From contig NZ_CP014854.1 in the NCBI RefSeq assembly GCF_002214365.1, positions 1,550,001-1,614,000 on the forward strand: a stretch of 64,000 nucleotides of DNA. Reading direction: 5' to 3'. The translations under genes were made by a program, and so were the position numbers. Below are positions 1 through 64,000 of this stretch, one piece after another. The DNA is from Thermococcus celer Vu 13 = JCM 8558. Lineage in GTDB: Archaea; Methanobacteriota_B; Thermococci; Thermococcales; Thermococcaceae. How positions within the stretch are numbered: the first letter of the stretch is position 1; each line of letters opens with the position of its first letter. A model generated the notes under the pieces. It was not told the DNA's origin. It was given only the letters and a program-made list of their open reading frames with translations, and searched no databases.

Positions 1-875
1 ACGAACTTCGACTCCGGAGTCGCCAGCTTGTCGCTGAGGTAGGCGAGGTTTATGGAGCCCTGCTTTATGGTGGAGTAGATGTACCAACCGTACGGATCCC
101 CATCGGTGAAGACGATTATTGGCAACCCTTCCTCGTAGCGGAGCCTGTGTATGAGCCTCCTGACGCCGCGCGATGCCTGTCCCTGGGTGGCTATGATGAG
201 GGCGTTCTCCTTCTTCGGGAACTTCTCCTCTATCAGCCTGTCGGCCATGGCGGCGGTCTCGACGACCAGCGCGTAGTCAACGTTGACCTCAACGAACTGG
301 AGGTGCTCGACCGTTCCCGGAACCGCCCAGCCACCCATACCGAGCCTGCTGGTGTTGAACTCGTCCTCGCCGTCCCGGATCACTATATCCCCGTAGATGT
401 AGCCGCGCCTGTCCGCGGTGAGGTGCATCTCCTCTCGCAGAACCCCGAGCATCCTCTCGAGGTCCTCTATTATCGGATCGCTCTCCCTCTGGTCCTCGAA
501 GGTGTTCTCCTTCGTTCCGGGGATGGTGTGCTTGTTGGCGTAGTAGGCTTCACGGAGGCTCGCGTGCTTGTTCTCGCTCACCAGCCTCTTAACGTAGGCC
601 ATCAGAAGGAGGGTCTGCATGAACTTCCTCGTGTGGGCCACGTTGAGGAAGTAGCGCCTCGAGAGCTTGTCGCCCATCCTGATGACGCGATTACGCTCAT
701 CGAAGTAGACGTTGTTGAGCCCTCGCATTGGGATGTCAAAGTAGGGGTTCTTGCCGCTCTTTATATCCTCGAGGATCCTCCTCCCGTGTTCCTCGAGTTT
801 GGTGAGTACCCTGGTTGGATCGTACGAGAACTTCTCCCTCGGCTTTTCCCGCTTTACTGCCCTGGATTTAGGCAT
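1..875 (-). CDS. top6A: DNA topoisomerase VI subunit A (3' end beyond window)
   Basis: Catalytic DNA-cleaving subunit of the archaeal type IIB topoisomerase, a Spo11 relative that makes the double-strand break through which another duplex passes. About 291 N-terminal residues are visible, beginning [15 protein letters not shown]; the rest lies off the left edge (the family is usually about 370-390 residues). The winged-helix cleavage domain carries REAYY near residues 109-112, one of whose tyrosines should be the nucleophile. The Toprim domain follows with [11 protein letters not shown] and the metal-binding FTDGDPYGW. The start codon overlaps the last 8 bases of the subunit B gene, so the two are almost surely translationally coupled. 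Identification is secure; only the C-terminus is unseen. Confidence 0.96.
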
Positions 876-2559
876 TCTCGCTCACCCCCACCATCTTAGC
901 TTCCCTCGCCTTGAAATGGCCCTCTATGTATCTCAAGAAGTAACCTTTAACGGTTTCCTCATCCTCGCCGGTTAGGATGCTCAAAGCCTTGGCTATCTCC
1001 GGGACGTACTTCTCGAAGGTCTTCCTCCTCTTGGCCTGGTGGAGCTTTCTGTGCTTGCCGCTGAGGTAGCTCTGCAGCCTCCTCGCCGCGTCCATTATGG
1101 CCAGCCTTATCTCGTTCTGGATCTCCTCGACGCTGGCTATGCTCTGTTTTCCGGTGCCGGTGTAGGGCACGTGAACGCTGATGACGTTTATCATGAGCAC
1201 CAGCGGTGCACGGTCGAGGTCGTCCACCTTGTAGCGCTTCCAGTCTATCGACCTCGCGGCCAGCGTGGTCACACAGGAACCCGCATCGAAGAGGAGCGGA
1301 ACGCGGTTCGCGTACCTCAGGAGCTCGAAACCGCCCGGAATATCGCCGCCGTAGGCGAGGCCGACCTCGACCTGGAAGGGTATCCCGCCCGAGTAGACCT
1401 TCGGCGGTCTTGTCACTGCCGTCACGAACTCCGGCTTGAGGATTCCACTCAGGCCCTTCTCGATGTTCTCCTCGCCGATGGGCCTTAGACCGTGGGTTGG
1501 CGGGGCCAGGAACTTCATGTATTTAAAGGCCTCCACTATCTCCTCCGCCTCGTGCCAGGTGAGTTTCTCGGGCGGCTTCTCCATGAGTTTCGCAACGGCT
1601 TTGACGACCTTCGTGTAGCCCCTGAAGGAGCGGAGAACCTCCTTAACCTCCCCCTTCATGAGCCTCTCGTAGAGCTGCTCCTGGACGTTCTTGTCCTTCT
1701 CGGTCTTTATGAGTCTCAGCGCCGCCACGTACTCGATAAGCTCATCAACCTTCCTGTCGCTTATGCGCGAGAACTCGCCAACGAGGAAGCGCCTCACAGT
1801 GTTCCTCCGGGTCTTCCTGGCCATCCTGTAAACGTCGTCTGTGAGAACGCCGCGCGGATGCGGTTTCATCTCGACCGGTGGCTTCGGGACCTCCTCGCTC
1901 GACCTCGGAAAGACTATGAGCTTCCCGTCCGGCTCTATCAGCTCGATGTGGGCGTGGGGGTTGGCTATTGCCGTAAGCTTCAGGTACCAGTAAACGCCCT
2001 GCTTGGAGCGGATGTACCGGACGTTCTTCACCTCGAGCTCGATCCTCGTCCCGCGCCAGCCCCTCGGGTTGGGGTGCTTCTCCTTCCTGACGATTTTACC
2101 CTCGTTTTTGTCAACATCGATCTTGACCCAGGCCTCTATGATTTCATCCCCGGTCGAGGTTATGACGCGGGTCGCCTTTCCGCTCGTTATCTGGGCGAAC
2201 ATAACCGCGCCGCTTATACCTATACCCTGCTGACCGCGGCTCTGTATGTTCCTGTGGGCCTTCGTTCCGGCCAGCATCTTCCCGAAGACGTGGGTTATGT
2301 ACTTCTCCGGGATGCCCGGCCCGTTGTCCTCGACTATAACGCGGTAGTGCTCCCTTCCAAGCCCCTCAAGCTCGACGCGGATGTAGGGCAGTATGCCGGC
2401 CTCTTCGCAGGCGTCGAGGGAATTGGTTACCGCCTCGTGGACAACAGTCGTTAGGGAGCGAACCTTGCCGGTGTAGCCGAGCATCGCGGCGTTTCGCCTG
2501 AAGAACTCGCTAACGCTCTGAATCTTGAACTCCTTAAACAGCTGACTTGCCTCGGCCAT
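868..2559 (-). CDS. top6B: DNA topoisomerase VI subunit B
   Basis: ATPase subunit of topoisomerase VI; ATP-driven dimerisation of its GHKL domain gates strand passage in the A2B2 enzyme. Motifs in order: [15 protein letters not shown] (N box, about residues 40-55), [12 protein letters not shown] (G1) with FGKMLAGTK, and [10 protein letters not shown] (G2). A helix-two-turn-helix and a transducer domain are expected downstream and the 563-residue length fits. I chose ATG at 2559 rather than the GTG at 2565 because GGAGG then lies 7 bases upstream. The KH-protein gene stops at 2562, just upstream, and top6A overlaps the 3' end, so the minus-strand series eIF1A-RIO1-KH-top6B-top6A is probably one operon. 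Confidence 0.97.
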
Positions 2560-2561
2560 CT

Positions 2562-3260
2562 TCACTCCTCCCGGTCATTTTCTCCTTCACCGCCAAGGGC
2601 CCCGTAGTAGTTCATGCTCTCCAGCTCGAGGTCCTTCTTGCGCCTCTCGAGGTACTTGTAGACAACGCCGTGGGGGGAGCCCCTGGCGAGCTTCTCTATT
2701 GCCGTCTTGGCAACCTCGACCTGAATCGGGTTGCCGATTATCGCGACGGTCTTACCGTAAACGCTGACGTCCGCACCGCTCATCTCCTCGATTATCTCGC
2801 GCGTCCGTCCCTTCCTGCCTATTATCCTTCCCCTGACACGGGGGAGGGCGTTCTTGTCGTTTCCAACGATTATATCGGTGAGGTTGACCACCTCAAGGGT
2901 CTCGCCCTCGTTGAAGAGCCTGAAGGCCCTCTCCGGCGAGAAGCCCCTCCCTATGGCGGTGATGACGTCCCTCGCCTTCCAGACCGCGAGCGGGTCGTCG
3001 GTCTCCTCCGTGGCCGTTATGAAGACCTCCCCCGTCTCGCTGTCTATCTCCACCCGGGTCTTCGTTCTCTTCTCTATCTCCTTCTTGGTCTCTCCTTTCT
3101 TTCCTATAACAACGGCCACCCTCTCCTTCGGAATCCTCACGAACTCCTCCTGCTCGCCTATGGCCGCGTAATCTATCTCATCCCCGGGGGTTTTCCGGGT
3201 GGGTTCCCCGTCCTTATCAACGCGCTCGTACTTCTTGAGGAGTCTCTCAAACTCGTTCAT
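2562..3260 (-). CDS. KH-domain RNA-binding protein, archaeal Dim2/Pno1
   Basis: Probable archaeal Dim2 (Pno1 family), which in the eukaryotic family accompanies the 3' end of small-subunit rRNA during maturation. Two KH modules are visible: an N-terminal one with VVIGKKGETKKEIEKRT and a C-terminal one with GRIIGRKGRTREII, each with the GxxG loop. Starting at ATG 3260 (MNEFERLLKKYERV) gives 232 residues and a GGGGTGA site 4-5 bases upstream; the frame stays open further upstream, but that would run into the RIO1 gene. It lies 10 bases after the RIO1 stop. Dim2, RIO1 and eIF1A together suggest a small-subunit biogenesis/initiation operon, an inference from gene order and known family roles. Confidence 0.93.
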   Translation of the reverse strand: MNEFERLLKKYERVDKDGEPTRKTPGDEIDYAAIGEQEEFVRIPKERVAVVIGKKGETKKEIEKRTKTRVEIDSETGEVFITATEETDDPLAVWKARDVITAIGRGFSPERAFRLFNEGETLEVVNLTDIIVGNDKNALPRVRGRIIGRKGRTREIIEEMSGADVSVYGKTVAIIGNPIQVEVAKTAIEKLARGSPHGVVYKYLERRKKDLELESMNYYGALGGEGENDREE

Positions 3261-3270
3261 GCTCTCACCC

Positions 3271-4050
3271 CTAACCAACGAGCTCACGGAACTTCTCATC
3301 TGGATTGTCAACACTGACGCCCTTTTTACCGAAGTACGCTATAACGTTCCTCAGGTCGCGCCTCAGGAGCTCCAGACTCATGCGGTTCCTCCTCACCGTT
3401 GCCTGAGACCAGTCTATGACCACGGGCCCGTCGTGGAGCAACAGGTTGTACTCGCTCAGGTCGCCGTGCACCATGTCCCCCCTCCGCCAGAGCCTCTCGA
3501 TGACGCCCATCGTGAAGTCGTAGAGCTCCTCGAAGTCCCCGAGTTCGAGTTCCCTTTCAACATCCTTGAGCCTCGGGGCGGGCGTTTCGTCGCCTATGAA
3601 CTCCATAACCAGGACGTTGTTGCGAAAGGCCATCGGTTCCGGAACCCTAACGGCGTACTTCATGGCCCGCTGGAGGTTCTTAAATTCGCGCCGCGTCCAG
3701 ACGAAGACGAGCTTCCTCATGTCCTTCGGGAGGTAACCTATTCGGGGATCGGCGGCCAGGTACTCCCATATCCTGCGGAACTCGGTGGTGTAGGTCCTGT
3801 ACACCTTCACCGCGATTCTCCTGCCCTCCCCATCGACCCCGGCGAAGACGTTGGCCTCCTTGCCCGTGCTGATTACGCCGCGGAGCTCGCCGATTTTACC
3901 TCGTTTGTGGAGGTGGGCGAGGCTCTCCTTCGTTGTCCTGTCGAAGACCTCGTTGGCTATCTTGTAGAGCTCGCTGTCCTTCTCGCGCCTCTCCCTGAGG
4001 CCGAGCACTTCCTCGATCTCCCGCTCGATGAGCTCCTCGCGCATCTCCAT
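3271..4050 (-). CDS. rio1: RIO1-type serine/threonine protein kinase
   Basis: Atypical protein kinase/ATPase of the RIO1 family, involved in late maturation of the small ribosomal subunit. The 259-residue protein shows the RIO nucleotide loop GVISTGKEANVF, the catalytic segment MVHGDLSEYNLLL, and the metal-binding stretch VVIDWSQAT. The last differs slightly from the commoner IDxxQ form because a tryptophan follows the aspartate. ATG 4050 was chosen because it follows the eIF1A stop (4062) closely; a GTG one codon upstream and an ATG at 4044 are possible. No transmembrane or extra domains are evident. The position between eIF1A and Dim2 supports the ribosome-biogenesis role. Confidence 0.95.
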   Translation of the reverse strand: MEMREELIEREIEEVLGLRERREKDSELYKIANEVFDRTTKESLAHLHKRGKIGELRGVISTGKEANVFAGVDGEGRRIAVKVYRTYTTEFRRIWEYLAADPRIGYLPKDMRKLVFVWTRREFKNLQRAMKYAVRVPEPMAFRNNVLVMEFIGDETPAPRLKDVERELELGDFEELYDFTMGVIERLWRRGDMVHGDLSEYNLLLHDGPVVIDWSQATVRRNRMSLELLRRDLRNVIAYFGKKGVSVDNPDEKFRELVG

Positions 4051-4061
4051 CACTCTTGTCG

Positions 4062-4433
4062 TCAGAAGAGGGTCTCGCCGCCGGTAAGGAAGTCGTGGCT
4101 TATCTTGCCCCTCCTTAGGAGCCAGTCCACCTGTGTTTTGGTGTAACGGTACACTATGTCGCCCCTCTCGTCGCTTTGAACCGGCCAGGGCTGGACTATG
4201 ACGACGTCGCCAACGCGCATCCACATCCTCCTCTTGAGTTTGCCGGGGATCCTGCATCTTCTTACCTTTCCGTCCTCGCAGCGGACGTCCATCCACCCCG
4301 AACCGAGGGCCTGCTCTATCACCCCGAAGAGCTGTCCTTCCTTCGGCAGGCGAACGCGGATGACCTCGTCACCCTGAACCTGCCTGTTCTTTTTATTCCC
4401 GTTTCTCCCGTTTCCATGCCTGTGGTAAGCCAT
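4062..4433 (-). CDS. eif1A: Translation initiation factor aIF1A
   Basis: Archaeal eIF1A, the OB-fold factor that binds the A site of the small subunit during initiation (bacterial IF1 counterpart). Reads [18 protein letters not shown], a basic N-tail, then the OB fold with [35 protein letters not shown] and [16 protein letters not shown], and an acidic/polar tail. ATG 4433 is preferred over upstream ATG/GTG codons at 4439 and 4442 because GGAGGTGA then sits at proper spacing. 123 residues. It is the first gene of the minus-strand series; a TATA element at 4465-4472 about 32 bases upstream would give a very short leader. Confidence 0.97.
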
Positions 4434-4464
4434 GAGCATCACCTCCCGTGGGTAGGATCGAGCC

Positions 4465-4472
4465 TTTATAAA
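4465..4472 (-). promoter_or_regulatory. TATA box for the eIF1A operon
   Basis: TTTATAAA read on the minus strand, about 32 bases before the eIF1A ATG. With the usual archaeal distance of about 25 bases, transcription would begin around 4440, leaving a leader just long enough for the GGAGGTGA site. No other TATA-like element lies closer on this strand. Confidence 0.6.
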
Positions 4473-4481
4473 CCTGAGCCT

Positions 4482-4534
4482 TGCAAAAATTTTCTAATGG
4501 AAGTACAAAGTTGTGCTTTTAAAATTTTTGCACA
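4482..4534. promoter_or_regulatory. Operator-like inverted repeats before the metal ABC transporter
   Basis: A perfect 12-base inverted repeat, TGCAAAAATTTT at 4482-4493 and AAAATTTTTGCA at 4521-4532, with 27 bases between. The right arm is itself inside a second palindrome, TGTGC (4512-4516), 13 AT bases, GCACA (4530-4534). The block lies between the divergent eIF1A and transporter genes, upstream of the probable transporter TATA box. Such symmetry is typical of a dimeric repressor site; a metal-responsive regulator is a guess from the downstream genes only. Confidence 0.5.
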
Positions 4535-4602
4535 GAACTCGAGGGAGAGGGTAATGTGGATCCTGATCCTGGAATGCTCGAGGCAACGGATCCCGGCACA
4601 TA

Positions 4603-4613
4603 AACCTTTAAAA
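4603..4613 (+). promoter_or_regulatory. TATA box for the metal transporter-rnhB operon
   Basis: CCTTTAAAAG around 4603-4613 is the best BRE/TATA-like element before the ATP-binding protein gene. Initiation near 4630 would leave a leader of about 20 bases. An alternative is the TTTTAAAA inside the palindrome at 4517-4524, which would give a leader of about 100 bases. Confidence 0.5.
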
Positions 4614-4652
4614 GTTCCTCATTTTAACCAGAAGCCCGGGGATGTTCACGTT

Positions 4653-5447
4653 ATGCCCGCCGTAAAAGCCGAGAACCTCACGATAACCTACAACGGGAAG
4701 CCCGCGGTGGAGGGGGTCACCTTCGAACTCGAGGAAGGGGAAACGTTACTTCTCCTCGGGCCCAACGGGGCGGGGAAGACGACGCTCCTCAAAACGATAG
4801 CCTGCTTTCACAGGGAGTACTCCGGGGAGCTAAAGGTATTCGGCAGGCCGCCGTGCAACGCGAGGGAACTCATAGGCTACGTCCCCCAGAGCCACTCCCT
4901 CAACGATAGGGTCCCCCTGACGGCCCTGGAGGTGGTCGCGATGGGGGGCCTTTACAGGAGGGGTTTCGTGCACTTTAAAATTCCGCCCGAGCTCATCGAG
5001 AAGGCGGCTAAGGCCCTCGACTTCGTTGGTTTGCTGGATTTCGGAGACAGGCTCTTCCGCGAACTGTCGGGGGGACAGAGGCAGAGGGTTCTCCTGGCGA
5101 GGGCCCTGGTGAGCAACCCCCGGCTGCTCCTCCTCGATGAGCCCCTTTCGGCACTGGACCCGAGTGCAAGGGTGGAAGTGGCGGGCGTTCTGGAGAGGAT
5201 AAAGCGGAGGAAGGGCATAACCATGGTGATAACCACCCACGACGTAAACCCCCTCCTCGAAATCGGGGACAGGGTTATGCTCCTCAGCAAGAGGCTCATA
5301 GCCTTCGGAAAACCCGAGGAAGTCCTGAAGGACTCGACGATAAAATCCATCTACGGCCCCCTCGCGAGGGTCGTTCCGGTTGAGAATAAACTGTTCTGCA
5401 TAACCGGTGACGCCCACCTCCACAGGCACGGAGGCGGAGCCCCATGA
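4653..5447 (+). CDS. Metal (Zn/Mn-type) ABC transporter, ATP-binding protein
   Basis: Cytoplasmic ATPase of a Znu/Mnt-type uptake ABC transporter. 264 residues, starting MPAVKAENLTITYNGKPAVE. Walker A is LLGPNGAGKTTLLK, the signature is LSGGQRQRVLLARAL and Walker B is LLLLDEPLSALD, followed by the switch histidine in VITTHDVNP. The C-terminus ends in a histidine-rich HLHRHGGGAP, which fits metal handling. The stop overlaps the permease ATG (ATGA), showing a coupled operon. No substrate-binding lipoprotein gene is adjacent, so the specificity component must lie elsewhere or be shared. Zn versus Mn cannot be settled from sequence. Confidence 0.92.
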   Translation: MPAVKAENLTITYNGKPAVEGVTFELEEGETLLLLGPNGAGKTTLLKTIACFHREYSGELKVFGRPPCNARELIGYVPQSHSLNDRVPLTALEVVAMGGLYRRGFVHFKIPPELIEKAAKALDFVGLLDFGDRLFRELSGGQRQRVLLARALVSNPRLLLLDEPLSALDPSARVEVAGVLERIKRRKGITMVITTHDVNPLLEIGDRVMLLSKRLIAFGKPEEVLKDSTIKSIYGPLARVVPVENKLFCITGDAHLHRHGGGAP

Positions 5448-6265
5448 TCCCGGAGTACCTCATCCGGGCCGTGCTCGCGAGCGTTATGGTCAGCGTCCTC
5501 CTCGGGATGCTGAGCCCGCTTATAAACACGAAGGGACTGGCTTTCTTAACACACGCACTCTTCCACGCCCTCCTCTTCGGGGCGGTCCTCGGGATGATAC
5601 TCGGACTCCTCCTCGAAAACTTCTCTCTTGTGATGCTCACCGCGCTCATCGTCACCGTGGCGGTGGTCCTCACCATAGCCCAGCTCGAGAGGATGGGGTT
5701 CTCCCCCGACTCGGCCGTGGGAATCGTCGCGAGCTTCGTGGCCGGGTTGACGGTTCTCGGTTTCGGCGTCCTGTACAGGGTCATGGCGGGGAGGCCGTAC
5801 TTCCCCCTGAGCCAGAGCATCGTATCCTACCTGACCGGTGAGATATTCCTTATAACCCTCAACGACCTCATGGTGCTCGTTCTCGGCGGTGCGCTGCTCT
5901 TCTTCGTCATGCTCTCCCTTTACAGGGACTTCCTCTACCTGAGCTTCGACCCCGAGGGAGTTGAGAGCTACGGGGGTAACGCGAGGGCCTACCTGACGGT
6001 CCTCTACGTTCTCGTTGGCACTGCCGGCGCCCTGATAGTCCAGACCGTCGGGCTAATCACCCTTCAGGTGGTGGCGGTTCTCCCGGGCGCTATAGCCCTG
6101 ATGGTAAGCTCGGACGTCAGGAAGGTCCTTGGGGTTAGCCTTCTGCTGACCCTCGCCGTGCAGCTCTCCTCGGTTGTCCTCGCCTACTTCACTGATATAC
6201 CGCCGAGCGGCCTGGCGACGATAATTCTGGGAGTCATCTACGGCGCCCTCCTCTTCAGGGGGTGA
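5444..6265 (+). CDS. Metal (Zn/Mn-type) ABC transporter, permease
   Basis: Integral membrane subunit of the ABC-3 (ZnuB/MntB) family, 273 residues with about eight hydrophobic helices. It starts MIPEYLIRAVLASVMVSVLLG; LTHALFHALLFGAVLG corresponds to the family's conserved first cytoplasmic segment, and the middle carries DPEGVESYGGNARAY, typical of the ATPase-contact loop. It forms the channel energised by the upstream ATPase. The stop at 6263-6265 lies only 4 bases before the rnhB start, so the nuclease gene is read from the same transcript. Identification of the family is firm; the metal is not. Confidence 0.92.
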   Translation: MIPEYLIRAVLASVMVSVLLGMLSPLINTKGLAFLTHALFHALLFGAVLGMILGLLLENFSLVMLTALIVTVAVVLTIAQLERMGFSPDSAVGIVASFVAGLTVLGFGVLYRVMAGRPYFPLSQSIVSYLTGEIFLITLNDLMVLVLGGALLFFVMLSLYRDFLYLSFDPEGVESYGGNARAYLTVLYVLVGTAGALIVQTVGLITLQVVAVLPGAIALMVSSDVRKVLGVSLLLTLAVQLSSVVLAYFTDIPPSGLATIILGVIYGALLFRG

Positions 6266-6269
6266 GAGT

Positions 6270-6971
6270 TTGAAGCTCGCAGGAATAGACGAGGCTGGAA
6301 GGGGCCCCGTAATCGGCCCGATGGTCATCGCGGCCGTCGTCCTCGATGAGAAGAACGTTCCGAAGCTCAGAGATCTCGGCGTCAGGGACTCGAAAAAGCT
6401 GACCCCAAAGAGGAGGGAGAGATTATTTAACGACATAATTAAACTTTTGGATGATTATGTAATTCTTGAATTATGGCCGGAGGAGATAGACTCCCGCGGC
6501 GGGACGCTTAACGAGCTCGAGGTGGAGAGGTTCGTGGAGGCCCTCAACTCGCTTAAGGTGAAGCCCGACGTCGTTTACATAGACGCGGCGGACGTGAAGG
6601 AGGGCCGCTTTGGCGAGGAGATAAAGGAAAGGTTGAACTTCGAGGCGAAGATTGTCTCAGAGCACAGGGCGGACGATAAGTTTTTACCGGTGTCCTCTGC
6701 CTCGATACTGGCGAAGGTGACCCGTGACAGGGCGATAGAAAAGCTCAAGGAGAAGTACGGCGAGATCGGGAGCGGCTACCCGAGCGACCCAAGGACGAGG
6801 GAGTTCCTCGAGAACTACTACAGACAACACGGCGAGTTCCCGCCCGTAGTCCGGCGAAGCTGGAAGACGCTGAGAAAGATAGAGGAAAAGCTGAGGAAAG
6901 AGGCCGGGTCAAAAAACCCGGAGAATTCAAAGGAAAAGGGACAGACGAGCCTGGACGTATTTTTGAGGTAG
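6270..6971 (+). CDS. rnhB: Ribonuclease HII with C-terminal PCNA-binding motif
   Basis: Type 2 RNase H that cleaves RNA in RNA-DNA hybrids and starts ribonucleotide excision repair. 233 residues. Catalytic acidic residues are visible in GIDEAGRGPVIGPM (about 5-18), YIDAADVKEGRFG (about 107-119) and SEHRADDKFLPVSSASILAK (about 130-149). The protein ends QTSLDVFLR, a PIP box for recruitment by PCNA. The start is TTG at 6270, preceded by GGGGGTGA; no ATG fits. It is tightly linked to the metal permease. Bases 6418-6478 are strikingly AT-rich compared with the rest of the gene, although the reading frame and protein stay intact. Confidence 0.96.
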   Translation: MKLAGIDEAGRGPVIGPMVIAAVVLDEKNVPKLRDLGVRDSKKLTPKRRERLFNDIIKLLDDYVILELWPEEIDSRGGTLNELEVERFVEALNSLKVKPDVVYIDAADVKEGRFGEEIKERLNFEAKIVSEHRADDKFLPVSSASILAKVTRDRAIEKLKEKYGEIGSGYPSDPRTREFLENYYRQHGEFPPVVRRSWKTLRKIEEKLRKEAGSKNPENSKEKGQTSLDVFLR

Positions 6972-6989
6972 TTCCCTACGCGGGTTCAT

Positions 6990-8381
6990 TTACCTGCTTA
7001 TCTTTAACCTCCGCAACAGCCAGTCTTTGGCTCCGAGTAAAAACTCCCAGTAGACCCACAGGGATTCTATGAAGGCCTCCCAGCGGAGGAGCTCCTTCAG
7101 CGCGACGCCCATGACGATGGCCGCCGGGGGAACGAGAACCGTCGCGTAGAAGCTGAACTGCGTCGTCCCGCCGAGGACGTACTGAAGTGTGAAGAACCCC
7201 ACGATACTCCAGAAAACCCCGTAGGGAACCAGTAGCTTCCCCCTCCTGCGGTAGAGCCAGGGGAGGGCGAAGATGAAGATTACCATGCTCAGCAGGAGGA
7301 ACGGGTCGGTCTGGGCGAAGACGTTGGGGTCGTAGTGGAAGGGGAAGGCCTTCCTGTTTATGAACCAGTCCCACACGGGGGAGGCCGCGGGATGTCCACC
7401 TTTGCTGGAGAGGTGCCAGCGGAAGCTCCCGAGTATCTCCCTCACCCACCCCTCGAAGCCTAGCACCTTTATTATGGTCAGGTTGGGGAGCAGAAAACCC
7501 AGCGCCGGGAGAACGGCTATCGTCATCAGAAAGTTCACGAGCTTTCTTTCCTCCCTGAAAGCTTTGACCAAGAGCACCGGATAGCCAAAAGCACCGCTCA
7601 GTTTGGCCGCGGCGGCGAGGCCGATGGCGAACGCCGAGGACCTTCTCCTTTCGTAGATTAGCAGGGCCGTGAAGAGGGCCACGAAGAGCGCCACGTGGAT
7701 GTCGAGCATGGCCGCAACGGCGGTGGCCTGGAGGGTCGGGTCGGCGACGGTGAAGGCGAGCGCTATGAGGGAAGCGAGGTAACTACCGCTTATCTCGTAC
7801 GTCGCGAGGACGACGAGGATGCCTATCAGGACGAAGGCGATTATTCCGGGCAGGCGCCAGTTTATAGGTTTGTCCTCGATGAGCATGCCGAGGGTTATGA
7901 GGTCCTTTCCGAGGAACGGATGCTCCGTGTTCAGGTAGTTCTGTATGTTCTCCTTGTCGGGATACCTGTAGCCCGGAACCGTGTAATACGCATCCGGGGG
8001 TATCTCGGAGGAGAGGGAATCCAGAAAACCCTCCACGTTCTTCAAGGGGATCTCGAAGTAGAGGCCCGGGAACTTGAGGTACTCGAACTCGTAGGTCGCG
8101 TTGTAACGCAGGGCTATCTTTTCCACCTCGTACCCGTACATTATCCTGAGGCTCGTATTTGAAAAGATGACGTTTATCCCCTCTGCGTTCGTCGTTTCGT
8201 TCACGTAGTGGAGGTTGACGCCGAGCCTGTGGAGGACGTTCCTGCTCGCCGGGACGTACCACACCTCGTCGCCTATGTAGTCCCTGAGGTCCGGGCGGGA
8301 GGCGAAGTCGTAGAGGTACCAGAAGGAGCCGATGAGCGTAACCGTTAGAACCGCGATGAAGAGGATCTTCCTCCAGTCCAT
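6990..8381 (-). CDS. GT-C family membrane glycosyltransferase (PMT/ArnT-like)
   Basis: Polytopic membrane glycosyltransferase of the lipid-phosphate-sugar-dependent GT-C fold (GT39/PMT-like). 463 residues: a first membrane helix from residue 6 (ILFIAVLTVTLIGSFWYLY), then a large external loop with YIGDEVWYVPASRNVL, whose acidic pair matches the catalytic motif of this fold, then many helices such as AFVLIGILVVLATYEISGSY. An ATG with GGTGG upstream supports the start. It would transfer a sugar from a dolichol-phosphate donor on the outer face of the membrane; the substrate is unknown. It converges with rnhB and diverges from the following methyltransferase. Confidence 0.82.
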   Translation of the reverse strand: MDWRKILFIAVLTVTLIGSFWYLYDFASRPDLRDYIGDEVWYVPASRNVLHRLGVNLHYVNETTNAEGINVIFSNTSLRIMYGYEVEKIALRYNATYEFEYLKFPGLYFEIPLKNVEGFLDSLSSEIPPDAYYTVPGYRYPDKENIQNYLNTEHPFLGKDLITLGMLIEDKPINWRLPGIIAFVLIGILVVLATYEISGSYLASLIALAFTVADPTLQATAVAAMLDIHVALFVALFTALLIYERRRSSAFAIGLAAAAKLSGAFGYPVLLVKAFREERKLVNFLMTIAVLPALGFLLPNLTIIKVLGFEGWVREILGSFRWHLSSKGGHPAASPVWDWFINRKAFPFHYDPNVFAQTDPFLLLSMVIFIFALPWLYRRRGKLLVPYGVFWSIVGFFTLQYVLGGTTQFSFYATVLVPPAAIVMGVALKELLRWEAFIESLWVYWEFLLGAKDWLLRRLKISR

Positions 8382-8440
8382 TTTACCACCGGGAGAATAT
8401 AGCCGGCAACGTTTTTAAGTCTCTTTCCCTACGCCGGAAC

Positions 8441-9592
8441 ATGCTCGAGGGAATCACCGGGGAGAAGGTCAGGGAAGCGGAGGAGATGATAAAGCGGGGC
8501 CTTGACGAGAAGAAACTCCGAGCCAGGCTCGGCGCCGACTGGAAACTCATAGCGGAGGTAGCGCGGGCGAGGATAAAGGCCAAGAACAAGTTCTCAAGGA
8601 ACGATCTCTGGATGGACCTCGAGGGGCTCCGCTACGCCACCCACGAGATCGTCGCGAGGTATAGGGCCGAACGCATGAAGGAGTTTGGGGTTAAGAGCGT
8701 CGCCGACGTCTCCTGCGGTGTCGGGATCCAGCTTATATTCTACGCGATGAAGGTGGAGAGGGCCTACGGAATCGATATCGACCCGCTGAAGATAGAGTTC
8801 GCTCGGAGGAACGCAAACCTTTACGGCGTCCACAACATCGAGTTCATAAACGCCGATTCGCTCTCTCCGGAGACCGTGGGCAAAATCGACGCGGAGGTGA
8901 TCTTCTCCGACCCGGCGAGACCACCGGAGATGCCCGAGAGGCGGCTTGAGGACCTGCTCCCGAGTCCCCTCGCCGTTTACAACGCCTACCGCCCCAAAAC
9001 GGACGCCTTCATCTTCGACCTGCCGCCGCAGATGAGGCGCGAGCGGGTTCCGTGGAGGGGGGAGTTCGAGTACATCGACCTCTTCGGGGCCCTCAACAGG
9101 CTGACCTTCTACACAGAGCCCCTTGCCGAGGCCGAGAGGAGCGCCGTCATCCTTCCGGCGGAGGCGAGGCTTGAGAGCGACCCGGACCTTGAGAACGTCG
9201 TGGAGTGGACCGAAAAACCGGGCCAGTACCTCTACGAGATCCCCCAGAGCGTCGACTACGCAGACCTGATAAACGAGCTGTTCCACACCTTGAAAGCGGA
9301 CGCAAAGATGCTCATCCGTCAGAAGAGGCGTGTTCTGGCGACGGGGGACGAAAAACTTCGGAGCCCATACCTCAAGAGGACCTACGCGGTCGTCGGCGTC
9401 GTTCCCTTCCACCCGGTCAGGATAAACGACTTCCTCAGGAGGGAGGGCTTCGGCAGGGCGACGCTCAGGATAAGCGTGCCCGATGGGGAGTACTGGAAGA
9501 TCAGGAGAAGGATAGAGGTGAACCTTAGGGGAGACAGGCGGGCCTTCGTCTTCCAGATAGGGGAGACCGCGGTGATAGCAGAGGGGTTATAG
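8441..9592 (+). CDS. SAM-dependent methyltransferase, RNA methylase-like
   Basis: Class I methyltransferase of 383 residues. An N-terminal helical region of about 85 residues is followed by the SAM-binding core: VADVSCGVGIQLIFYAM (motif I), AYGIDIDPLKIEFARRNA (motif II), FINADS (motif III) and VIFSDPARPPEMPER (motif IV, DPAR). A C-terminal region with LINELFHTLKADAKMLIRQK resembles the THUMP-like domain found in tRNA/rRNA methylases. The DPAR form of motif IV occurs in RNA-modifying relatives of Trm5 and Tgs1, so an RNA substrate is likely but not proven. Its last bases overlap the 3' end of the convergent TIP gene by 6 bases. Confidence 0.8.
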   Translation: MLEGITGEKVREAEEMIKRGLDEKKLRARLGADWKLIAEVARARIKAKNKFSRNDLWMDLEGLRYATHEIVARYRAERMKEFGVKSVADVSCGVGIQLIFYAMKVERAYGIDIDPLKIEFARRNANLYGVHNIEFINADSLSPETVGKIDAEVIFSDPARPPEMPERRLEDLLPSPLAVYNAYRPKTDAFIFDLPPQMRRERVPWRGEFEYIDLFGALNRLTFYTEPLAEAERSAVILPAEARLESDPDLENVVEWTEKPGQYLYEIPQSVDYADLINELFHTLKADAKMLIRQKRRVLATGDEKLRSPYLKRTYAVVGVVPFHPVRINDFLRREGFGRATLRISVPDGEYWKIRRRIEVNLRGDRRAFVFQIGETAVIAEGL

Positions 9593-9784
9593 CTCGTCTA
9601 TCCTCGCGTGCCTTATCCTCTTCGACCCTATTCGTAGCTTTTTGAAGTAATCCACGTGCTCCTCGGGCAAAAACGACTCCAGGCTGGTTGATTTTAGGCG
9701 CTTCCTCTTTCTGCGGGGCGCATCGTCCCCGGGCTCTTCCCCCCTCGATGCCGCCGTGGTGAGAAAGTCGTCGAGCCTCTTCAT
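9587..9784 (-). CDS. TIP, Thermococcales inhibitor of PCNA
   Basis: A 65-residue basic/acidic small protein, MKRLDDFLTTAASRGEE to the end RIRHARIDEL. Its place immediately beside glmS and two genes from rnhB matches the T. kodakarensis locus I recall for TIP (TK0808), a small protein reported to disrupt the PCNA trimer without a canonical PIP box. Here MKRLDDFL and STSLESFLPEEH are weakly PIP-like. The start is ATG 9784; a TATA-like CCTTTATA at about 9815-9821 would place initiation close to the ATG, so it may be nearly leaderless. The open frame runs far upstream antisense to glmS, but that part is a shadow. Identification rests on size, composition and synteny. Confidence 0.75.
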   Translation of the reverse strand: MKRLDDFLTTAASRGEEPGDDAPRRKRKRLKSTSLESFLPEEHVDYFKKLRIGSKRIRHARIDEL

Positions 9785-9934
9785 CCGCACACCCTGACTG
9801 AGTAAGGGATTGGGTATAAAGGTTTTTCCACCCGCCTGGAGAGAACCGGGGGCAGACCACTCCAAGGCGCCCTTGAGAAACGCTTTTAACTTCCGAGGTT
9901 TATCCGGGAAAGAGTAAGAGAGGGGTGAAAGGTA

Positions 9935-11743
<1,809 letters not shown>

Positions 11744-11753
11744 GGTGGTTCCA

Positions 11754-14636
11754 ATGGTGAAGACGAAGGTTAAGGAGAAAAGAGCGGAAGATAAGAAACG
11801 GAAGAAAAAAGACGGGAATCCCTCCCTTTCCAAATACTACGATAGGTTCAAGGCCTACGGCCTGCCGCTTATAGCCCTGCTCCTCGCCTACTGGGGGTTC
11901 AGGATAAGGAACATCACCTCGAACTACAAAACCTTCCTCGATCCCGACACGTTCTTCCACTACGAGATGTATAAGCAGGCGATAACCCACTGGATTCCGA
12001 AGTACTTCGCCTACGCCAACCCGCCGACCGGGATAAAGGCGGGCGGTTACCTCGGTCTCTACACGGTTCAGGCGGCGTTCTACAAGATGGTCTCGGTCTT
12101 CGGTTACAGCCAGCTTGGGGCCTTCAAGCTCTGGCCGCCCTTCGTGGGAGCGGTAACCATACTAACGGCCTACTTCGTCGGAAAGAAGCTCCACTCGGAC
12201 TGGGCGGGTCTCTGGACTGCGGCCTTCATGGCCTTCTCCTACGCCAACTTCAGCAAGACCTACTCGGGCAACAACCGTGGTGAGGGGCCGTTCATGATGT
12301 TCTTCTTCCTCACGGTCTTCCTGCTCATGGCCTACCTCGACGAGAAGGATTGGAACCCGAAGAAGATAACCAGCGGCTTTTTCTTCCTCGTGACGAGCCT
12401 CCTGTACATGGCGGTCTGGACGGGAAGCACCTTCGGCGTCAGCATACTGCTCCTCTTCGCCGGAACCACGGTGCTCGTGTACTTCATCTTCGGCCAGATG
12501 GAATCTCTGAAGCGCTTCACCCTGGACTTCTTCCCGCTCTTCGGCCTCTCGCTCCTCCTCGGCTGGGGCCTCTCCTACACAGGCTTCATCGGCATAAAGT
12601 GGTTCCTCCTCTTCGCCATCGAGGTCTTCGTGGCTCTGACCGTCTTAGCTGGGATAATGCTCTACGGCGAAAGGTTCGGCCTCAACTACTCCGACAAGAA
12701 GCACCGCTTTGCGGTCGTTACCGCGATAGCCATCGCGGGCTTCCTGGGCTTCTACGCCTACCTCGGGAGTGACCTCACGAAGTTCCTTGGAGCCGCCACC
12801 CAGTCGAACCCCCTCTACCAGACGGTAGCCGAGCTCGCGAAGACGAACTGGAAGACGATAGCCTCTTACTACAGCGTCAAGAGCAAGGACGCCATGGTCT
12901 TCATCCTCTCGCTGCTCGGCTTCGCCATAGTGGGGCTCAGGTTCGTGAGGAAGCTCGCCAGGAACGACCCAACAGGACACAAGGAGATATTCCTGGTTGC
13001 CTACTACCTCGGTTCCCTCTACCTCCTCCTCTTGGCCGTCCGTTTTGTGTTCCAGGCCTCCGGGGCGATACTCCTCCTGGCCGGAGTTGGGGTTGGGGAG
13101 ATATTCATCTTCGTTGAGGAGATGAGGGAGAGCGTCACCACGAAGGCCCTCTACGCGATCCTTCTGATGCTCCTCTTCGTGCCGCTTCCCCTGATAAGCG
13201 CCCAGTACATGGGGATCATGGCCCGGAGCACCGCGAAGGCCCAGGGCTCCGTTCCATCCGACTGGGTGGAGACGCTCAACTGGCTCAAGAACAACAGCAA
13301 CCCTCTCGATAGCGCGACCAGCTGGTGGGACTACGGCTACTGGATAGAGAGCTCGCTCCTGAGCCACAGGAGGAGCGCCACGGACGGCGGCCACGCCTAC
13401 GACAGGCGTTACATAGTCGCGGACTTCTTCTCGCATTACGGCAACGAGAGCGAGCAGGACTTCGAGGCCTGGGAGTTGAACTACCTGATAACCTGGCAGC
13501 AGGACATCTACAAGTTCAACGCCATAAGCTACCTCGGCGGCGCGATAACCTACGGGGAGTACAAGAACAACCCGATGTTCCAGGTTCTCCCGGCGCAGTA
13601 CATCCAGTACGCAAACGAGAGTGGGAAGACGGTGGTTTATATAAACACGGGAAATCACGCCTACCAGCCGGCCCTCACCATCGACCTCACGCGGGGCAGG
13701 ATAATACAGGGTCGCGGCGACATCCCCTACGTCCTCTACATCTTTAGTGGGTACGGTCTGCTGGCCTACCAGAAGATAGCCTTCAGCAACTTCGTCAGGC
13801 TGGCGTTCAGGATACCCTTCTCCTTCGAGCAGTGGGACGCCCAGAAGCTCTTCGCCAACTTCAAACTCGTCCATGCCTCGGGCGGCGTCTCAATCTATAA
13901 GTTCAGGCCCTTCGCGGTTTACAGGATAGACAGGTTTGAGAACGGCACCTGGAAGGCCTTCTACAGCACTCTAAGCGGCGGGAAACTGCCCCTTGGGGAG
14001 CAGAGGCTGAGGCTCTGGATCTCGGCATTTGGAAGGGACGTTAAGAACGCCACGCTCATCTTCGAGGCCTACAACGGCAGCGTCATCGTGAAGAGGGAGG
14101 TTCTGGCCGAGAACCTCAACATGGACCACCTGAACGAGACGCCCGTCGAGGTCAACCTGACGGTGCCCAACGCCACGAGCTACCGCTTCGTTCTCGTCCA
14201 GGACGGCCCGGTTGGGGTTTTGGACGGACCCGTTTACGTCAACGGAAAGGACGTCAGCCCCAGCTACGTCCTCGGCGAGGGGAAGAGCGGCGAGCTCAAG
14301 CTCACTGCAGCCTTCAGGGAGGAGCGCGTGGTTGATCTCTACCTGCGGGCGAGCGTCGTCTACTACGTCGCGCCCAACGGCAAGGACATCTATCAAGAGA
14401 AGTTCTACCTCGAGCCCCATCAGGACATCATCGCCTACGTTCCGGTAAAGAAGGCCATAAACGTCAAGGCCGGCGACAACGAGATAACGGTCGAGGCCTC
14501 GATGCCGGAGGGTGTCTTCGAGAACTACATCAATCAGTTATACGAGAAGTACGGAAAGGACAAGGTCGTGATAGTCAGAAAGCGTGTGGAGCCCGTTTTC
14601 ATAACGGAGAAGGGCTACGTGGTGTGGGAGGGCTAA
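11754..14636 (+). CDS. aglB: Oligosaccharyl transferase catalytic subunit AglB/STT3
   Basis: Membrane enzyme that transfers the lipid-linked oligosaccharide to asparagine in N-x-S/T sequons outside the cell. 960 residues: a lysine-rich cytoplasmic N-tail, about 13 membrane helices, and a large C-terminal exterior domain. Motifs seen: FLDPDTFFHYEMYK (first acidic motif in external loop 1), YSGNNRGEG (second loop motif) and SWWDYGYWIES, the hallmark WWDYG for sequon binding. ATG 11754 was chosen (GAGGTG, 6-base spacing) rather than an in-frame TTG at 11736 that overlaps glmS. The stop overlaps by 4 bases the stop of the convergent ParB-like gene. Confidence 0.96.
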   Translation: MVKTKVKEKRAEDKKRKKKDGNPSLSKYYDRFKAYGLPLIALLLAYWGFRIRNITSNYKTFLDPDTFFHYEMYKQAITHWIPKYFAYANPPTGIKAGGYLGLYTVQAAFYKMVSVFGYSQLGAFKLWPPFVGAVTILTAYFVGKKLHSDWAGLWTAAFMAFSYANFSKTYSGNNRGEGPFMMFFFLTVFLLMAYLDEKDWNPKKITSGFFFLVTSLLYMAVWTGSTFGVSILLLFAGTTVLVYFIFGQMESLKRFTLDFFPLFGLSLLLGWGLSYTGFIGIKWFLLFAIEVFVALTVLAGIMLYGERFGLNYSDKKHRFAVVTAIAIAGFLGFYAYLGSDLTKFLGAATQSNPLYQTVAELAKTNWKTIASYYSVKSKDAMVFILSLLGFAIVGLRFVRKLARNDPTGHKEIFLVAYYLGSLYLLLLAVRFVFQASGAILLLAGVGVGEIFIFVEEMRESVTTKALYAILLMLLFVPLPLISAQYMGIMARSTAKAQGSVPSDWVETLNWLKNNSNPLDSATSWWDYGYWIESSLLSHRRSATDGGHAYDRRYIVADFFSHYGNESEQDFEAWELNYLITWQQDIYKFNAISYLGGAITYGEYKNNPMFQVLPAQYIQYANESGKTVVYINTGNHAYQPALTIDLTRGRIIQGRGDIPYVLYIFSGYGLLAYQKIAFSNFVRLAFRIPFSFEQWDAQKLFANFKLVHASGGVSIYKFRPFAVYRIDRFENGTWKAFYSTLSGGKLPLGEQRLRLWISAFGRDVKNATLIFEAYNGSVIVKREVLAENLNMDHLNETPVEVNLTVPNATSYRFVLVQDGPVGVLDGPVYVNGKDVSPSYVLGEGKSGELKLTAAFREERVVDLYLRASVVYYVAPNGKDIYQEKFYLEPHQDIIAYVPVKKAINVKAGDNEITVEASMPEGVFENYINQLYEKYGKDKVVIVRKRVEPVFITEKGYVVWEG

Positions 14637-15037
14637 TCCCTCACTATTTTTACGTCCTCGAGACTTTTCAGTCCCCTTTTTTCTGCCGTTCTGACAACAC
14701 CGGGGAGGAATTCCTTCGTGGGTTTTACCACTATGGCCTCAACTTCCCGGAATCCAAGCTTCCTGAGGGCAAAGGCCCTGTGGTGGCCGTCTATGATGTA
14801 GTACCTGCCCCCGTACGGGATGACGATTATCGGAGCGTCGTAGCCGTGCTTTATCTCCTGGAGAACCACCAGCAGCTTGGTCTCGCTCAGCTCTGCCTGG
14901 GTCGGGACGAGGCCGGCGAGGGGAACAACGGCCCTCTCGAGATCAAACCTGATGCCGTGGATAAATTCGTACTCGGTTTTTATCCTCCTCGCCCTCTTCC
15001 AAGCTTCCTCGTGCGTCACCAGGCGTATCTTTTTCAA
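14633..15037 (-). CDS. ParB/Srx-fold protein
   Basis: A 134-residue protein with a ParB-like nuclease/sulfiredoxin-fold core: the segment RYYIIDGHHRAFALRKLGF carries the DGHHR motif of this superfamily, whose archaeal members include ATP/ADP-using kinases such as the free serine kinase SerK. N-terminal basic helices precede it (MKKIRLVTHEEAWKRARRIK). The start is TTG at 15037, overlapping the upstream methyltransferase stop in TTGA, with GGAGTGA upstream. It is short for a full SerK and lacks a DNA-binding domain, so chromosome partitioning is unlikely. An enzymatic role is possible but unassigned. Confidence 0.72.
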   Translation of the reverse strand: MKKIRLVTHEEAWKRARRIKTEYEFIHGIRFDLERAVVPLAGLVPTQAELSETKLLVVLQEIKHGYDAPIIVIPYGGRYYIIDGHHRAFALRKLGFREVEAIVVKPTKEFLPGVVRTAEKRGLKSLEDVKIVRD

Positions 15038-15705
15038 GGCTTCACTCCCCTCACCGCTATGAAGGCCGCAATGCCCTTGCAGCGGTCGTAGAGCTTTTTA
15101 TCGAGGGCCTCGGCGAGAGCGTGGAAGGGCCAGAAGGAGGGGAAGAAGATGACCCCCGCGCTTTGGACGTCCCTAAAACCGGCGTTCCTTAGCAGGTCCT
15201 CGAGCTCCCGGGGGGTGTAGAAGCGGGCGTACCTGTAGGCGGTCTCCACGAAGAGGCTCTTCAATCGCTTGAACAAAAACCAGGCGCTCCTCCCGTTCAT
15301 CGTGCCTATCAGAACCTCCCCGCCCGGCTTCAGGACGCGGTTTATCTCCGCCACGACCCTCTCCGGCTCGTGGATGAACTCGAACATAGTGACGCTCAGC
15401 ACGAGGTCGAAGCTCCCGTCCGGGAAGGGAAGGCTGTAGGCGTCGCCTTTGATACAGTTCAAGCCTTTGGAGCGGGCAACCGCGAGCATACCCTCGCTGG
15501 CGTCCAGGCCGATGACGTCGAAGCCCCTCCTCCTCAGCTCGAGCGTGTAGTTACCCGTGCCACAGCCGAGGTCGAGGGCCCTTCCTCCCCTGGACTTCAG
15601 CATCGAGAATACGAGCCACTTCTCGGTTCTGTCAACGTACCGGCCGGTCTCCGTCCTGTACCACTCGTCGTACCTGCCGGCTATCCTGTCGAAGTACTCC
15701 GCCAT
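15034..15705 (-). CDS. UbiE-like SAM-dependent methyltransferase
   Basis: Class I methyltransferase, 223 residues. Motif I is ALDLGCGTGNYTLELRRRG, followed by VIGLDASEGMLAVARSKG and KGDAYSLPFPDGSFDLVLS. The middle (VVAEINRVLKPGGEVLIGT) is typical of small-molecule methylases of the UbiE/type-11 group. The substrate cannot be told. ATG 15705 lies 1 base after the stop of the upstream thiamine-binding-type gene, and its own stop overlaps the ParB-like gene start, so the three form a compact minus-strand operon. Confidence 0.85.
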   Translation of the reverse strand: MAEYFDRIAGRYDEWYRTETGRYVDRTEKWLVFSMLKSRGGRALDLGCGTGNYTLELRRRGFDVIGLDASEGMLAVARSKGLNCIKGDAYSLPFPDGSFDLVLSVTMFEFIHEPERVVAEINRVLKPGGEVLIGTMNGRSAWFLFKRLKSLFVETAYRYARFYTPRELEDLLRNAGFRDVQSAGVIFFPSFWPFHALAEALDKKLYDRCKGIAAFIAVRGVKP

Positions 15706-15706
15706 G

Positions 15707-15988
15707 TCACACCCTCACCTTGCCCTCTATCGTCAGCGGCTTGTCCGTCCTGTCGTCTATCCTGAGGCTTATGACGACCCTCCTCGCCCCAGCTTTGAGG
15801 ATGGCCTCGTGGCAGGCCCTGACGAGGCCGAGGATCTCGTCCACCGAGCCCTCAACAACGGTCCCCATCGGGCAGACCCTGTACTTGAGCCCGCTGGCCC
15901 TGATGACCTCTATCACCGGTTCAAGGTACTTCCCGACGCTCGGGCTCTCCGTTCCGAGGGGGAAGAGGCATAACTCCGCGACCGCCAT
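15707..15988 (-). CDS. MTH1187/YqgV (DUF77) thiamine-binding-type protein
   Basis: Small ferredoxin-fold protein of the MTH1187/YkoF-like group (DUF77), 93 residues from MAVAELCLFPLGTESPSVG. The family forms tetramers and some members bind thiamine or its pyrimidine moiety. Characteristic pieces are the initial PLGT strand, PMGTVVEGSVDEIL and the terminal RIDDRTDKPLTIEGKV. ATG 15988 has GGTGG 6 bases upstream; ATG 15991 is equally possible. No thiamine gene is nearby, so the ligand is an inference from the family. Confidence 0.85.
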   Translation of the reverse strand: MAVAELCLFPLGTESPSVGKYLEPVIEVIRASGLKYRVCPMGTVVEGSVDEILGLVRACHEAILKAGARRVVISLRIDDRTDKPLTIEGKVRV

Positions 15989-16040
15989 CATGCACCACCG
16001 ACAGGGCATAACCCCTTTATCCATTTTTCCCGTCTTTTCC

Positions 16041-16715
16041 TCACGTCTCCCCGCTGGAACGGGACTCCCTGTTTTTGATGTAGTCCAGGAGGGGCCTTAT
16101 CCTTTCCCAGACCTCGCTTATGCTCCCGTGACCGTCCACCCTCACGTAAAGACCCTGCTTTCGGTAGAACTTTATTATGGGCTCCATGTTCTTCGTGTAG
16201 AGATCGTACCTGCGCTCGACTATCTCGGGCCTGTCGTCCTCCCTCTGGATTAAATCGGCACCGCAGATATCGCACTTTCCGGGGACCTTCGGGGGGTTGT
16301 ACTTGATGTGATAAACCGCGCCGCAGTTGGGGCAGATCCTCCTGCCGGAGATCCTCTCGATGCTCTCCTCCTTCGAGATGAATATCTCCATGGCGAGGTC
16401 TATCTTCATTCCGTGGTCGTAGAGGTAGTTCTCGAGCGCGAGAACCTGCTCCGCCGTCCTCGGATAGCCGTCTATGATGAAGTTCTTCCTGTCGCGCCTG
16501 AGCCTCGATATCACGAGGGTGTTGACGACGGTGTCGGGGATGAGCTCGCCCCTCGCGAGGTACCTCTCCATCTCCCTTCCGAGGGGACTCCCACGCTCGA
16601 TCTCGGCGCGTATCATGTCGCCGGAGGAGACGTAGGTCAGGCCGTAGCGCTCGGTTATCGTCCTGGAGTGGGTGGACTTTCCGCTCCCGGGAGGTCCGAA
16701 GATGAGGACGTTCAT
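16041..16715 (-). CDS. adk: Adenylate kinase
   Basis: Interconverts ATP, AMP and ADP. 224 residues, MNVLIFGPPGSGKSTHSRTI (P-loop), AMP-site SSGDMIRAEIERGSPLG, NFIIDGYPRTAEQ, and a LID domain bearing a zinc finger: CPNCGAVYH at about residues 131-139 and CDICGADLI about 20 residues later. The zinc LID is typical of thermophilic long-form enzymes. ATG 16715 has GGTGAG upstream. A divergent gene (DUF2258) starts 55 bases away, so the two share a short promoter region. Confidence 0.96.
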   Translation of the reverse strand: MNVLIFGPPGSGKSTHSRTITERYGLTYVSSGDMIRAEIERGSPLGREMERYLARGELIPDTVVNTLVISRLRRDRKNFIIDGYPRTAEQVLALENYLYDHGMKIDLAMEIFISKEESIERISGRRICPNCGAVYHIKYNPPKVPGKCDICGADLIQREDDRPEIVERRYDLYTKNMEPIIKFYRKQGLYVRVDGHGSISEVWERIRPLLDYIKNRESRSSGET

Positions 16716-16770
16716 TTTCTCACCGTTAGTTATTTATCCTCCAGAGGATAAAACGATTACGGTGATGGTC

Positions 16771-17217
16771 ATGATGCTGAGGACGGGCTTCGTCCGCGCC
16801 TCGGGCTACGCCCACAAGGTCAGACGCGTTCTATTCGCCGTTACGAGGAAGAAGGTGGATCCGAAGGAGGTCGTGAGGGCCGCCGGGGAGCTGAACCAGA
16901 GGATCTTCGAGAAACTGGGAGAGCTCGGCGTTGACAAGGACGACGTCATCAGGGTTACCGTGCCCTTCACCATCGAGGAGGGAACCATCAGGTGGGACTA
17001 CGAAAAACTGAAGATCGAGGTCTACAGGAAGAGCGAGGAGAGGAACCTCGCGCTGGCGATGGAGGAGGTCGAGGAGCGCGAGAGGGAGCTGGACGAGCGG
17101 ATAAAGGAACTTGAGGAACTCGCGCTGCACCTCAAGAAAACGAGCGAGGAGATACTCGAGAAGCTGGAGGAACTCAAGCAGGAGCACACCTCACTTAAGC
17201 TCAGGGCGGAGGGGTGA
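16771..17217 (+). CDS. DUF2258-like conserved archaeal protein with coiled coil
   Basis: A 148-residue protein with two parts. The first 75 residues (MMLRTGFVRASGYAHKVRRVLFA, then VTVPFTIEEGTIRWDYEKLKIEVY) resemble the archaeal DUF2258 family. The second half is a long charged helix rich in EREREL and EELKKTSEE patterns, predicted to be a coiled coil. The start at 16771 places GGTGA 5 bases upstream; an ATG two codons earlier is possible. Function is unknown; nothing in the neighbourhood explains it. An oligo-T stretch about 30 bases after the stop probably terminates it. Confidence 0.78.
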   Translation: MMLRTGFVRASGYAHKVRRVLFAVTRKKVDPKEVVRAAGELNQRIFEKLGELGVDKDDVIRVTVPFTIEEGTIRWDYEKLKIEVYRKSEERNLALAMEEVEERERELDERIKELEELALHLKKTSEEILEKLEELKQEHTSLKLRAEG

Positions 17218-17248
17218 GCGGCCGTTTAGAAGAAGCTCCATCCCACTG

Positions 17249-17254
17249 TTTTTT
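17249..17254 (+). terminator. Oligo-T terminator after the DUF2258 gene
   Basis: Six consecutive T residues followed within 12 bases by a second T-run (TCTTTT), 31 bases after the stop. Archaeal RNA polymerase terminates at such T tracts without a required hairpin. Confidence 0.5.
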
Positions 17255-17355
17255 GTATAGTCTTTTACTTAGCAAAGCGCCCTTCTCATCCTCGTTCGAA
17301 CATCCTGGCGGATGGCGGAAAACTGGCGTGCGGTTTTAAAGTTCGGTGTTTTAGC

Positions 17356-17468
17356 GTGGATTAACACTCAACTTGTCCATTTTGCAGGGTTTCCTGTCCA
17401 CAAGGCGCCCGAAGGGCGCCAGAATAACCGTGAAACCTGCTTAATATCTTGTTTTAAGGTTAATCCAC
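17356..17468. ncRNA. Nested inverted repeat, possible small structured RNA
   Basis: Three concentric stems in non-coding DNA: an outer perfect 10-bp stem (GTGGATTAAC at 17356-17365 with GTTAATCCAC at 17459-17468), a middle stem (GCAGGGTTTC 17384-17393 with GAAACCTGC 17432-17440, one bulged G), and an inner 7-bp GC stem (GGCGCCC 17404-17410, GGGCGCC 17414-17420) closed by three bases. Concentric pairing of this kind argues for a folded transcript. TATA-like TTTTAAAG precedes it at 17333-17340 on the plus strand, and TTTAAAA at about 17483-17489 on the minus strand, so the transcribed strand is undecided. A decayed miniature transposon is the main alternative, but no target duplication is visible. 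Confidence 0.4.
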
Positions 17469-17538
17469 TATCTTATCCCCAATTTTAAAGTGCACGCTTA
17501 TCATTCTTTGAATTTTCAAAAGAAAACACCCTTTTCGC

Positions 17539-17559
17539 CAGCCTTTTCCCAAAAGGCTG
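17539..17559 (-). terminator. Hairpin at the leader-distal end of the CRISPR array
   Basis: Perfect 9-bp stem CAGCCTTTT / AAAAGGCTG with a three-base loop, touching the degenerate last repeat. Read in the direction of pre-crRNA transcription (minus strand) it is followed by T-rich sequence (GTTTTCTTTTG), so it may terminate or stabilise the end of the array transcript. Confidence 0.4.
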
Positions 17560-17995
17560 ATCAATTCTCCTCGAGTCTTATTGCAACATAGCTCCCCGTG
17601 AATACGGGCGGTTACTTCAAGCCACTTTCAATTCTCCTCGAGTCTTATTGCAACCCGTCCAGAGGGCCGTTAATTACTGGCTAAACTCACACCTTTCAAT
17701 TCTCCTCGAGTCTTATTGCAACTCGAGGCTAAAGGACTACCTCGAGGAGCACAAGGACGTCTTTCAATTCTCCTCGAGTCTTATTGCAACGCGGCATCAG
17801 GGGGCTACGTGCTGATTGAGCTGAACACTTTCAATTCTCCTCGAGTCTTATTGCAACTCACCTCAGAATAATTTTATCTCAGAATAATTTTATCCCTCTT
17901 TCAATTCTCCTCGAGTCTTATTGCAACAGTTCCGATTTCGGCGTTCATGAGGTTAAGACCGCCATCTTTCAATTCTCCTCGAGTCTTATTGCAAC
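17558..17995 (-). CRISPR. CRISPR array, 7 repeats and 6 spacers, no cas genes nearby
   Basis: Six identical 30-base repeats (plus-strand CTTTCAATTCTCC ... TCTTATTGCAAC) at 17625, 17693, 17761, 17828, 17898 and 17966, plus a degenerate copy at 17558-17587 that has lost its first three bases. Spacers are 37, 38, 38, 37, 40 and 38 bases. The transcribed orientation is minus: GTTGCAATAAGACTC ... AATTGAAAG, the Thermococcales family repeat whose processing by Cas6 leaves the 8-base tag ATTGAAAG. The degenerate copy marks the old, leader-distal end at the left; the AT-rich leader lies to the right. Spacer 5 contains a perfect tandem 16-base duplication. No cas gene lies in the window, so effector proteins must act in trans. 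Confidence 0.98.
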
Positions 17996-18450
17996 AGGCG
18001 GGGTTTTCGCCCCGTTTCTCCAGTGGGACTATAATAACGCTCGAATATTTAAGCTTTTTGGGAAAAGACCACAAAAAGAGCCTGAAGAAAGCCCGGATCC
18101 ACGCCCTTAGAGAGCAGATAATGACCCTCCAAAACCCCACCAACCCCCGAAAACACAATGAACAACAAAGTCCACGCGATTTCCAGCGCGAGAAGAGAGC
18201 GTTAAAACCCGAAAAATCGGATTAAAAACCGTTAAACTCAAAAACAAACACCTTCAATAGGATCTGGGCAATTTCCAGACATCTAACGGCCCGACTCCGA
18301 ACTCCGAAAAAATTTAGTTACAGTCCAAGGTAAAAAATAGAACAATACGTAACAAATAAAAAAGGGTAAAAATCGATTTTCCAAAGCGTCTCGATGCGTC
18401 AAAATCTGAATACAGGAATTTAAACTGGATTCTAAAACAAAAGAACGGCC
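17996..18450 (-). promoter_or_regulatory. CRISPR leader, otherwise gene-free
   Basis: AT-rich non-coding stretch between the youngest repeat and maf. Reading toward the array, a TATA box CTTAAATA at 18046-18053 would start the pre-crRNA about 25 bases before the first repeat. A small hairpin CGGGG/CCCCG (17999-18003, 18010-18014) abuts that repeat. The remaining bases up to 18450 carry only short chance reading frames with no ribosome site and are rich in A on the plus strand, as expected for a Thermococcales leader. Confidence 0.7.
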
Positions 18451-19011
18451 TCAACGTGATAAAACCTCAAAACCGAGCTCCCTGAGCTTCCACACTATCT
18501 CCAACGGAAAGCCGACGACGTTGTAGTAGTCCCCCCGGATCCACTCGACGAGGAGGCCGCCCTTCCCCTGTATCCCGTAGGCCCCCGCCTTGTCCATCGG
18601 CTCGCCGGTCTCCACGTACGCCCGTATAATATCCCCGTCAAGCTCGCGGAACTTGACTTCGGTGGTCACGGTGCCGGTTATCTCCCCGCCGTTGTGGACG
18701 ATGCAGTAGCCGGTCGTAACCCTATGAACCCTCCCGCTGAGGAGCCTGAGCATCCCGATGGCCTCTTCCCTGTCCCTCGGCTTTCCGAGGATGCGGCCGT
18801 CCACGCTTACCACGGTGTCGGCCCCGATGACGGTTCCGCCGGCGCGGGAGTAAACCTCGCGGGCCTTTCTCTGGGCCAGCTCGAGGGTGTAGTCAGCTGG
18901 ATTCTTAAGGTTGCACTCCTCGCTCGCATGGCTCGGGATGACCTCAAACCGGTCCACAAAACGGGCGAGTATCTCCCTCCTCCTCGGCGAGGCGGACGCA
19001 AGCACCAGCAT
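18451..19011 (-). CDS. maf: Maf-type nucleotide pyrophosphatase
   Basis: House-cleaning nucleotide pyrophosphatase of the Maf/HAM1-like fold that hydrolyses (d)NTPs, often dTTP/UTP or modified nucleotides. 186 residues: MLVLASASPRRREILARF at the N-terminus, the conserved GTVIGADTVVSVDGRILGKP near residues 60-80, and GYCIVHNG and AGAYGIQGKGG in the expected order. Length matches the family. Which nucleotide is preferred cannot be read with confidence. The ribosome site (GGGGGA) is weak. It lies just beyond the CRISPR leader, transcribed toward it. Confidence 0.93.
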   Translation of the reverse strand: MLVLASASPRRREILARFVDRFEVIPSHASEECNLKNPADYTLELAQRKAREVYSRAGGTVIGADTVVSVDGRILGKPRDREEAIGMLRLLSGRVHRVTTGYCIVHNGGEITGTVTTEVKFRELDGDIIRAYVETGEPMDKAGAYGIQGKGGLLVEWIRGDYYNVVGFPLEIVWKLRELGFEVLSR

Positions 19012-19086
19012 GGTCTTTCCCCCGGGGCGGAATTAAAAAACCTTGCGAACCCTTCGGCCGGTGAAAGGACCACGACGACCCGGACA

Positions 19087-19338
19087 TCAGCCATCGGTGA
19101 TGTCCCTTGAGGCTTTGAGAAGTTCCACCTCTTTTTTCAGGGATTCGAGCTCCTTCATGAGCTTCCTCCTCGTCTCCCCCATCTTCCACACTATCAGGCC
19201 CATCACGAACAGGAGCGAACCGAAAGCCAGCCCTGCTCCCCCTGCTATGAAGGGTATTGCGAGACCAATCCCTACCAGTACGGCTCCAACGGCCTCAAGG
19301 GTATCGTAGTCACCCCTCATCTTCCTCACGCTCCACAT
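19087..19338 (-). CDS. Small membrane protein, two helices and a coiled coil
   Basis: An 83-residue protein I do not recognise. Residues about 15-55 form two hydrophobic helices with small-residue turns (AVGAVLVGIGLAIPFIAG, GLAFGSLLFVMGLIVW), followed by a charged cytoplasmic helix (KLMKELESLKKEVELLKAS) with coiled-coil heptads. The start is uncertain: ATG 19338 has no ribosome site, whereas an internal ATG (MRGDYDTLEAVG) follows GTGAGG. It sits between maf and the PINA gene, all on the minus strand. Codon use looks typical for the window, so it is probably a real gene. Confidence 0.62.
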   Translation of the reverse strand: MWSVRKMRGDYDTLEAVGAVLVGIGLAIPFIAGGAGLAFGSLLFVMGLIVWKMGETRRKLMKELESLKKEVELLKASRDITDG

Positions 19339-19445
19339 AATTCCAGGGCGCTTTTACCCCTCAGGGACCTGGAATTTTCCCGGTCAGAGGACACCCCCAA
19401 ATCTTACCACAGAAAAAAGAAGAAAGCGGACCATAAAAAGTTTTC

Positions 19446-21254
19446 TCAGGCGGTCGCCCAGATGGGTATTCCCGCCTCGAGGAGCCTCTTTAGTTCCTTT
19501 CCGATGGGCGTGCTCTTGCTCACCTTGACGAGGCCCTTCTTGCTCGGCGTTGCCGTGAAGACGTACTCCTCCCCGCCGTAGAACTTCAGGGGGGTCTTCG
19601 CGTAGTCGGACGGGACCCTCAGCACTATCGTCTTCTTCTTCTCCTCGACCTCGACCGGGAGTCTCTCCTTCGGTTTCTCGGCCTCCCGCTCGGCGAAGCT
19701 CTTGACGTCGATGCTTATCCCTATTCTCTTCTCGAGGTCGGTTATCCTCTTCCCCTTCTTGCCGATTATCGCCGGGATGTCGAACTCGTCGGCGTAGACT
19801 ATAGCCTTGTGCGGGCTGGCTATCTCGACCTCCGTGTAAACGTCCGGCAGGAACTTCTTTATCTCCTGTTTGAGCCTCTTCTCGGCGAGCTTAAGCGCCG
19901 GAGCCTTCTCCTCCCTCTTCACGGGGACGACGCTTACCTCCTCACCGTAGGTGTAAATCTCGTACTCCAGCTCGCCGGTCTCGAAATCGCGCACCTCTAT
20001 GACGGGCCTCGCCAGATCTTCCTCCCTCATGCCGCTGGGCACCTTGACGAGGTACTCGAGGGTAAGAACCTTGGCCACCCTTCCGGCCTTGATGAATATG
20101 ACGGTGTCGACTATCTGGGGTATCATCCCGAGCTCTACCCTGCCGATGAAGCGCTGAACCGCGTCGATGGGCTTCGTGGCGTGGACTACACCGACCATTC
20201 CAACGCCCGCAAGGCGGAGGTCGGCGTATATCTTGAAGTCGCTGGTCTTCCTCATCTCGTCGAATATCGTGTAGTCCGGCCTCACAAGGAGGAGTATGTC
20301 CCCCGTCTTCTCCATCTTGCCGCCAAGGGCGGTGTACTGGGTTATCTCCTCGCCGACCTGAAGGTCGCGCGGCTTCTCCATCGTCTTGACGATCCTTCCC
20401 ATGCCGGCGTACCACTCGGCCAACGCCTGGGCGAAGGTCGTCTTCCCCTCACCGGGGGCGCCGGCTATGAGGATGCCCTGGGCCCTGTCCTTGAGCCTCT
20501 CCAACAGCTTCTCGCTGAGGTCGTAGTCCTCCATGCTCAGTTTTTTAACGGGTCTGACGGCCGTTATCTCTATCCTGTCCGCAAAGGGCGGTTTGGCTAT
20601 GACTATGCGGTAGTTTCTGAGCTGGACGACGGTCGCACCCGGCTCGTCGAGTTCTATGAAGCTCTCGGGGTCGCGCTTCGCCCTCTCGACTATGTCGTCC
20701 GCTATGTCCTCGAGTTCTTTGTCCGTTAGAGCCTCCTCCCCCACCGGGACGAGCCGCCACTCCCCGGGTTTCCCCTTCTTCGCCAGCGGCCTTAAGCCGG
20801 CCTTCAGGTGGACGCTCATAGTCGTCCCGTCGAAGAAGTCCTCGAGGCGGTGCTTGACCTCCTTCTTAGCGGTCAGGTAGATAACGTCGATGCCCTTGGC
20901 CACGGCCACGTCCCTCTGCACCCTGTCGCCGGTTACCAGCGTGGCACCGAGTTCCCCGGCTATCTCACGGACCATGTGGTCTATCTCTCCCGCCTTGGCC
21001 CGCCTTATCTGCCAGAGCTCCGGTCTTCCACCGTAAAACTCCAGGATTATCCTGCCTTCGTTGGCCATCTCCCGGAGTTTTTTGAGCTCTTCAAGCCCTA
21101 CGTGGCCTATCGCCTTCCCCTCGTTGGCCTGATGCTCTATCTCCGCCACTACCGCCTCGGGCACGATGACCCTGACCTTCTCCTCGAGGCCCGCGAGGAA
21201 CTGGGTGAGCCTTCCGTCAACTATCACGCTCGTATCCACAACGAATACCCTCAT
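19446..21254 (-). CDS. PINA-type PIN domain/AAA ATPase/KH protein
   Basis: 602-residue archaeal ATPase with an N-terminal PIN nuclease-like domain (MRVFVVDTSVIVDGRLTQF, later DHMVREIAGELGATLVTGD), a central VirB11/PilT-type ATPase (ILIAGAPGEGKTTFAQALAEW, then the Walker B/DE region YTIFDEMRKTSDFK), and a C-terminal KH motif (AIIGKKGKRITDLEKRIG). The Sulfolobus relative PINA is a hexameric Holliday-junction branch-migration ATPase, so a role in recombination or replication-fork repair is likely. The acidic PIN residues seem retained. ATG 21254 has GAGGTGA at good spacing, better than the GTG at 21263. Confidence 0.92.
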   Translation of the reverse strand: MRVFVVDTSVIVDGRLTQFLAGLEEKVRVIVPEAVVAEIEHQANEGKAIGHVGLEELKKLREMANEGRIILEFYGGRPELWQIRRAKAGEIDHMVREIAGELGATLVTGDRVQRDVAVAKGIDVIYLTAKKEVKHRLEDFFDGTTMSVHLKAGLRPLAKKGKPGEWRLVPVGEEALTDKELEDIADDIVERAKRDPESFIELDEPGATVVQLRNYRIVIAKPPFADRIEITAVRPVKKLSMEDYDLSEKLLERLKDRAQGILIAGAPGEGKTTFAQALAEWYAGMGRIVKTMEKPRDLQVGEEITQYTALGGKMEKTGDILLLVRPDYTIFDEMRKTSDFKIYADLRLAGVGMVGVVHATKPIDAVQRFIGRVELGMIPQIVDTVIFIKAGRVAKVLTLEYLVKVPSGMREEDLARPVIEVRDFETGELEYEIYTYGEEVSVVPVKREEKAPALKLAEKRLKQEIKKFLPDVYTEVEIASPHKAIVYADEFDIPAIIGKKGKRITDLEKRIGISIDVKSFAEREAEKPKERLPVEVEEKKKTIVLRVPSDYAKTPLKFYGGEEYVFTATPSKKGLVKVSKSTPIGKELKRLLEAGIPIWATA

Positions 21255-21352
21255 CTCTCTCACCTCAGAAGATTCAGCTCTCCATCGTTATTCAGGGATG
21301 CTACGACTAAAGGTTCATAAAGGTTTAGCCGAAGGATAAGTGGGGGGAGAGA

Positions 21353-22090
21353 ATGGGTAGGCTCATCTCCATAGCAAGCGGCAAGGGTGGCACCGGAAAG
21401 ACCACGACGACGGCCAACCTCTCGGTCGCCCTCGGAAAGATGGGCTATCGCGTCTGCGCCGTTGACGCCGACCTAACCATGGCCAACCTGAGCCTCGTCA
21501 TGGGAGTAGACGACGCCGAGACGACCATACACGACGTCCTCGCGGGAAGGGCCGAGATCAGCGATGCGGTGTACGCCACCACCTACGATAACGTTTACCT
21601 CGTCCCAGCCGCCATAGACTGGGAACACGTGATAAGGGCGGATCCCAGGGGGCTCCCTGGAACGATAAAGGGGCTCAAGGATAAGTTCGACTTCGTTCTC
21701 ATAGACTGCCCGGCCGGCCTTCAGATGGACGCCATGAACGCGATGCTGAGCGGGGAGGAGGTTCTCCTCGTTACGACCCCCGAGATCCCGTGCGTCACAG
21801 ACACCATGAAGGTCGGCGTGGTCCTGAAAAAGGCGGGCCTGGCGATTCTGGGCTTCGTCTTCAATCGCCTTGGTATAAGCGAGGCAGAGATCACCCCCGA
21901 GGTGGCAGAGGAGGTCATGGAGGTACCCCTGCTGGCGGTTATCCCGGAGGATCCCGTGGTGAGGGAGGCCACCCTCGAGGGGGTTCCGGTGGTGGAGTAC
22001 AAACCGAAATCGGAGGGTGCAAAGGCCTTCATGGAGCTCGCGGAGAGGATATCCAAGATATCAGGCCTCAAGGCAAGGGTGATGCAATGA
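21353..22090 (+). CDS. MinD/ParA-like P-loop ATPase
   Basis: Deviant Walker-A ATPase, 245 residues: ISIASGKGGTGKTTTTANLS (signature KGGTGKT), CAVDADLTMANLSLVMG and VLIDCPAGLQMDAMNA. It lacks an obvious long C-terminal membrane-targeting helix of bacterial MinD, although a short amphipathic tail ending LKARVMQ is present. Archaeal MinD-like proteins position membrane machines or act as scaffolds for archaella and chemotaxis arrays. The stop overlaps the GPN-loop GTPase start (ATGA), so the two P-loop proteins are co-translated. GGGGGGAG precedes the start. Confidence 0.9.
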   Translation: MGRLISIASGKGGTGKTTTTANLSVALGKMGYRVCAVDADLTMANLSLVMGVDDAETTIHDVLAGRAEISDAVYATTYDNVYLVPAAIDWEHVIRADPRGLPGTIKGLKDKFDFVLIDCPAGLQMDAMNAMLSGEEVLLVTTPEIPCVTDTMKVGVVLKKAGLAILGFVFNRLGISEAEITPEVAEEVMEVPLLAVIPEDPVVREATLEGVPVVEYKPKSEGAKAFMELAERISKISGLKARVMQ

Positions 22091-22830
22091 TAGTGGCCTT
22101 TGTGGGAACCGCCGGGAGCGGTAAGACGACCCTTACGGCGGCTTTTGGGAGGTACCTCAAGGAGAACGGCCACTCGGTTGCCTACGCAAACCTCGATACC
22201 GGCGTGAGGAAACTGCCGTACAGGCCGGACGTCGATGTCCGGAGGGACGTAACGGCGTGGGAGCTCATGGAGGAAGGTTACGGCCCCAACGGGGCGATAG
22301 TGGAGAGCTACGACCGCCTCCTCCCGAAGGTTTCCGCCTATCTCACCGAGATCCTGAAGTTGGAGGATGAGAGGGACTACGTTCTCCTCGACACGCCCGG
22401 CCAGATGGAGACGTTTCTCTTCCACGAGTTCGGTGTGAGGCTGATGGAGAACCTCCCCGAGCCGCTGACGGTCTACCTCTTCAGCCCGGATATCCTGAGG
22501 AAACCGGAGGATTTCTGCTTCGTCCGCTTCTTTGGTCTGATGATAGAACTGCGCCTCGGAACCACGACCGTTCCCGCCATGAGCAAGGTCGACACCGTGG
22601 AGAGGCTCGAGGACTACAGGAAATACCTCGACGATCTCGATTACCTGAACTCCCGGTTAAGGCTTGAGCCCTCGATGCAGGGCCTCCTCGCCCACAGAAT
22701 GTGCTCGGTGCTCCCGGAGCTGGCACCGCCCACGAGGATCCTCTACGTCTCCGCCCGGACGGGGGAGGGCTTTGACGACCTCGAGACTCTAAGCTATGAG
22801 CACTACTGCAACTGCGGCGATTTGACCTGA
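22087..22830 (+). CDS. GPN-loop GTPase
   Basis: 247-residue homodimeric GTPase of the GPN family (the archaeal reference being Pyrococcus PAB0955). P-loop FVGTAGSGKTTLTAAF, the diagnostic GPN insertion in EGYGPNGAIVESYDR, DTPGQMETFLFH as Walker B/switch, and SKVDTVERL as the base-specificity motif. Eukaryotic relatives help assemble RNA polymerase II; the archaeal role is unknown. The gene overlaps the upstream MinD-like gene by 4 bases. The C-terminus (LSYEHYCNCGDLT) bears two cysteines. Identification is firm at family level. Confidence 0.93.
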   Translation: MIVAFVGTAGSGKTTLTAAFGRYLKENGHSVAYANLDTGVRKLPYRPDVDVRRDVTAWELMEEGYGPNGAIVESYDRLLPKVSAYLTEILKLEDERDYVLLDTPGQMETFLFHEFGVRLMENLPEPLTVYLFSPDILRKPEDFCFVRFFGLMIELRLGTTTVPAMSKVDTVERLEDYRKYLDDLDYLNSRLRLEPSMQGLLAHRMCSVLPELAPPTRILYVSARTGEGFDDLETLSYEHYCNCGDLT

Positions 22831-22880
22831 TTCAATCTCCGCCGCGATTTCTGGACTGGCTTTCAGTTTCTCAAAAACAT

Positions 22881-22924
22881 CCTGAAAACGCTTTCAGGGG
22901 ATAAGGGGAAGCCTTTTTGGCTTC
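22881..22924. promoter_or_regulatory. Two palindromes upstream of asnB
   Basis: CCTGAAA ACGC TTTCAGG (22881-22898, perfect 7-bp arms) and GAAGCC TTTTT GGCTTC (22908-22924, perfect 6-bp arms), both within 71 bases of the asparagine synthetase ATG. They could be a repressor site or leader-RNA hairpins; nothing in the sequence decides. Confidence 0.35.
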
Positions 22925-22951
22925 GTACCTCCAAGTCCCGGTGGTGGGAGC

Positions 22952-24391
22952 ATGTGCCTGATAGCGGGAGGAGTCGGTGAGAACCTCAAAGAAAAGTTCG
23001 TGAGGATGATACTGGCCGGAAAACACCGGGGGCCGGACTCCTTTGGCGTGTGGACGAACGAGGGAATTATGAAATCGGACGACTTCTCGAGGGTTGATGA
23101 GATCCCCGAGGGGAACATCGGCCTCCTCCAGTGCAGGCTGGCGATGACCGGCTCTCCCGCCTACACCCAGCCCTTCCACAACGAACTAACCCTCGCCCAC
23201 AACGGTGAGATCTACAATTATTCTCACCTCAGGAACTACCTCGAGGGAAAGGGGGTGTCCTTCGAGACCGACGTCGACAGCGAGGTTATCCTGAGGCTCC
23301 TTGAGTACCTCCTCGAGGGCGGGTTAAACATCTGGCGGGCCGTGAGAAAGGCCATGACGATGCTCGAGGGGGACTACGCGGTGGCCCTCAGCGACGGGGG
23401 GAGGATATACCTGTTCCGTGACCCCGTGGGCGTTAGGCCCCTCTACTACTCCCCCAGGGGTTTCTTTGCCTCCGAGAGGAAGGTCCTTTGGGCGATAGGG
23501 GAGGAAGCGGTTCCTGTTAACCCGGGAGAACTCGTCGTGATCTCGCGCGGGGGCGTTGAAAAGAGAAAGGTCTTCACGATCACGGAGCTGAGGAAAAGCC
23601 TGAGGCCGGAGAGGGCGAGGCGCGCCCTTGCGAACGTATTAACGCACGCGGTCAAGGTCAGGACTGGAAGGAGAACAGGCATCCTCTTCTCAGGGGGGCT
23701 GGACAGCTCCATCATTGCCCTCCTCGCCTCCCGCTACTCCGACGTTACCCTCTACACCGCGGGGGCCGAGGGCAGTCCCGACCTCGAGTGGGCGCGAAAG
23801 GTCAGTGAGCTCCTGGGACTTCCGCTCAAAGAGCGGGTCTTCGATGTGGACGACGTCCGCGACGCGGTTCCAGAGGTGATCTTCGCCATAGAGGAGCCCA
23901 ATCCGATGAACCTCGCGATAGGGCTTCCCCTCTACTTCGCCACGGGACTTGCGAGGGAGGATGGATGCAGGCTACTCCTGAGCGGCCAGGGGGCCGATGA
24001 GCTCTTCGGGGGCTACGCGAAGTACCTTGAAAACCCCGGGTTGATGGAGAGGGACCTCCTCGAGCTCGGGGAGAGGAACCTCGCGAGGGACGACAAGATA
24101 GCCATGCTCAACTCGGTCGAGGTCAGGGTTCCGTTCCTCGACCTATCCGTGGTTTCCGTCGCGCTGGGAACGCCCCTTGGCTCGAAGATAGGGGAGGGCG
24201 TAAGAAAGGCCATCCTGCGGAAGGTCGCCGTTGACCTCGGACTGCCCAGGGAGATAGCGGAGCGCGGGAAGAAGGCCGCCCAGTACGGCAGTCGTTCCCA
24301 GAGGCTCCTCGAGAGGCTGGCCAAAGCCGAGGGCCTCAGCCTGAGTGAGTACACCCAACGGGTCTTCAACGGGGTCTTTAAACGCGGGTAA
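22952..24391 (+). CDS. asnB: Asparagine synthetase (glutamine-hydrolysing)
   Basis: Converts aspartate, glutamine and ATP to asparagine. 479 residues. The N-terminal class II glutaminase starts with the catalytic Cys (MCLIAGGVGENLKEK) and has RGPDSFGVW and LAHNGEIYNY. The C-terminal synthetase domain carries the pyrophosphate loop GILFSGGLDSSIIALLA near residue 248 and LLLSGQGADELFGGYAKY near 345. The spacing after MCLIAG is slightly unusual compared with bacterial AsnB, but key residues are kept. ATG 22952 follows GGTGGTGGGAG. Two palindromes lie just upstream. Paralogues that amidate other substrates exist, so asparagine as product is likely rather than certain. Confidence 0.88.
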   Translation: MCLIAGGVGENLKEKFVRMILAGKHRGPDSFGVWTNEGIMKSDDFSRVDEIPEGNIGLLQCRLAMTGSPAYTQPFHNELTLAHNGEIYNYSHLRNYLEGKGVSFETDVDSEVILRLLEYLLEGGLNIWRAVRKAMTMLEGDYAVALSDGGRIYLFRDPVGVRPLYYSPRGFFASERKVLWAIGEEAVPVNPGELVVISRGGVEKRKVFTITELRKSLRPERARRALANVLTHAVKVRTGRRTGILFSGGLDSSIIALLASRYSDVTLYTAGAEGSPDLEWARKVSELLGLPLKERVFDVDDVRDAVPEVIFAIEEPNPMNLAIGLPLYFATGLAREDGCRLLLSGQGADELFGGYAKYLENPGLMERDLLELGERNLARDDKIAMLNSVEVRVPFLDLSVVSVALGTPLGSKIGEGVRKAILRKVAVDLGLPREIAERGKKAAQYGSRSQRLLERLAKAEGLSLSEYTQRVFNGVFKRG

Positions 24392-24534
24392 ACGGTTCTG
24401 AACGTCCGTTAATCCTCCCCGGGAAACAGGGGCCTTTCCATCTCATCCTCACCCTTCGGGTCAAACCGGGACGAACGATTGCGTGAAAAAGCCTTAAATA
24501 AGGCTTTTCCCAATACGAAAGCAGGTGGGAGAGC

Positions 24535-25740
24535 GTGATACTGAAAAAGGGGCTCGTAATCATCATTGGTTTCATGTTCATGCTCGGGGGAGTTCCCCTC
24601 GGGGGCGCGAGCGGCGGGATGAAACTGGTCATCCTCGTGAGCGACAACGAGGCCGATTCAGCGGTCGCCCAAAACGTGGCGGACCTCCTCGGGGCCCAAC
24701 TAATCGTGAGCCCGTGGGGTACGTACGATCCCGCGGCGAGCGCCGAGATCCTCAGCATCGACCCGGACAGGGTCATAATAATCGGGGGCCCCGTTGCCGT
24801 TCCCGAGGAGTACACGGAGGACCTGGAGGAATTTGGGATCCCGTACGAACGCTGGTACGGCGAGACGAGGTACGAAACGAACCTCGCGGTGATAGAGGGG
24901 CTCAGGGACGAGTTTCCGGCGGTGTTCGGCGAAATAAAAACGGTCGTCCTCTCCAACGGCCGGGATGTCCTCGCCATGGAGAAATACCTCGAGGCCATGA
25001 AGCTGGATCCCCAGGGATTCGAGGGGAAGCCGATCCTCGTCCTCACCGACGAGGGGAAGGAAAACCTGACGATGGCGGCGCTGGAAGGCTTCAGAGGCAT
25101 AGTGGAGGTCAGGTACCTGGCCACCCATCTGGGCATGGGGGGGACCGCGTTCCCCCTCAACAGGGATAAGCTGGGGGACTGGATGAGGTCACGTTTCTCA
25201 GGCTACGAGGAGAGGATCCTCACCTTCTCCCCCGAGGGGGATGAGGTTCACGCCCTCCTCCTCAGCGTCCAGAACAAAACCGAGCGTGCCGGGGAACTCC
25301 TCGATGGACTGCAGGTACCCGCCGCGATAAAGAGGCTTGAGAGGGCTAAGGAAGCCCTCCAGATGGCGTGGGACGCCTACAATTCCGGCGAATACTCCGA
25401 GGCGTACAGACTCGCGGTGGTCGCGGATTTCAACGCGGACTTCGTCATATCCCGCGCCTACAGCGAGATGAGAACCGTGTACCAGGGATCCGTAAGAATG
25501 CGGCTTGAAATCGAGATACACAGGCTGGAGATAATGGTGAATGTCCTCAGGGGAAAGGGCTACGATGTAAGCGAGCTGGAATCCCTCATCGCCCAGGCCG
25601 AAAAGGCGCTCAGCAGGGGCCAGTACTCCCTCCTGCTCAACGACATCATACCCCGCATCAGACACGGGATGAAGGCTTTGAGAACGGGTAAAACCTCCTA
25701 TGGTGGCGGAAACGCGGGAAGAAAAGGGGGAAGACCATAA
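24535..25740 (+). CDS. Exported protein with CWB2-type (cell-wall-binding repeat 2) domain
   Basis: 401 residues. An N-terminal signal peptide (LKKGLVIIIGFMFMLGGVPLGGASG) precedes a cell-wall-binding-2-like region: VAQNVADLLGAQLIVS, IDPDRVIIIGGPVAVPEEY and YGETRYETNLAVIEGL are the recurring signature of that family. The second half is helical (RLERAKEALQMAWDAYNSGEYSEAYRLA and a repeat-like MVNVLRGKGYDVSELESL), and it ends in a glycine/arginine-rich tail. It is probably secreted or anchored at the S-layer. The start is GTG 24535 with GGTGGGAG upstream; CTTAAATAAGG at about 24493-24502 is the probable TATA. The partner it binds is unknown. Confidence 0.78.
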   Translation: MILKKGLVIIIGFMFMLGGVPLGGASGGMKLVILVSDNEADSAVAQNVADLLGAQLIVSPWGTYDPAASAEILSIDPDRVIIIGGPVAVPEEYTEDLEEFGIPYERWYGETRYETNLAVIEGLRDEFPAVFGEIKTVVLSNGRDVLAMEKYLEAMKLDPQGFEGKPILVLTDEGKENLTMAALEGFRGIVEVRYLATHLGMGGTAFPLNRDKLGDWMRSRFSGYEERILTFSPEGDEVHALLLSVQNKTERAGELLDGLQVPAAIKRLERAKEALQMAWDAYNSGEYSEAYRLAVVADFNADFVISRAYSEMRTVYQGSVRMRLEIEIHRLEIMVNVLRGKGYDVSELESLIAQAEKALSRGQYSLLLNDIIPRIRHGMKALRTGKTSYGGGNAGRKGGRP

Positions 25741-25777
25741 GCCTTTTTAACGTCCCCCCCAATTTTCTCCGGTTAAG

Positions 25778-26806
25778 ATGAGGATTCTGATGGTAGGACA
25801 CTACCCGCCGCACGGTGGTGGGGTCGCGAATCACCTGGACAACCTCGTCAGGGAACTGAGGAAGAGGCACGAGGTTCACGTCCTGACCTACGGGCCGGTG
25901 AGACCGAGGGACTTTGAGAGGGAGTTCGTGCACACGGTTCGCGTTCCTCCCGTTTACGGCCTGAGGGGGACGGGCTTCGCCTTCCTCGGGTCAAAGAGGA
26001 TAGCGGAACTTCACAGAAGGTTCAATTTCGACCTTATCCACGCCCACTTCGTCGGCACGACGAGCTTCGCCGGCGTTCTGGCGAAGGGGAAAACGGGCCT
26101 GCCCCTCGTCGTAACCGCCCACGGCAGCGACCTCGAGCACACGGCCGAGCTAACCCTTGGTAGGTTCTACGTGAAGAAAAGCCTCCTCGAGGCGGACGCG
26201 GTCATAGCCGTCAGCCACTGGCTGGCCCGGAAGGCCCTCTCGCTCGGGGCCCCGTCCGTTAAAGTCATACCCAACGGCGTCAGACCGCTCGAGGAAGAAA
26301 AGGGCAAGAGGGAGTACATAACTTACATAGGAGCCCTCCGCGACTACAAGGGGCCCGAGACCTTCGTGGAGCTGGCGCGCGTGTTTCCCGGGGAGAAGTT
26401 CCTCGTGGTAGGAGAGGGCCCCCTCAAACGGAAGCTTCAATCCCTCGCCCCGCCCAACGTCCGGTTCACGGGCTACAGGCACGACGTCGGGACGATACTC
26501 TCAAGGAGCAAGCTCCTGGTTCTCCCGTCCAGGAGGGAAGGCTTCGGGCTGGTCGTCCTCGAGGCCAACTCCCTCGGCGTCCCGGCCGTCGGGAGGAGGG
26601 TCAGCGCGATACCAGAGCTCGTACGCGAGGGCAAGAACGGCCTGACCTTCGGGGACTTTGACGAACTCGTGGGGGCAGTTAAGAGGCTCCTCGAACCGAA
26701 GGAAAACGCGAAGGCGGGAAGGATGGGGAGAGAGGTGGCCTCGGCTTACTCGTGGGAAACCGTCGCTAAAGAAGTCGAGGCGGTCTACGAATCCCTTTTG
26801 AGATAG
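25778..26806 (+). CDS. GT4-family glycosyltransferase
   Basis: Cytoplasmic retaining glycosyltransferase with GT-B fold, 342 residues. N-terminal MRILMVGHYPPHGGGVANHL has the glycine-rich acceptor loop; DLIHAHFVGTTSFAG and VVTAHGSDLEHTAEL follow. The donor half shows VIPNGVRPLEEEK, FLVVGEGPLKRKL and the signature PSRREGFGLVVLEANSLGVPAVGRRV (EGFGLVVLE). It would add a sugar from a nucleotide donor to a lipid or protein glycan; the exact sugar is unknown. A T-rich stretch between it and the CWB2 gene both ends that gene and resembles a TATA box. Confidence 0.88.
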   Translation: MRILMVGHYPPHGGGVANHLDNLVRELRKRHEVHVLTYGPVRPRDFEREFVHTVRVPPVYGLRGTGFAFLGSKRIAELHRRFNFDLIHAHFVGTTSFAGVLAKGKTGLPLVVTAHGSDLEHTAELTLGRFYVKKSLLEADAVIAVSHWLARKALSLGAPSVKVIPNGVRPLEEEKGKREYITYIGALRDYKGPETFVELARVFPGEKFLVVGEGPLKRKLQSLAPPNVRFTGYRHDVGTILSRSKLLVLPSRREGFGLVVLEANSLGVPAVGRRVSAIPELVREGKNGLTFGDFDELVGAVKRLLEPKENAKAGRMGREVASAYSWETVAKEVEAVYESLLR

Positions 26807-26846
26807 CTTTTTAACAGGTTTTTAGCCCCTCGCTTCGGGTGAGAGG

Positions 26847-27866
26847 ATGACGGTTGTAATCAACATGCGGGACGGGGTGGACGAGGAGAAGATAAGGATA
26901 GCCGCGAGGTTCATACTTCGGGGAGAGCTCGTTGCGTTTCCAACCGAAACGGTGTACGGCCTCGGCGCGGATGCGCTCAACGAAAAAGCGGTTAGAAAAA
27001 TCTTCGAGGCCAAGAAAAGACCAGCGGACAACCCGCTGATAATCCACATAGCGAGATTGGACGACCTCGAGAGGATCGCCCGGGAGGTACCGCCGGAGGC
27101 GAGGCTATTGGCCGAGAGGTTCTGGCCCGGACCTTTAACCCTCGTTCTGCCGAAGGGGGAAGACGTTCCGGACGTCACCACCGGCGGCCTCGACACGGTC
27201 GCGGTTAGAATGCCCGCCCACCCGATAGCTCTCTCCCTGATAAGGGCCAGCACCCCGATAGCGGCACCCTCGGCGAACGTGAGCGGGAAGCCCAGCCCGA
27301 CGCTGGCGGAGCACGTGGTGGACGACTTCTACGGGCGGATAGCGTGCATAATAGACGGGGGTGAAACCGAGATAGGCGTTGAGTCGACCGTCCTTGATCT
27401 GAGCTCGGAGAGGCCGACGCTGCTGAGGCCCGGAGGTCTCCCACTGGAGGAGATAGAGAAGGTCGTAGGAGGGGTGGAGGTGCACCCCGCGGTTGAAGGG
27501 AAGCCCGTTGACGTGGCCCGCTCACCGGGCATGAAGTACAGGCATTACTCCCCCAGCGCCCAGGTTGTGGTGGTTGAAGGGGCGAGGGAGAAGGTGAGGC
27601 GAAAGATAGGGGAACTCGTTGAGGAGTACCGTTCAAAGGGCCTGCGCGTCGGCGTCATGGCCACGGAGACCCACGATGCCGACGAGTTCTTCCACCTCGG
27701 TAAGACGGAGAGGGAAGTGGCCAGAAACCTGTTCAAGGCCCTCAGGGAGCTTGATAAGCGCGGGGTGGACGTGATAATCGCGGAGGGGGTTGAGGAGAGG
27801 GGCCTCGGCCTCGCAGTTATGAACCGGCTGAAGAAGGCGGCCGGGTACAGGATAGTTCGGGCATAG
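26847..27866 (+). CDS. sua5: Threonylcarbamoyl-AMP synthase, Sua5 type
   Basis: Makes threonylcarbamoyl-AMP from threonine, bicarbonate and ATP for tRNA t6A37. 339 residues, the long Sua5 form: the YrdC domain with FPTETVYGLGADALNEKAV, AKKRPADNPLIIHIA, PGPLTLVLPKGEDVP and APSANVSGKPSPT; a linker with SPGMKYRHYSP; and a C-terminal Sua5 domain (GLRVGVMATETHDADEFF). All strand and KxR motifs used for substrate binding are visible. ATG 26847 follows GGGTGAGAGG. KEOPS partners are not in this window. Confidence 0.95.
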   Translation: MTVVINMRDGVDEEKIRIAARFILRGELVAFPTETVYGLGADALNEKAVRKIFEAKKRPADNPLIIHIARLDDLERIAREVPPEARLLAERFWPGPLTLVLPKGEDVPDVTTGGLDTVAVRMPAHPIALSLIRASTPIAAPSANVSGKPSPTLAEHVVDDFYGRIACIIDGGETEIGVESTVLDLSSERPTLLRPGGLPLEEIEKVVGGVEVHPAVEGKPVDVARSPGMKYRHYSPSAQVVVVEGAREKVRRKIGELVEEYRSKGLRVGVMATETHDADEFFHLGKTEREVARNLFKALRELDKRGVDVIIAEGVEERGLGLAVMNRLKKAAGYRIVRA

Positions 27867-27937
27867 ACAACGCTTAAATATCCCGGGCCCCTAAAGTTGG
27901 TAAGGAATCCTGACTCGAATCATGTGGGGTGGGAAAT

Positions 27938-29119
27938 TTGTCACCGGACATAGGCCTGGAGGGGCCGGAGGAGCTTGAGGAGCTTGCCTTCAGGAAGATT
28001 AACGAAGGAAAAGTTAAGGACGGTCTTAAACTGGTTCTTCGCGCCGCAAGGGGTTATGAGAGAGAGGGTAAAATTCGGGACGCCGCGAGACTGTATAAAT
28101 ACCTCGGGTACCTTCTACTTGAAAAGACAAACGACGTTGACAAGGCCCGGCCGCCTCTCCTCAAGGCCGCCTACCTGTACATCGACCTCATAGAAGAGCA
28201 CGTGTCCCGCCCGGAGGTTGACATCGATGTCCTCGATGAGTACTGCTCGAACGTTCTCGAGGTTTTTGTTACACTCAACGACAAGGGGAACCTGATGAAA
28301 TACACAAAGGAGTTCGCGGGTATTTACGAGGACCTCGGCGATTCCTACAGGGAAAACGAGGACATCCCAATGGCCATAAGGGCCTATGAGTCCGCGTACC
28401 GTTATTACCGGGCCATAAACGATATCGAGTCGTACAGAAGGCTCGCCGAGACGTTGATAAGCCTCTACGGCAGGGTCGCGGAGACCAAGCTGGAGAACAA
28501 CGACCTCCTGGGGGCCGCGGAGGCCTTTTATCGGCTCGCCAGTTTCATTCACACGATATTCGGTTACGATGTTCACTTCATCGAGATGATGGACACAGCT
28601 GCTAAAAACTTCGAGAAGGCCAGCAAGATCTTCTACTCTCAGGGAGACCTTGACGGGACAACCAGTGCCCTCGTGAAGGCCCAGTACGCCTATCTCCTCT
28701 CCAAGAACTTCGGCAGGGCCAAGTTAATCGGCCTCAACACCACGAGGATGCTCTACCAGGTGGTGAGCTCCTACAGGGCCAGGGGGGACGATGAGAAAAC
28801 GGCGGAGAAGCTCATGGAACTCGCGGAGGCCCTCATCGGGATAGGAAAACTGGAGGATGCCATGAAGGCATACAAGAGCGTTCTGGACATCAAGAGCGGC
28901 CTGAGGTTCCGCGTCAGGGTGCGCGGCGCGGTTCTCAAATATTACGCCGCCACAAAAGAGTCGGAGAAGGTTCTGGAGGATGTAGAGGCCATCGAGTACT
29001 ACCTCTCCAGGAAAGCCTACCCACGGGGGCTTGAGCTGGCGGAAAACACCATGCTGAGAGCTGGACTCGAGGAGGCCCTGGAGAAAATTCACGAGGCCGA
29101 GGGAATATACCAGCCTTAA
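27938..29119 (+). CDS. TPR-like repeat protein
   Basis: A 393-residue all-helical protein with tetratricopeptide-like repeats: DAARLYKYLGYLLLEKT, DIPMAIRAYESAYRYYRAI, NDLLGAAEAFYRLASFIH, and KLEDAMKAYKSVLDI near the C-terminus. No catalytic domain or membrane segment is visible, so it is likely a scaffold or adaptor, as SNAP-like repeat proteins are. I place the start at TTG 27938 (GGTGG at 5 bases) rather than GTG 27929; both are plausible. TTAAATA at 27874-27880 is the probable TATA. No neighbour suggests a partner. Confidence 0.8.
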   Translation: MSPDIGLEGPEELEELAFRKINEGKVKDGLKLVLRAARGYEREGKIRDAARLYKYLGYLLLEKTNDVDKARPPLLKAAYLYIDLIEEHVSRPEVDIDVLDEYCSNVLEVFVTLNDKGNLMKYTKEFAGIYEDLGDSYRENEDIPMAIRAYESAYRYYRAINDIESYRRLAETLISLYGRVAETKLENNDLLGAAEAFYRLASFIHTIFGYDVHFIEMMDTAAKNFEKASKIFYSQGDLDGTTSALVKAQYAYLLSKNFGRAKLIGLNTTRMLYQVVSSYRARGDDEKTAEKLMELAEALIGIGKLEDAMKAYKSVLDIKSGLRFRVRVRGAVLKYYAATKESEKVLEDVEAIEYYLSRKAYPRGLELAENTMLRAGLEEALEKIHEAEGIYQP

Positions 29120-29147
29120 AACAATGAAATAAATGACCTGTGGAGGT

Positions 29148-29570
29148 TCACTGCCTCCTTACCTCGACCCTCGGAAGCGGCACGTGGTAGGGAAGGCGCA
29201 TCTCCTTGGCCATCATCATGAGAACCGGCGAGATCTCCTTGGTTATGAAGTTGACGACCTCCGCGAAGGTCATGGAGTCCATCTTTTTCTCCTCTTCCCA
29301 TAGGTTGAGTATCTCGTCGATCTTCTCCTTCTGTGGGGGCAGGTAGAGTATCGCCCCCTCAATCGCACCCTGGGCGATCTTGGGGTTGTAGTCGATCTCG
29401 TACCTGAAGAGTATCTCTATTCCGTTTATCTTCCCCGTGGGAGTGCGCATCTCCCCGAGGCGCATCTCCTTCACTTTGGGGGAGAGTTTTACCTCTATCT
29501 GGCCCTGAGGCACCGCGAGGGTAACCTTCTCGAGCTCTATCTTCGTCACGTTGAATCCAAGGACGGGCAT
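29148..29570 (-). CDS. Conserved hypothetical protein, SecB-like pattern
   Basis: A 140-residue protein, MPVLGFNVTKIELEKVTLAV. It has alternating beta strands followed by a long C-terminal helix (LNLWEEEKKMDSMTFAEVVNFITKE). The strand pattern and the segment RYEIDYNPKIAQGAIEGAILYLPP remind me of archaeal SecB-like proteins such as MJ0357, but I cannot verify this. ATG 29570 follows GGTGGTGA at good spacing; the GTG at 29582 is less likely. Function is unassigned. It converges with the TPR protein gene. Confidence 0.65.
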   Translation of the reverse strand: MPVLGFNVTKIELEKVTLAVPQGQIEVKLSPKVKEMRLGEMRTPTGKINGIEILFRYEIDYNPKIAQGAIEGAILYLPPQKEKIDEILNLWEEEKKMDSMTFAEVVNFITKEISPVLMMMAKEMRLPYHVPLPRVEVRRQ

Positions 29571-29651
29571 CTCTTTCACCACCCGAAACTGGTTAAGGCC
29601 ATATAAAACGCTATCGGTAGGGCTTTAAAAGTTCCGGTTAAACCTATCTCG

Positions 29652-30356
29652 ATGCCAAGGGAAAAGGTCGTTCGGATCTGGGACGAGAGGGAAGTAATCT
29701 ATTCGCCGAAGAGGTGGCGCTACCTCAGGGAAAAGCGGGAGAAAGCCCTGGGGATAATGGAAAGGCTCGCTCAGTTCGATCCCTGGCTCTACGGTAGCGT
29801 CGCCAGGGGGGACGTTCGGCGGGACAGCGACGTGGACATCTTCATTCCCTACCGGGTTCCCGCCTACCTCATCGAGCTCGCCCTCGAGGGGCTCATCACG
29901 AGACGGAGGATAGTCATGGCGACGCCGTGGCACCTGATCAAGGGCATCATCGAGGTGGACGAGGAGACGACGGTCACGTTCCCGCTGATAGAGCCCACGG
30001 ACAGGGAACTCGAGTTCTACCGCTGGGGCGGGGCGGTTGGCATCAGCGAGGTGAGGGCTAAGAGGCGCGTTCCGGGCGTTAACAAAAAGTTAATCCTCAT
30101 TGTCCCCACCGAGAGAGGACACGTCGAGAGGGAAGTGATTGGGAGGGAGAGCGAGGTGGCGAAAATCCTCGGAGTGAGCGTGGACATCGTCAGGGAACGC
30201 GTCCACGTCCTCACGAGGCGGGACAGCATCGGGAGAACCGGGATATACATCAACGAGGAAGTCCCGGATTGGATGGGCTTCGAGGAGGCGCTGAAGGCCA
30301 TAGCCGACCGCGACCCGAACGTCAGGAGGAAGGTGAGGGAGCGCGGGGGGATTTAG
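29652..30356 (+). CDS. Nucleotidyltransferase-fold protein (pol-beta superfamily)
   Basis: A 234-residue protein with the pol-beta-type nucleotidyltransferase signature GSVARGDVRRDSDVDIFI at about residues 48-65 (GS followed by DxD). The C-terminal part (VAKILGVSVDIVRERVHVLTRRDSIGRTG) resembles a winged helix. Substrate unknown; members transfer nucleotides to RNA, proteins or antibiotics. TTTAAAA at about 29625-29632 is about 25 bases before the ATG and no ribosome site precedes it, so the transcript is probably leaderless. Its stop overlaps the stop of the convergent ATPase gene. Confidence 0.8.
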   Translation: MPREKVVRIWDEREVIYSPKRWRYLREKREKALGIMERLAQFDPWLYGSVARGDVRRDSDVDIFIPYRVPAYLIELALEGLITRRRIVMATPWHLIKGIIEVDEETTVTFPLIEPTDRELEFYRWGGAVGISEVRAKRRVPGVNKKLILIVPTERGHVEREVIGRESEVAKILGVSVDIVRERVHVLTRRDSIGRTGIYINEEVPDWMGFEEALKAIADRDPNVRRKVRERGGI

Positions 30357-31609
30357 CGGAGGAGCCAGTCGTGGAGCGGGACGACCTCTATTGTCCTGCC
30401 CTTCAACGTGATGGTTCCCTCATTGGCGAAGGTCACGAGGGTGAGCTCCTTGGCTTTGATTCTCTTTGTGGCCTCCGCGAGGGCCCTGAGCTCGCGCTCC
30501 CTGTTTAGGGGGTGGAGTTCGTAGCTGACCTGAATCAGCTCGTCCCCAGCCAGGAAATCGACCTCCCAGCCGTCGCCGGGGACGTAAAACAGATCCTCCC
30601 CCGGTTCAAAGCCCCTCCTGAGGAGCTCGACCATTACGAGGTTCTCGATCAGGCGACCCCTGTCCTTCACCCCCAGAACCCTCAGGAGGCCGTTGTCCAC
30701 GAGGTAGGGCTTGAAGCCGAGCAGTTCGGCCTTTTTGTAGGATTTCACGCGGGGCGGAAGGCGGTGGAGGATGAAGGCGTCGCCCAGGTACTCGAGGTAA
30801 TCCCCGATGGTCGTTTTACCGACCGAGATCCCGAGGCTCTTCATCGTTGAGTACGTTCTATTGAGGGTTAGGTGGCTCGAGCGGGCGAGGATCTTAAGGA
30901 GGAGCCTCAGGGCGCGGAGGTTCCGGACCTCCCACCGTTCCACGATATCGCGGTAGATGGCGAGTTCGAGGATTCCCCGAAGAACCTCTGCCCTCATGTG
31001 CGGGTTGAGCACGACCTCTGGATAGCCCCCCCATTCGAGGTACTCGTCGAGGAGGGCCCTGAGTCCCGCCTTCTCCTCACTCGAGAGGTATCTCTTAACC
31101 CGGAATCCCCTCGCCCTCAGGAACTCGGGGAAGGAGAACGGGAAAACGCTGACGGTCACGGAACGTCCCCTGAGCTGGGTCGCTATCTCCTTCGAAAGAA
31201 GCTTTGCGGACGAACCGGAGACGAAGACGCGATGTCCCATATCGAGGAGGTAGCGGACGAAGCGCTCCCACCCCTCAACGACCTGAACCTCGTCGAGGAA
31301 GAGATGAAGTTTCCCACCGCCCATATCCCTTACGATGTCGAGAAGGGTCATCAGGTCCTTGAGGGAAGCTCCGACGAGCCGCGGATCCTCGAGGTTTACG
31401 TAGGCTATATCCTCCTCCCTGACCCCCTCAGATTTGAGTTCCTCCATGAGCTGGCGCATCAGATACGTCTTCCCCGCCCTCCTCGGTCCGATTATCGCCA
31501 CCGCCATCCGGGTGTTGGGAACCTTAACCTCCACCTCGCGCTTTATTCCCTCGAAGGGCAGGGAGCGGTAATCGAGGAGTACTTCGGCCCACGTTCCCCT
31601 TTCGATCAT
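30353..31609 (-). CDS. AAA_14/DUF4143 archaeal ATPase
   Basis: A 418-residue P-loop ATPase of the AAA_14-DUF4143 group that is multi-copy in Thermococcales. Walker A is IIGPRRAGKTYLMRQLMEEL (about residues 40-58), Walker B is LHLFLDEVQVVEGWERF, sensor-like VFVSGSSAKLLSKEIATQLRGR. A winged-helix-like segment (LGISVGKTTIGDYLEYLGDAFIL) is followed by a DUF4143 C-terminus with DNGLLRVLGVKDRG and a restriction-like VDFLAGDELIQVSYEL. ATG 31609 is chosen; the GTG at 31618 would overlap the first operator repeat. Its upstream region is a remarkable 34-bp array, suggesting tight autoregulation. Function is unknown; toxin, mobility or defence roles have been considered for the family. Confidence 0.85.
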   Translation of the reverse strand: MIERGTWAEVLLDYRSLPFEGIKREVEVKVPNTRMAVAIIGPRRAGKTYLMRQLMEELKSEGVREEDIAYVNLEDPRLVGASLKDLMTLLDIVRDMGGGKLHLFLDEVQVVEGWERFVRYLLDMGHRVFVSGSSAKLLSKEIATQLRGRSVTVSVFPFSFPEFLRARGFRVKRYLSSEEKAGLRALLDEYLEWGGYPEVVLNPHMRAEVLRGILELAIYRDIVERWEVRNLRALRLLLKILARSSHLTLNRTYSTMKSLGISVGKTTIGDYLEYLGDAFILHRLPPRVKSYKKAELLGFKPYLVDNGLLRVLGVKDRGRLIENLVMVELLRRGFEPGEDLFYVPGDGWEVDFLAGDELIQVSYELHPLNRERELRALAEATKRIKAKELTLVTFANEGTITLKGRTIEVVPLHDWLLR

Positions 31610-31618
31610 CGCAATCAC

Positions 31619-31736
31619 GGACTACGTATGGTTCATTACCTTATAAATATTTGGACTATACATAGTCCATTTTTTTATAAACCAACGGACTACAAGTAGT
31701 TCACTCCTTTATAAACTCACGGACTGCATACGGTAC
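31619..31736 (-). repeat. 34-bp tandem operator/TATA array upstream of the DUF4143 ATPase
   Basis: Four 16-bp palindromic elements begin exactly 34 bases apart at 31619, 31653, 31687 and 31721. Copy 2 is a perfect palindrome (GGACTAT AC ATAGTCC); copy 3 has one mismatch; copies 1 and 4 are more diverged but start GGACT. Each of the three 18-base gaps contains TTTATAA read on the minus strand. Relative to the ATPase gene the order is operator, TATA, operator, TATA, operator, TATA, operator, ATG, so each TATA places initiation inside the next palindrome. This looks like serial promoter-operator units, not a CRISPR. Confidence 0.85.
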
Positions 31737-31771
31737 AAGAACTCGGAAGCTCAAAAGAGGAGGGGAAGGAG

Positions 31772-33139
31772 TCAATCCGCGCAGCAGCGCTCCTTCATGT
31801 TCGCCGGCAGTATCTCCTTGAAGCCCGTGTACTTCCACAGAACCTTCGGGAGCTTTACGATACCTTCCTCCGTCTGGAAGTTCTCGAGTATCGCCACAAT
31901 GGCCCTTGAGGTGGCTATGGCCGTCGAGTTGAGCGTGTGGACGAACTTCGGCTTCTCGTTCGTCCTGTCGCGGTAGCGGATGTTCAGGCGCCTCGCCTGC
32001 CACTCCGTGCAGTTGCTCGCGCTCACGACCTCCCTGAACTTGCCCTGACCCGCCATCCAGGCCTCGATGTCGTACTTCTTTGCCGCGACGTAGCCGAGGT
32101 CGCCGGTGCAGATGTTGACGACCCTGTATGGGATCTCAAGCTCCCGGAATATCTCCTCTGCGTTGGCTATTATCCTCTCGTGCCACTCCCAGCTCTCCTC
32201 GGGGCGGGAGTACACGAACTGCTCGACCTTGTGGAACTGGTGGACGCGGAAGATTCCCTTGGTGTCCTTTCCGGCGGTCCCGGCCTCCTTCCTGAAGCAG
32301 GGGCTCACGCCGACGTAGAGGAGCGGCAGGTCCTTTCCATCGAGTATCTCGTTGGCGTGAAGTCCCGCGAGCGGGTGCTCGGCCGTCGGGATGAGGTAGA
32401 GGTCCTCCCCCTCGACCTTGTAGATGACGTCCTCGAAGTCGTCGAAGCTCGTGACGCCCTCCTCCACGAACCTGCGCACCATGTAGGGGGGAACGACGGG
32501 GGTAAAGCCCTTCTCAATGAGCCTGTCGAGGGCGAAGCGGATCAGGGCCAGGTCGAGGATGACGAGCTCGTTCATGAGGTAGTAGAAGCGCGCCCCGCTG
32601 ACCTTCGCGGCCCTCTCGAGGTCCGCCCCCTTCAAAAGCTCAAGCATGTCAACGTGGAGCCTCGGTTTCCAGCTCAGGAGCTCGTAATCCATCTTCCCGA
32701 GGCTCTGCTCCTTGAAGCTCTCGAGGAAGCCCTCCCAGACCTTAGCTTTCCCCCAGAACCTTACCGGGACGTTCTCGGTGTCGTCCTTGCCCACGGGAAC
32801 GCTCTCGTGGGTGATGTTCGGTAACCGCCAGAGGTAGTAGTCTATCCTCTTCCTCAGCTCATCTACTTCCCTCTCGAGCGCCTCTATTCCCCTAACTATC
32901 TCGTTGCTCCTCGCGAGGAGGTCGTCTATCGGCTCTCCGGCCTTCTTGCGCTTGCCTATCTGAACGGCGAGCTGGTTGCGCTCCTTCCTAAGCTGATTGA
33001 TTTTCTTCAGGTTCTCGCGCCACTTCGCATCGAGCTCCAGAATCTCGTCCACCCATTTGAGCTTCTCTATTTCGCCTCTCTTTATGAGGTCGCCCTTTAC
33101 GAGGTCAGGATTTTCGCGGATGAGCTTTATGTCCAGCAT
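31772..33139 (-). CDS. serS: Seryl-tRNA synthetase
   Basis: Class II synthetase charging tRNA-Ser (and tRNA-Sec where present). 455 residues of the canonical bacterial/eukaryal type, not the methanogen type: N-terminal MLDIKLIRENPDLVKGDLI leads into the antiparallel coiled-coil arm (ELDAKWRENLKKINQLRKER to DELRKRIDYYLWRLPN) and then the catalytic core with LIPTAEHPLAG, FRKEAGTAGKDTKGIFRVHQF (motif 2) and VVSASNCTEWQARRLNIRYR (motif 3). ATG 33139 has a GGGTGTTGAAG ribosome site. The C-terminus MKERCCAD carries a Cys pair. Confidence 0.97.
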   Translation of the reverse strand: MLDIKLIRENPDLVKGDLIKRGEIEKLKWVDEILELDAKWRENLKKINQLRKERNQLAVQIGKRKKAGEPIDDLLARSNEIVRGIEALEREVDELRKRIDYYLWRLPNITHESVPVGKDDTENVPVRFWGKAKVWEGFLESFKEQSLGKMDYELLSWKPRLHVDMLELLKGADLERAAKVSGARFYYLMNELVILDLALIRFALDRLIEKGFTPVVPPYMVRRFVEEGVTSFDDFEDVIYKVEGEDLYLIPTAEHPLAGLHANEILDGKDLPLLYVGVSPCFRKEAGTAGKDTKGIFRVHQFHKVEQFVYSRPEESWEWHERIIANAEEIFRELEIPYRVVNICTGDLGYVAAKKYDIEAWMAGQGKFREVVSASNCTEWQARRLNIRYRDRTNEKPKFVHTLNSTAIATSRAIVAILENFQTEEGIVKLPKVLWKYTGFKEILPANMKERCCAD

Positions 33140-33212
33140 CTTCAACACCCGAGGAAAGAAGGTTCAGGAGTTTAAAAAAGGTTTTGATGGGGGTTTTGGA
33201 AGGACGACGAGA

Positions 33213-34415
33213 TCAACCGAAGAAGGTGACCTCGACCTCCTCGTCCGCCTCGAGTATCTCCACGTTCTCGGGAACCTCGATGAAGCCGTCCGCGTCGACG
33301 AAGCTCGTTACCGCCCCGCTCCCCTTAAGGATGGGAACCGCCTTCTCGCCCTCTATCCTGACGGGCAGGAACTGGCGCCTTCCCTTGACCGAGAAGACCT
33401 TGTGGGCGAGCCTTTTCCTGACCTTCCTGACCTCGCTCTCCCTCCCGAGGAGCCTCCGCAGGAGGGGCGCAACGAGCAACGTGAAGTTGGTCAGACAGCT
33501 CGTCGGGTAACCCGGCAGGCCGAAGATTGGTTTTCCGTTTATCACCCCTATAACCGTCGGCTTGCCGGGCTGGATCGCTATTCCGTGGACCTTAACCTCG
33601 CCGAGCTCATCGATTATTGAGGTGGTGAGGTCCCTTATTCCGCCGCTCGCGCCTCCGCTCAGGAGAACGATGTCGCAGCACTCTATTCCCTTCTCGATGA
33701 GCCCCCTGAGGCTTTCCCGATTGTCCCCCGCGATACCCAGGAAGACGGCCTCCCCGCCGAGCTCCCTGATGGCGTCGGTTATCGCCCTCCCGTTTATGTC
33801 GTATATCTTTCCAGGCCTCAGCACCTCTCCAGGAAGGACGACCTCGTTCCCAGTGCTTATCACGGCAACCTTCGGCCTCCTGAAGACGGGCACCTCCGCC
33901 GTTCCCACCGCCGAGAGGAGCGCCGTGTCCTTGAACGTCAGTCTCGTTCCGCGTTTGAGAATGGTCTTACCCTTTGGAATGTCAGCCCCGGCCTTCATGA
34001 CGCCGAGGGTCGGGTAGGCCGGCTTGTAGATGATGATCTCGTCTCCTTCCCTCTCCACGTCCTCGAACTGGATCACGGCATCCGCGCCCTCAGGCAGGGG
34101 GGCGCCAGTGGAGATGTAAACGCACTCGCCCGGTTTGAGCTCCAGCGAGGGGATATCACCGGCGTTTATCTCCCCCACGACCCTCAACCGCACCGGCTCG
34201 CTCTCGCTCGCCATGAACGTGTCTTCCGCCCTCACCGCGTAGCCGTCGACCTTTGCCCTGTCGAAGGGGGGGACGTCGATGGGGGACGTTACGTCCTCGG
34301 CCAGAACCCGGCCGAGTGCCTCGCTCAACGGAACCACCTCGATCTCGGGTTTCAGCGGGAAAGAGGCTATCACTTCACGGGCTTTCTCGAGGGGAACGAC
34401 CTTCAGGAACGCCAT
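33213..34415 (-). CDS. moeA: Molybdopterin molybdenumtransferase MoeA
   Basis: Inserts Mo (or W in hyperthermophiles) into adenylylated molybdopterin. 400 residues: MAFLKVVPLEKAREVIASF, the domain III start VLAEDVTSPIDVPPFDRAKVDGYAVR, FEDVEREGDEIII, the MoCF-binding core VISTGNEVVLPGEVLRPGKIYDINGRAI and LSGGASGGIRD, and GLPGYPTSCLTNFTLLVAPL near the C-terminus. Thermococcus species rely on tungstopterin oxidoreductases, so the metal in vivo is probably tungsten. ATG 34415 follows GGTGATAGA. Confidence 0.96.
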   Translation of the reverse strand: MAFLKVVPLEKAREVIASFPLKPEIEVVPLSEALGRVLAEDVTSPIDVPPFDRAKVDGYAVRAEDTFMASESEPVRLRVVGEINAGDIPSLELKPGECVYISTGAPLPEGADAVIQFEDVEREGDEIIIYKPAYPTLGVMKAGADIPKGKTILKRGTRLTFKDTALLSAVGTAEVPVFRRPKVAVISTGNEVVLPGEVLRPGKIYDINGRAITDAIRELGGEAVFLGIAGDNRESLRGLIEKGIECCDIVLLSGGASGGIRDLTTSIIDELGEVKVHGIAIQPGKPTVIGVINGKPIFGLPGYPTSCLTNFTLLVAPLLRRLLGRESEVRKVRKRLAHKVFSVKGRRQFLPVRIEGEKAVPILKGSGAVTSFVDADGFIEVPENVEILEADEEVEVTFFG

Positions 34416-34485
34416 TCTATCACCGGAAGAAAATAGAAGACGGTTCTATAAATGGGTTGCGTAAGCGTGGATGTTTACCAAAACC

Positions 34486-34631
34486 TCACCACCCCTCCTC
34501 TTCCTCCCAGTCCCAGTCTTCATCTTCGAGCTCCCACACCTCCTCCTCGAGTTCTTCCTCGAACTCATCCTCTCGTTTCTTTTTCCTGGGGGGCTCCCTC
34601 CCAATCCTCCTGCTCCCCCATAATAGCCCAT
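34486..34631 (-). pseudogene. Small acidic protein gene, apparently frameshifted
   Basis: Non-coding-looking 310 bases between moeA and the RNase H-fold gene hide two overlapping minus-strand frames. Frame 1 begins MGYYGGAGGLGGSPP at ATG 34631. A different frame then reads RKKKREDEFEEELEEEVW and ends WDWEEEEGW, a strongly biased acidic/tryptophan sequence without its own start. One extra C in the six-C run of the SPP codons (about 34584-34589) would fuse them into a protein of about 48 residues. It may be a decayed gene, a sequencing error, or a true frameshift site. No ribosome site is convincing, so confidence is low. Confidence 0.33.
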
Positions 34632-34725
34632 AAACTTTTTTCCAGGGAGTTGGCGGTACCTCCGCCCAGGATCTTTGATTAAACCGGTTGGAAAGGTTTT
34701 TAATTGTGAAGACGTATCGGAAAAC

Positions 34726-35481
34726 ATGAGGGTGGCGATAGTAACGGGCGACGCCCGGGTTTACTACCTGGCGACGAAGGTTCTGAGGGAATACCGCATA
34801 CCCTTTCACAGCCTCAGGGTTGGGGAGAGGATACCCCTCGACGTTGAGGTGGTTCTAACGGGCGAGAAGGATTACGAGAGGGTGGATTTCCCCGTTAAGG
34901 TCGTCGTTAGGGACGAGAACTTCATAGACGAACTCCTGGCCAGACTCGAAGAGAGGGAGAGGTTTAAAAGGGTTTACATAGCCATTGACCCCGGGGAGAG
35001 ACCGGGCCTGAGCGTCGTCGCCGATAACCGTGTGCTTGAGGTTCATCGCCTTAACGACCCGAGGGACGTTGGGGTGATCCTGGAACTGCTGGAGAAGTAC
35101 CCGGGGGCCTGGATCAAGATAGGCCACGGTGCGAGGAGGCAGAGGGCCCTCACCCTGAAGGCCCTCGCGAACCTGCTGGGGTACGATTACCCCGTAATCG
35201 TCGTGAACGAGTCGGGAACCACCCCCAAGGTAGGGGGAACCGAGGTCTCCCGGGTTCAGGACATCGTGGCGGCGATAAACATAGGGCTGCGGGAGGGAAA
35301 GCGGGTCCGTATCGGTGAGCTCATAGAGGAGAGGGAACCCACGAAACGTGAGATAGAGCATATAAAGAGGCGGAGCAGGGAGATAAGTGGTAACATCACC
35401 ATATCATCAAAGCTCGCTCGTGAGGTGGCCCTCGGCAATTTAACGCTCGAAGAGGCCATAAAAAAGCAAAGGAGGGGTTAA
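34726..35481 (+). CDS. Predicted RNase H-fold (RuvC/YqgF-like) protein
   Basis: A 251-residue conserved archaeal protein. N-terminal Rossmann-like [25 protein letters not shown], then an RNase H-like strand pair beginning [21 protein letters not shown] (DPG as in RuvC/YqgF), [18 protein letters not shown] and [15 protein letters not shown], followed by a basic helical tail ([16 protein letters not shown]). I infer a nuclease or nucleic-acid-binding role; catalytic residues are only partly evident. TTTTTAAT at about 34696-34703 places initiation at the ATG, so it is probably leaderless. The stop lies 1 base before cdc48, with a shared ribosome site GGAGGGG. Confidence 0.72.
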
Positions 35482-35482
35482 G

Positions 35483-37993
35483 ATGATTTTTGGTAAGGAT
35501 AACGAGAAGCTTGAGGAGATAAAGCTCCGCGTTGCGGAGGCCCTGAAGAGGGACGTTGGAAGGGGGATAGTCAGGTTCGATAGGAAGTACCAGAAGCAAC
35601 TCGGAGTTGAGGCGGGGGACATAGTCAGGCTTACCGGGGAGAGAACCACGGCCGCCATAGTGGCCAACGCGCATCCCGACGACAGGGGACTCGACATCAT
35701 CCGCATGGACGGTTACATAAGGAGAAACGCAGGCGTTAGCATAGGGGACTACGTAGCGGTCTCCAAGGCGGAGGTGCAGGAGGCTAAGAAGGTAACCCTG
35801 GCTCCCGCCCAGAAGGGCGTCTTCATTCAGATACCCGGCGACATGGTCAAGGGAAACCTCCTGGGCAGGCCCGTCGTGAAAGGCGACCTGGTGGTGGCGA
35901 GCGGCAGAAACGAGGGTTACTACGGTGGTTCACCCTTCGATGAGCTGCTCAGGGGTCTCTTTGAGACGATGCCCCTCGGCTTCGGAGAGCTCAAGTTCGT
36001 CGTCGTCAACACGGTTCCAAAGGGCATAGTCCAGATAACCTATAACACAGAGGTGGAGGTTCTCCCCCAGGCGGTCGAGGTTCGTGAGGAGGCAATTCCG
36101 GAGGTCACCTACGAGGACATCGGCGGCCTCAAGGAGGCCATTCAAAAGATCCGCGAGATGGTGGAGTTACCCCTGAAACATCCCGAGCTCTTCGAGCGCC
36201 TTGGAATAGAGCCGCCGAAGGGGGTGCTCCTCTACGGTCCGCCTGGAACGGGTAAGACGCTCTTAGCCAAGGCAGTCGCGAACGAGGCTAACGCCCACTT
36301 CATAGCCATCAACGGACCCGAGATAATGAGCAAGTTCTACGGGGAAAGCGAAGAGCGCCTCAGGGACATATTCAAAGAGGCGGAGGAGAACGCCCCAAGT
36401 ATAATCTTCATCGACGAGATCGACGCGATAGCACCAAAGAGGGAAGAGGTCGTTGGAGAGGTTGAAAAGAGGGTCGTCTCCCAGTTACTCACGCTGATGG
36501 ACGGCCTCAAGAGCCGCGGGAAGGTCATAGTCATCGCCGCGACCAACAGGCCGGACGCCCTTGACCCGGCTTTGAGGAGGCCGGGGAGGTTCGACAGGGA
36601 GATCGAGGTCGGTGTCCCAGATAAGAAGGGACGCAAAGAAATCCTCCAGATACACACGAGGGGAATGCCGCTCGAACCCGACTACGACAAGGCAACCGTT
36701 CTCAGGATTCTCAGAGAGCTCATGAAGAGGGAGGGTTTCGATAAAGGAAAGCTGGAGAAGCTTCTCAAGAAGGTTGAGGCCGCCAAGAGCGACGAGGAAG
36801 TCAAGGAGGCCCTTAAGAGCGAGAGCGAGATCTATCCGGAGGTTCGGGCCAGGCTGATAGAGGGGATGCTCGAGGAGATAGCCGACAAGACCCACGGGTT
36901 CGTCGGTGCGGACCTCGCGGCCCTCGCCAGGGAGGCGGCCATGGTGGTTCTCAGGAGGCTCATCAACGAGGGCAAGATAGACCCGGAGCACGAGCGCATT
37001 CCCCCCGAGGTTCTCGCTGAGCTTCGCGTCAGAAAGACCGATTTCTACGAGGCGCTCAAGATGGTGGAGCCGAGCGCCCTCAGGGAGGTCCTGCTCGAGG
37101 TTCCGAACGTCCACTGGGACGACGTTGGCGGCCTCGAAGAAGTGAAGAGGGAGTTGAGGGAAGCCGTTGAATGGCCCCTCAAATACCCGAAGGCCTTCCA
37201 GAGGCTTGGAATCGAACCGCCGAGGGGGGTTCTTCTCTACGGTCCTCCAGGAACGGGTAAAACGCTCCTGGCCAAAGCCGTCGCAACCGAGAGCGAGGCC
37301 AACTTCATCGGCATCCGCGGGCCCGAGGTTCTCAGCAAGTGGGTCGGTGAGAGCGAGAAGAGGCTGAGGGAAATATTCAGGAAGGCGAGGCAGGCGGCGC
37401 CGACGGTGATATTCATCGACGAGATAGACGCGATAGCGCCGGCCAGGGGGAGCGATATGAACCGCGTCACGGACAGACTCATCAATCAACTGCTGACGGA
37501 GATGGACGGCATAGAGCGCAACAGCGGTGTGGTGGTTATAGCCGCGACCAACAGACCGGACATCCTCGACCCCGCACTGTTGAGGCCTGGAAGATTCGAC
37601 AGGCTGATACTGGTTCCGGCTCCGGACGAGAAGGCGAGGCTGGAGATACTCAAGGTGCACACGAGACGCGTCCCCCTGGCGGACGACGTTGACCTCCGCG
37701 AGCTGGCCAAGAGGACGGAAGGCTACAGCGGTGCGGACATCGAGGCCCTCGTGAGGGAAGCGGCCCTGACGGCCATGCGCAGGATAATGGAGGAGCTCCC
37801 CGCGGAGCTGGTGGAGGAGGAGAGCGAGGAGTTTCTGGATATGCTTAGGGTTTCGAGGAGGGACTTCGAGGAGGCGATGAAGAAGGTGCGGCCCAGCATA
37901 ACCCCGTACATGGTTGAATACTACAGGAACTTCGAGGAGAGCAGGAAGTCAAAAGTCGAGAAGAAGGGAGGGCCGGACTACTACACCTTCTGA
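35483..37993 (+). CDS. cdc48: CDC48/VCP-type AAA+ ATPase
   Basis: Hexameric unfoldase of the p97/VAT family that extracts and unfolds proteins, feeding the proteasome. 836 residues. N-terminal double-psi barrel region ([20 protein letters not shown]), D1 with Walker [19 protein letters not shown] near residue 252 and [17 protein letters not shown]2 with Walker A near 586, [15 protein letters not shown] and arginine-finger region. A lysine-rich insertion of about 60 residues in the D1 lid ([21 protein letters not shown]) is a Thermococcales feature. The C-terminus ends GGPDYYTF, resembling the hydrophobic-tyrosine tail that docks to the proteasome. No intein is present. Confidence 0.98.
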
Positions 37994-38067
37994 TTCCCTT
38001 TCCTTTGGAAAAAGTTTTATACGTTGGTGCCCAAGGCACTACACGATTAAACAGAGAGGTGGCGAAA

Positions 38068-38391
38068 ATGGTCAAGGTAATGGCCTCCAAGCTTAGGGAT
38101 GTGGAACTGATAACCGACACGGGCATAAGGCTCGGATGGGTCTACGACCTCAGCTTCGACGAGGAAACCGGCGATATTCTTGTGATAGTTGCCGAACCTG
38201 ATGAGGATCTCGACACGAGCGAATTCGTCACCGACCACGAGGGCCTCCTTCTCGTTCCGGTCAGCGCGGTTAAGAGCGTTGGCGAGGTCATCATAATAGA
38301 CTCCAACAAGCTCGCCGTTAAGTCCAAGCTCAGGAGAACAGGGGCGGTGAAAAGCCGGATTTTGGGGGAATCCAGGAGTCCCGGAGAGTGA
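38068..38391 (+). CDS. PRC-barrel domain protein
   Basis: A 107-residue PRC-barrel protein, MVKVMASKLRDVELITDTG then RLGWVYDLSFDEETGDILVIV and HEGLLLVPVSAVKSVGEVIII. PRC barrels bind partners in RNA processing (RimM), photosynthetic reaction centres and archaeal cell division (CdpB). Some euryarchaeal single-domain members act in division with FtsZ/SepF, but I cannot assign that here. ATG 38068 follows GAGGTGGCGAAA; TTTTATAC at about 38013-38020 is the TATA box. The tail (SRILGESRSPGE) looks disordered. Confidence 0.87.
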   Translation: MVKVMASKLRDVELITDTGIRLGWVYDLSFDEETGDILVIVAEPDEDLDTSEFVTDHEGLLLVPVSAVKSVGEVIIIDSNKLAVKSKLRRTGAVKSRILGESRSPGE

Positions 38392-38396
38392 CCCTT

Positions 38397-39104
38397 TTAA
38401 TATCCTTCGTATAGCCTCCTCGCCAGAAACTCCGGAAGCCCCGCTTTCATTATCCTCTCCGCGGCGGAATCGACGTCGTACTCAACCCGGTGGAACTCGA
38501 CGTTCTCGGGCGGCTCTTTTTCCGTATCGATGATGGCGTAGGCCGCCCTCGGGTCTCCGTCCCTCGGCTGGCCGACGCCGCCGGGGTTGATTATCCTTCT
38601 CCCGTCGATCAGCTTGAGCATGGGGACGTGGGTGTGGCCGACGAGGAGGTCATCCTGCCTGATGTAGCTCAGAACGGCCCTGAACTCGCCCTCGGGAAGC
38701 CAGGGGAAGAGGTACTCGTCGAGGGGCGCCCGCGGTGAGCCATGGATGAGGAGGTAGCTCCTCCCGGCATCGTCCGTGAAGAGTCCCCTCACCGGAAGCC
38801 TCCGGAGAAACTCGAGGTTCTCGATGGTCATAACGCGCTGGTGCCACCTCACGGCTTCCCGCGCGTAGGGGTTGAAGCCCCAGTCGAGGCCGAAGGCCAC
38901 CGCGTTGTCGTGGTTTCCCCTGACGCAGAGGAAGACCCGTTTCTCCATCTCCCGTTTAATGAACTCCACGACCTCGTTTGGGGAGGCGCCGTAGCCCACC
39001 AGGTCCCCCATGCAAAGTATCGCGTCGGCGCCCTTTACCTCCCTCCAGACGGCCTTCAGGGCCTCGAGATTGGAGTGGACGTCGGATATCAGGGCTATGA
39101 GCAT
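38397..39104 (-). CDS. YfcE/MJ0936-type metallophosphoesterase
   Basis: Calcineurin-like phosphoesterase of 235 residues. The five metal-site motifs are present: LISDVHSNLEAL (DxH), CMGDLVGYG (GD), VRGNHDNAV (GNHD), LIHGSP (H) and LVGHTHVPM (GHTH). Archaeal relatives hydrolyse phosphodiesters in vitro; the natural substrate is unknown. The tail (DSAAERIMKAGLPEFLARRLYEGY) is typical of the longer archaeal subgroup. ATG 39104 has AAGGTGGG upstream. It converges with the PRC-barrel gene, the stops being 5 bases apart. Confidence 0.9.
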   Translation of the reverse strand: MLIALISDVHSNLEALKAVWREVKGADAILCMGDLVGYGASPNEVVEFIKREMEKRVFLCVRGNHDNAVAFGLDWGFNPYAREAVRWHQRVMTIENLEFLRRLPVRGLFTDDAGRSYLLIHGSPRAPLDEYLFPWLPEGEFRAVLSYIRQDDLLVGHTHVPMLKLIDGRRIINPGGVGQPRDGDPRAAYAIIDTEKEPPENVEFHRVEYDVDSAAERIMKAGLPEFLARRLYEGY

Positions 39105-39155
39105 GGACCCACCTTCTTTTTGGGTTCACCGAGGCAATGCATCGGCATCTTGGGT

Positions 39156-39620
39156 TTACGGTACGCTCCACACTCCCGCCTTTCTCAGGATCTCCCCGTA
39201 CTCGTCCTCTCCCACGTATCTACCGGAAACGGCGATGAACCTCTTCGGTCTGACGACCCGCGGATACTTCCGTAGGTTCTTCAGTCTGACGGTCATCCAG
39301 GGCCTCGGCCTCCTGCCGCGCGAGTGCCACTTCTCCCTGTCCCTCTCGTATTGCCTGAGCTCCTCAGGGGTGAGGAAAAGCTCCGGCCCGTACTTCTCGA
39401 TTATCTCCCCGACGTTCGTGAAGAACTCTACGTCCTCAACCTCGGCCTCGCCGTGCCAGCCCTGCTCTTCCCGCGAGGCGTAGAAGATCACCTTCATCCC
39501 GGGCTTCAGTCGGAGCGTCGAGGGTTTGACGAAGACGCTCCTCCCCCCGTCGAGTATCCTGCTTAGGAAAGCCCTCGGAACCGGGAAGGTTACCCCGATG
39601 ATGTTCCCGTCACCGCCCAT
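39156..39620 (-). CDS. DUF365 family protein
   Basis: 154 residues, MGGDGNIIGVTFPVPRAFL, FVKPSTLRLKPGMKVIFYASREEQGWHGEAE and a C-terminal RYVGEDEYGEILRKAG. This matches my memory of archaeal DUF365 (COG1931-like) proteins, whose fold resembles PUA/ASCH/EVE modules that bind modified bases. The function is unknown. ATG 39620 is chosen because GGTGGG precedes it; the GTG at 39629 is unlikely. It is the last ordinary gene before the accessory block and is transcribed away from it. Confidence 0.75.
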   Translation of the reverse strand: MGGDGNIIGVTFPVPRAFLSRILDGGRSVFVKPSTLRLKPGMKVIFYASREEQGWHGEAEVEDVEFFTNVGEIIEKYGPELFLTPEELRQYERDREKWHSRGRRPRPWMTVRLKNLRKYPRVVRPKRFIAVSGRYVGEDEYGEILRKAGVWSVP

Positions 39621-39825
39621 GCTTCCCACCGGTTACGGTTCGTCCCGAACCTTTAAGGGTTTTCCGTAAGAACTGTAAAGGCACGGGGAAGCTCCTCATG
39701 CCAGTTTCGGGGTCGTGACGGGGAAGGGCAAGGGCCCGCACATGGTTCCGACGTGATTCCCCTGTGGGGATTTCCACGGCGGTAAAATATTCCCGGGCGG
39801 TACCCCCGTATCGTCCGCCATCAAA

Positions 39826-39836
39826 AGGTATTTATT
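39826..39836 (+). promoter_or_regulatory. Probable TATA box of the DUF1156-DUF499 operon
   Basis: GTATTTATTG in the only gene-free 250 bases before the four-gene block. Initiation about 25 bases on would leave a leader of about 10-15 bases before ATG 39871, containing AGGGTG. All four genes are plausibly read from here, since no other internal gap exceeds 6 bases. Confidence 0.4.
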
Positions 39837-39870
39837 GCGTCACGTGTTAAACTATCAGGGTGTGAATAAC

Positions 39871-42800
39871 ATGGAGAGAAGATTTACTGAAAGCCCTGAT
39901 TTTCCCATACGAGAGCTCAACGAGGCGAGCGCCAAGGAGAAGGGGCCCGCAAGGCCGCCGTACTGGGAGATGGTCTTCTACTGGACGAGAAAACCCCTCA
40001 TCGGGGTGAGAGGAGTCATCGCCGGTGCGCTCCTGCCCGAGAACATCGATCCTAATAGGTTCAAAACGCTCATCGGCCTGAACGAGAAAACCCCGCACAA
40101 GGTTAACCCAAAGATCCCGCCCGAGTGGGAGAAGTACTTCCGCGGTAAGAAGCTCCTCGACCCCTTCGCGGGCTTTGGCTCAATCCCCCTCGAGGCCCTG
40201 CGCCTCGGACTGGACGTTACCGCCGTCGAGCTCCTGCCGACAACCTCCGTCTTCCTCAAGGCCGTCCTCGAGTACCCGAAGAAGTTCGGGAAGCCCCTCG
40301 TGAAGGACGTCGAGAGGTGGGGAAGCTGGATAACCGAGCGGCTGAAGAACGACCCTGAAATCAAAGAGCTCTACGACGATGATGTCGCGGTGTACATCGG
40401 CACGTGGGAGGTGAAGTGCCCGCACTGCGGGAGATGGACTCCAGTTATAGGGAACCACTGGCTGGCGAGAGTGAAGGACGGTAAGGGCTACAAGCGATTA
40501 GCTTACATGGTGCCCGAGCGGGACGGCGATGAAAAGATCAAAATACGGATTATCGACCTCAACGACGTCTTCGGTAACGTCTCGAGGGCAAAGGTGGACG
40601 GCAAGAAGGGGGAGATAACCTTCGAGGGTGATTTTTACGTGAGGAAGGCCCGCGAGGCCGTGGCGGCGGGCAAGCTCAGGGAGAATGACTTCAGGGTCGA
40701 GGGTGATAGGATCGTCTTCCGGGTTCCAAGCGCGAACATAGAAGCGAGGAAGAGCCAGCTCACCTGCCTATCCTGCGGGAACGTTATAAAATACGTGGAT
40801 GAGAACGGGCGGCACTACCTCGACAAGAAGGGCGCGAAGGGGAACCTCGAGTTCTACGCGAAGTTTGCCCTTCGGAAGTACCACGAGGGCGACGAGAGGT
40901 TCGCGCGGCAGAGGCTGCTCGTGAGGATGAAGAAGGTCGGCAGTGACCTCGTCTTCGAGCCCGCGACGGAGGAGGACAACGGGAGGCTCCTGAAGGCGAA
41001 GGAGAAAGTGCGGGAGCTGATTGAGAATGGGGATCCGGATGTTCCTGTTGAGCCGGTTGCCCCCTATGATCCTAGAAATATTTGGGTTATAAATTACGGA
41101 TTCTTTAAATGGTATAATTTATTCAATCCCCGCCAGGTCCTCACGCTAATGAAGATTACAAAGCTCATCCGCGAGGTTGGAAAGAAGATTGAGGCGGAGA
41201 AGATAGAGGAAGGCTGGGAGGCAGAGAAAGCCTTCGAGTACGCGGAGGCCGTGGCGACGTACCTGAGCATGGCGATGGTGAAGTACCTCGACTTCAACTC
41301 AGTTTGCACCCGTTGGAACCCCGGTTGGATAAAGTACGAGGAAACATTATCCACCCGTGGAATTGCTATGATGTGGAGCTGGGTGGATGTTTCCCCATTC
41401 GCTCGAAAAACTGGCGCATTCCGTAGAACTCTTGAAAACCAAAAGGAAGCTCTCGCCTACCTCACCTCTGCCCTCGCCCCCTCGGGTCAGAAAACCCTCA
41501 CGGGACTATCAAACAACACCGTCAGCGTCCTCAGGGGCGACGCCACCTCTCTCAACCTCGGCGAGAAGTTCGACGTCATCGTCACCGACCCGCCCTACGC
41601 GGACGACGTGCCGTACACGGAGCTTTCGGACTTCTACTACGTCTGGCTGAAGCGGGCGTTGAGCGACTCCGACGGGCGAAAACTTCTCCCAAGGTTCCAC
41701 AGGGACGCTTTCTTCAAGAAAATCGGCCCGAGGTTGGTTGAAATAAGGACGCAGTGGGAGGAGTTCGCGAGGAAGGAGGTCTCCACGAACCCCGGCCGCT
41801 TCATGGACGATAAGAACAAGAAGGAGCGGGCCGTTCAGCACTTCGAGAACCTCTTCTCCCAGGCCTTCGTGGCCATGAGGGAGCACCTGAAGGACGATGG
41901 GTTACTCGTTACCTACTATGCACACACCTCTCTCGACGCGTGGGCGAACCTGATAGAGGCGGGCTGGAGGAGGGCGAAGCTCCAGATAACCCGCGCCATC
42001 CCGCTGAACACGGAATCGAAGACGAGCATAGTCAGCCGGGGTAAGATGAGCCTCGACACTTCCATCGTGGCCGTGTGGAGGAAGCCGTCGGGCGAGAGGA
42101 AACCCGTTATGGTCTCCTCCCTGAGGGAGGAGCTAAGGAGGAAGGCCCGGGAATCGGCGGGGGAGTTCATGCGCTACGGCTATCAAAGTCTCGACCTTCT
42201 CTACGGCGTCATGGCGGCGGTTCTCGAGGAGGTAACGAAGCACTCCGAGGTGCTCTCCCCGAAGGGCCCGCTCTCCACGGCTGAGGTCCTCAAAGAGGTT
42301 TACGGTGCGACGGTCAGGGGCATCATAGAGGCCATCGCCGAGGTGGCCGAGGGCAGGGCCGTGAGCTCAAACGAGGCCCTCTTCTACACCGCCTACAAGG
42401 TGCTCTTTGGGAACGCGACGCTGAGGCCGAACGACGTGATACTCCTGAACCTCGCCACCTTCACCGACCCGAACGGTCTCGTGAAGGCTGGCATCCTGAA
42501 GGCCACGGGTTCCGCCAAGGAGTTCACCCTCAACACCCCAGACCTGCTCGGGAGGAAGGCCCTCGACCAGAGGGAGCTCCAGAAGTTCCTCTACGGCAGG
42601 GGCATAAACCCCCTCGAGCCCGAGCCTGGGAACTCCATCGATGTCCTTCACCTGCTCGAGTACCACGCCCTCTCCGGCCGCTCCAAGCTCGGGGAGGAGG
42701 TCGAAAGGCTCAGGCGGAGGTGGAGCACCGAGGTCGATGAGGCCCTCACCATGGCGAAGCTCATCGCGGACTACTACGCCGCCGTTTCCAGAAAGCTGAC

Positions 42801-42924
42801 GCCCCTCGGGGGCATCGCAAAGGCCGACGAGCGCGAGGTTGAGAGGGAGCTTGAGAATAACGGCCACTTCGAGGTCATCCTCATGAGGAGGCTTCTCCGC
42901 GGCGCTGGAGGTGGTATGCTATGA
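39871..42924 (+). CDS. DUF1156 DNA methyltransferase (COG1743-like)
   Basis: A 1017-residue putative N6-adenine or N4-cytosine DNA methylase. The N-terminus has the DUF1156 arrangement (FPIRELNEASAKEKG, then YWTRKPLIGVRGVIAGAL). SAM-binding motif I is LLDPFAGFGSIPLEAL at about residue 96; the catalytic DPPY motif (VIVTDPPYADDVPYTELSDF) lies at about 572. Between them are about 470 residues carrying two CxxC pairs (CPHCG near 183, CLSCG near 298), probably one zinc ribbon. The C-terminal 250 residues are helical, likely target recognition or partner contact. ATG 39871 follows AGGGTG. The stop overlaps the DUF499 gene (ATGA). It should protect host DNA or mark it. Two AT-rich patches (about 41060-41125 and 41340-41450) differ from the surroundings. 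Confidence 0.92.
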   Translation: MERRFTESPDFPIRELNEASAKEKGPARPPYWEMVFYWTRKPLIGVRGVIAGALLPENIDPNRFKTLIGLNEKTPHKVNPKIPPEWEKYFRGKKLLDPFAGFGSIPLEALRLGLDVTAVELLPTTSVFLKAVLEYPKKFGKPLVKDVERWGSWITERLKNDPEIKELYDDDVAVYIGTWEVKCPHCGRWTPVIGNHWLARVKDGKGYKRLAYMVPERDGDEKIKIRIIDLNDVFGNVSRAKVDGKKGEITFEGDFYVRKAREAVAAGKLRENDFRVEGDRIVFRVPSANIEARKSQLTCLSCGNVIKYVDENGRHYLDKKGAKGNLEFYAKFALRKYHEGDERFARQRLLVRMKKVGSDLVFEPATEEDNGRLLKAKEKVRELIENGDPDVPVEPVAPYDPRNIWVINYGFFKWYNLFNPRQVLTLMKITKLIREVGKKIEAEKIEEGWEAEKAFEYAEAVATYLSMAMVKYLDFNSVCTRWNPGWIKYEETLSTRGIAMMWSWVDVSPFARKTGAFRRTLENQKEALAYLTSALAPSGQKTLTGLSNNTVSVLRGDATSLNLGEKFDVIVTDPPYADDVPYTELSDFYYVWLKRALSDSDGRKLLPRFHRDAFFKKIGPRLVEIRTQWEEFARKEVSTNPGRFMDDKNKKERAVQHFENLFSQAFVAMREHLKDDGLLVTYYAHTSLDAWANLIEAGWRRAKLQITRAIPLNTESKTSIVSRGKMSLDTSIVAVWRKPSGERKPVMVSSLREELRRKARESAGEFMRYGYQSLDLLYGVMAAVLEEVTKHSEVLSPKGPLSTAEVLKEVYGATVRGIIEAIAEVAEGRAVSSNEALFYTAYKVLFGNATLRPNDVILLNLATFTDPNGLVKAGILKATGSAKEFTLNTPDLLGRKALDQRELQKFLYGRGINPLEPEPGNSIDVLHLLEYHALSGRSKLGEEVERLRRRWSTEVDEALTMAKLIADYYAAVSRKLTPLGGIAKADEREVERELENNGHFEVILMRRLLRGAGGGML

Positions 42925-45900
42925 GGCTCGGCCCCTTTGAGGTCTGGGATGATGTGATGGACGAGACCCTCGACACCCAGGTCGCCCCGGAGCTCGGGGA
43001 CGTCGTGAGCGGAAACGCTCCGGAGATATACACCGACCCGTTGGAGTTCTTCAGGAGGACGTACTTCACGGAGTCGATGCTCGACATCATAGAAAAGCTC
43101 GTTGAGACCCTCGAGGGCGGCGAGAGGCACAACATCTTCCTGATATACTCCCTCTTCGGCGGAGGTAAGACGCACACCCTTATCACCCTCTACCACGCCT
43201 TCAAGAATCCCGACGCCATGCTCGACCCGGAGGTCCTCGCCGGCCACGACCCCGAGAGGAGGGAGAGGATAAGGGAGCTCGCGGAGAGGATCAGGTCCCT
43301 CGGTAGGGTTCGCGTTGTTCCCGTCTACGGCAAGGGAAGGATAGGCCAGCCGAGCAAGCCCCTCGAGGTGGGCCCCTACAGGGTGAGGACCGTCTGGGGC
43401 TACATCGCCCACGTCCTCGGCAGGTACCACATCGTGGAGAGGGACGACGAGAACCAAACTGTGCCCGAGCCCGACACGCTCAGGGAGCTCTTCAAGGGGG
43501 AGAGTGTTGTCCTCCTCGTCGATGAGATTGCGGACTACTTCGACAACCTCTACAACTCGGGAAGCGAGGACGACAGGCGCTACGCGAAGAACGTGGACAA
43601 CTTCTTTGACAGGCTCTCCACGGCCCTGCTCCGTTCCACGAGCGCCATGGTGATGACCCTTCCCATGGAGAAGAGGGGGGATACCTTCGAGGTCGAGAGG
43701 GAGTACAACAGGGAGGTCGTCATGGCCATCAGGGACGGCGTTCAGAGGGTCGGGGGTTCGGAGCTCTACTCGCCCATCCGGACGGGAGGGGTGAGCAATG
43801 AGCTCGTCGAAGTCCTCAAGAAGAGGATTTTCAAGGGGTTCAACGATGAGGAGAGGGTCAGGATCCTCAGCAGGATGAACTCCGAGCTGGGCAACACCGA
43901 CGTTTTCGGCCAGGCTCTCCACTTCAGCGAGGAGCTCAGGAGGAGCTACCCCTTCCACCCCGAGTACGTCGAGGTTCTGAGGACGATAATCGAGAGGACG
44001 GGCCTGCAGAGGACGAGGGACATGCTCAGGATCACGAGGATCGTCATCAGGGACCTGGTCGGGGAATACCTTGAGACGGGCTTCGCACCAGCTCTTATAA
44101 TGCCCCACCACGTAGACCTCAACAACGAGAAGCTGAGGGGCATGCTCTTCGGCAAGAACGAGACCTTCATGGACTACTCCATCATCGTTGACACCGACAT
44201 CATGAAGTCGAAGTTCAAAGACTTCCGCCTGCCCGAACTTGCGGAGGCAGTTATGAAGTACGTTTTCCTCAGGACGTATCCCTTCGACTCCCCGGTTCCG
44301 CTCCCGGGTTTCCCCACGGCGGAATCCATCGCGAGGGGGGTTTACGAGCCGAGGACCTTTGAGCTCAAGAACTGGCTCCCCACCGACATAAGGGACACCG
44401 TTGAGGATATAACCGCGAGCGTCCGCTTCGTCTACCTCAACAAGAAGGAAGGCACGCTCTGGTTCTGGCGCGTCGCCAACGTGGCCCAGATGGTCGATAG
44501 CAAGGCGAGGGAGCTCATCGAAACCCGCTACGGGGAGGTCTGGAACGAGCTCGTGAAGTACGCCGAGAGGATGATCCGCGAGAGGAAGAGGCTCTCCGTA
44601 ACGAAGGGCAAGGGCGCCAGGATCGAGGACCACGTTACCTTCTTCAAGCCCAACCACATAATCGTCACGAGGGATCCACAGGAGTTCCAGGATACCCCCG
44701 AATACAAACTCCAGGTTCTCGTGAGGGAGGACGTCGACGAGGGAACCCTCAGAAGGATTATATACGCCTACGGCACAGGGACGAGAACCTACAGGAACAC
44801 CATAGTGGTATGCTACCCAGCACCTGAAAGCTTCAAACACCTCATAGAGACCACCGCGAGGGCAATGGCCTGCGGCGAGGTGATAAGCGACATTGAGATC
44901 AAATACGGCAGGTTCGGTGAGGACGTTGTTAAGATTCAGATGAGTATGGTCAAGGAAATTCTCAGCCACGCCCTTGAGGACCTCGAGTCCCAGATCGTTA
45001 ACTCCTTCAGGAAGGTCGCTTATCCCGACCACAACGAGGTCCGCGTTACCACCGCCCAGGCGAGCTCTAAGTCGGTCGTGGAGAACGTCTACTCGGCCCT
45101 CAAGGGCAACGGTAAGATAGTGGACGAGCTGGACTTCGAGTGGCTCGTCGATACCCTCAAAGGGGCGGGTATCGAGATCCTCAGACCCGAGGGATATTCC
45201 TTCTCGGAGCTGACCTCGATAATACGCACCAACACGCACCTGCCCATGATCGAAAGCAGGGCTATCACGGAGGCAATAAAGAACGCGATAATCAACCTCA
45301 AGATAGGGGTTGAGCGGAAAGACAGGGTGTTCTTCAAGAAGGTGTATCGGGAATTACCCGAAGGGGAGGAAGTCGGCGAACCACCGAGTTCCTTAGAGCC
45401 TCACGACCTCATACTCCCGAGGGAAATCGCGCTCAGGAAGCAGGTATGCAACCTCATAAAGGGTGAAAAGGACCTCATTGTTCCAAAGGACGACAAGAAC
45501 TACCGCGTAAGGACGTGGTACGAGGTCTACTCACCCTCATCCGGCGTTGGGATTCCCCTGAGAACCCTCGTGATTTCCGATGAGAACGGCGAGTGCAGGG
45601 TGAAGGAGGGTTACCTCGATACGATCCTCTGGGGCCACATCGTCGAGAAGAGAGAGGAAATCGAGATCACGGAGGGGGAGTTCGAAATCGATGTGGACTC
45701 GCCGGAGGTGAAAGCAAAACCCGGTGAGGCGGTGGGGATTAACGTCAGGCTCATTCCTCTCGGCAGGGATTCCTTCAGCGTGGAACTCTCGGCGAACAGG
45801 GGCGAGCTTGATTCCAGCGAGGTTCACCTGGAGAACGGCCAACCCTTCAACGTCACCTGGACGGTTGTAATGCCCGAGAAGCGAACAACCGCAACGCTCG

Positions 45901-46310
45901 AGGCGAGAAGCCATAAGAGAACACGCTACCTGGATATCGACCTCGTCCCCATCATTGACCCGGACATCGTGGACACGGACAGACTCGAAGAAAAGCACAA
46001 GGGCATGTTGCTGGTGGCGATACTCTCAATCGGCGACCTCGAGAGCCTCACGATGGTTCCCGATGATGTCAAGGGCCTCGTGAGCGGGAGCCTGAGGATT
46101 GAAAGCCCCCGCTGGGAGAGCAACGTCGAGGAAGTTGACAAGGAGGTGTTCAGTTACCTTGCCAAAGAGCTCGAGGACTTCCTCGGGGCAAAGGCCGAAC
46201 TCAAAGTCGACCTCAGGCTGGAGAAGGAGGTCAGGATCAACGACCTCATGTTTGAGAAGCTGAGGCCCCTCAACGGCAGGGTAACCTTCAGGCTCAGGAA
46301 GGGGGAGTGA
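42921..46310 (+). CDS. DUF499 AAA+ ATPase (COG1483-like)
   Basis: A 1129-residue ATPase of the DUF499 family that regularly accompanies DUF1156 methylases in defence islands. The Walker A is IYSLFGGGKTHTLITL at about residue 76-91 and Walker B VVLLVDEIADYFDNL at about 195-209; the remainder of the N-half (RRSYPFHPEYVEVLRTIIERT) looks like the AAA+ lid seen in HerA/BrxC-like proteins. After about residue 915 a beta-rich stretch (IDVDSPEVKAKPGEAVGINV through TTATLEARSHKRTRYLDID) resembles an Ig-like fold, then a helical end. It would act as the DNA-sensing or motor platform. It overlaps the methylase by 4 bases and is followed 6 bases later by the next gene. Confidence 0.9.
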   Translation: MRLGPFEVWDDVMDETLDTQVAPELGDVVSGNAPEIYTDPLEFFRRTYFTESMLDIIEKLVETLEGGERHNIFLIYSLFGGGKTHTLITLYHAFKNPDAMLDPEVLAGHDPERRERIRELAERIRSLGRVRVVPVYGKGRIGQPSKPLEVGPYRVRTVWGYIAHVLGRYHIVERDDENQTVPEPDTLRELFKGESVVLLVDEIADYFDNLYNSGSEDDRRYAKNVDNFFDRLSTALLRSTSAMVMTLPMEKRGDTFEVEREYNREVVMAIRDGVQRVGGSELYSPIRTGGVSNELVEVLKKRIFKGFNDEERVRILSRMNSELGNTDVFGQALHFSEELRRSYPFHPEYVEVLRTIIERTGLQRTRDMLRITRIVIRDLVGEYLETGFAPALIMPHHVDLNNEKLRGMLFGKNETFMDYSIIVDTDIMKSKFKDFRLPELAEAVMKYVFLRTYPFDSPVPLPGFPTAESIARGVYEPRTFELKNWLPTDIRDTVEDITASVRFVYLNKKEGTLWFWRVANVAQMVDSKARELIETRYGEVWNELVKYAERMIRERKRLSVTKGKGARIEDHVTFFKPNHIIVTRDPQEFQDTPEYKLQVLVREDVDEGTLRRIIYAYGTGTRTYRNTIVVCYPAPESFKHLIETTARAMACGEVISDIEIKYGRFGEDVVKIQMSMVKEILSHALEDLESQIVNSFRKVAYPDHNEVRVTTAQASSKSVVENVYSALKGNGKIVDELDFEWLVDTLKGAGIEILRPEGYSFSELTSIIRTNTHLPMIESRAITEAIKNAIINLKIGVERKDRVFFKKVYRELPEGEEVGEPPSSLEPHDLILPREIALRKQVCNLIKGEKDLIVPKDDKNYRVRTWYEVYSPSSGVGIPLRTLVISDENGECRVKEGYLDTILWGHIVEKREEIEITEGEFEIDVDSPEVKAKPGEAVGINVRLIPLGRDSFSVELSANRGELDSSEVHLENGQPFNVTWTVVMPEKRTTATLEARSHKRTRYLDIDLVPIIDPDIVDTDRLEEKHKGMLLVAILSIGDLESLTMVPDDVKGLVSGSLRIESPRWESNVEEVDKEVFSYLAKELEDFLGAKAELKVDLRLEKEVRINDLMFEKLRPLNGRVTFRLRKGE

Positions 46311-46316
46311 CGCGAC

Positions 46317-46847
46317 ATGGAAAACTCAGTGGAGTACCAGGTCGTGCTGAAGTACATTAAAAGGGCCTCCCTCCCCGTTGAGAGGACCCAGAAACTGGCG
46401 GAGTTCATGCCCGTCTTCAACGTCAAGGGCTCCGGGGAAGAGAAGAGGGTTACAGGTAAGGTGGAGGCCCGTGCAAGGGTCTTCCTCCCAGAGTTTCTCA
46501 ATTTCGCCAGGAAGCTCGGATTCAGCGTTGATGCCAGCGAGAGCCTTTTGAAGTGGCTCAACCTGCCACCGTCCAGGAAGGCCAAACTTGAGTACAGCGG
46601 GAGCAAGAGGGTGGTCCTGAAGACCGGTGACGATTACGCGTACCTCCGCCTCATGATCTACAGTGTTGTCATGTCCATCCTGAAGAACCCCAACGACTGG
46701 GGCCAGCTTGAGGATTACGTGAGTTCTATGGAGCCGATGGCCCTCCGCTTCTGGGCCTCCAAGATCCGGAACACCTACTGGAAGTACGGAAACAGGAGGA
46801 GGCTCGACTACCTGGCAAGACGCTTTCTGGAGGTGGAGTGGATTTGA
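46317..46847 (+). CDS. Unrecognised 176-residue protein of the DUF1156-DUF499 operon
   Basis: I do not recognise this protein. Starts MENSVEYQVVLKYIKRASLP; the first half appears to be beta-rich and basic (GEEKRVTGKVEARARVFLPEF), the middle is KAKLEYSGSKRVVLKTGDDYAY, and the end is helical and aromatic/basic (ALRFWASKIRNTYWKYGNRRRLDYLARRF). It lacks a membrane segment, cysteines or catalytic signature. It fills the place that a DUF3780 protein takes in some related loci, but I cannot match it to that family. ATG 46317 has GGGAGTGA upstream. It overlaps the helicase gene by about 10 bases, so it is tightly co-expressed. Small size and basic tail suggest a nucleic-acid-binding or adaptor role (inference). 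Confidence 0.85.
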   Translation: MENSVEYQVVLKYIKRASLPVERTQKLAEFMPVFNVKGSGEEKRVTGKVEARARVFLPEFLNFARKLGFSVDASESLLKWLNLPPSRKAKLEYSGSKRVVLKTGDDYAYLRLMIYSVVMSILKNPNDWGQLEDYVSSMEPMALRFWASKIRNTYWKYGNRRRLDYLARRFLEVEWI

Positions 46848-49800
46848 CGGACGTTGAGAAGGCAATCCTCAGGGACGTTCTCCTCCACAGCCCCGCCCTC
46901 TTTTATACTTCCCTCACCGCCCCCACTGGAAGGCCGATTGACCCGTTCAAACACCAGTTCCAGTCCCTTTACCACGCCATGGTCTCTCACCCGGTTAGGA
47001 TGTTGATAGCCGATGAGATAGGACTCGGAAAAACGGTTCAGGCCCTCGCGATCGCAAGGTACCTCGAGCTCCAGCGGGGGGCAAGGAAGATCCTCGTTCT
47101 CGTGCCGAAGATCCTCCGCGAACAGTGGAAAATGGAGATAAAACGCGTTGGGGGAGTCCCCTGGGTCATACACTCCGGAGGCGAGGTTAGGAACGTTCTC
47201 AACGCCGTCAGGAATGCCGGGAGGGGGTACGTTGTTGTCTCGATCGACTTGGCCAAGAGACCGCCCCACAGGGAGGAATTCCTCGGAGTCAACTGGGACC
47301 TGGTCATCATCGACGAGGCCCACAACGTTACCCTCGGTACCCAGAGGTTTGACTTCGTCAGGGAACTCATCGGAAAGGGATGGAATCGCCTCAACGTCCT
47401 CCTACTCTCGGCCACGCCACACAGGGGCAACCCAAAGGATTACCTCGCAAGGATCTCCCTTCTTGACCCCACTTTAACCCCACTTTACCCCAGGCTCGAC
47501 GATCCCCACTTCTACGGCAAAACACACGGCACTCTGGTTCTCCGGAGGACGAAGAAAACCGTGAACGAGCTTGAGGGAAGGGAAGTATTCAAAAAATGTG
47601 ACTTCAACGCCGTTGTTGTCGAAATCACAGAGGCGGAGAGGCTCTTCTTCAGGGAACTTCAGAACGTGCTGTTTGAGATGATAAAGAACTCCAGGGAGAA
47701 CTCGCCGGAGGCCTTACTCGCAGTCCTCCTTCGCAAGAGGGCTGCTTCCAGTTATGGGGCCGCCCTCAAGACCATCAGCAAGATAGCGGAGAGTGCCAAC
47801 ACTGAGCGGAAGGGGAGGGCGGAGAAGGTTAGCAAATACATACAGAGCCTCTTCGGTCTCGGCTACGATGAGATGGAGCTCGAGGAATTCAATGAAATTG
47901 ATGACGCCGTCGAGAAGATAATCGAGGAGTACTCACCCTTCCTCGACGAGGGGCAGAAAGCGGCCCTCAGAAAGATACTTCGCCTGGGGGAGAGGATAGG
48001 GGAACGCGATAGCAAACTCGAGATGGTGGCGGGGGTCGTGGCCTACCACCTGAAGAAAGGGGAGAAGGTCATCGTGTTCACCGAGTTCAAGGACACGCTG
48101 GATTACCTGACCAAAAGACTTCCAAAGGTCCTGGCAGAGAAACATAGAATTCACCTTTCAAGGGAGGATATCTCTTTTCTTCACGGGGGGATGAGCAGTA
48201 ATGACATCGAGGAAGGGATGGCCCGGTTTGAGAAGAGAGGAAAGCTCCTCATCTCGACGGACGTGGCCTCTGAGGGGCTGAACCTTCAGGTTGCGAGCGT
48301 TCTCATAAACTACGAGGCCCCATGGAGCCCTATAAAGCTGGAGCAGAGGGTGGGGAGGATATGGCGGCTGAGCCAGCCACGGGAAACAACGGCTTACACG
48401 TTCTTCCTCGCTGCCGAAACCGACCTGTACGTTCTTGAAAACCTCTACCAGAAGATAATGAACATAGCGGACGCACTCGGAAGTGGACCTAAGCTGGGTA
48501 GGCCCATCTTTGGCCAGAGAATGCTCTCCGGGGACTTTGAACACCTCTGGAAGGAGGAACCGGTGGAAGGGACGTTTGAACGGGAGAAACCCTCTGAGTA
48601 CGAGCTGGTACTCGCCTCGATTAAAAGGGAGCTGAGCGGATACGCGGGGGCGATAATAAACACCCTGAAGTCTTTAAGACAGAATATCGAGAAGGTCGTC
48701 CCACCAGACACCGCCGATCAGGTTCGGAAAGGGCTCGAAAGCATTCTCTCACCCCGGGACTTTGACTCAAACTTTATTTACGAGGTTCTCGAGGGGTACC
48801 TGGAGATAGTCCTCAAAAAGCCCAGCGTTCCGGAGATTCGACCGTTACTTTACAGAATCTTGGAAAACGGAAAGGACGTTGAGACCCCCCTCAGGATTGG
48901 GGTTAACAAGAAAGTGGGAGAATACCGGCTTTACTCCATCCGGCTTGTGGACTCGGAGAGCGGAGAGGAGTTGCACAGGTATCCCGTTCTCGTCAAAACG
49001 GGTAAAAGCGGCATTAAAAAGGTCTTCTATGGGACGGAATTACTTATGGAAATCACGAAGATACTCTCAAATGAACACCTCATACTGGGGCCCCTTCGTA
49101 GAGACGACCCGAACGGAATTCATATAGAAGGAAAGTTAATGACACTCGCAAGGGATAGATTTTACAACATCAAATCAAAGTACAGGGATTATGATACGCA
49201 ACTCAGAAGGAAGTTGAGGAAGAGGCCACTTTTTAAGGAGACGAAAATCCTGGTCAAAGAGCTCGTAAGGATAGAAGGCATAACCGAGGGTAGATTCGCC
49301 ATATTGAAGCACGTCCCCCAGGGCCTCATCGAGCTCTACGGTCTCGGTGAAAACGATATTGAAATTCCCACAAAAGAATATGAGAACATCGTTGAAAGAA
49401 ACTTCGTTCCCCTGAAGGATATCCTCGAAAGCGAGCAGAGGGCAATGGGAATCGTTATGGAGCTTGAAAGGAGGCGCCTGGAGCAAGAATACGGGCTGAA
49501 CGGTGACTGGAAGGTTGAGGACGTTTCTCTGAGGGAGCACTACGACATCAAGGTCACGGAACCTGAAAATGAGAGATACATTGAGGTCAAGGGGCATAAA
49601 CCCCTAATCTTAACGGCCGAGATTACTTCCGCGGAATACGAGTTCGCAAGGGCCCACAGGGATAGGTACTGGCTTTATATCGTCGCGAATCTCGGAAAGA
49701 ACCGGCCGGTGATTCTGAAGGTGTTCAGGCCCTTTGAGGATAAGAGGAAGATCTACGCGGTCTTGGAAGACGGAAGGGAGGTGGACGTAACGACCGAAGT

Positions 49801-49849
49801 AACGGTTCACACACGGGAAAAAACGAGGAGGGTCATCAGCCTTAAGTGA
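46838..49849 (+). CDS. SNF2-type helicase with C-terminal DUF3883 nuclease-like domain
   Basis: A 1003-residue superfamily 2 ATPase. Motif I is ADEIGLGKTVQAL (residues about 57-69), II is IIDEAHNV (about 157), III is LLSATPHRG, V/VI are EGLNLQVASVLINYEAPW and RVGRIWRLSQPRE (about 500). A long helical middle region follows. Residues about 895-945 carry DUF3883: HYDIKVTEPENERYIEVKGH, which places D and E-x-K as in PD-(D/E)xK nucleases, then ITSAEYEFARAHRDRYWLYIV. Thus one polypeptide may translocate and cut DNA. The start is GTG 46838; TTG 46844 has better spacing to GGAGGTG. It is the last gene of the operon, completing a motor/nuclease partner for the methylase. Confidence 0.9.
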   Translation: MDLTDVEKAILRDVLLHSPALFYTSLTAPTGRPIDPFKHQFQSLYHAMVSHPVRMLIADEIGLGKTVQALAIARYLELQRGARKILVLVPKILREQWKMEIKRVGGVPWVIHSGGEVRNVLNAVRNAGRGYVVVSIDLAKRPPHREEFLGVNWDLVIIDEAHNVTLGTQRFDFVRELIGKGWNRLNVLLLSATPHRGNPKDYLARISLLDPTLTPLYPRLDDPHFYGKTHGTLVLRRTKKTVNELEGREVFKKCDFNAVVVEITEAERLFFRELQNVLFEMIKNSRENSPEALLAVLLRKRAASSYGAALKTISKIAESANTERKGRAEKVSKYIQSLFGLGYDEMELEEFNEIDDAVEKIIEEYSPFLDEGQKAALRKILRLGERIGERDSKLEMVAGVVAYHLKKGEKVIVFTEFKDTLDYLTKRLPKVLAEKHRIHLSREDISFLHGGMSSNDIEEGMARFEKRGKLLISTDVASEGLNLQVASVLINYEAPWSPIKLEQRVGRIWRLSQPRETTAYTFFLAAETDLYVLENLYQKIMNIADALGSGPKLGRPIFGQRMLSGDFEHLWKEEPVEGTFEREKPSEYELVLASIKRELSGYAGAIINTLKSLRQNIEKVVPPDTADQVRKGLESILSPRDFDSNFIYEVLEGYLEIVLKKPSVPEIRPLLYRILENGKDVETPLRIGVNKKVGEYRLYSIRLVDSESGEELHRYPVLVKTGKSGIKKVFYGTELLMEITKILSNEHLILGPLRRDDPNGIHIEGKLMTLARDRFYNIKSKYRDYDTQLRRKLRKRPLFKETKILVKELVRIEGITEGRFAILKHVPQGLIELYGLGENDIEIPTKEYENIVERNFVPLKDILESEQRAMGIVMELERRRLEQEYGLNGDWKVEDVSLREHYDIKVTEPENERYIEVKGHKPLILTAEITSAEYEFARAHRDRYWLYIVANLGKNRPVILKVFRPFEDKRKIYAVLEDGREVDVTTEVTVHTREKTRRVISLK

Positions 49850-49960
49850 TTCCCCAGCGTTTCTTACGACTTTGTTTATCTGAGCAGATAATTCTGACAG
49901 AGGCATTATGATGCAGGATGTTAGACTCAAGAACAATAACAGAGAGAATAAAGAAGGAAA

Positions 49961-51355
49961 TCACTCCCTCTTCTGCGTGGCCTTCCACCTGCTCCACCTG
50001 TAGAGCGCCGAAAGGGACTTGATGGCCCTCTCGGGCTCGGGGTAGGCGGGTATCCCCTCCTCGTTGAGCATGTCGATGGCTTCCTTGGCCTCGATACCGC
50101 CGACTATGGCAACCACCAGGGGCTTCTTCCTGCCGCTCTCGTTGTACTCGCGGATGACTATCTTGGCGAGGTCGCGCGGATCGAGCACGGCGGTCTGGCA
50201 GTAGAGGACGGCCACCGCGTGCATGTTCGGGTTGGCGAGCGCGTCCCTCACGGCCCCCTCGTAGGCTTTGCCGTCGGCCATACCCGTGAGGTCAACCGGG
50301 TTCTTGTAGGAGCCGAAGGGCGGCATGTGCTTGGCGAAGACCTTGAGGTCGTCGAGGTTGTCGTAGAGCTTGAGGCCCTCCTCCTCGGCGGCATCGGTCG
50401 CCATAACACCTATTCCACCGCCGTTGGTGAGTATAACGACGTTCTCCCCTTCCGGCTCCGGCAGGTTGCTGAGGGTTCTCGCCCAGTCGAAGGCCTCGCC
50501 GATGGTCAGCGCCCTGAGGACGCCGCTCTGCTTGAAGGCGGCCGTGTAGATGCTGTCGGCACCGGCGAGCGAACCAGTGTGGGACGCGGCGGCCTTGGCA
50601 CCGCGCTCGCTCCTCCCGGCCTTTATGATGATGATAGGCTTCTCCATGCTGACCTCCTTGGCGGTTTTCATGAACTTCCTTCCGTCCTTGACGCCCTCCA
50701 TGTAGATGAGGATGGCCTTGGTGTTCTCGTCCTCCTTGAAGAACTCCAGGAGGTCGGCGTCGTCGATGTCGCTCTTGTTCCCGATGCTGACGACGGCGGA
50801 GAGACCGACCTTCTCGAGGATGGTCCAGCCCATGAGGGCTATACCGAGGGCCCCGCTCTGGCTGATGAGCGCGAGGCTTCCGGGCATGACGTCGGTCGGG
50901 CCGAAGGTAGCGTTGAGCTTCTCCGGGGTGTAGACGACGCCGAAGATGTTCGGGCCGAGTATCCTCATGCCGTACCTGTGGGCGGTCTCAACGAGTTGCT
51001 CCTCAACCTTCTTCCCCTCTTCACCGAGCTCGCCGAAGCCCGAGCTTATTATCGGGAGGACCTTGACGCCCTTCTTCCCGCAATCCTCAACCACCTGGGG
51101 GACGAACTTGGCCGGGACGACTATCACTGCCATGTCGACCTCGTCCGGAACGTCGAGGATGCTCTTGTAGGACTTGAACTTCCTTCCGTTGATCTCTATC
51201 TCGACACCCTTGATGTTGACGGGGTATATCTTACCCTCGTAGCCGTACTCCACGAGGTTCTTCATAACCGCGTAGCCTATCTTGCCCGGCTTCTCAGAAG
51301 CGCCGATGACGGCGATGCTTCTGGGCCTGAAAAGCGCCTTGATGTTCTCATCCAT
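49961..51355 (-). CDS. ADP-forming acyl-CoA synthetase alpha subunit
   Basis: Alpha subunit of the archaeal NDP-forming acetate/acyl-CoA ligase that makes ATP from acyl-CoA in peptide and sugar fermentation. 464 residues, MDENIKALFRPRSIAVIGASEKPGKIGY with a CoA-binding Rossmann domain, then succinyl-CoA-ligase-like domains: LGPNIFGVVYTPEKLN, LISQSGALGIALMGW and the catalytic histidine in AAASHTGSLAGADSIY. The beta (ATP-grasp) subunit is not adjacent. The isoenzyme (acetate, phenylacetate or other) cannot be told. ATG 51355 is preferred over 51361 because GGGGTGA lies at proper distance. Confidence 0.93.
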   Translation of the reverse strand: MDENIKALFRPRSIAVIGASEKPGKIGYAVMKNLVEYGYEGKIYPVNIKGVEIEINGRKFKSYKSILDVPDEVDMAVIVVPAKFVPQVVEDCGKKGVKVLPIISSGFGELGEEGKKVEEQLVETAHRYGMRILGPNIFGVVYTPEKLNATFGPTDVMPGSLALISQSGALGIALMGWTILEKVGLSAVVSIGNKSDIDDADLLEFFKEDENTKAILIYMEGVKDGRKFMKTAKEVSMEKPIIIIKAGRSERGAKAAASHTGSLAGADSIYTAAFKQSGVLRALTIGEAFDWARTLSNLPEPEGENVVILTNGGGIGVMATDAAEEEGLKLYDNLDDLKVFAKHMPPFGSYKNPVDLTGMADGKAYEGAVRDALANPNMHAVAVLYCQTAVLDPRDLAKIVIREYNESGRKKPLVVAIVGGIEAKEAIDMLNEEGIPAYPEPERAIKSLSALYRWSRWKATQKRE

Positions 51356-51599
51356 TTCCATCACCCCACTTCGATGAGAGTCACGATTTTACGTTCGTAA
51401 AAGAGGTTATAACCTTTCCCCTCTCTTTTCGACGATAACGGGCTCGACGGACGTTTAAAGAAGCGGATCGCCACCCGAGGATGAGAAGCCGGAAAAGTCC
51501 GCTAAGGCCTTTAAGCACTAAGATCTTCTCATCGGGCCGGGGGAAGTTCTTCAGAGAAAGGCTAAAATATTCCTTCCCCAACTCCCTCCAGGTGGTGTT

Positions 51600-52625
51600 A
51601 TGGGCGTACAGATAGGTGAACTCGTGCCGAGGAAGGAGATAGAGCTCAACAACCTTTACGGCCGGAAGGTGGCGGTCGATGCCTTCAACGCGATTTACCA
51701 GTTCCTCTCGACGATAAGACAGCGCGACGGAACTCCCCTGATGGATTCCAAGGGGAGGATAACCTCTCACCTCAGCGGGCTCTTCTACCGCAACATCAAC
51801 CTCATGGAAAATGGGATAAAGCTGGCCTACGTCTTCGATGGAAAACCGCCGGCGTTCAAAAAGAGGGAGATAGAGAAGCGCCGCGAGGTCAGGGAGGAAG
51901 CGGAGGAGAAGTGGTACGAGGCCCTTGAAAAGGGAGACCTCGAGGAGGCCAAGAAGTACGCGATGCGCGCCACCAGGGTAAACGAGGCGCTGATAAACGA
52001 TGCCAAAAAGCTCCTCGAGCTGATGGGAATCCCCGTTGTCCAGGCACCGAGCGAGGGGGAGGCACAGGCCGCATACATGGCCGCCAGGGGAGAGGTCTAC
52101 GCCTCCGCCAGCCAGGACTACGATTCGCTCCTCTTCGGGGCGCCGAGACTGGTGAGGAACGTAACTATAACCGGAAGGAGAAAGCTCCCGGGAAAGAACG
52201 TCTACGTCGAGGTCAGGCCCGAGCTGATAGTCCTCGAGGAGGTTCTGAAGGAGCTCGGGGTAGACCGGGAGAAGTTAGTCGAACTCGGCATCCTCGTTGG
52301 CACGGACTACAACCCCGGAGGGATAAAGGGCATCGGGCCGAAGAAGGCCCTGGCGATAGTCAAACGGGAGAAGGATCCGCTCAAAAAGTACCAGAGGGAG
52401 AGCGAGGTTGACCTCTACGCCATAAAGGAGTTCTTCCTCAACCCGCCGGTTACGGATGAATACGAGCTCAGATGGAGCGAGCCGGACGAGGAGGGGATCC
52501 TGAGGTTCCTCTGCGACGAGCACGACTTCAGCGAGGAGAGGGTGAAGAACGGTCTCGAGCGGCTGAAGAAGGCCGTGAAGGTGGGAAAACAGGCCACGCT
52601 GGAGAGCTGGTTCGGAAGGCGTTGA
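51600..52625 (+). CDS. fen1: Flap endonuclease 1 with PIP box
   Basis: Structure-specific 5' nuclease that removes Okazaki flaps. 341 residues: [31 protein letters not shown] (N region with conserved Asp), [51 protein letters not shown] (I region acidic cluster) and [20 protein letters not shown] (helix-hairpin-helix). The C-terminus [11 protein letters not shown] is a strong PCNA-interacting motif. ATG 51600 follows AGGTGGTG. The upstream 244 bases contain only an unremarkable AT-rich promoter region and a 9-bp inverted repeat (GATGAGAAG at 51480, CTTCTCATC at 51525). Confidence 0.97.
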
Positions 52626-52665
52626 CCCCCTGTTTTCTCTTTCCGTTAGTTTTCGGATGAAGCTC

Positions 52666-53564
52666 TCAAATCGGTATCTTCAGGTTGAGCTTGTCCACGA
52701 GCTCCTTGTAGCGGTTCCTGACGGTGACCTCGGTGACGCGGGCGACCTCAGCCACTTCCCTCTGGGTTCTCTTCTCGTCCTCAATCAGGCTGGCTATGTA
52801 GAGCGCCGCCCCGACGAGACCCGCCGGGCTCTTCCCGCTCGTCAATCCCTTCTCGTAGGCCTCTTCGAGGATCTTAATCGCCCTCCTCCTGACCTTTTCG
52901 CTCAGGTTCAGCTCGTCGGCGAACTTGTTGACGTAATCGGTCGGCTTGACGAAGAGCTTCTTCGGGGTCAGGTTGAGGTTCCTGGCTATGTAGCGGAAGC
53001 TCCTGCCTATTTCCTTCTTGTCGACGCGGGAGATGTCGGCTATCTCGTCGAGCGTCCTCGGAACCTTGAGGAGCCTGCAGGCCGCGTAGACGCAGGCGGC
53101 AATGACGCTCTCTATCGAGCGCCCCCGTATGAGCCCCTTCCTCACGGCCTCGCGGTAGAGCCTCGCCGCCTCCTCCTCGACGTGTCTCGGCAGTTTCAGC
53201 TGGCTGCCTATCCTGTCGAGTTGCTGAGGGCGAAGGCGAGGTTACGCTCGGCGGCGTCGCTGACCCTGAGGCGGGACTGCCACTTCCTAAGGCGGTACAT
53301 CTTCTCGCGCATCAACCCCGAGAGGTTCCGGTCGATTCCAATGTCCGTTGAAAGCCCTTTATCGTGAAGAAGAATGCTCTCGGGGGCACCAACGCGGGCC
53401 CTCTTCTCCCTCTGGCCCGCGTCAAAGGCGCGCCATTCCGGCCCCTCATCCACAACGTTCTCCTCGATGACGTAACCACAGTTCTTACAAACTATCTCAC
53501 CCCTACCCGGGTCGTAGATGAACTCGGTCGAGCCACAGACCGGGCAGACCCTGCGCTTGCTCAC
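52666..53564 (-). pseudogene. tfb: Transcription factor B gene with a single-base frameshift
   Basis: TFB bridges TBP and RNA polymerase at archaeal promoters. Two frames together encode it. The first (53564 to 53208) has MSKRRVCPVCGSTEF and CKNCGYVIEENVV (zinc ribbon), then the B-finger/linker (REKRARVGAPESILLHDKGL) and ends prematurely at NSTG. The second resumes at about 53222 with LDRIGSQLKLPRHVEEEAARLYREA in an altered frame and runs through two cyclin repeats to LVDKLNLKIPI. One extra C between 53222 and 53223 on the plus strand would restore a 299-residue TFB, the normal length. It may be a sequencing error or true loss in a genome that carries a second TFB, as several Thermococcales do. 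Confidence 0.93.
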
Positions 53565-53602
53565 TCAAACACCCCCAACCGGCCGGCTATTTTATAAAAC
53601 CC

Positions 53603-53881
53603 TTATAAACCTTCGCCTTTTTTCACCACATAGCGGAGTAACCAGGCGAGGTCCTCGCGCTTGAAGGTTATCCTCTCCAGAACGTGGACGTCCCAGTCTT
53701 CCTCTATCACGTTGGCGTAGATCCAGAGGAAAACCGGATCCTCCTCGGTCCCCACGTGCAGGTTCCTGTAGAGAACGTCAACGGTTCCGTCCCGGTTCTT
53801 CTTGACCGAGACGGCCCTCCAGGTCTCGAGACTAACCTCTCCCTTTTCGTCGAGTATCCTGACGATCTCGCGGGCGTCCAT
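53603..53881 (-). CDS. Conserved hypothetical protein, 92 residues
   Basis: Not recognised. MDAREIVRILDEKGEVSLETW begins with a short helical region resembling a winged-helix start; the rest is beta-rich (VSVKKNRDGTVDVLYRNLHV, then VHVLERITFKREDLAWLLRYV). No cysteine or metal motif, no membrane segment. ATG 53881 has AGGTG upstream. Situated between the TFB gene and the PDCD5-like gene on the same strand, 15 bases after the latter's stop, which suggests a shared transcript from the S19e region. A nucleic-acid-associated role is a guess from neighbours only. Confidence 0.75.
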   Translation of the reverse strand: MDAREIVRILDEKGEVSLETWRAVSVKKNRDGTVDVLYRNLHVGTEEDPVFLWIYANVIEEDWDVHVLERITFKREDLAWLLRYVVKKGEGL

Positions 53882-53896
53882 GGGGGCACCTTCTCG

Positions 53897-54235
53897 CTAC
53901 CACTTGATCCTGAAGTCCCGCCTCGTCCTGGCGTCTATCTGCGCCAGAATCCTCTTCAGTTTGGCGTCGTCTATCCGTTCCGTAATCTGCCCCGCCTGGT
54001 ACAGCTGAACGAGAACCAGCTGAACCTGTCTCGCGAGTTCGGGTTTGACGAGTTTGACCCTTCCGAGCCGTTCCCTCGCCTCCGGCGTCAGGATCCGCCT
54101 CATTATCGCGTCGAGCTGGGCCTCGAGCTCCATCTCCTGCTTCATGGCCTCTTCCTGCGCCTTCTGCTGTTCAAGGTACCTCTTCTGGAGCTCCATGAGC
54201 TTGCGCTTTCTGATCTCCTCTATATCCTCGGCCAT
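53897..54235 (-). CDS. PDCD5-family DNA-binding protein
   Basis: 112-residue archaeal homologue of human PDCD5, a compact helical protein that binds DNA in archaeal members. N-terminal long helix MAEDIEEIRKRKLMELQKR, EAMKQEMELEAQLDAIMRRILTPEARERL and RVKLVKPELARQVQLVLVQL, then a basic tail ending RTRRDFRIKW. ATG 54235 follows GTGAGGGA. The arrangement S19e then PDCD5 is conserved in euryarchaea, and co-expression with ribosomal proteins is therefore likely. In vivo function in archaea is not settled. Confidence 0.93.
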   Translation of the reverse strand: MAEDIEEIRKRKLMELQKRYLEQQKAQEEAMKQEMELEAQLDAIMRRILTPEARERLGRVKLVKPELARQVQLVLVQLYQAGQITERIDDAKLKRILAQIDARTRRDFRIKW

Positions 54236-54331
54236 TCCCTCACCCCCATGTTAAGGTTGGACGTCAGGTTAAAAATGTATTGGGCTGGACGGAACCAGAG
54301 GCAGAAACCAAATTGGAAGAGGGCCGGGCCC

Positions 54332-54784
54332 TCAGTACTTCTTGAGCTCGGGGAGCTGCTCCTCGAGCTCCTTTTTGAGCTCGGTGGCTATCCTATCGAG
54401 GAAGCTCTGCCCCTGCGGGGTCACGATTCTGCCCTCGCCCGGAACCTTCTGGACGAAGCCCGCGGCCTCGAGCTGCTGGAGGGCCTTCCTTATGATGCTT
54501 CCGCCGGCCTTGTAGAAGTGCTCGGGCGCGTGACCTCGGTTCTTCCTCCCGCCGTACCAGGTCCTGAGGCGCTCTATTCCAACCGGTCCGTCGATGTAGA
54601 TCTTCCTGAAGATGCTGGCGACCCTGTAGTACCACCAGTCTTCCTGCTCCGGAATCCTCTCCTTGTGTCTCCCCGTCTTGACGAACGGGGCCCACTCGGG
54701 CGGTTTTATGGCCTCGACCTCTTTGAGCGCCTTTGCGGTCCTTTCAACGAGCAAATCACCGGGAACGTCGTAAACCGTCGCCAC
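54332..54784 (-). CDS. rps19e: Small-subunit ribosomal protein S19e
   Basis: Eukaryote/archaeal-specific protein of the small-subunit head, needed for 18S/16S 3' processing. 150 residues; reads (M)[78 protein letters not shown] and a winged-helix end. The start is GTG 54784, because GGGAGGGA lies 6 bases upstream; the TTG at 54790 is too close to it. The CRM-domain gene stops just upstream (54787), giving translational coupling. Confidence 0.96.
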
Positions 54785-54786
54785 TT

Positions 54787-55203
54787 TCAATCCCTCCCCT
54801 TCTTGAATTTCCTCCTGAATTGAGCGATATCGAGCCTGACCTTCCTAACGGGCTTCTCCTCCCGTTTTTCCTTCGAAAGCTCCTTTCTCCCGAGCTTCCT
54901 TAAATACTTTTCCCAACCTTCCCTGGGCTTGAACAATATAAACCTTTTGCCGCGAACGTCGATTAGCTCGCTGTCCGTCGCCTCGGCCACCCTCTCGGCG
55001 AGGGTCCTCCTGTCGAGGCCCGTGGAGATGAGCGCCCCCTTCCTTATCTCGACTTTGAGGACACCGTCCTTCTCGAGCTGGGTGTTTATCTCCTCTATGA
55101 CGGCCGCATCAAGCCCCCTCTTCCCTATCCACGCTCTCGGGGGGATATCGTAGTATCTCGCCCTCACCGCCCTTCTCACCTTTCCGGATAAGCGTTTCTC
55201 CAT
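54787..55203 (-). CDS. CRM/YhbY-like RNA-binding protein
   Basis: 138 residues. The central part [31 protein letters not shown] (split over residues about 25-55) matches the CRM (YhbY) RNA-binding fold, which binds pre-ribosomal RNA. A C-terminal basic extension ([15 protein letters not shown] and [10 protein letters not shown]) is unusual for bacterial YhbY. ATG 55203 is chosen since GGGGTGA then lies at 5 bases; a GTG at 55212 is less likely. It is the first gene of the S19e series. Role in ribosome assembly is inferred from the fold and neighbours. Confidence 0.85.
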
Positions 55204-55235
55204 ACCTCTCACCCCTCAGCCCTCGCGATGGAGGA

Positions 55236-55260
55236 CTTAAAAAGGTTGGCCTTTTAAAGG
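55236..55260. promoter_or_regulatory. Back-to-back TATA boxes between divergent genes
   Basis: CTTTTTAAG on the minus strand (about 55236-55244) should serve the CRM-S19e series and CCTTTTAAAGG on the plus strand (about 55250-55260) the PP-loop gene. Together they form the imperfect palindrome AAAAGG TTGG CCTTTT, so the two initiation complexes would compete for the same site. Confidence 0.5.
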
Positions 55261-55292
55261 TGTTGGCAAAGAGCATTGGAAGGTGTGAGGCC

Positions 55293-55889
55293 ATGCTCGT
55301 CCACCATCTCTACTCCGGCGGCAAGGACTCGAGTTTGAGCGCGTGGATCCTGAAAAGACTCGGCTACGAGGTGGAACTCGTAACCGTCAGCTTCGGCACC
55401 CTCGATAACTGGCGCTTCGCCAGGGAGACCGCGGAGAGGCTCGGCTTCGAGCATCGCGTCCTTTACCTGTCGAAGGAGATCCTCGAGACGGCGGCGGAGA
55501 TGGCCATCCGGGAAGGCCACCCGAACAACGCCATTCAGTTCATCCACGAGAGAGCCCTCGAGGCCCTGGCTTCCCTTCCCGAGGTCGAAAGGGTGAGCGA
55601 CGGAACGAGGAGGGACGACAGGGTTCCGCTCCTCGATTTGCCGAAGGCCCGCTCGCTTGAGGACAGGTTCGGCGTCGCTTACATAAGACCACTCCTCGGC
55701 CTCGGCTACAGGACGATAAGGGAACTAACGGGAAAACTTTTCGTGGTTGAGGTAAGGGAGAGCGAGGAACTCGAGAAGGCCGATTATGAGGTCGAGCTCC
55801 GGCACCTGCTACGTGAAAGGGGAATCGACCCGCTCACGATATTTCCGAGGAGCCATTACCAGTCGAGGGTCCTCGGCTGGAAAGAATAG
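55293..55889 (+). CDS. PP-loop ATP pyrophosphatase-like protein
   Basis: 198 residues. The PP-loop HLYSGGKDSSLSAWIL at the N-terminus adenylates a substrate in N-type ATP pyrophosphatases (as in tRNA thiolases, NAD synthetase, diphthamide synthetase). VELVTVSFGTLDNWRFA and HRVLYLSKEILETAAEMA follow; the middle contains VSDGTRRDDRVPLLD, like the RxDDR signature of archaeal alpha-hydrolase proteins. The absence of a zinc-finger domain sets it apart from TtuA. A tRNA or cofactor modification role is plausible but unproven. ATG 55293 follows AGGTGTGAGG. Confidence 0.8.
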   Translation: MLVHHLYSGGKDSSLSAWILKRLGYEVELVTVSFGTLDNWRFARETAERLGFEHRVLYLSKEILETAAEMAIREGHPNNAIQFIHERALEALASLPEVERVSDGTRRDDRVPLLDLPKARSLEDRFGVAYIRPLLGLGYRTIRELTGKLFVVEVRESEELEKADYEVELRHLLRERGIDPLTIFPRSHYQSRVLGWKE

Positions 55890-55955
55890 TCCGGCCAGTT
55901 CAGGGATCCGGATTTTGAGAGCATCCAGAGCCCAACGGGAGAATAGAAAAGGGGA

Positions 55956-56186
55956 TCAGAGCCCGCTGAGCTTTCTGACTATCGGGTTTCTGGCCTCTTC
56001 GGGCTTTATCTCCTCGATGCTCTCGACCCATATCTTGCTCCTCGGAACGCGGTGCTTGCTACCGACTTCGGAGTAGAGTATCTCGACCACGTCCTCGGCC
56101 CTAAGGCCGCGGTACTCCCTCGTGAACCTCTCCTTCTTCCCGTTCCTCTCGAAAACGCCCTTAACGCGGAAGACCTTAACCTCCAT
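55956..56186 (-). CDS. rpl18a: Large-subunit ribosomal protein L18Ae/LX
   Basis: 76-residue archaeal LX (eukaryotic eL20 N-half): [40 protein letters not shown] and [17 protein letters not shown]. It sits on the minus strand after eIF6, with 16 bases between, in the widely conserved L39e-L31e-eIF6-LX cluster. ATG 56186 follows GAGGTGTGAG. A little past its stop is ordinary intergenic sequence facing the PP-loop gene. Confidence 0.95.
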
Positions 56187-56202
56187 CGCTCACACCTCCG
56201 TC

Positions 56203-56889
56203 TCAGTCAAGGAAGCCCAGGGCCTCCTCAATCTTCACAATCTCGGGTCCGGTTGTCAGGTGTCCGACAACGACACCGTGGGAGTTGGCCAGCATGCAGG
56301 AGCCGACGAAGGGAACGCCCATGTTGGCGGTTCCGACGTAGATATCAACCTTGAAGAGGTCGCGGAGCCACTCGAGCTCCTCGTCCGTCGCCTCGGGGTG
56401 AACGATTCCTCCCCTGTTCGTGACGACCCCGGCGCTCCCCACTGCATGGAAGTCGCCTATCATGCCCCTCTCGACCTCGACGCCGAGGATGTCCTCCAGC
56501 CTCTTTGCCTCCTCGCGGCTGAACTTCGCGCTCACCAGCGCCGCCTTATCGTTCGCCAGGATGAGGTTGCCGAGGGCCGTGAGGGTGCTCTGGAAGGGAA
56601 CCACCTCGATGTCCACGCCGTGCTCCTCGAGTCCGGCCTTTATCCTCTCCAGCTCCGCGTCCCAGACGTACCACGGGACGACCATCGCGTTGGAGTTGCC
56701 GGCCGTGAATATTCCAACTATGCGGGACTTCATCACGCTCGTCTCGATGAGCGGAACCTTGAGAACCTCCCGGAGAACCTCGAGCTTCTTCTCGCCGAGG
56801 CCCTCCCTGATAAGGCCTACCTTATCCGTGGCGATACCGTAGACGCCAAGGTAGGGGGAGTTCTCAAAATCGAGCCTCTCTATGTGCAT
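56203..56889 (-). CDS. eif6: Translation initiation factor aIF6
   Basis: Anti-association factor that binds the 50S subunit and prevents premature joining with 30S. 228 residues with fivefold pseudo-symmetry; clear pieces are MHIERLDFENSPYLGVYGIA, GNSNAMVVPWYVWDAEL, NDKAALVSAKFSREEAKRL, VGSAGVVTNRGGIVHPEATD and VPFVGSCMLANSHGVVVG. Length and order are typical. ATG 56889 follows GAGGTGACGAG. Located between L31e and LX. Confidence 0.97.
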   Translation of the reverse strand: MHIERLDFENSPYLGVYGIATDKVGLIREGLGEKKLEVLREVLKVPLIETSVMKSRIVGIFTAGNSNAMVVPWYVWDAELERIKAGLEEHGVDIEVVPFQSTLTALGNLILANDKAALVSAKFSREEAKRLEDILGVEVERGMIGDFHAVGSAGVVTNRGGIVHPEATDEELEWLRDLFKVDIYVGTANMGVPFVGSCMLANSHGVVVGHLTTGPEIVKIEEALGFLD

Positions 56890-56914
56890 CTCGTCACCTC
56901 TTCAAATTAAAAGA

Positions 56915-57184
56915 TCAGGCGAGGGAGACCTTCGCGATCCTCTTCCCTTCGCTCTCCTCGACGATGACCTTGACGCGGAGCTTGTTGGGCGGCTTCTCGG
57001 CCCCGCGCTCCCAGAGTTTCTCGTTGACGTCGGTGCCGATGAGCACCTCGTCGGCCTTGGCGTGCCTCGCTATCCACTCGCGGACAAAGCGGGCGGCCCT
57101 CGGTGCCCTCTTCCAGCGCGGAACGCGCTTCTTTATCTTCCTGATGGGAACGACGAATATGACCTCTTCTCCCGGCTTTATCAT
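56915..57184 (-). CDS. rpl31e: Large-subunit ribosomal protein L31e
   Basis: 89 residues, [43 protein letters not shown] (basic rRNA-binding helices) and [26 protein letters not shown]. Positioned near the exit tunnel in archaeal 50S. ATG 57184 follows GAGGTGG; the L39e stop lies 10 bases upstream, so they are co-transcribed and probably translated in tandem. Confidence 0.97.
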
Positions 57185-57194
57185 TCAAACCACC

Positions 57195-57350
57195 TCACTC
57201 CTTGAGCTTGGTCCTCCTCCACATCCTCCTCTTCGGGTGGGTCATTACTTCCCTGTTGGTTTTGACGATGACCCATACCGGAACGCGCCTGTTCTGCTTG
57301 GCGGCCTTGGCAAGTCTGAGCTTCTTCGCAAGCGGCTTGTTTCTCGCCAT
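57195..57350 (-). CDS. rpl39e: Large-subunit ribosomal protein L39e
   Basis: 51-residue highly basic protein, [20 protein letters not shown] through [14 protein letters not shown] and [11 protein letters not shown], that lines the peptide exit tunnel. It is too short for many gene finders. ATG 57350 has GGGAGGTG at 5 bases. First gene of the L39e-L31e-eIF6-LX cluster; a run of AT bases upstream carries its promoter. Confidence 0.97.
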
Positions 57351-57457
57351 AACTACACCTCCCGGGGTTATCATGATGCCCGTTGATGCTTTGGCTATCC
57401 TTTTTTAAGCTTTTTCGTGGGGCCGAAGGGGAGACGAAAAGGGGAAGAAGAACGGCA

Positions 57458-59146
57458 TCAGAACACCAGCGGGGCCCTGTACTCGCCCCAGACCTCACGA
57501 AGGACGTCGGTGACCTCCCCGAGGGTGGCGAGGTGGCGGTGGGCCTCGATGATGTAGGGCATGAGGTTCTCGTCCTCGGTCTCCGCCGCTTTCCTGAGCC
57601 TGTCGAGAACCTCCTCCACCTTTTTGTTGTCCCTCTCGGAGCGGAGCTTCTTTAACCTCTCGATTTGCTTGTCCCTGATGCTCGGGTCGACCTTCAGTAT
57701 CTCGACGTCGAGGGGCTCGTCAACGACGAACTCGTTCACACCGACGATGATGCGCTTCTTCTCCTCTATCTCCTTCTGGACTTTGTAGGCACTCTCGGCT
57801 ATCTCCTTCTGGATGTAGCCGCGCTCTATAGCGCGCATCATTCCGCCCATCTTCTTTATCTTCTCGATGTACTTGAGGGCCTCGTCGTATATGTGGTCTG
57901 TGAGCCACTCGATGTAGTATGAACCGCCGAGCGGGTCTATCGTGTCAACGACGCCGCTCTCGTAGGCTATTATCTGCTGGGTCCTCAGGGCAATCCTAAC
58001 GCTCTTCTCCGTCGGCAGGGAGAGGGCCTCGTCGTAGCTGTTGGTGTGGAGGCTCTGGGTTCCGCCAAGGACCGCTGCCAGGGCCTGGATGGCGACGCGG
58101 ACGATGTTGTTCTCCGGCTGCTGGGCGGTTAACGTGGAGCCGGCCGTCTGGGTGTGGAAGCGCAGGAGCATGCTCCTCGGGTTCTTTGCGTTGAACCACT
58201 CCTTCATTATGTAAGCCCAGAGCCTCCTGGCGGCCCTGAACTTGGCTATCTCCTCCAGGAAGTTGTTGTGGGCGTTGAAGAAGAAGCTCAGCCTCGGGGC
58301 GAACTTGTCGACGTCCATACCCCTGTCTATGACGGCCTTGACGTACTCGATGCCGTCCGCCAGGGTGAAGGCGACCTCCTGAACGGCGTTGGCACCGGCC
58401 TCCCTGATGTGGTAGCCGCTTATGCTTATCGGGTTCCACTTGGGGACGTTCTCGGCGCAGTACATGATGATGTCGGTGGTGAGGCGCATGCTCGGCTGGG
58501 GCGGGAAGATGTATGTGCCGCGAGCGATGTACTCCTTCAGGATGTCGTTCTGGACAGTTCCGCGGAGCTTATCGGGGGTAACGCCCTGCTCCTCCGCCAC
58601 GAGGATGTACATGGCCAGCAGGTTCGCCGCGGTCGAGTTTATGGTCATGCTCGTCGAAACCTTGTCCAGCGGAATCCCGTCGAAGAGTATCCTCATGTCC
58701 CAGAGGGAGTCTATCGCAACTCCGACCTTCCCGACCTCGCCCTCGCTCATCGGGTGGTCGCTGTCGTAGCCTATCTGGGTCGGCAGGTCGAAGGCGACGC
58801 TCAACCCGGTCTGTCCCTGTGAAAGCAGGTACTTGTAGCGCTTGTTGGACTCCTCAGCGGTTCCAAACCCAGCGTACTGCCTCATAGTCCAGAACCTGCC
58901 GCGGTACATCGTCGCGTAAACGCCGCGGGTGAAGGGATACTCACCGGGAAAACCGAGCCTCTCGAGGTAGTCCCAGTCTTCACCGAGATCGGCGGGGGTG
59001 TAGAGACGCTTTATCTCGAAGCCATCGTCCGTGGTGAACTTCTCCTTTCTCTCGGGTCTCCTTTCAATGAACTTTTTAACGGTCGTGTCCTCCCAGCGCT
59101 TTTCTTCCTCCCTAATCTTCTCGAGCTTCTCCTTATCGAAGGTCAT
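57458..59146 (-). CDS. Methylmalonyl-CoA mutase, large (catalytic) subunit
   Basis: TIM-barrel subunit of the B12-dependent mutase that interconverts methylmalonyl-CoA and succinyl-CoA. 562 residues; visible blocks are [20 protein letters not shown]-like [95 protein letters not shown] and [17 protein letters not shown]-type [18 protein letters not shown]. The cobalamin-binding domain is absent from this polypeptide, as in other archaea with split enzymes, and is not adjacent. ATG 59146 has GGTGG upstream. Confidence 0.95.
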
Positions 59147-59235
59147 GAGTACCACCTACCACTATTTGGGCGCGGCCATATAAAAAGCTTTTACATAACT
59201 CAAGGGCGAGCTTGACTTTGGATAAATTATCCACC

Positions 59236-61401
59236 TCACCCGATTCTCCTCTCGAGCCATACGGCCGCGAGTAGGAGCAACAGAAGCCCGAGAACCGCCA
59301 GGTAAGCCGCCTTTGAGCTCACCTCGCCGACCCCGAGCTCACCACCCACCACGTTGAATTTCATCGTGACGTTTCCCTCCCCTATCACGGCGACCGCTAC
59401 GAAATCCTCGTAGCTCCTCACCCCGATCTCTCCCTCTATCTTCCGCCCGCTGCCCCTGAAGGCCCCTTTAAAGCTCGCTGAGAGCGGGTCAAAGTCCTCC
59501 TTCTCCCTGTTGAGGGTGAAGTGATAGGCCCTGACCTCCACATCCCCGCTGGAGTTCACGAGGATTTTGAGCGTTTTGCCCCTCAGGGGGCTGGCGTTTA
59601 TTACGAAAGTCCTCAGGCCCTCCCCAAATTCCTTCCTCCTGAGTTCAAACGTGATGTTCATCGGCCTCTCGAGGTAGTCCGCCACGAGGAGGATCGAGTT
59701 GAAGTAGCCACTCCCCTCCACCATGAGCATGAAATCGCTCTGGTTGAATACCAGGTAGTCGCTCTTCCCCTTCTCCTGGGTTGAGGAGGCCACTATCCTC
59801 CCTGAGGTGTCGAGGAGGTGCAGGCTCAGGTCCTTTCCCCTCCCCACGTAGTCCCCGTAGAGCACGGCGATTTTCTCCCCTTCCGAGGGCTCGAACACGA
59901 AGGGCGGGGTCAGGTCCCTCCCGACAACCCGGTAGGGCAGGCCAACGTGGTGATGCTCGCTCGTGTAGTTCATCTTCGCGAGCCAGTTGTCGCCGTAGAC
60001 GGGCAGGATTCCGATCCCGCCCACCTCAAGTTTTAAGGGTGTTTTAATCCCGTTGACCGTGACGTTGAAGGTCAGCGGCACGTTAAGCGTGAAGCCCCGG
60101 GGCAAGTTGGGAAGCCGGAGGAGGAGCGTGACCTGGGCGCTCTTGACCACGTTAAGTTCCTTAACCTCGGCCCCGTTGTAGTAGAACGAAGCCCCTATGG
60201 AATCGGGGAGTCCCTCAACCCCCAGCGTGACGTCTCCGTCTCCGCTTATGAGGAGCGTGTAGCTGGCCGTTCCCCCCAGGATTCCCTTTGAGTAGGAATT
60301 GAGCGCCCGGACATCGAGCGTGCCCTTTAACTGTATCGGGAACGTCAGGGAGTACGTCCCGGAGCTGACGGCTATGGTCAGAAATTCCGCGTCCCGGGGG
60401 ATCCTGAACTCAACGAGAGCTTCTTCATCCGGGTTAACCTCGACGCTCCTGTAGTAGGGCTCACCGACTATGAAGCCGTTCTGGTAGACGCTCACCTTCC
60501 CCGCGAATTTCCCTTTGCCCTCGTTTTTGAGCCATACCCCGAGCTTATCCCCTACCCTTTCAACCTTTGTAAGCGAGATTGTGGGGGCCTCGAAGTAAAA
60601 GCTTTCCTGTCTGGTAACCCCCCCGTACTCGATGAGGAGGGCCCCCTGATTTATGTCACTCTCAAAGGAGACCTCCTTTTCCTCTCCCCTCCCCATGGTT
60701 ATCGTCATTTTCTCTACGGTCAGGCCGTTGAGGAGAAGCTTAATGGTAACGTTGGTCGCGTCGCCGTGGTTCCTGAGCCTGACGTGGAGTCCTTCATCCT
60801 TCCGGATTTCGTCCACGGAGACGAGCTCTTCGAAGGACCCCACAGTAACGGTTCTGGATATCCCGCTCCCCTCGGCCGTCACGGTTATCCCGCCGGAGGG
60901 GGCCCTTACCTTCAGGGTGGTGGACTCTCCCCTCCTCAGAAAAATCGAGCGCTCCTCCAGGGGCACCCCCTGGGACGAGACGAGCAGGGTATCGTTGAGG
61001 TCGTAGTAACCCGTGTTGGTGACCCTGAGCTTCACGTAGGCGTCGAAGGCCTCCAGGACCTCAACCTTAAAGTCCCTCTTCTTCAAAACTTCCGTTTTGG
61101 AGTAGTTCCCGCTCAGATGCAGCGTCAGAACCATCCTCGTGGGATCCAGCCGCCCCACGGTGTAGTTAACTCCCCCGGTGTAGAGGCTCTCCCCGAAGGT
61201 CAGCCCCTTCAAAACGCTCCCGTTCGGGGTCTCCACCATCAGAAAGACCAGGCCGGGATTGTTCTGGGCCACGTCGAAGCTTACCGTGCTGTTATCAACG
61301 ATGAGTACCTCGTCTATTCCCAGGTCAACGGACAGGGCGGACGCGTTTCCCGCAAGGATGAGCAGGATTATGGGGATGACCGCTATCCACTTCATATTCA
61401 T
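59236..61401 (-). CDS. Large exported protein with CARDB/Ig-like repeats, ABC partner
   Basis: 721 residues. An N-terminal signal peptide (KWIAVIPIILLILAGNASALS), many beta-sandwich stretches with the APHP/CARDB look (VTNTGYYDLNDTLLVS, LRNHGDATNVTIKLLLNG, LKNEGKGKFAGKVSVYQNG) and a single C-terminal membrane helix (AAYLAVLGLLLLLLAAVWLE) followed by a short basic tail. So it is anchored with its repeats outside the cell. Its ATG overlaps the permease stop (ATGA), placing it in one operon with an ABC-2 exporter. It may be exported by, or assist, that transporter. Substrate unknown. Confidence 0.82.
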   Translation of the reverse strand: MNMKWIAVIPIILLILAGNASALSVDLGIDEVLIVDNSTVSFDVAQNNPGLVFLMVETPNGSVLKGLTFGESLYTGGVNYTVGRLDPTRMVLTLHLSGNYSKTEVLKKRDFKVEVLEAFDAYVKLRVTNTGYYDLNDTLLVSSQGVPLEERSIFLRRGESTTLKVRAPSGGITVTAEGSGISRTVTVGSFEELVSVDEIRKDEGLHVRLRNHGDATNVTIKLLLNGLTVEKMTITMGRGEEKEVSFESDINQGALLIEYGGVTRQESFYFEAPTISLTKVERVGDKLGVWLKNEGKGKFAGKVSVYQNGFIVGEPYYRSVEVNPDEEALVEFRIPRDAEFLTIAVSSGTYSLTFPIQLKGTLDVRALNSYSKGILGGTASYTLLISGDGDVTLGVEGLPDSIGASFYYNGAEVKELNVVKSAQVTLLLRLPNLPRGFTLNVPLTFNVTVNGIKTPLKLEVGGIGILPVYGDNWLAKMNYTSEHHHVGLPYRVVGRDLTPPFVFEPSEGEKIAVLYGDYVGRGKDLSLHLLDTSGRIVASSTQEKGKSDYLVFNQSDFMLMVEGSGYFNSILLVADYLERPMNITFELRRKEFGEGLRTFVINASPLRGKTLKILVNSSGDVEVRAYHFTLNREKEDFDPLSASFKGAFRGSGRKIEGEIGVRSYEDFVAVAVIGEGNVTMKFNVVGGELGVGEVSSKAAYLAVLGLLLLLLAAVWLERRIG

Positions 61402-62186
61402 CCCTCGTACTCCTTTCTGTAGAGCCCCAGGAGCGTGAGGATAAGACTCACCAGAATCACGCTCAGGAAAAAGAGGGCGCTCATGCCGGGGTCGCCCTTG
61501 TAGCTATCGAGCCCGGTGTTGAGTGTGAACCCCTTCTTCAGGAGGACCCCTATTTGATAGCTCAGGTTAAAACGCTCCGGGTCGTCAAAGAAGGGCAGCT
61601 GTGGGAGTATGAACTGCGCGGTAAAGACCAGTCCAAAGCTCGCCAGAGAAGCGTATAGAGGCCTGGATAGTATAACGGAGAGAAGCATTGAAACGGCCCC
61701 CAGGCTTCCAAGCACGAGCAGTGTGATACCGGTTGCAAAAAGGAGGTCGTCGAACGTCGTCCTGAACCCCTCAAAGCCCGACTTGTAGAGGAGGACCATG
61801 TAGACCTGCATGATTAGGTAAGGAACCCCGAATATGACGGCGATTGCAGTGATGCCGGAGAGGAACTTGCCGAGGACTATCTCGCTTTTCCTTATCGGCT
61901 TTGTGAGGAGTATCCTTATGGTACCCCTGTCTATCTCGCTCGCCAGCAGGTCGCTCATGATTATGATGACCACGAGCTGACCTATAACACTCCCCCAGAA
62001 GTCTATCAGGGCCCCTGAGATGTTTATCTGGAAGGATATCTCCAAAGCCCTCGCACCGTATTCGGTTATCTCCTCATGGGTGAAGAAGTAAACCACAACC
62101 GGGAGGAGCATCAGGAGGAGCATGACCTTGAGCCTGCGGGACCTCAGGAGCCTGTAGGTCTCGTTTTGATAGAGGACGCCGATCAC
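61398..62186 (-). CDS. ABC-2 type transporter, permease
   Basis: 262 residues with six hydrophobic helices (VMLLLMLLPVVVYFF, IIIMSDLLASEIDRGTIRILL, SGITAIAVIFGVPYLIMQVYMV, ...). EIDRGTIRILLTKPIRKSEIV is the coupling-helix segment typical of the ABC-2 family. The start is GTG 62186, overlapping the ATPase stop (GTGA), and its own stop overlaps the exported partner gene. It forms an exporter with the next gene upstream. Substrate unknown. Confidence 0.9.
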   Translation of the reverse strand: MIGVLYQNETYRLLRSRRLKVMLLLMLLPVVVYFFTHEEITEYGARALEISFQINISGALIDFWGSVIGQLVVIIIMSDLLASEIDRGTIRILLTKPIRKSEIVLGKFLSGITAIAVIFGVPYLIMQVYMVLLYKSGFEGFRTTFDDLLFATGITLLVLGSLGAVSMLLSVILSRPLYASLASFGLVFTAQFILPQLPFFDDPERFNLSYQIGVLLKKGFTLNTGLDSYKGDPGMSALFFLSVILVSLILTLLGLYRKEYEG

Positions 62187-63121
62187 TCCGCCTCACCCAC
62201 GTTAAACTTCTCCATCAGGATCCTCTCAAGCGGACTCGTGTGGGGTTTGAAGAGCTTTAAACGAATGCCCTGCGAGCTCAGATACCTCGGGAACTGCAGG
62301 AAAAACTCGTCCAGAAACCTCGGATCCACCCTGACCCTGAGCGTTCCCTCCTCCTCCCAGGACTCCCTGACGTAGGGCTTTTCCCTCAGGAACTCGAGTG
62401 CCCTTGCGTTATCGGACGTCAGAACATCGTATTCGCTCTCCTCCACCCCCGTGAGCTCGCTTATCCTGCCCTGGGCTATCAAACGGCCCTGATTGATCAG
62501 GCCAACGTAGTTGCACATCTTCTCGACCTCGCTGACTATGTGGGAGCTCACGAAAATCGTCTTTCCCTCCTTTGCGAGGGATACGATCTTGCCCGTGAAC
62601 TCGATTCTCCCCAGGGGGTCGAGGTTCGCCGTGGGCTCGTCGAGTATCAGGAGCTCCGGGTTCCCGATTAAGGCCGCCGCGAAGGTAACCCTCTGCTTCT
62701 GCCCGGAGGAAAGCTCCTTTATTTTGTTCAGGGCCAGCCTGCCAACCCCGACGTACCTCATCAGCTCCTTTGCACTTTCCCTCGCCTCATCCTTTTCGAG
62801 CCCCGAGAGCCTCCCCATGTACGTCAGAAACTCAAAGATGGTCATATCCTCATAGGCTATGGGCGCTTCGGGCATGTAGCCAAGGCTTTTCATGATCTCA
62901 ACCCTTTTTTGGGGCATCTCCATCCCGAAAATCCTTATCTCTCCATAGGTGGGTCTCAACGCCCCGGTGAGCATCTTTATGGTGGTGGTCTTTCCTGCAC
63001 CGTTGGGGCCGAGAAAGCCGTAAACAACGCCTTTGGGGACTTTGAGGTTTAAGTGGTAGACTATGTTCCTCTTTCCGAAGAACTTTGTGAGGTCCCGTGT
63101 CTCGATGATGTAGGTGGACAT
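62183..63121 (-). CDS. ABC transporter, ATP-binding protein
   Basis: 312 residues; Walker A is GFLGPNGAGKTTTIKML, Q-loop LGYMPEAP, signature ELSSGQKQRVTFAAAL, Walker B LLILDEPTANLDPLGR and switch VSSHIVSEVEKM. The C-terminal region (LSSQGIRLKLFKPHTSPLERI) is the extension usual in CcmA/NatA-type exporters. It is the first gene of the three-gene minus-strand exporter operon. ATG 63121 has GGTGTTGAG upstream and is only 65 bases from the divergent nuclease gene. Confidence 0.94.
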   Translation of the reverse strand: MSTYIIETRDLTKFFGKRNIVYHLNLKVPKGVVYGFLGPNGAGKTTTIKMLTGALRPTYGEIRIFGMEMPQKRVEIMKSLGYMPEAPIAYEDMTIFEFLTYMGRLSGLEKDEARESAKELMRYVGVGRLALNKIKELSSGQKQRVTFAAALIGNPELLILDEPTANLDPLGRIEFTGKIVSLAKEGKTIFVSSHIVSEVEKMCNYVGLINQGRLIAQGRISELTGVEESEYDVLTSDNARALEFLREKPYVRESWEEEGTLRVRVDPRFLDEFFLQFPRYLSSQGIRLKLFKPHTSPLERILMEKFNVGEAE

Positions 63122-63186
63122 CTCAACACCAAGAGGAACATCGAAACGAAGCTAATAAAAGTTTTGGTGACATTGTGTTTACTATA

Positions 63187-64000
63187 ATGATAGTAGGTAA
63201 CGTCGGCCTCGATAGCTCGGCCCGCTTTGCCTTCCAGAGCCACGCCCACACCGACCACTTCGTCAGCGGGGAGATCATCTTCGCCACCAGGCCCACGAAG
63301 TTCCTCAGCCACCTCAGGAAGGGCGGCTTTTACAGGGAGGTCAGGTTTGGAAGGAGGTTCTACCTCGGCGACTTTAAGGCGAGGCTCTACCCGGCCGGCC
63401 ACATGCTCGGCTCCGCAGGGATAAAGCTGTGGCTCGATAACGGGACGGTATTCTACACGGGCGACACCAAGTGGTTCAGGCTGAGAACGGCCGAGAAGAG
63501 TCGCTTTCCCAGGGCGGACGTTCTCATCATAGAGGCGACCTTCGGGGTCCCGAGCTTCACGTTTCCCTCCCCCAGGGAAGCCGAGAAGAGACTGGTGGCC
63601 TTCGTTGAGGAGGCGCTGGATAGGGGAAAGAGGCCCGTCCTCTACGTCAACCAGACGGGAAAGGCCCAGGAGGTCATGAAGATACTCGACGTCCATGGCT
63701 ACACCGTCAAAGTCCCTCGAGAGGCTCTGAAGGTGGCGCGCGTTTACTCGAAGTTCGGGGTCTCGTTTGACAACGTCTCCCCCGATGGCGACGTCGTCCT
63801 GCGCTCCCACCGCTCCCCCCGCGTTGAGAACTCGCTCTCCCCCTGGGAGCTGACGGTTTCCGGTTTTGGCGACCTGAAGCTCAGCAACCACGCGGACTTC
63901 TGGGAGCTGATGAGGATAGTTGAAAAAGTAGATCCCGAACGGGTTTTCACGGTTTACGGTTTTGCCCGGGAGTTCGCCAGAATTCTACGGGGGCTCGGCT
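63187..64000 (+). CDS. Metallo-beta-lactamase-fold exonuclease-like protein (3' end beyond window)
   Basis: About 271 residues visible, beginning MIVGNVGLDSSARFAFQSHA. The metal site is present: SHAHTDHFVSGE (HxHxDH), YPAGHMLGSAG, and FYTGDTKWF. The segment SNHADFWELMRIVEKVDPER near residue 237 corresponds to the beta-CASP-like HAD motif, so it belongs with the exonuclease/mRNA 3'-end-processing relatives. A shorter beta-CASP than CPSF73 is likely. The frame is still open at the last base. AATATACT-type AT-rich sequence just upstream should hold the promoter shared with the divergent ABC gene. Confidence 0.85.
   Translation, partial: MIVGNVGLDSSARFAFQSHAHTDHFVSGEIIFATRPTKFLSHLRKGGFYREVRFGRRFYLGDFKARLYPAGHMLGSAGIKLWLDNGTVFYTGDTKWFRLRTAEKSRFPRADVLIIEATFGVPSFTFPSPREAEKRLVAFVEEALDRGKRPVLYVNQTGKAQEVMKILDVHGYTVKVPREALKVARVYSKFGVSFDNVSPDGDVVLRSHRSPRVENSLSPWELTVSGFGDLKLSNHADFWELMRIVEKVDPERVFTVYGFAREFARILRGLG

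What the first reader, a model, noticed from the sequence alone, without database searches (positions are those of the whole stretch)
39871..49849. Four-gene DUF1156 methylase / DUF499 ATPase / unknown / SNF2-DUF3883 operon: candidate antiviral system
Seen: four plus-strand genes with overlaps or 6-base gaps, flanked by ordinary core genes, about 10 kb in all. They encode a DNA methylase with DPPY, an AAA+ ATPase, a 176-residue unrecognised protein, and an SF2 motor fused to a nuclease-like domain. Known: DUF1156 (COG1743-type) and DUF499 (COG1483-type) families recur together in defence islands, and other systems such as DISARM and BREX combine a methylase with large ATPase/helicase parts. 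Inference: this is a complete modify-and-restrict unit in which the methylase marks self, DUF499 is a sensor or loader and the helicase cuts. The combination of this third gene with a DUF3883-tailed helicase is not one I can name.
Basis: partly seen in the sequence, partly recalled or inferred. Interest (0 to 1): 0.88.

Follow-up and report, generated by a model that had tools for sequence, protein, structure and literature searches.

The report
Archaeal BREX-related defence operon, new subunit
A mobile four-gene archaeal operon, very likely a relative of the BREX antiviral systems, probably marks the cell's own DNA and attacks unmarked DNA, and its unnamed third gene turns out to be a conserved neighbour of the system's central ATPase, with a predicted fold unlike any solved structure, found across several archaeal lineages.

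Summary
Four same-strand genes (39871-49849) encode a DUF1156 DNA methylase (M), a DUF499 ATPase (A), a 176-residue protein without a family (S), and a SNF2 helicase with a NOV_C tail (H). The tail keeps a D...ExK nuclease motif. The class is known: DUF499-centred BREX-related (BR) systems (PMC12839542), predicted in archaea in 2020 (PMC7641849).

What is new here concerns the subtype. (1) S is real and conserved: it lies directly downstream of A in all 44 other loci found, from Thermococcales to Methanocaldococcus, Archaeoglobaceae and Thermoproteota. (2) S-bearing ATPases form one clade, apart from Type-1/Hma, Type-2 and putative Type-3 ATPases. (3) S has a confidently modelled fold with no match in PDB or BFVD. 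It is related to DUF7680, which also follows DUF499. It shares DUF3780's order of helices and strands, but homology to DUF3780 was not shown. (4) The operon moves between genera. In near-identical copies only a methylase segment before DPPY, or the ATPase C-terminus, is exchanged; S and H stay constant. (5) In two loci S stays with A while McrB/McrC-like genes replace H.

Best reading: M sets target specificity, A+S is the constant core, H is the effector. Defence itself was not tested.

The parts
39156..39629 (-). DUF365 gene (157 aa), divergent neighbour of M; probable optional companion, possibly a PUA/ASCH-like reader
   Evidence: PF04033 136 bits; the only window flank gene recurring beside M in other Thermococcales loci; present in 10 of 14 S-operon genomes vs 20 of 80 others, Fisher p 0.0012 without correction for kinship; PDB relative 2kku E 5.5e-33, weak E 0.83 hits to 5guq/5gus/5y6c
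39820..39836 (+). archaeal promoter-like element AAAAGG-TATTTAT, about 35-50 nt before the M start codon
   Evidence: read by eye; pattern only
39871..42924 (+). M: DUF1156 N6-adenine-type DNA methyltransferase (motif I DPFAGFGS aa 97, CPHCG aa 183 and CLSCG aa 299, DPPY aa 573)
   Evidence: PF06634 36 bits; PADLOC MTase_II PDLC03352 1401 bits; motif positions
41278..41580 (+). approximate place of the exchangeable segment of M (about aa 470-570, just before DPPY), inferred target-recognition segment
   Evidence: L035 vs L036: this segment 30-40% identical while the rest of M is 84-100% and A/S/H are 98%; transferred to the window by its position before DPPY, so approximate
42921..46310 (+). 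A: DUF499 AAA+ ATPase (Walker A GGGKTHT aa 80, Walker B LLVDEI aa 198)
   Evidence: PF04465 1121 bits; motifs; tree clade
45618..46307 (+). exchangeable C-terminal module of A (about aa 900-1129), beta-sandwich-like then alpha/beta by eye
   Evidence: L026 vs L027: 26-46% identity here, 92-100% before it; alignment A7
46317..46847 (+). S: 176-aa constant subunit, unnamed family
   Evidence: no Pfam/PADLOC/NCBIfam hit; 42-sequence alignment A4; AF2 model pLDDT 86.7, pTM 0.83; no PDB or BFVD match at E<=0.001
46838..49849 (+). H: SNF2 translocase fused to NOV_C/DUF3883 nuclease-like tail (D903, E916, K918)
   Evidence: motifs GLGKT 62, DEAH 159, QRVGRIWR 503; D...ExK conserved in most of 35 aligned homologues, lost in L108/L110

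Best explanation
This is a complete operon of a distinct archaeal clade of the DUF499-centred, BREX-related restriction-like systems. Proposed mechanism: M methylates the host's own sites, and its exchangeable segment sets which sites. A, a Cdc6/ORC-like ATPase whose C-terminal module is also exchangeable, assembles with S into a constant core that binds M and foreign DNA. When sites are unmodified, or the A module senses an invader, A+S engages H, whose SNF2 motor translocates along DNA and whose PD-(D/E)XK-like tail cuts it. S is a structural adaptor of A, not an enzyme. SHOWN here: gene content and order, patchy distribution, transfer of the operon between genera, conservation of S beside A, the modular exchanges in M and A, the intact nuclease motif. 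INFERRED: methylation, shared specificity, complex formation, cutting, antiviral outcome, and the adaptor role of S.
For: Domains. The class is described in PMC12839542 and PMC7641849. Patchy: 14 of 94 genomes; every one of the 14 DUF499 hits over 790 bits has S, none of the 10 genomes with only other DUF499 hits does. Order M-A-S-H across archaea. Transfer: L035 and L036, in different GTDB genera, share the operon at 96.7% DNA identity, ending at the operon's edges. Within that pair A, S and H are 98% identical, yet one M segment is 30-40%, so restriction specificity, if sequence-specific, would have to come from M, as shown for BrxX in BREX (PMC11842806). A C-terminal exchange in L026/L027 with S 98.9% identical. 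S stays with A when H is replaced by McrB-like and McrC-like genes in L104/L107. Tree clade with SH-aLRT 100. S has one invariant residue, W146, and no conserved set of polar catalytic residues.
Against: No experiment shows methylation or antiviral activity of this clade. H lacks the N-terminal extension of Type-1 helicases, and its best PADLOC model is DrmD (226 bits), not HmaA (180). The exchanged M segment is inferred, not shown, to be the target-recognition domain; the published TRD description places an insert after core strand 2. The S-A partnership rests on gene order only; no complex could be modelled here.
Confidence: 0.72

Rival explanations
1. S is a divergent DUF3780: a methylation or modified-base reader, so the operon is an archaeal Type-2 BR system whose HKD nuclease was replaced by the C-terminal NOV_C nuclease.
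For: Same place beside DUF499; same predicted order beta-beta-beta-alpha-beta-four helices, matching the published description of DUF3780 as four strands and five helices; S is related to DUF7680, and DUF7680 ATPases group with DUF3780 ATPases; A has a beta-sandwich-like region, a feature of 53% of Type-2.
Against: Profile comparison S vs DUF3780 scores 10.9, inside the null of 41 unrelated profile pieces (max 17.9); S-ATPases are a separate clade from DUF3780 ATPases; no HKD domain in H.
Confidence: 0.4
2. S is an adaptor of the helicase H rather than of the ATPase A.
For: S and H overlap or abut in 41 of 44 loci.
Against: In L104 and L107 S follows A but H is absent from the 20 kb held and McrB/McrC-like genes stand in its place; in L119 H lies away from S; related DUF7680 genes, and DUF3780 genes, follow A with M, not H, next.
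Confidence: 0.15
3. The operon is a methylation-based regulator or addiction module (orphan methylase plus remodeller), not an antiviral system.
For: No antiviral data for this clade; addiction-like behaviour was suggested for such operons in PMC7641849.
Against: Patchy, horizontally moving, specificity segments exchanged, nuclease motif conserved, other copies flanked by EVE genes; the helicase of the relative Hma is reported to be anti-phage (PMC12839542).
Confidence: 0.1

Closest known systems
BR Type-1 / Hma system
   Same: DUF1156 methylase, DUF499 ATPase, SNF2 helicase with C-terminal PD-(D/E)XK-like domain
   Different: Extra constant gene S; no N-terminal extension (TUDOR) on H; ATPase in another clade; Hma models score far lower here (HmaA 180, HmaB 175, HmaC 151 bits) than on a true Type-1 Thermococcus copy (639, 494, 443)
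BR Type-2 (DUF3780) and the haloarchaeal DUF499-DUF7680 operons
   Same: A small alpha+beta protein directly after DUF499; S relates to DUF7680 by profile and to DUF3780 by order of helices and strands
   Different: Gene order A-small-M-H there, M-A-S-H here; no HKD nuclease in H; separate ATPase clades; no significant S-DUF3780 sequence similarity
BREX (Type 3)
   Same: Methylase + BrxC-like ATPase + SNF2 helicase logic
   Different: DUF499 not DUF6079/BrxC; no PglZ, BrxA, BrxB or BrxL found beside it
Archaeal COG1743-DUF499-SWI2/SNF2-nuclease operons linked to EVE (PMC7641849)
   Same: Very likely the same broad group; several relatives here carry an EVE gene downstream
   Different: The passages I read do not mention S; the window copy has no EVE gene next to H

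Membership tests
DUF499-centred BREX-related (BR) systems | DUF499 AAA+ ATPase | tested here: met
   PF04465 1121 bits over 1023 positions
DUF499-centred BREX-related (BR) systems | N6-methylase with DUF1156 N-terminus | tested here: met
   PF06634 36 bits, DPPY motif
DUF499-centred BREX-related (BR) systems | Swi2/Snf2 helicase in the same operon | tested here: met
BR Type-1 / Hma | only three core genes | tested here: not met
   S conserved beside A in 44 other loci
BR Type-1 / Hma | N-terminal TUDOR on helicase | tested here: not met
   helicase motif I at aa 62 with little before it; no TUDOR in Pfam scan
BR Type-1 / Hma | C-terminal active PD-(D/E)XK on helicase | tested here: met
   NOV_C with D903/E916/K918; activity itself untested
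BR Type-1 / Hma | ATPase in Type-1 clade | tested here: not met
   separate clade, SH-aLRT 100
BR Type-2 | DUF3780 gene | tested here: inconclusive
   no sequence support, same order of helices and strands
BR Type-2 | N-terminal HKD nuclease on helicase | tested here: not met
   no PLDc domain
BR Type-3 | PglZ (and usually iSTAND) in the locus | tested here: not met
   no such domain in the operon or its tested neighbours
BR Type-3 | helicase without nuclease | tested here: not met
   NOV_C with intact motif
BREX | BrxC/DUF6079 and PglZ | tested here: not met
   A matches DUF499 only; no PglZ
DISARM | NCBIfam DrmD cut-off reached by helicase | tested here: not met
   254 bits against a cut-off of 610
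Any restriction-modification system | DNA methylation and restriction activity | not testable with these tools
   needs methylome and infection assays

The most novel reading that the evidence does not exclude
S, DUF7680 and DUF3780 are one superfamily: a small partner of DUF499 ATPases in most DUF499 systems other than Type-1, with an alpha+beta fold that has no solved structure. The S-bearing archaeal operons would then be a fourth BR type with its own ATPase clade.
Probability: 0.45. Interest if true: 0.62.

Novelty: new variant of a known kind. Interest (0 to 1): 0.5.

Why it matters
DUF499/BREX-related systems are widespread but poorly understood. A constant partner gene that current family libraries miss should improve detection of these operons in archaea and gives a defined complex (A+S) to purify. 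Natural pairs that differ almost only in one methylase segment (L035/L036) or largely in the methylase segment and the ATPase C-terminus (L026/L027) make two open questions directly testable: which subunit sets target specificity, and what the ATPase tail senses.

Tried and rejected
Unrelated novelty of the whole operon: rejected, the class is published. Pbe/Dnd identity: rejected, PbeC is a CxC ABC-ATPase and PbeA an HKD helicase. S = DUF3780 by sequence: not supported. S in PDB, by sequence or fold, or in BFVD: nothing. First genome-contig scan with the single S sequence found nothing. PglZ search in Thermoproteota for Type-3 BR reference loci gave only loci without DUF499. Weak S-like hits in G091/G092 (stops inside) and G238/G208 were not counted. 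DUF365 as an obligate fifth gene: rejected, absent in 4 of 14 and present in 20 genomes without the operon, often beside other helicase genes. An Ig-like match for the A beta-sandwich in PDB reached only E 0.79.

Full report
Observation. M starts at ATG 39871; relatives in L035/L036 start with the same M(E/K)R-x-F-x-ESP-x-FPIRE sequence. M-A overlap by 4 bp, A-S are 6 bp apart, S-H overlap by 10 bp. Pfam gives DUF1156 for M, full-length DUF499 for A, nothing for S, and SNF2/Helicase_C/NOV_C for H. PADLOC and NCBIfam name the same kinds, NCBIfam below its cut-offs, and nothing for S. The window lies in a 1.87 Mb one-contig genome, in the same GTDB genus as a record titled Thermococcus sp. (G067 = L051).

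Known class. Rakesh and Krishnan (PMC12839542) define DUF499-centred BREX-related systems. Type-1 (= Hma) has three genes; Type-2 adds DUF3780 and an HKD helicase; Type-3 adds PglZ and usually an iSTAND protein. PMC7641849 had already predicted archaeal COG1743-DUF499-SWI2/SNF2-nuclease operons as restriction systems tied to EVE domains.

Distribution. 14 of 94 Thermococcaceae genomes carry S. The same 14 carry the only DUF499 hits above 790 bits; ten other genomes have only distant DUF499 hits (at most 140 bits) and no S match by the same searches. Order M-A-S-H holds in all 14; in G005 and G086 extra genes sit between M and A. Profile searches found S in 20 of 349 Thermoproteota-side genomes (phylum of G117), 6 of 345 in the phylum of G118 (two of them weak) and 5 of 36 in the phylum of G115. 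After fetching the neighbourhoods, A lies directly upstream of S on the same strand (-77 to +74 bp) in all 44 loci besides the window, and H directly downstream in 41, in one of these as a broken gene. The loci were mostly chosen by their S hits, so S is present by construction; the neighbourhood is not.

Clade. A tree of 49 DUF499 ATPases puts the 23 S-bearing ones in a single group, SH-aLRT 100. Separate groups hold Type-1/Hma (a Thermococcus copy scores 639/494/443 bits on HmaA/B/C), DUF3780 (Type-2), haloarchaeal DUF7680 operons, and L141/L143; the 304-aa gene of L143 has weak PglZ hits, so this group may be Type-3. Long branches make the deep joins unsure. By the published criteria the window is none of Types 1-3 exactly: it has the C-terminal nuclease of Type-1, a small alpha+beta gene as in Type-2, no TUDOR, no HKD and no PglZ.

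S. 42 sequences (homologues 12-82% identical to the window's) align. AlphaFold2 gives pLDDT 86.7 and pTM 0.83: three to four strands, a helix, strands, then four helices. No PDB or BFVD structure matches at E <= 0.001. Only W146 is invariant in 42 of 42, and most other conserved positions are hydrophobic or aromatic, which points to a structural role. S relates to DUF7680: profile score 36.7, or 25.3 without the bridging sequences, against at most 17.9 for 41 unrelated profile pieces; DUF7680 also directly follows DUF499, in haloarchaea. For DUF3780 the profile score is 10.9, inside the null, although its predicted order of helices and strands is the same (model pLDDT 74.2). I therefore report resemblance, not membership.

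Mobility and exchange. L035 and L036 lie in different genera (g3 and g5). Their operons are 96.7% identical at DNA level over the first 10.4 kb and 89% over the rest of M, and apart from one 190-bp stretch the flanks do not match. A, S and H are 98.2, 98.6 and 98.5% identical, but M falls to 30-40% in one segment before DPPY. The same segment is divergent in the L026/L027/L028/L029 comparisons. In L027 the C-terminal ~230 residues of A have been replaced (26-46% identity to L026, against 92-100% before them), while S is 98.9% identical to that of L026. Since A, S and H do not change with the methylase segment, any sequence-specific restriction must take its specificity from M; this is inference, in line with BrxX in BREX (PMC11842806).

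Effector. The NOV_C tail of H keeps a D...ExK motif in most homologues, consistent with a PD-(D/E)XK nuclease; L108/L110 have lost it. In L104 and L107 no H lies in the 20 kb held, and S is followed by an AAA_5 (McrB-like) gene and a gene that looks McrC-like by eye. This suggests that M-A-S is a core to which different effectors attach.

Companions. DUF365 (39156-39629) stands divergently beside M in most Thermococcales copies; EVE genes follow H in several copies but not in the window. Both may read modified bases; this is a lead only.

Limits. No methylome, no infection data, no complex model; the tree used the quick method; the null of 41 profiles is small; the Fisher test ignores kinship; the Type-3 assignment of the comparison group is uncertain.

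Noticed in passing
window 17625-17995 (-): Six CRISPR direct repeats of Rfam family CRISPR-DR6, about 22 kb from the operon.
   Followed up: no
L104 8051-9769 and 6760-8103; L107 8153-9799 and 6868-8169: M-A-S operon with McrB-like AAA_5 and McrC-like genes in the place of the SNF2 helicase; a possible effector swap.
   Followed up: partly
L035 13963-15394, L036 14045-15476: Two genes without Pfam match (285 and 200 aa) inserted between M and A; they look like a nucleotidyltransferase plus HTH pair by eye.
   Followed up: partly
L025 6787-9791 (G028); L122 7579-17526 (G845): Broken copies: helicase split in two in G028; M and H split in several pieces in G845.
   Followed up: no
L143 9405-14009, L144 8116-12720, L141 7845-12449: DUF499 followed by a 304-aa gene (weak PglZ hits in L143) and a 126-aa DUF7680/S-like gene: a possible Type-3 BR system that also has the small partner.
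   Followed up: partly
L164-L171: Haloarchaeal operons DUF499-DUF7680-methylase-helicase, in which DUF7680 holds the place of DUF3780; no paper in the library names DUF7680.
   Followed up: partly
window 39156-39629; L237, L243-L262: DUF365 genes in Thermococcales without the operon often lie next to another SNF2-type helicase gene and sometimes an EVE gene.
   Followed up: partly
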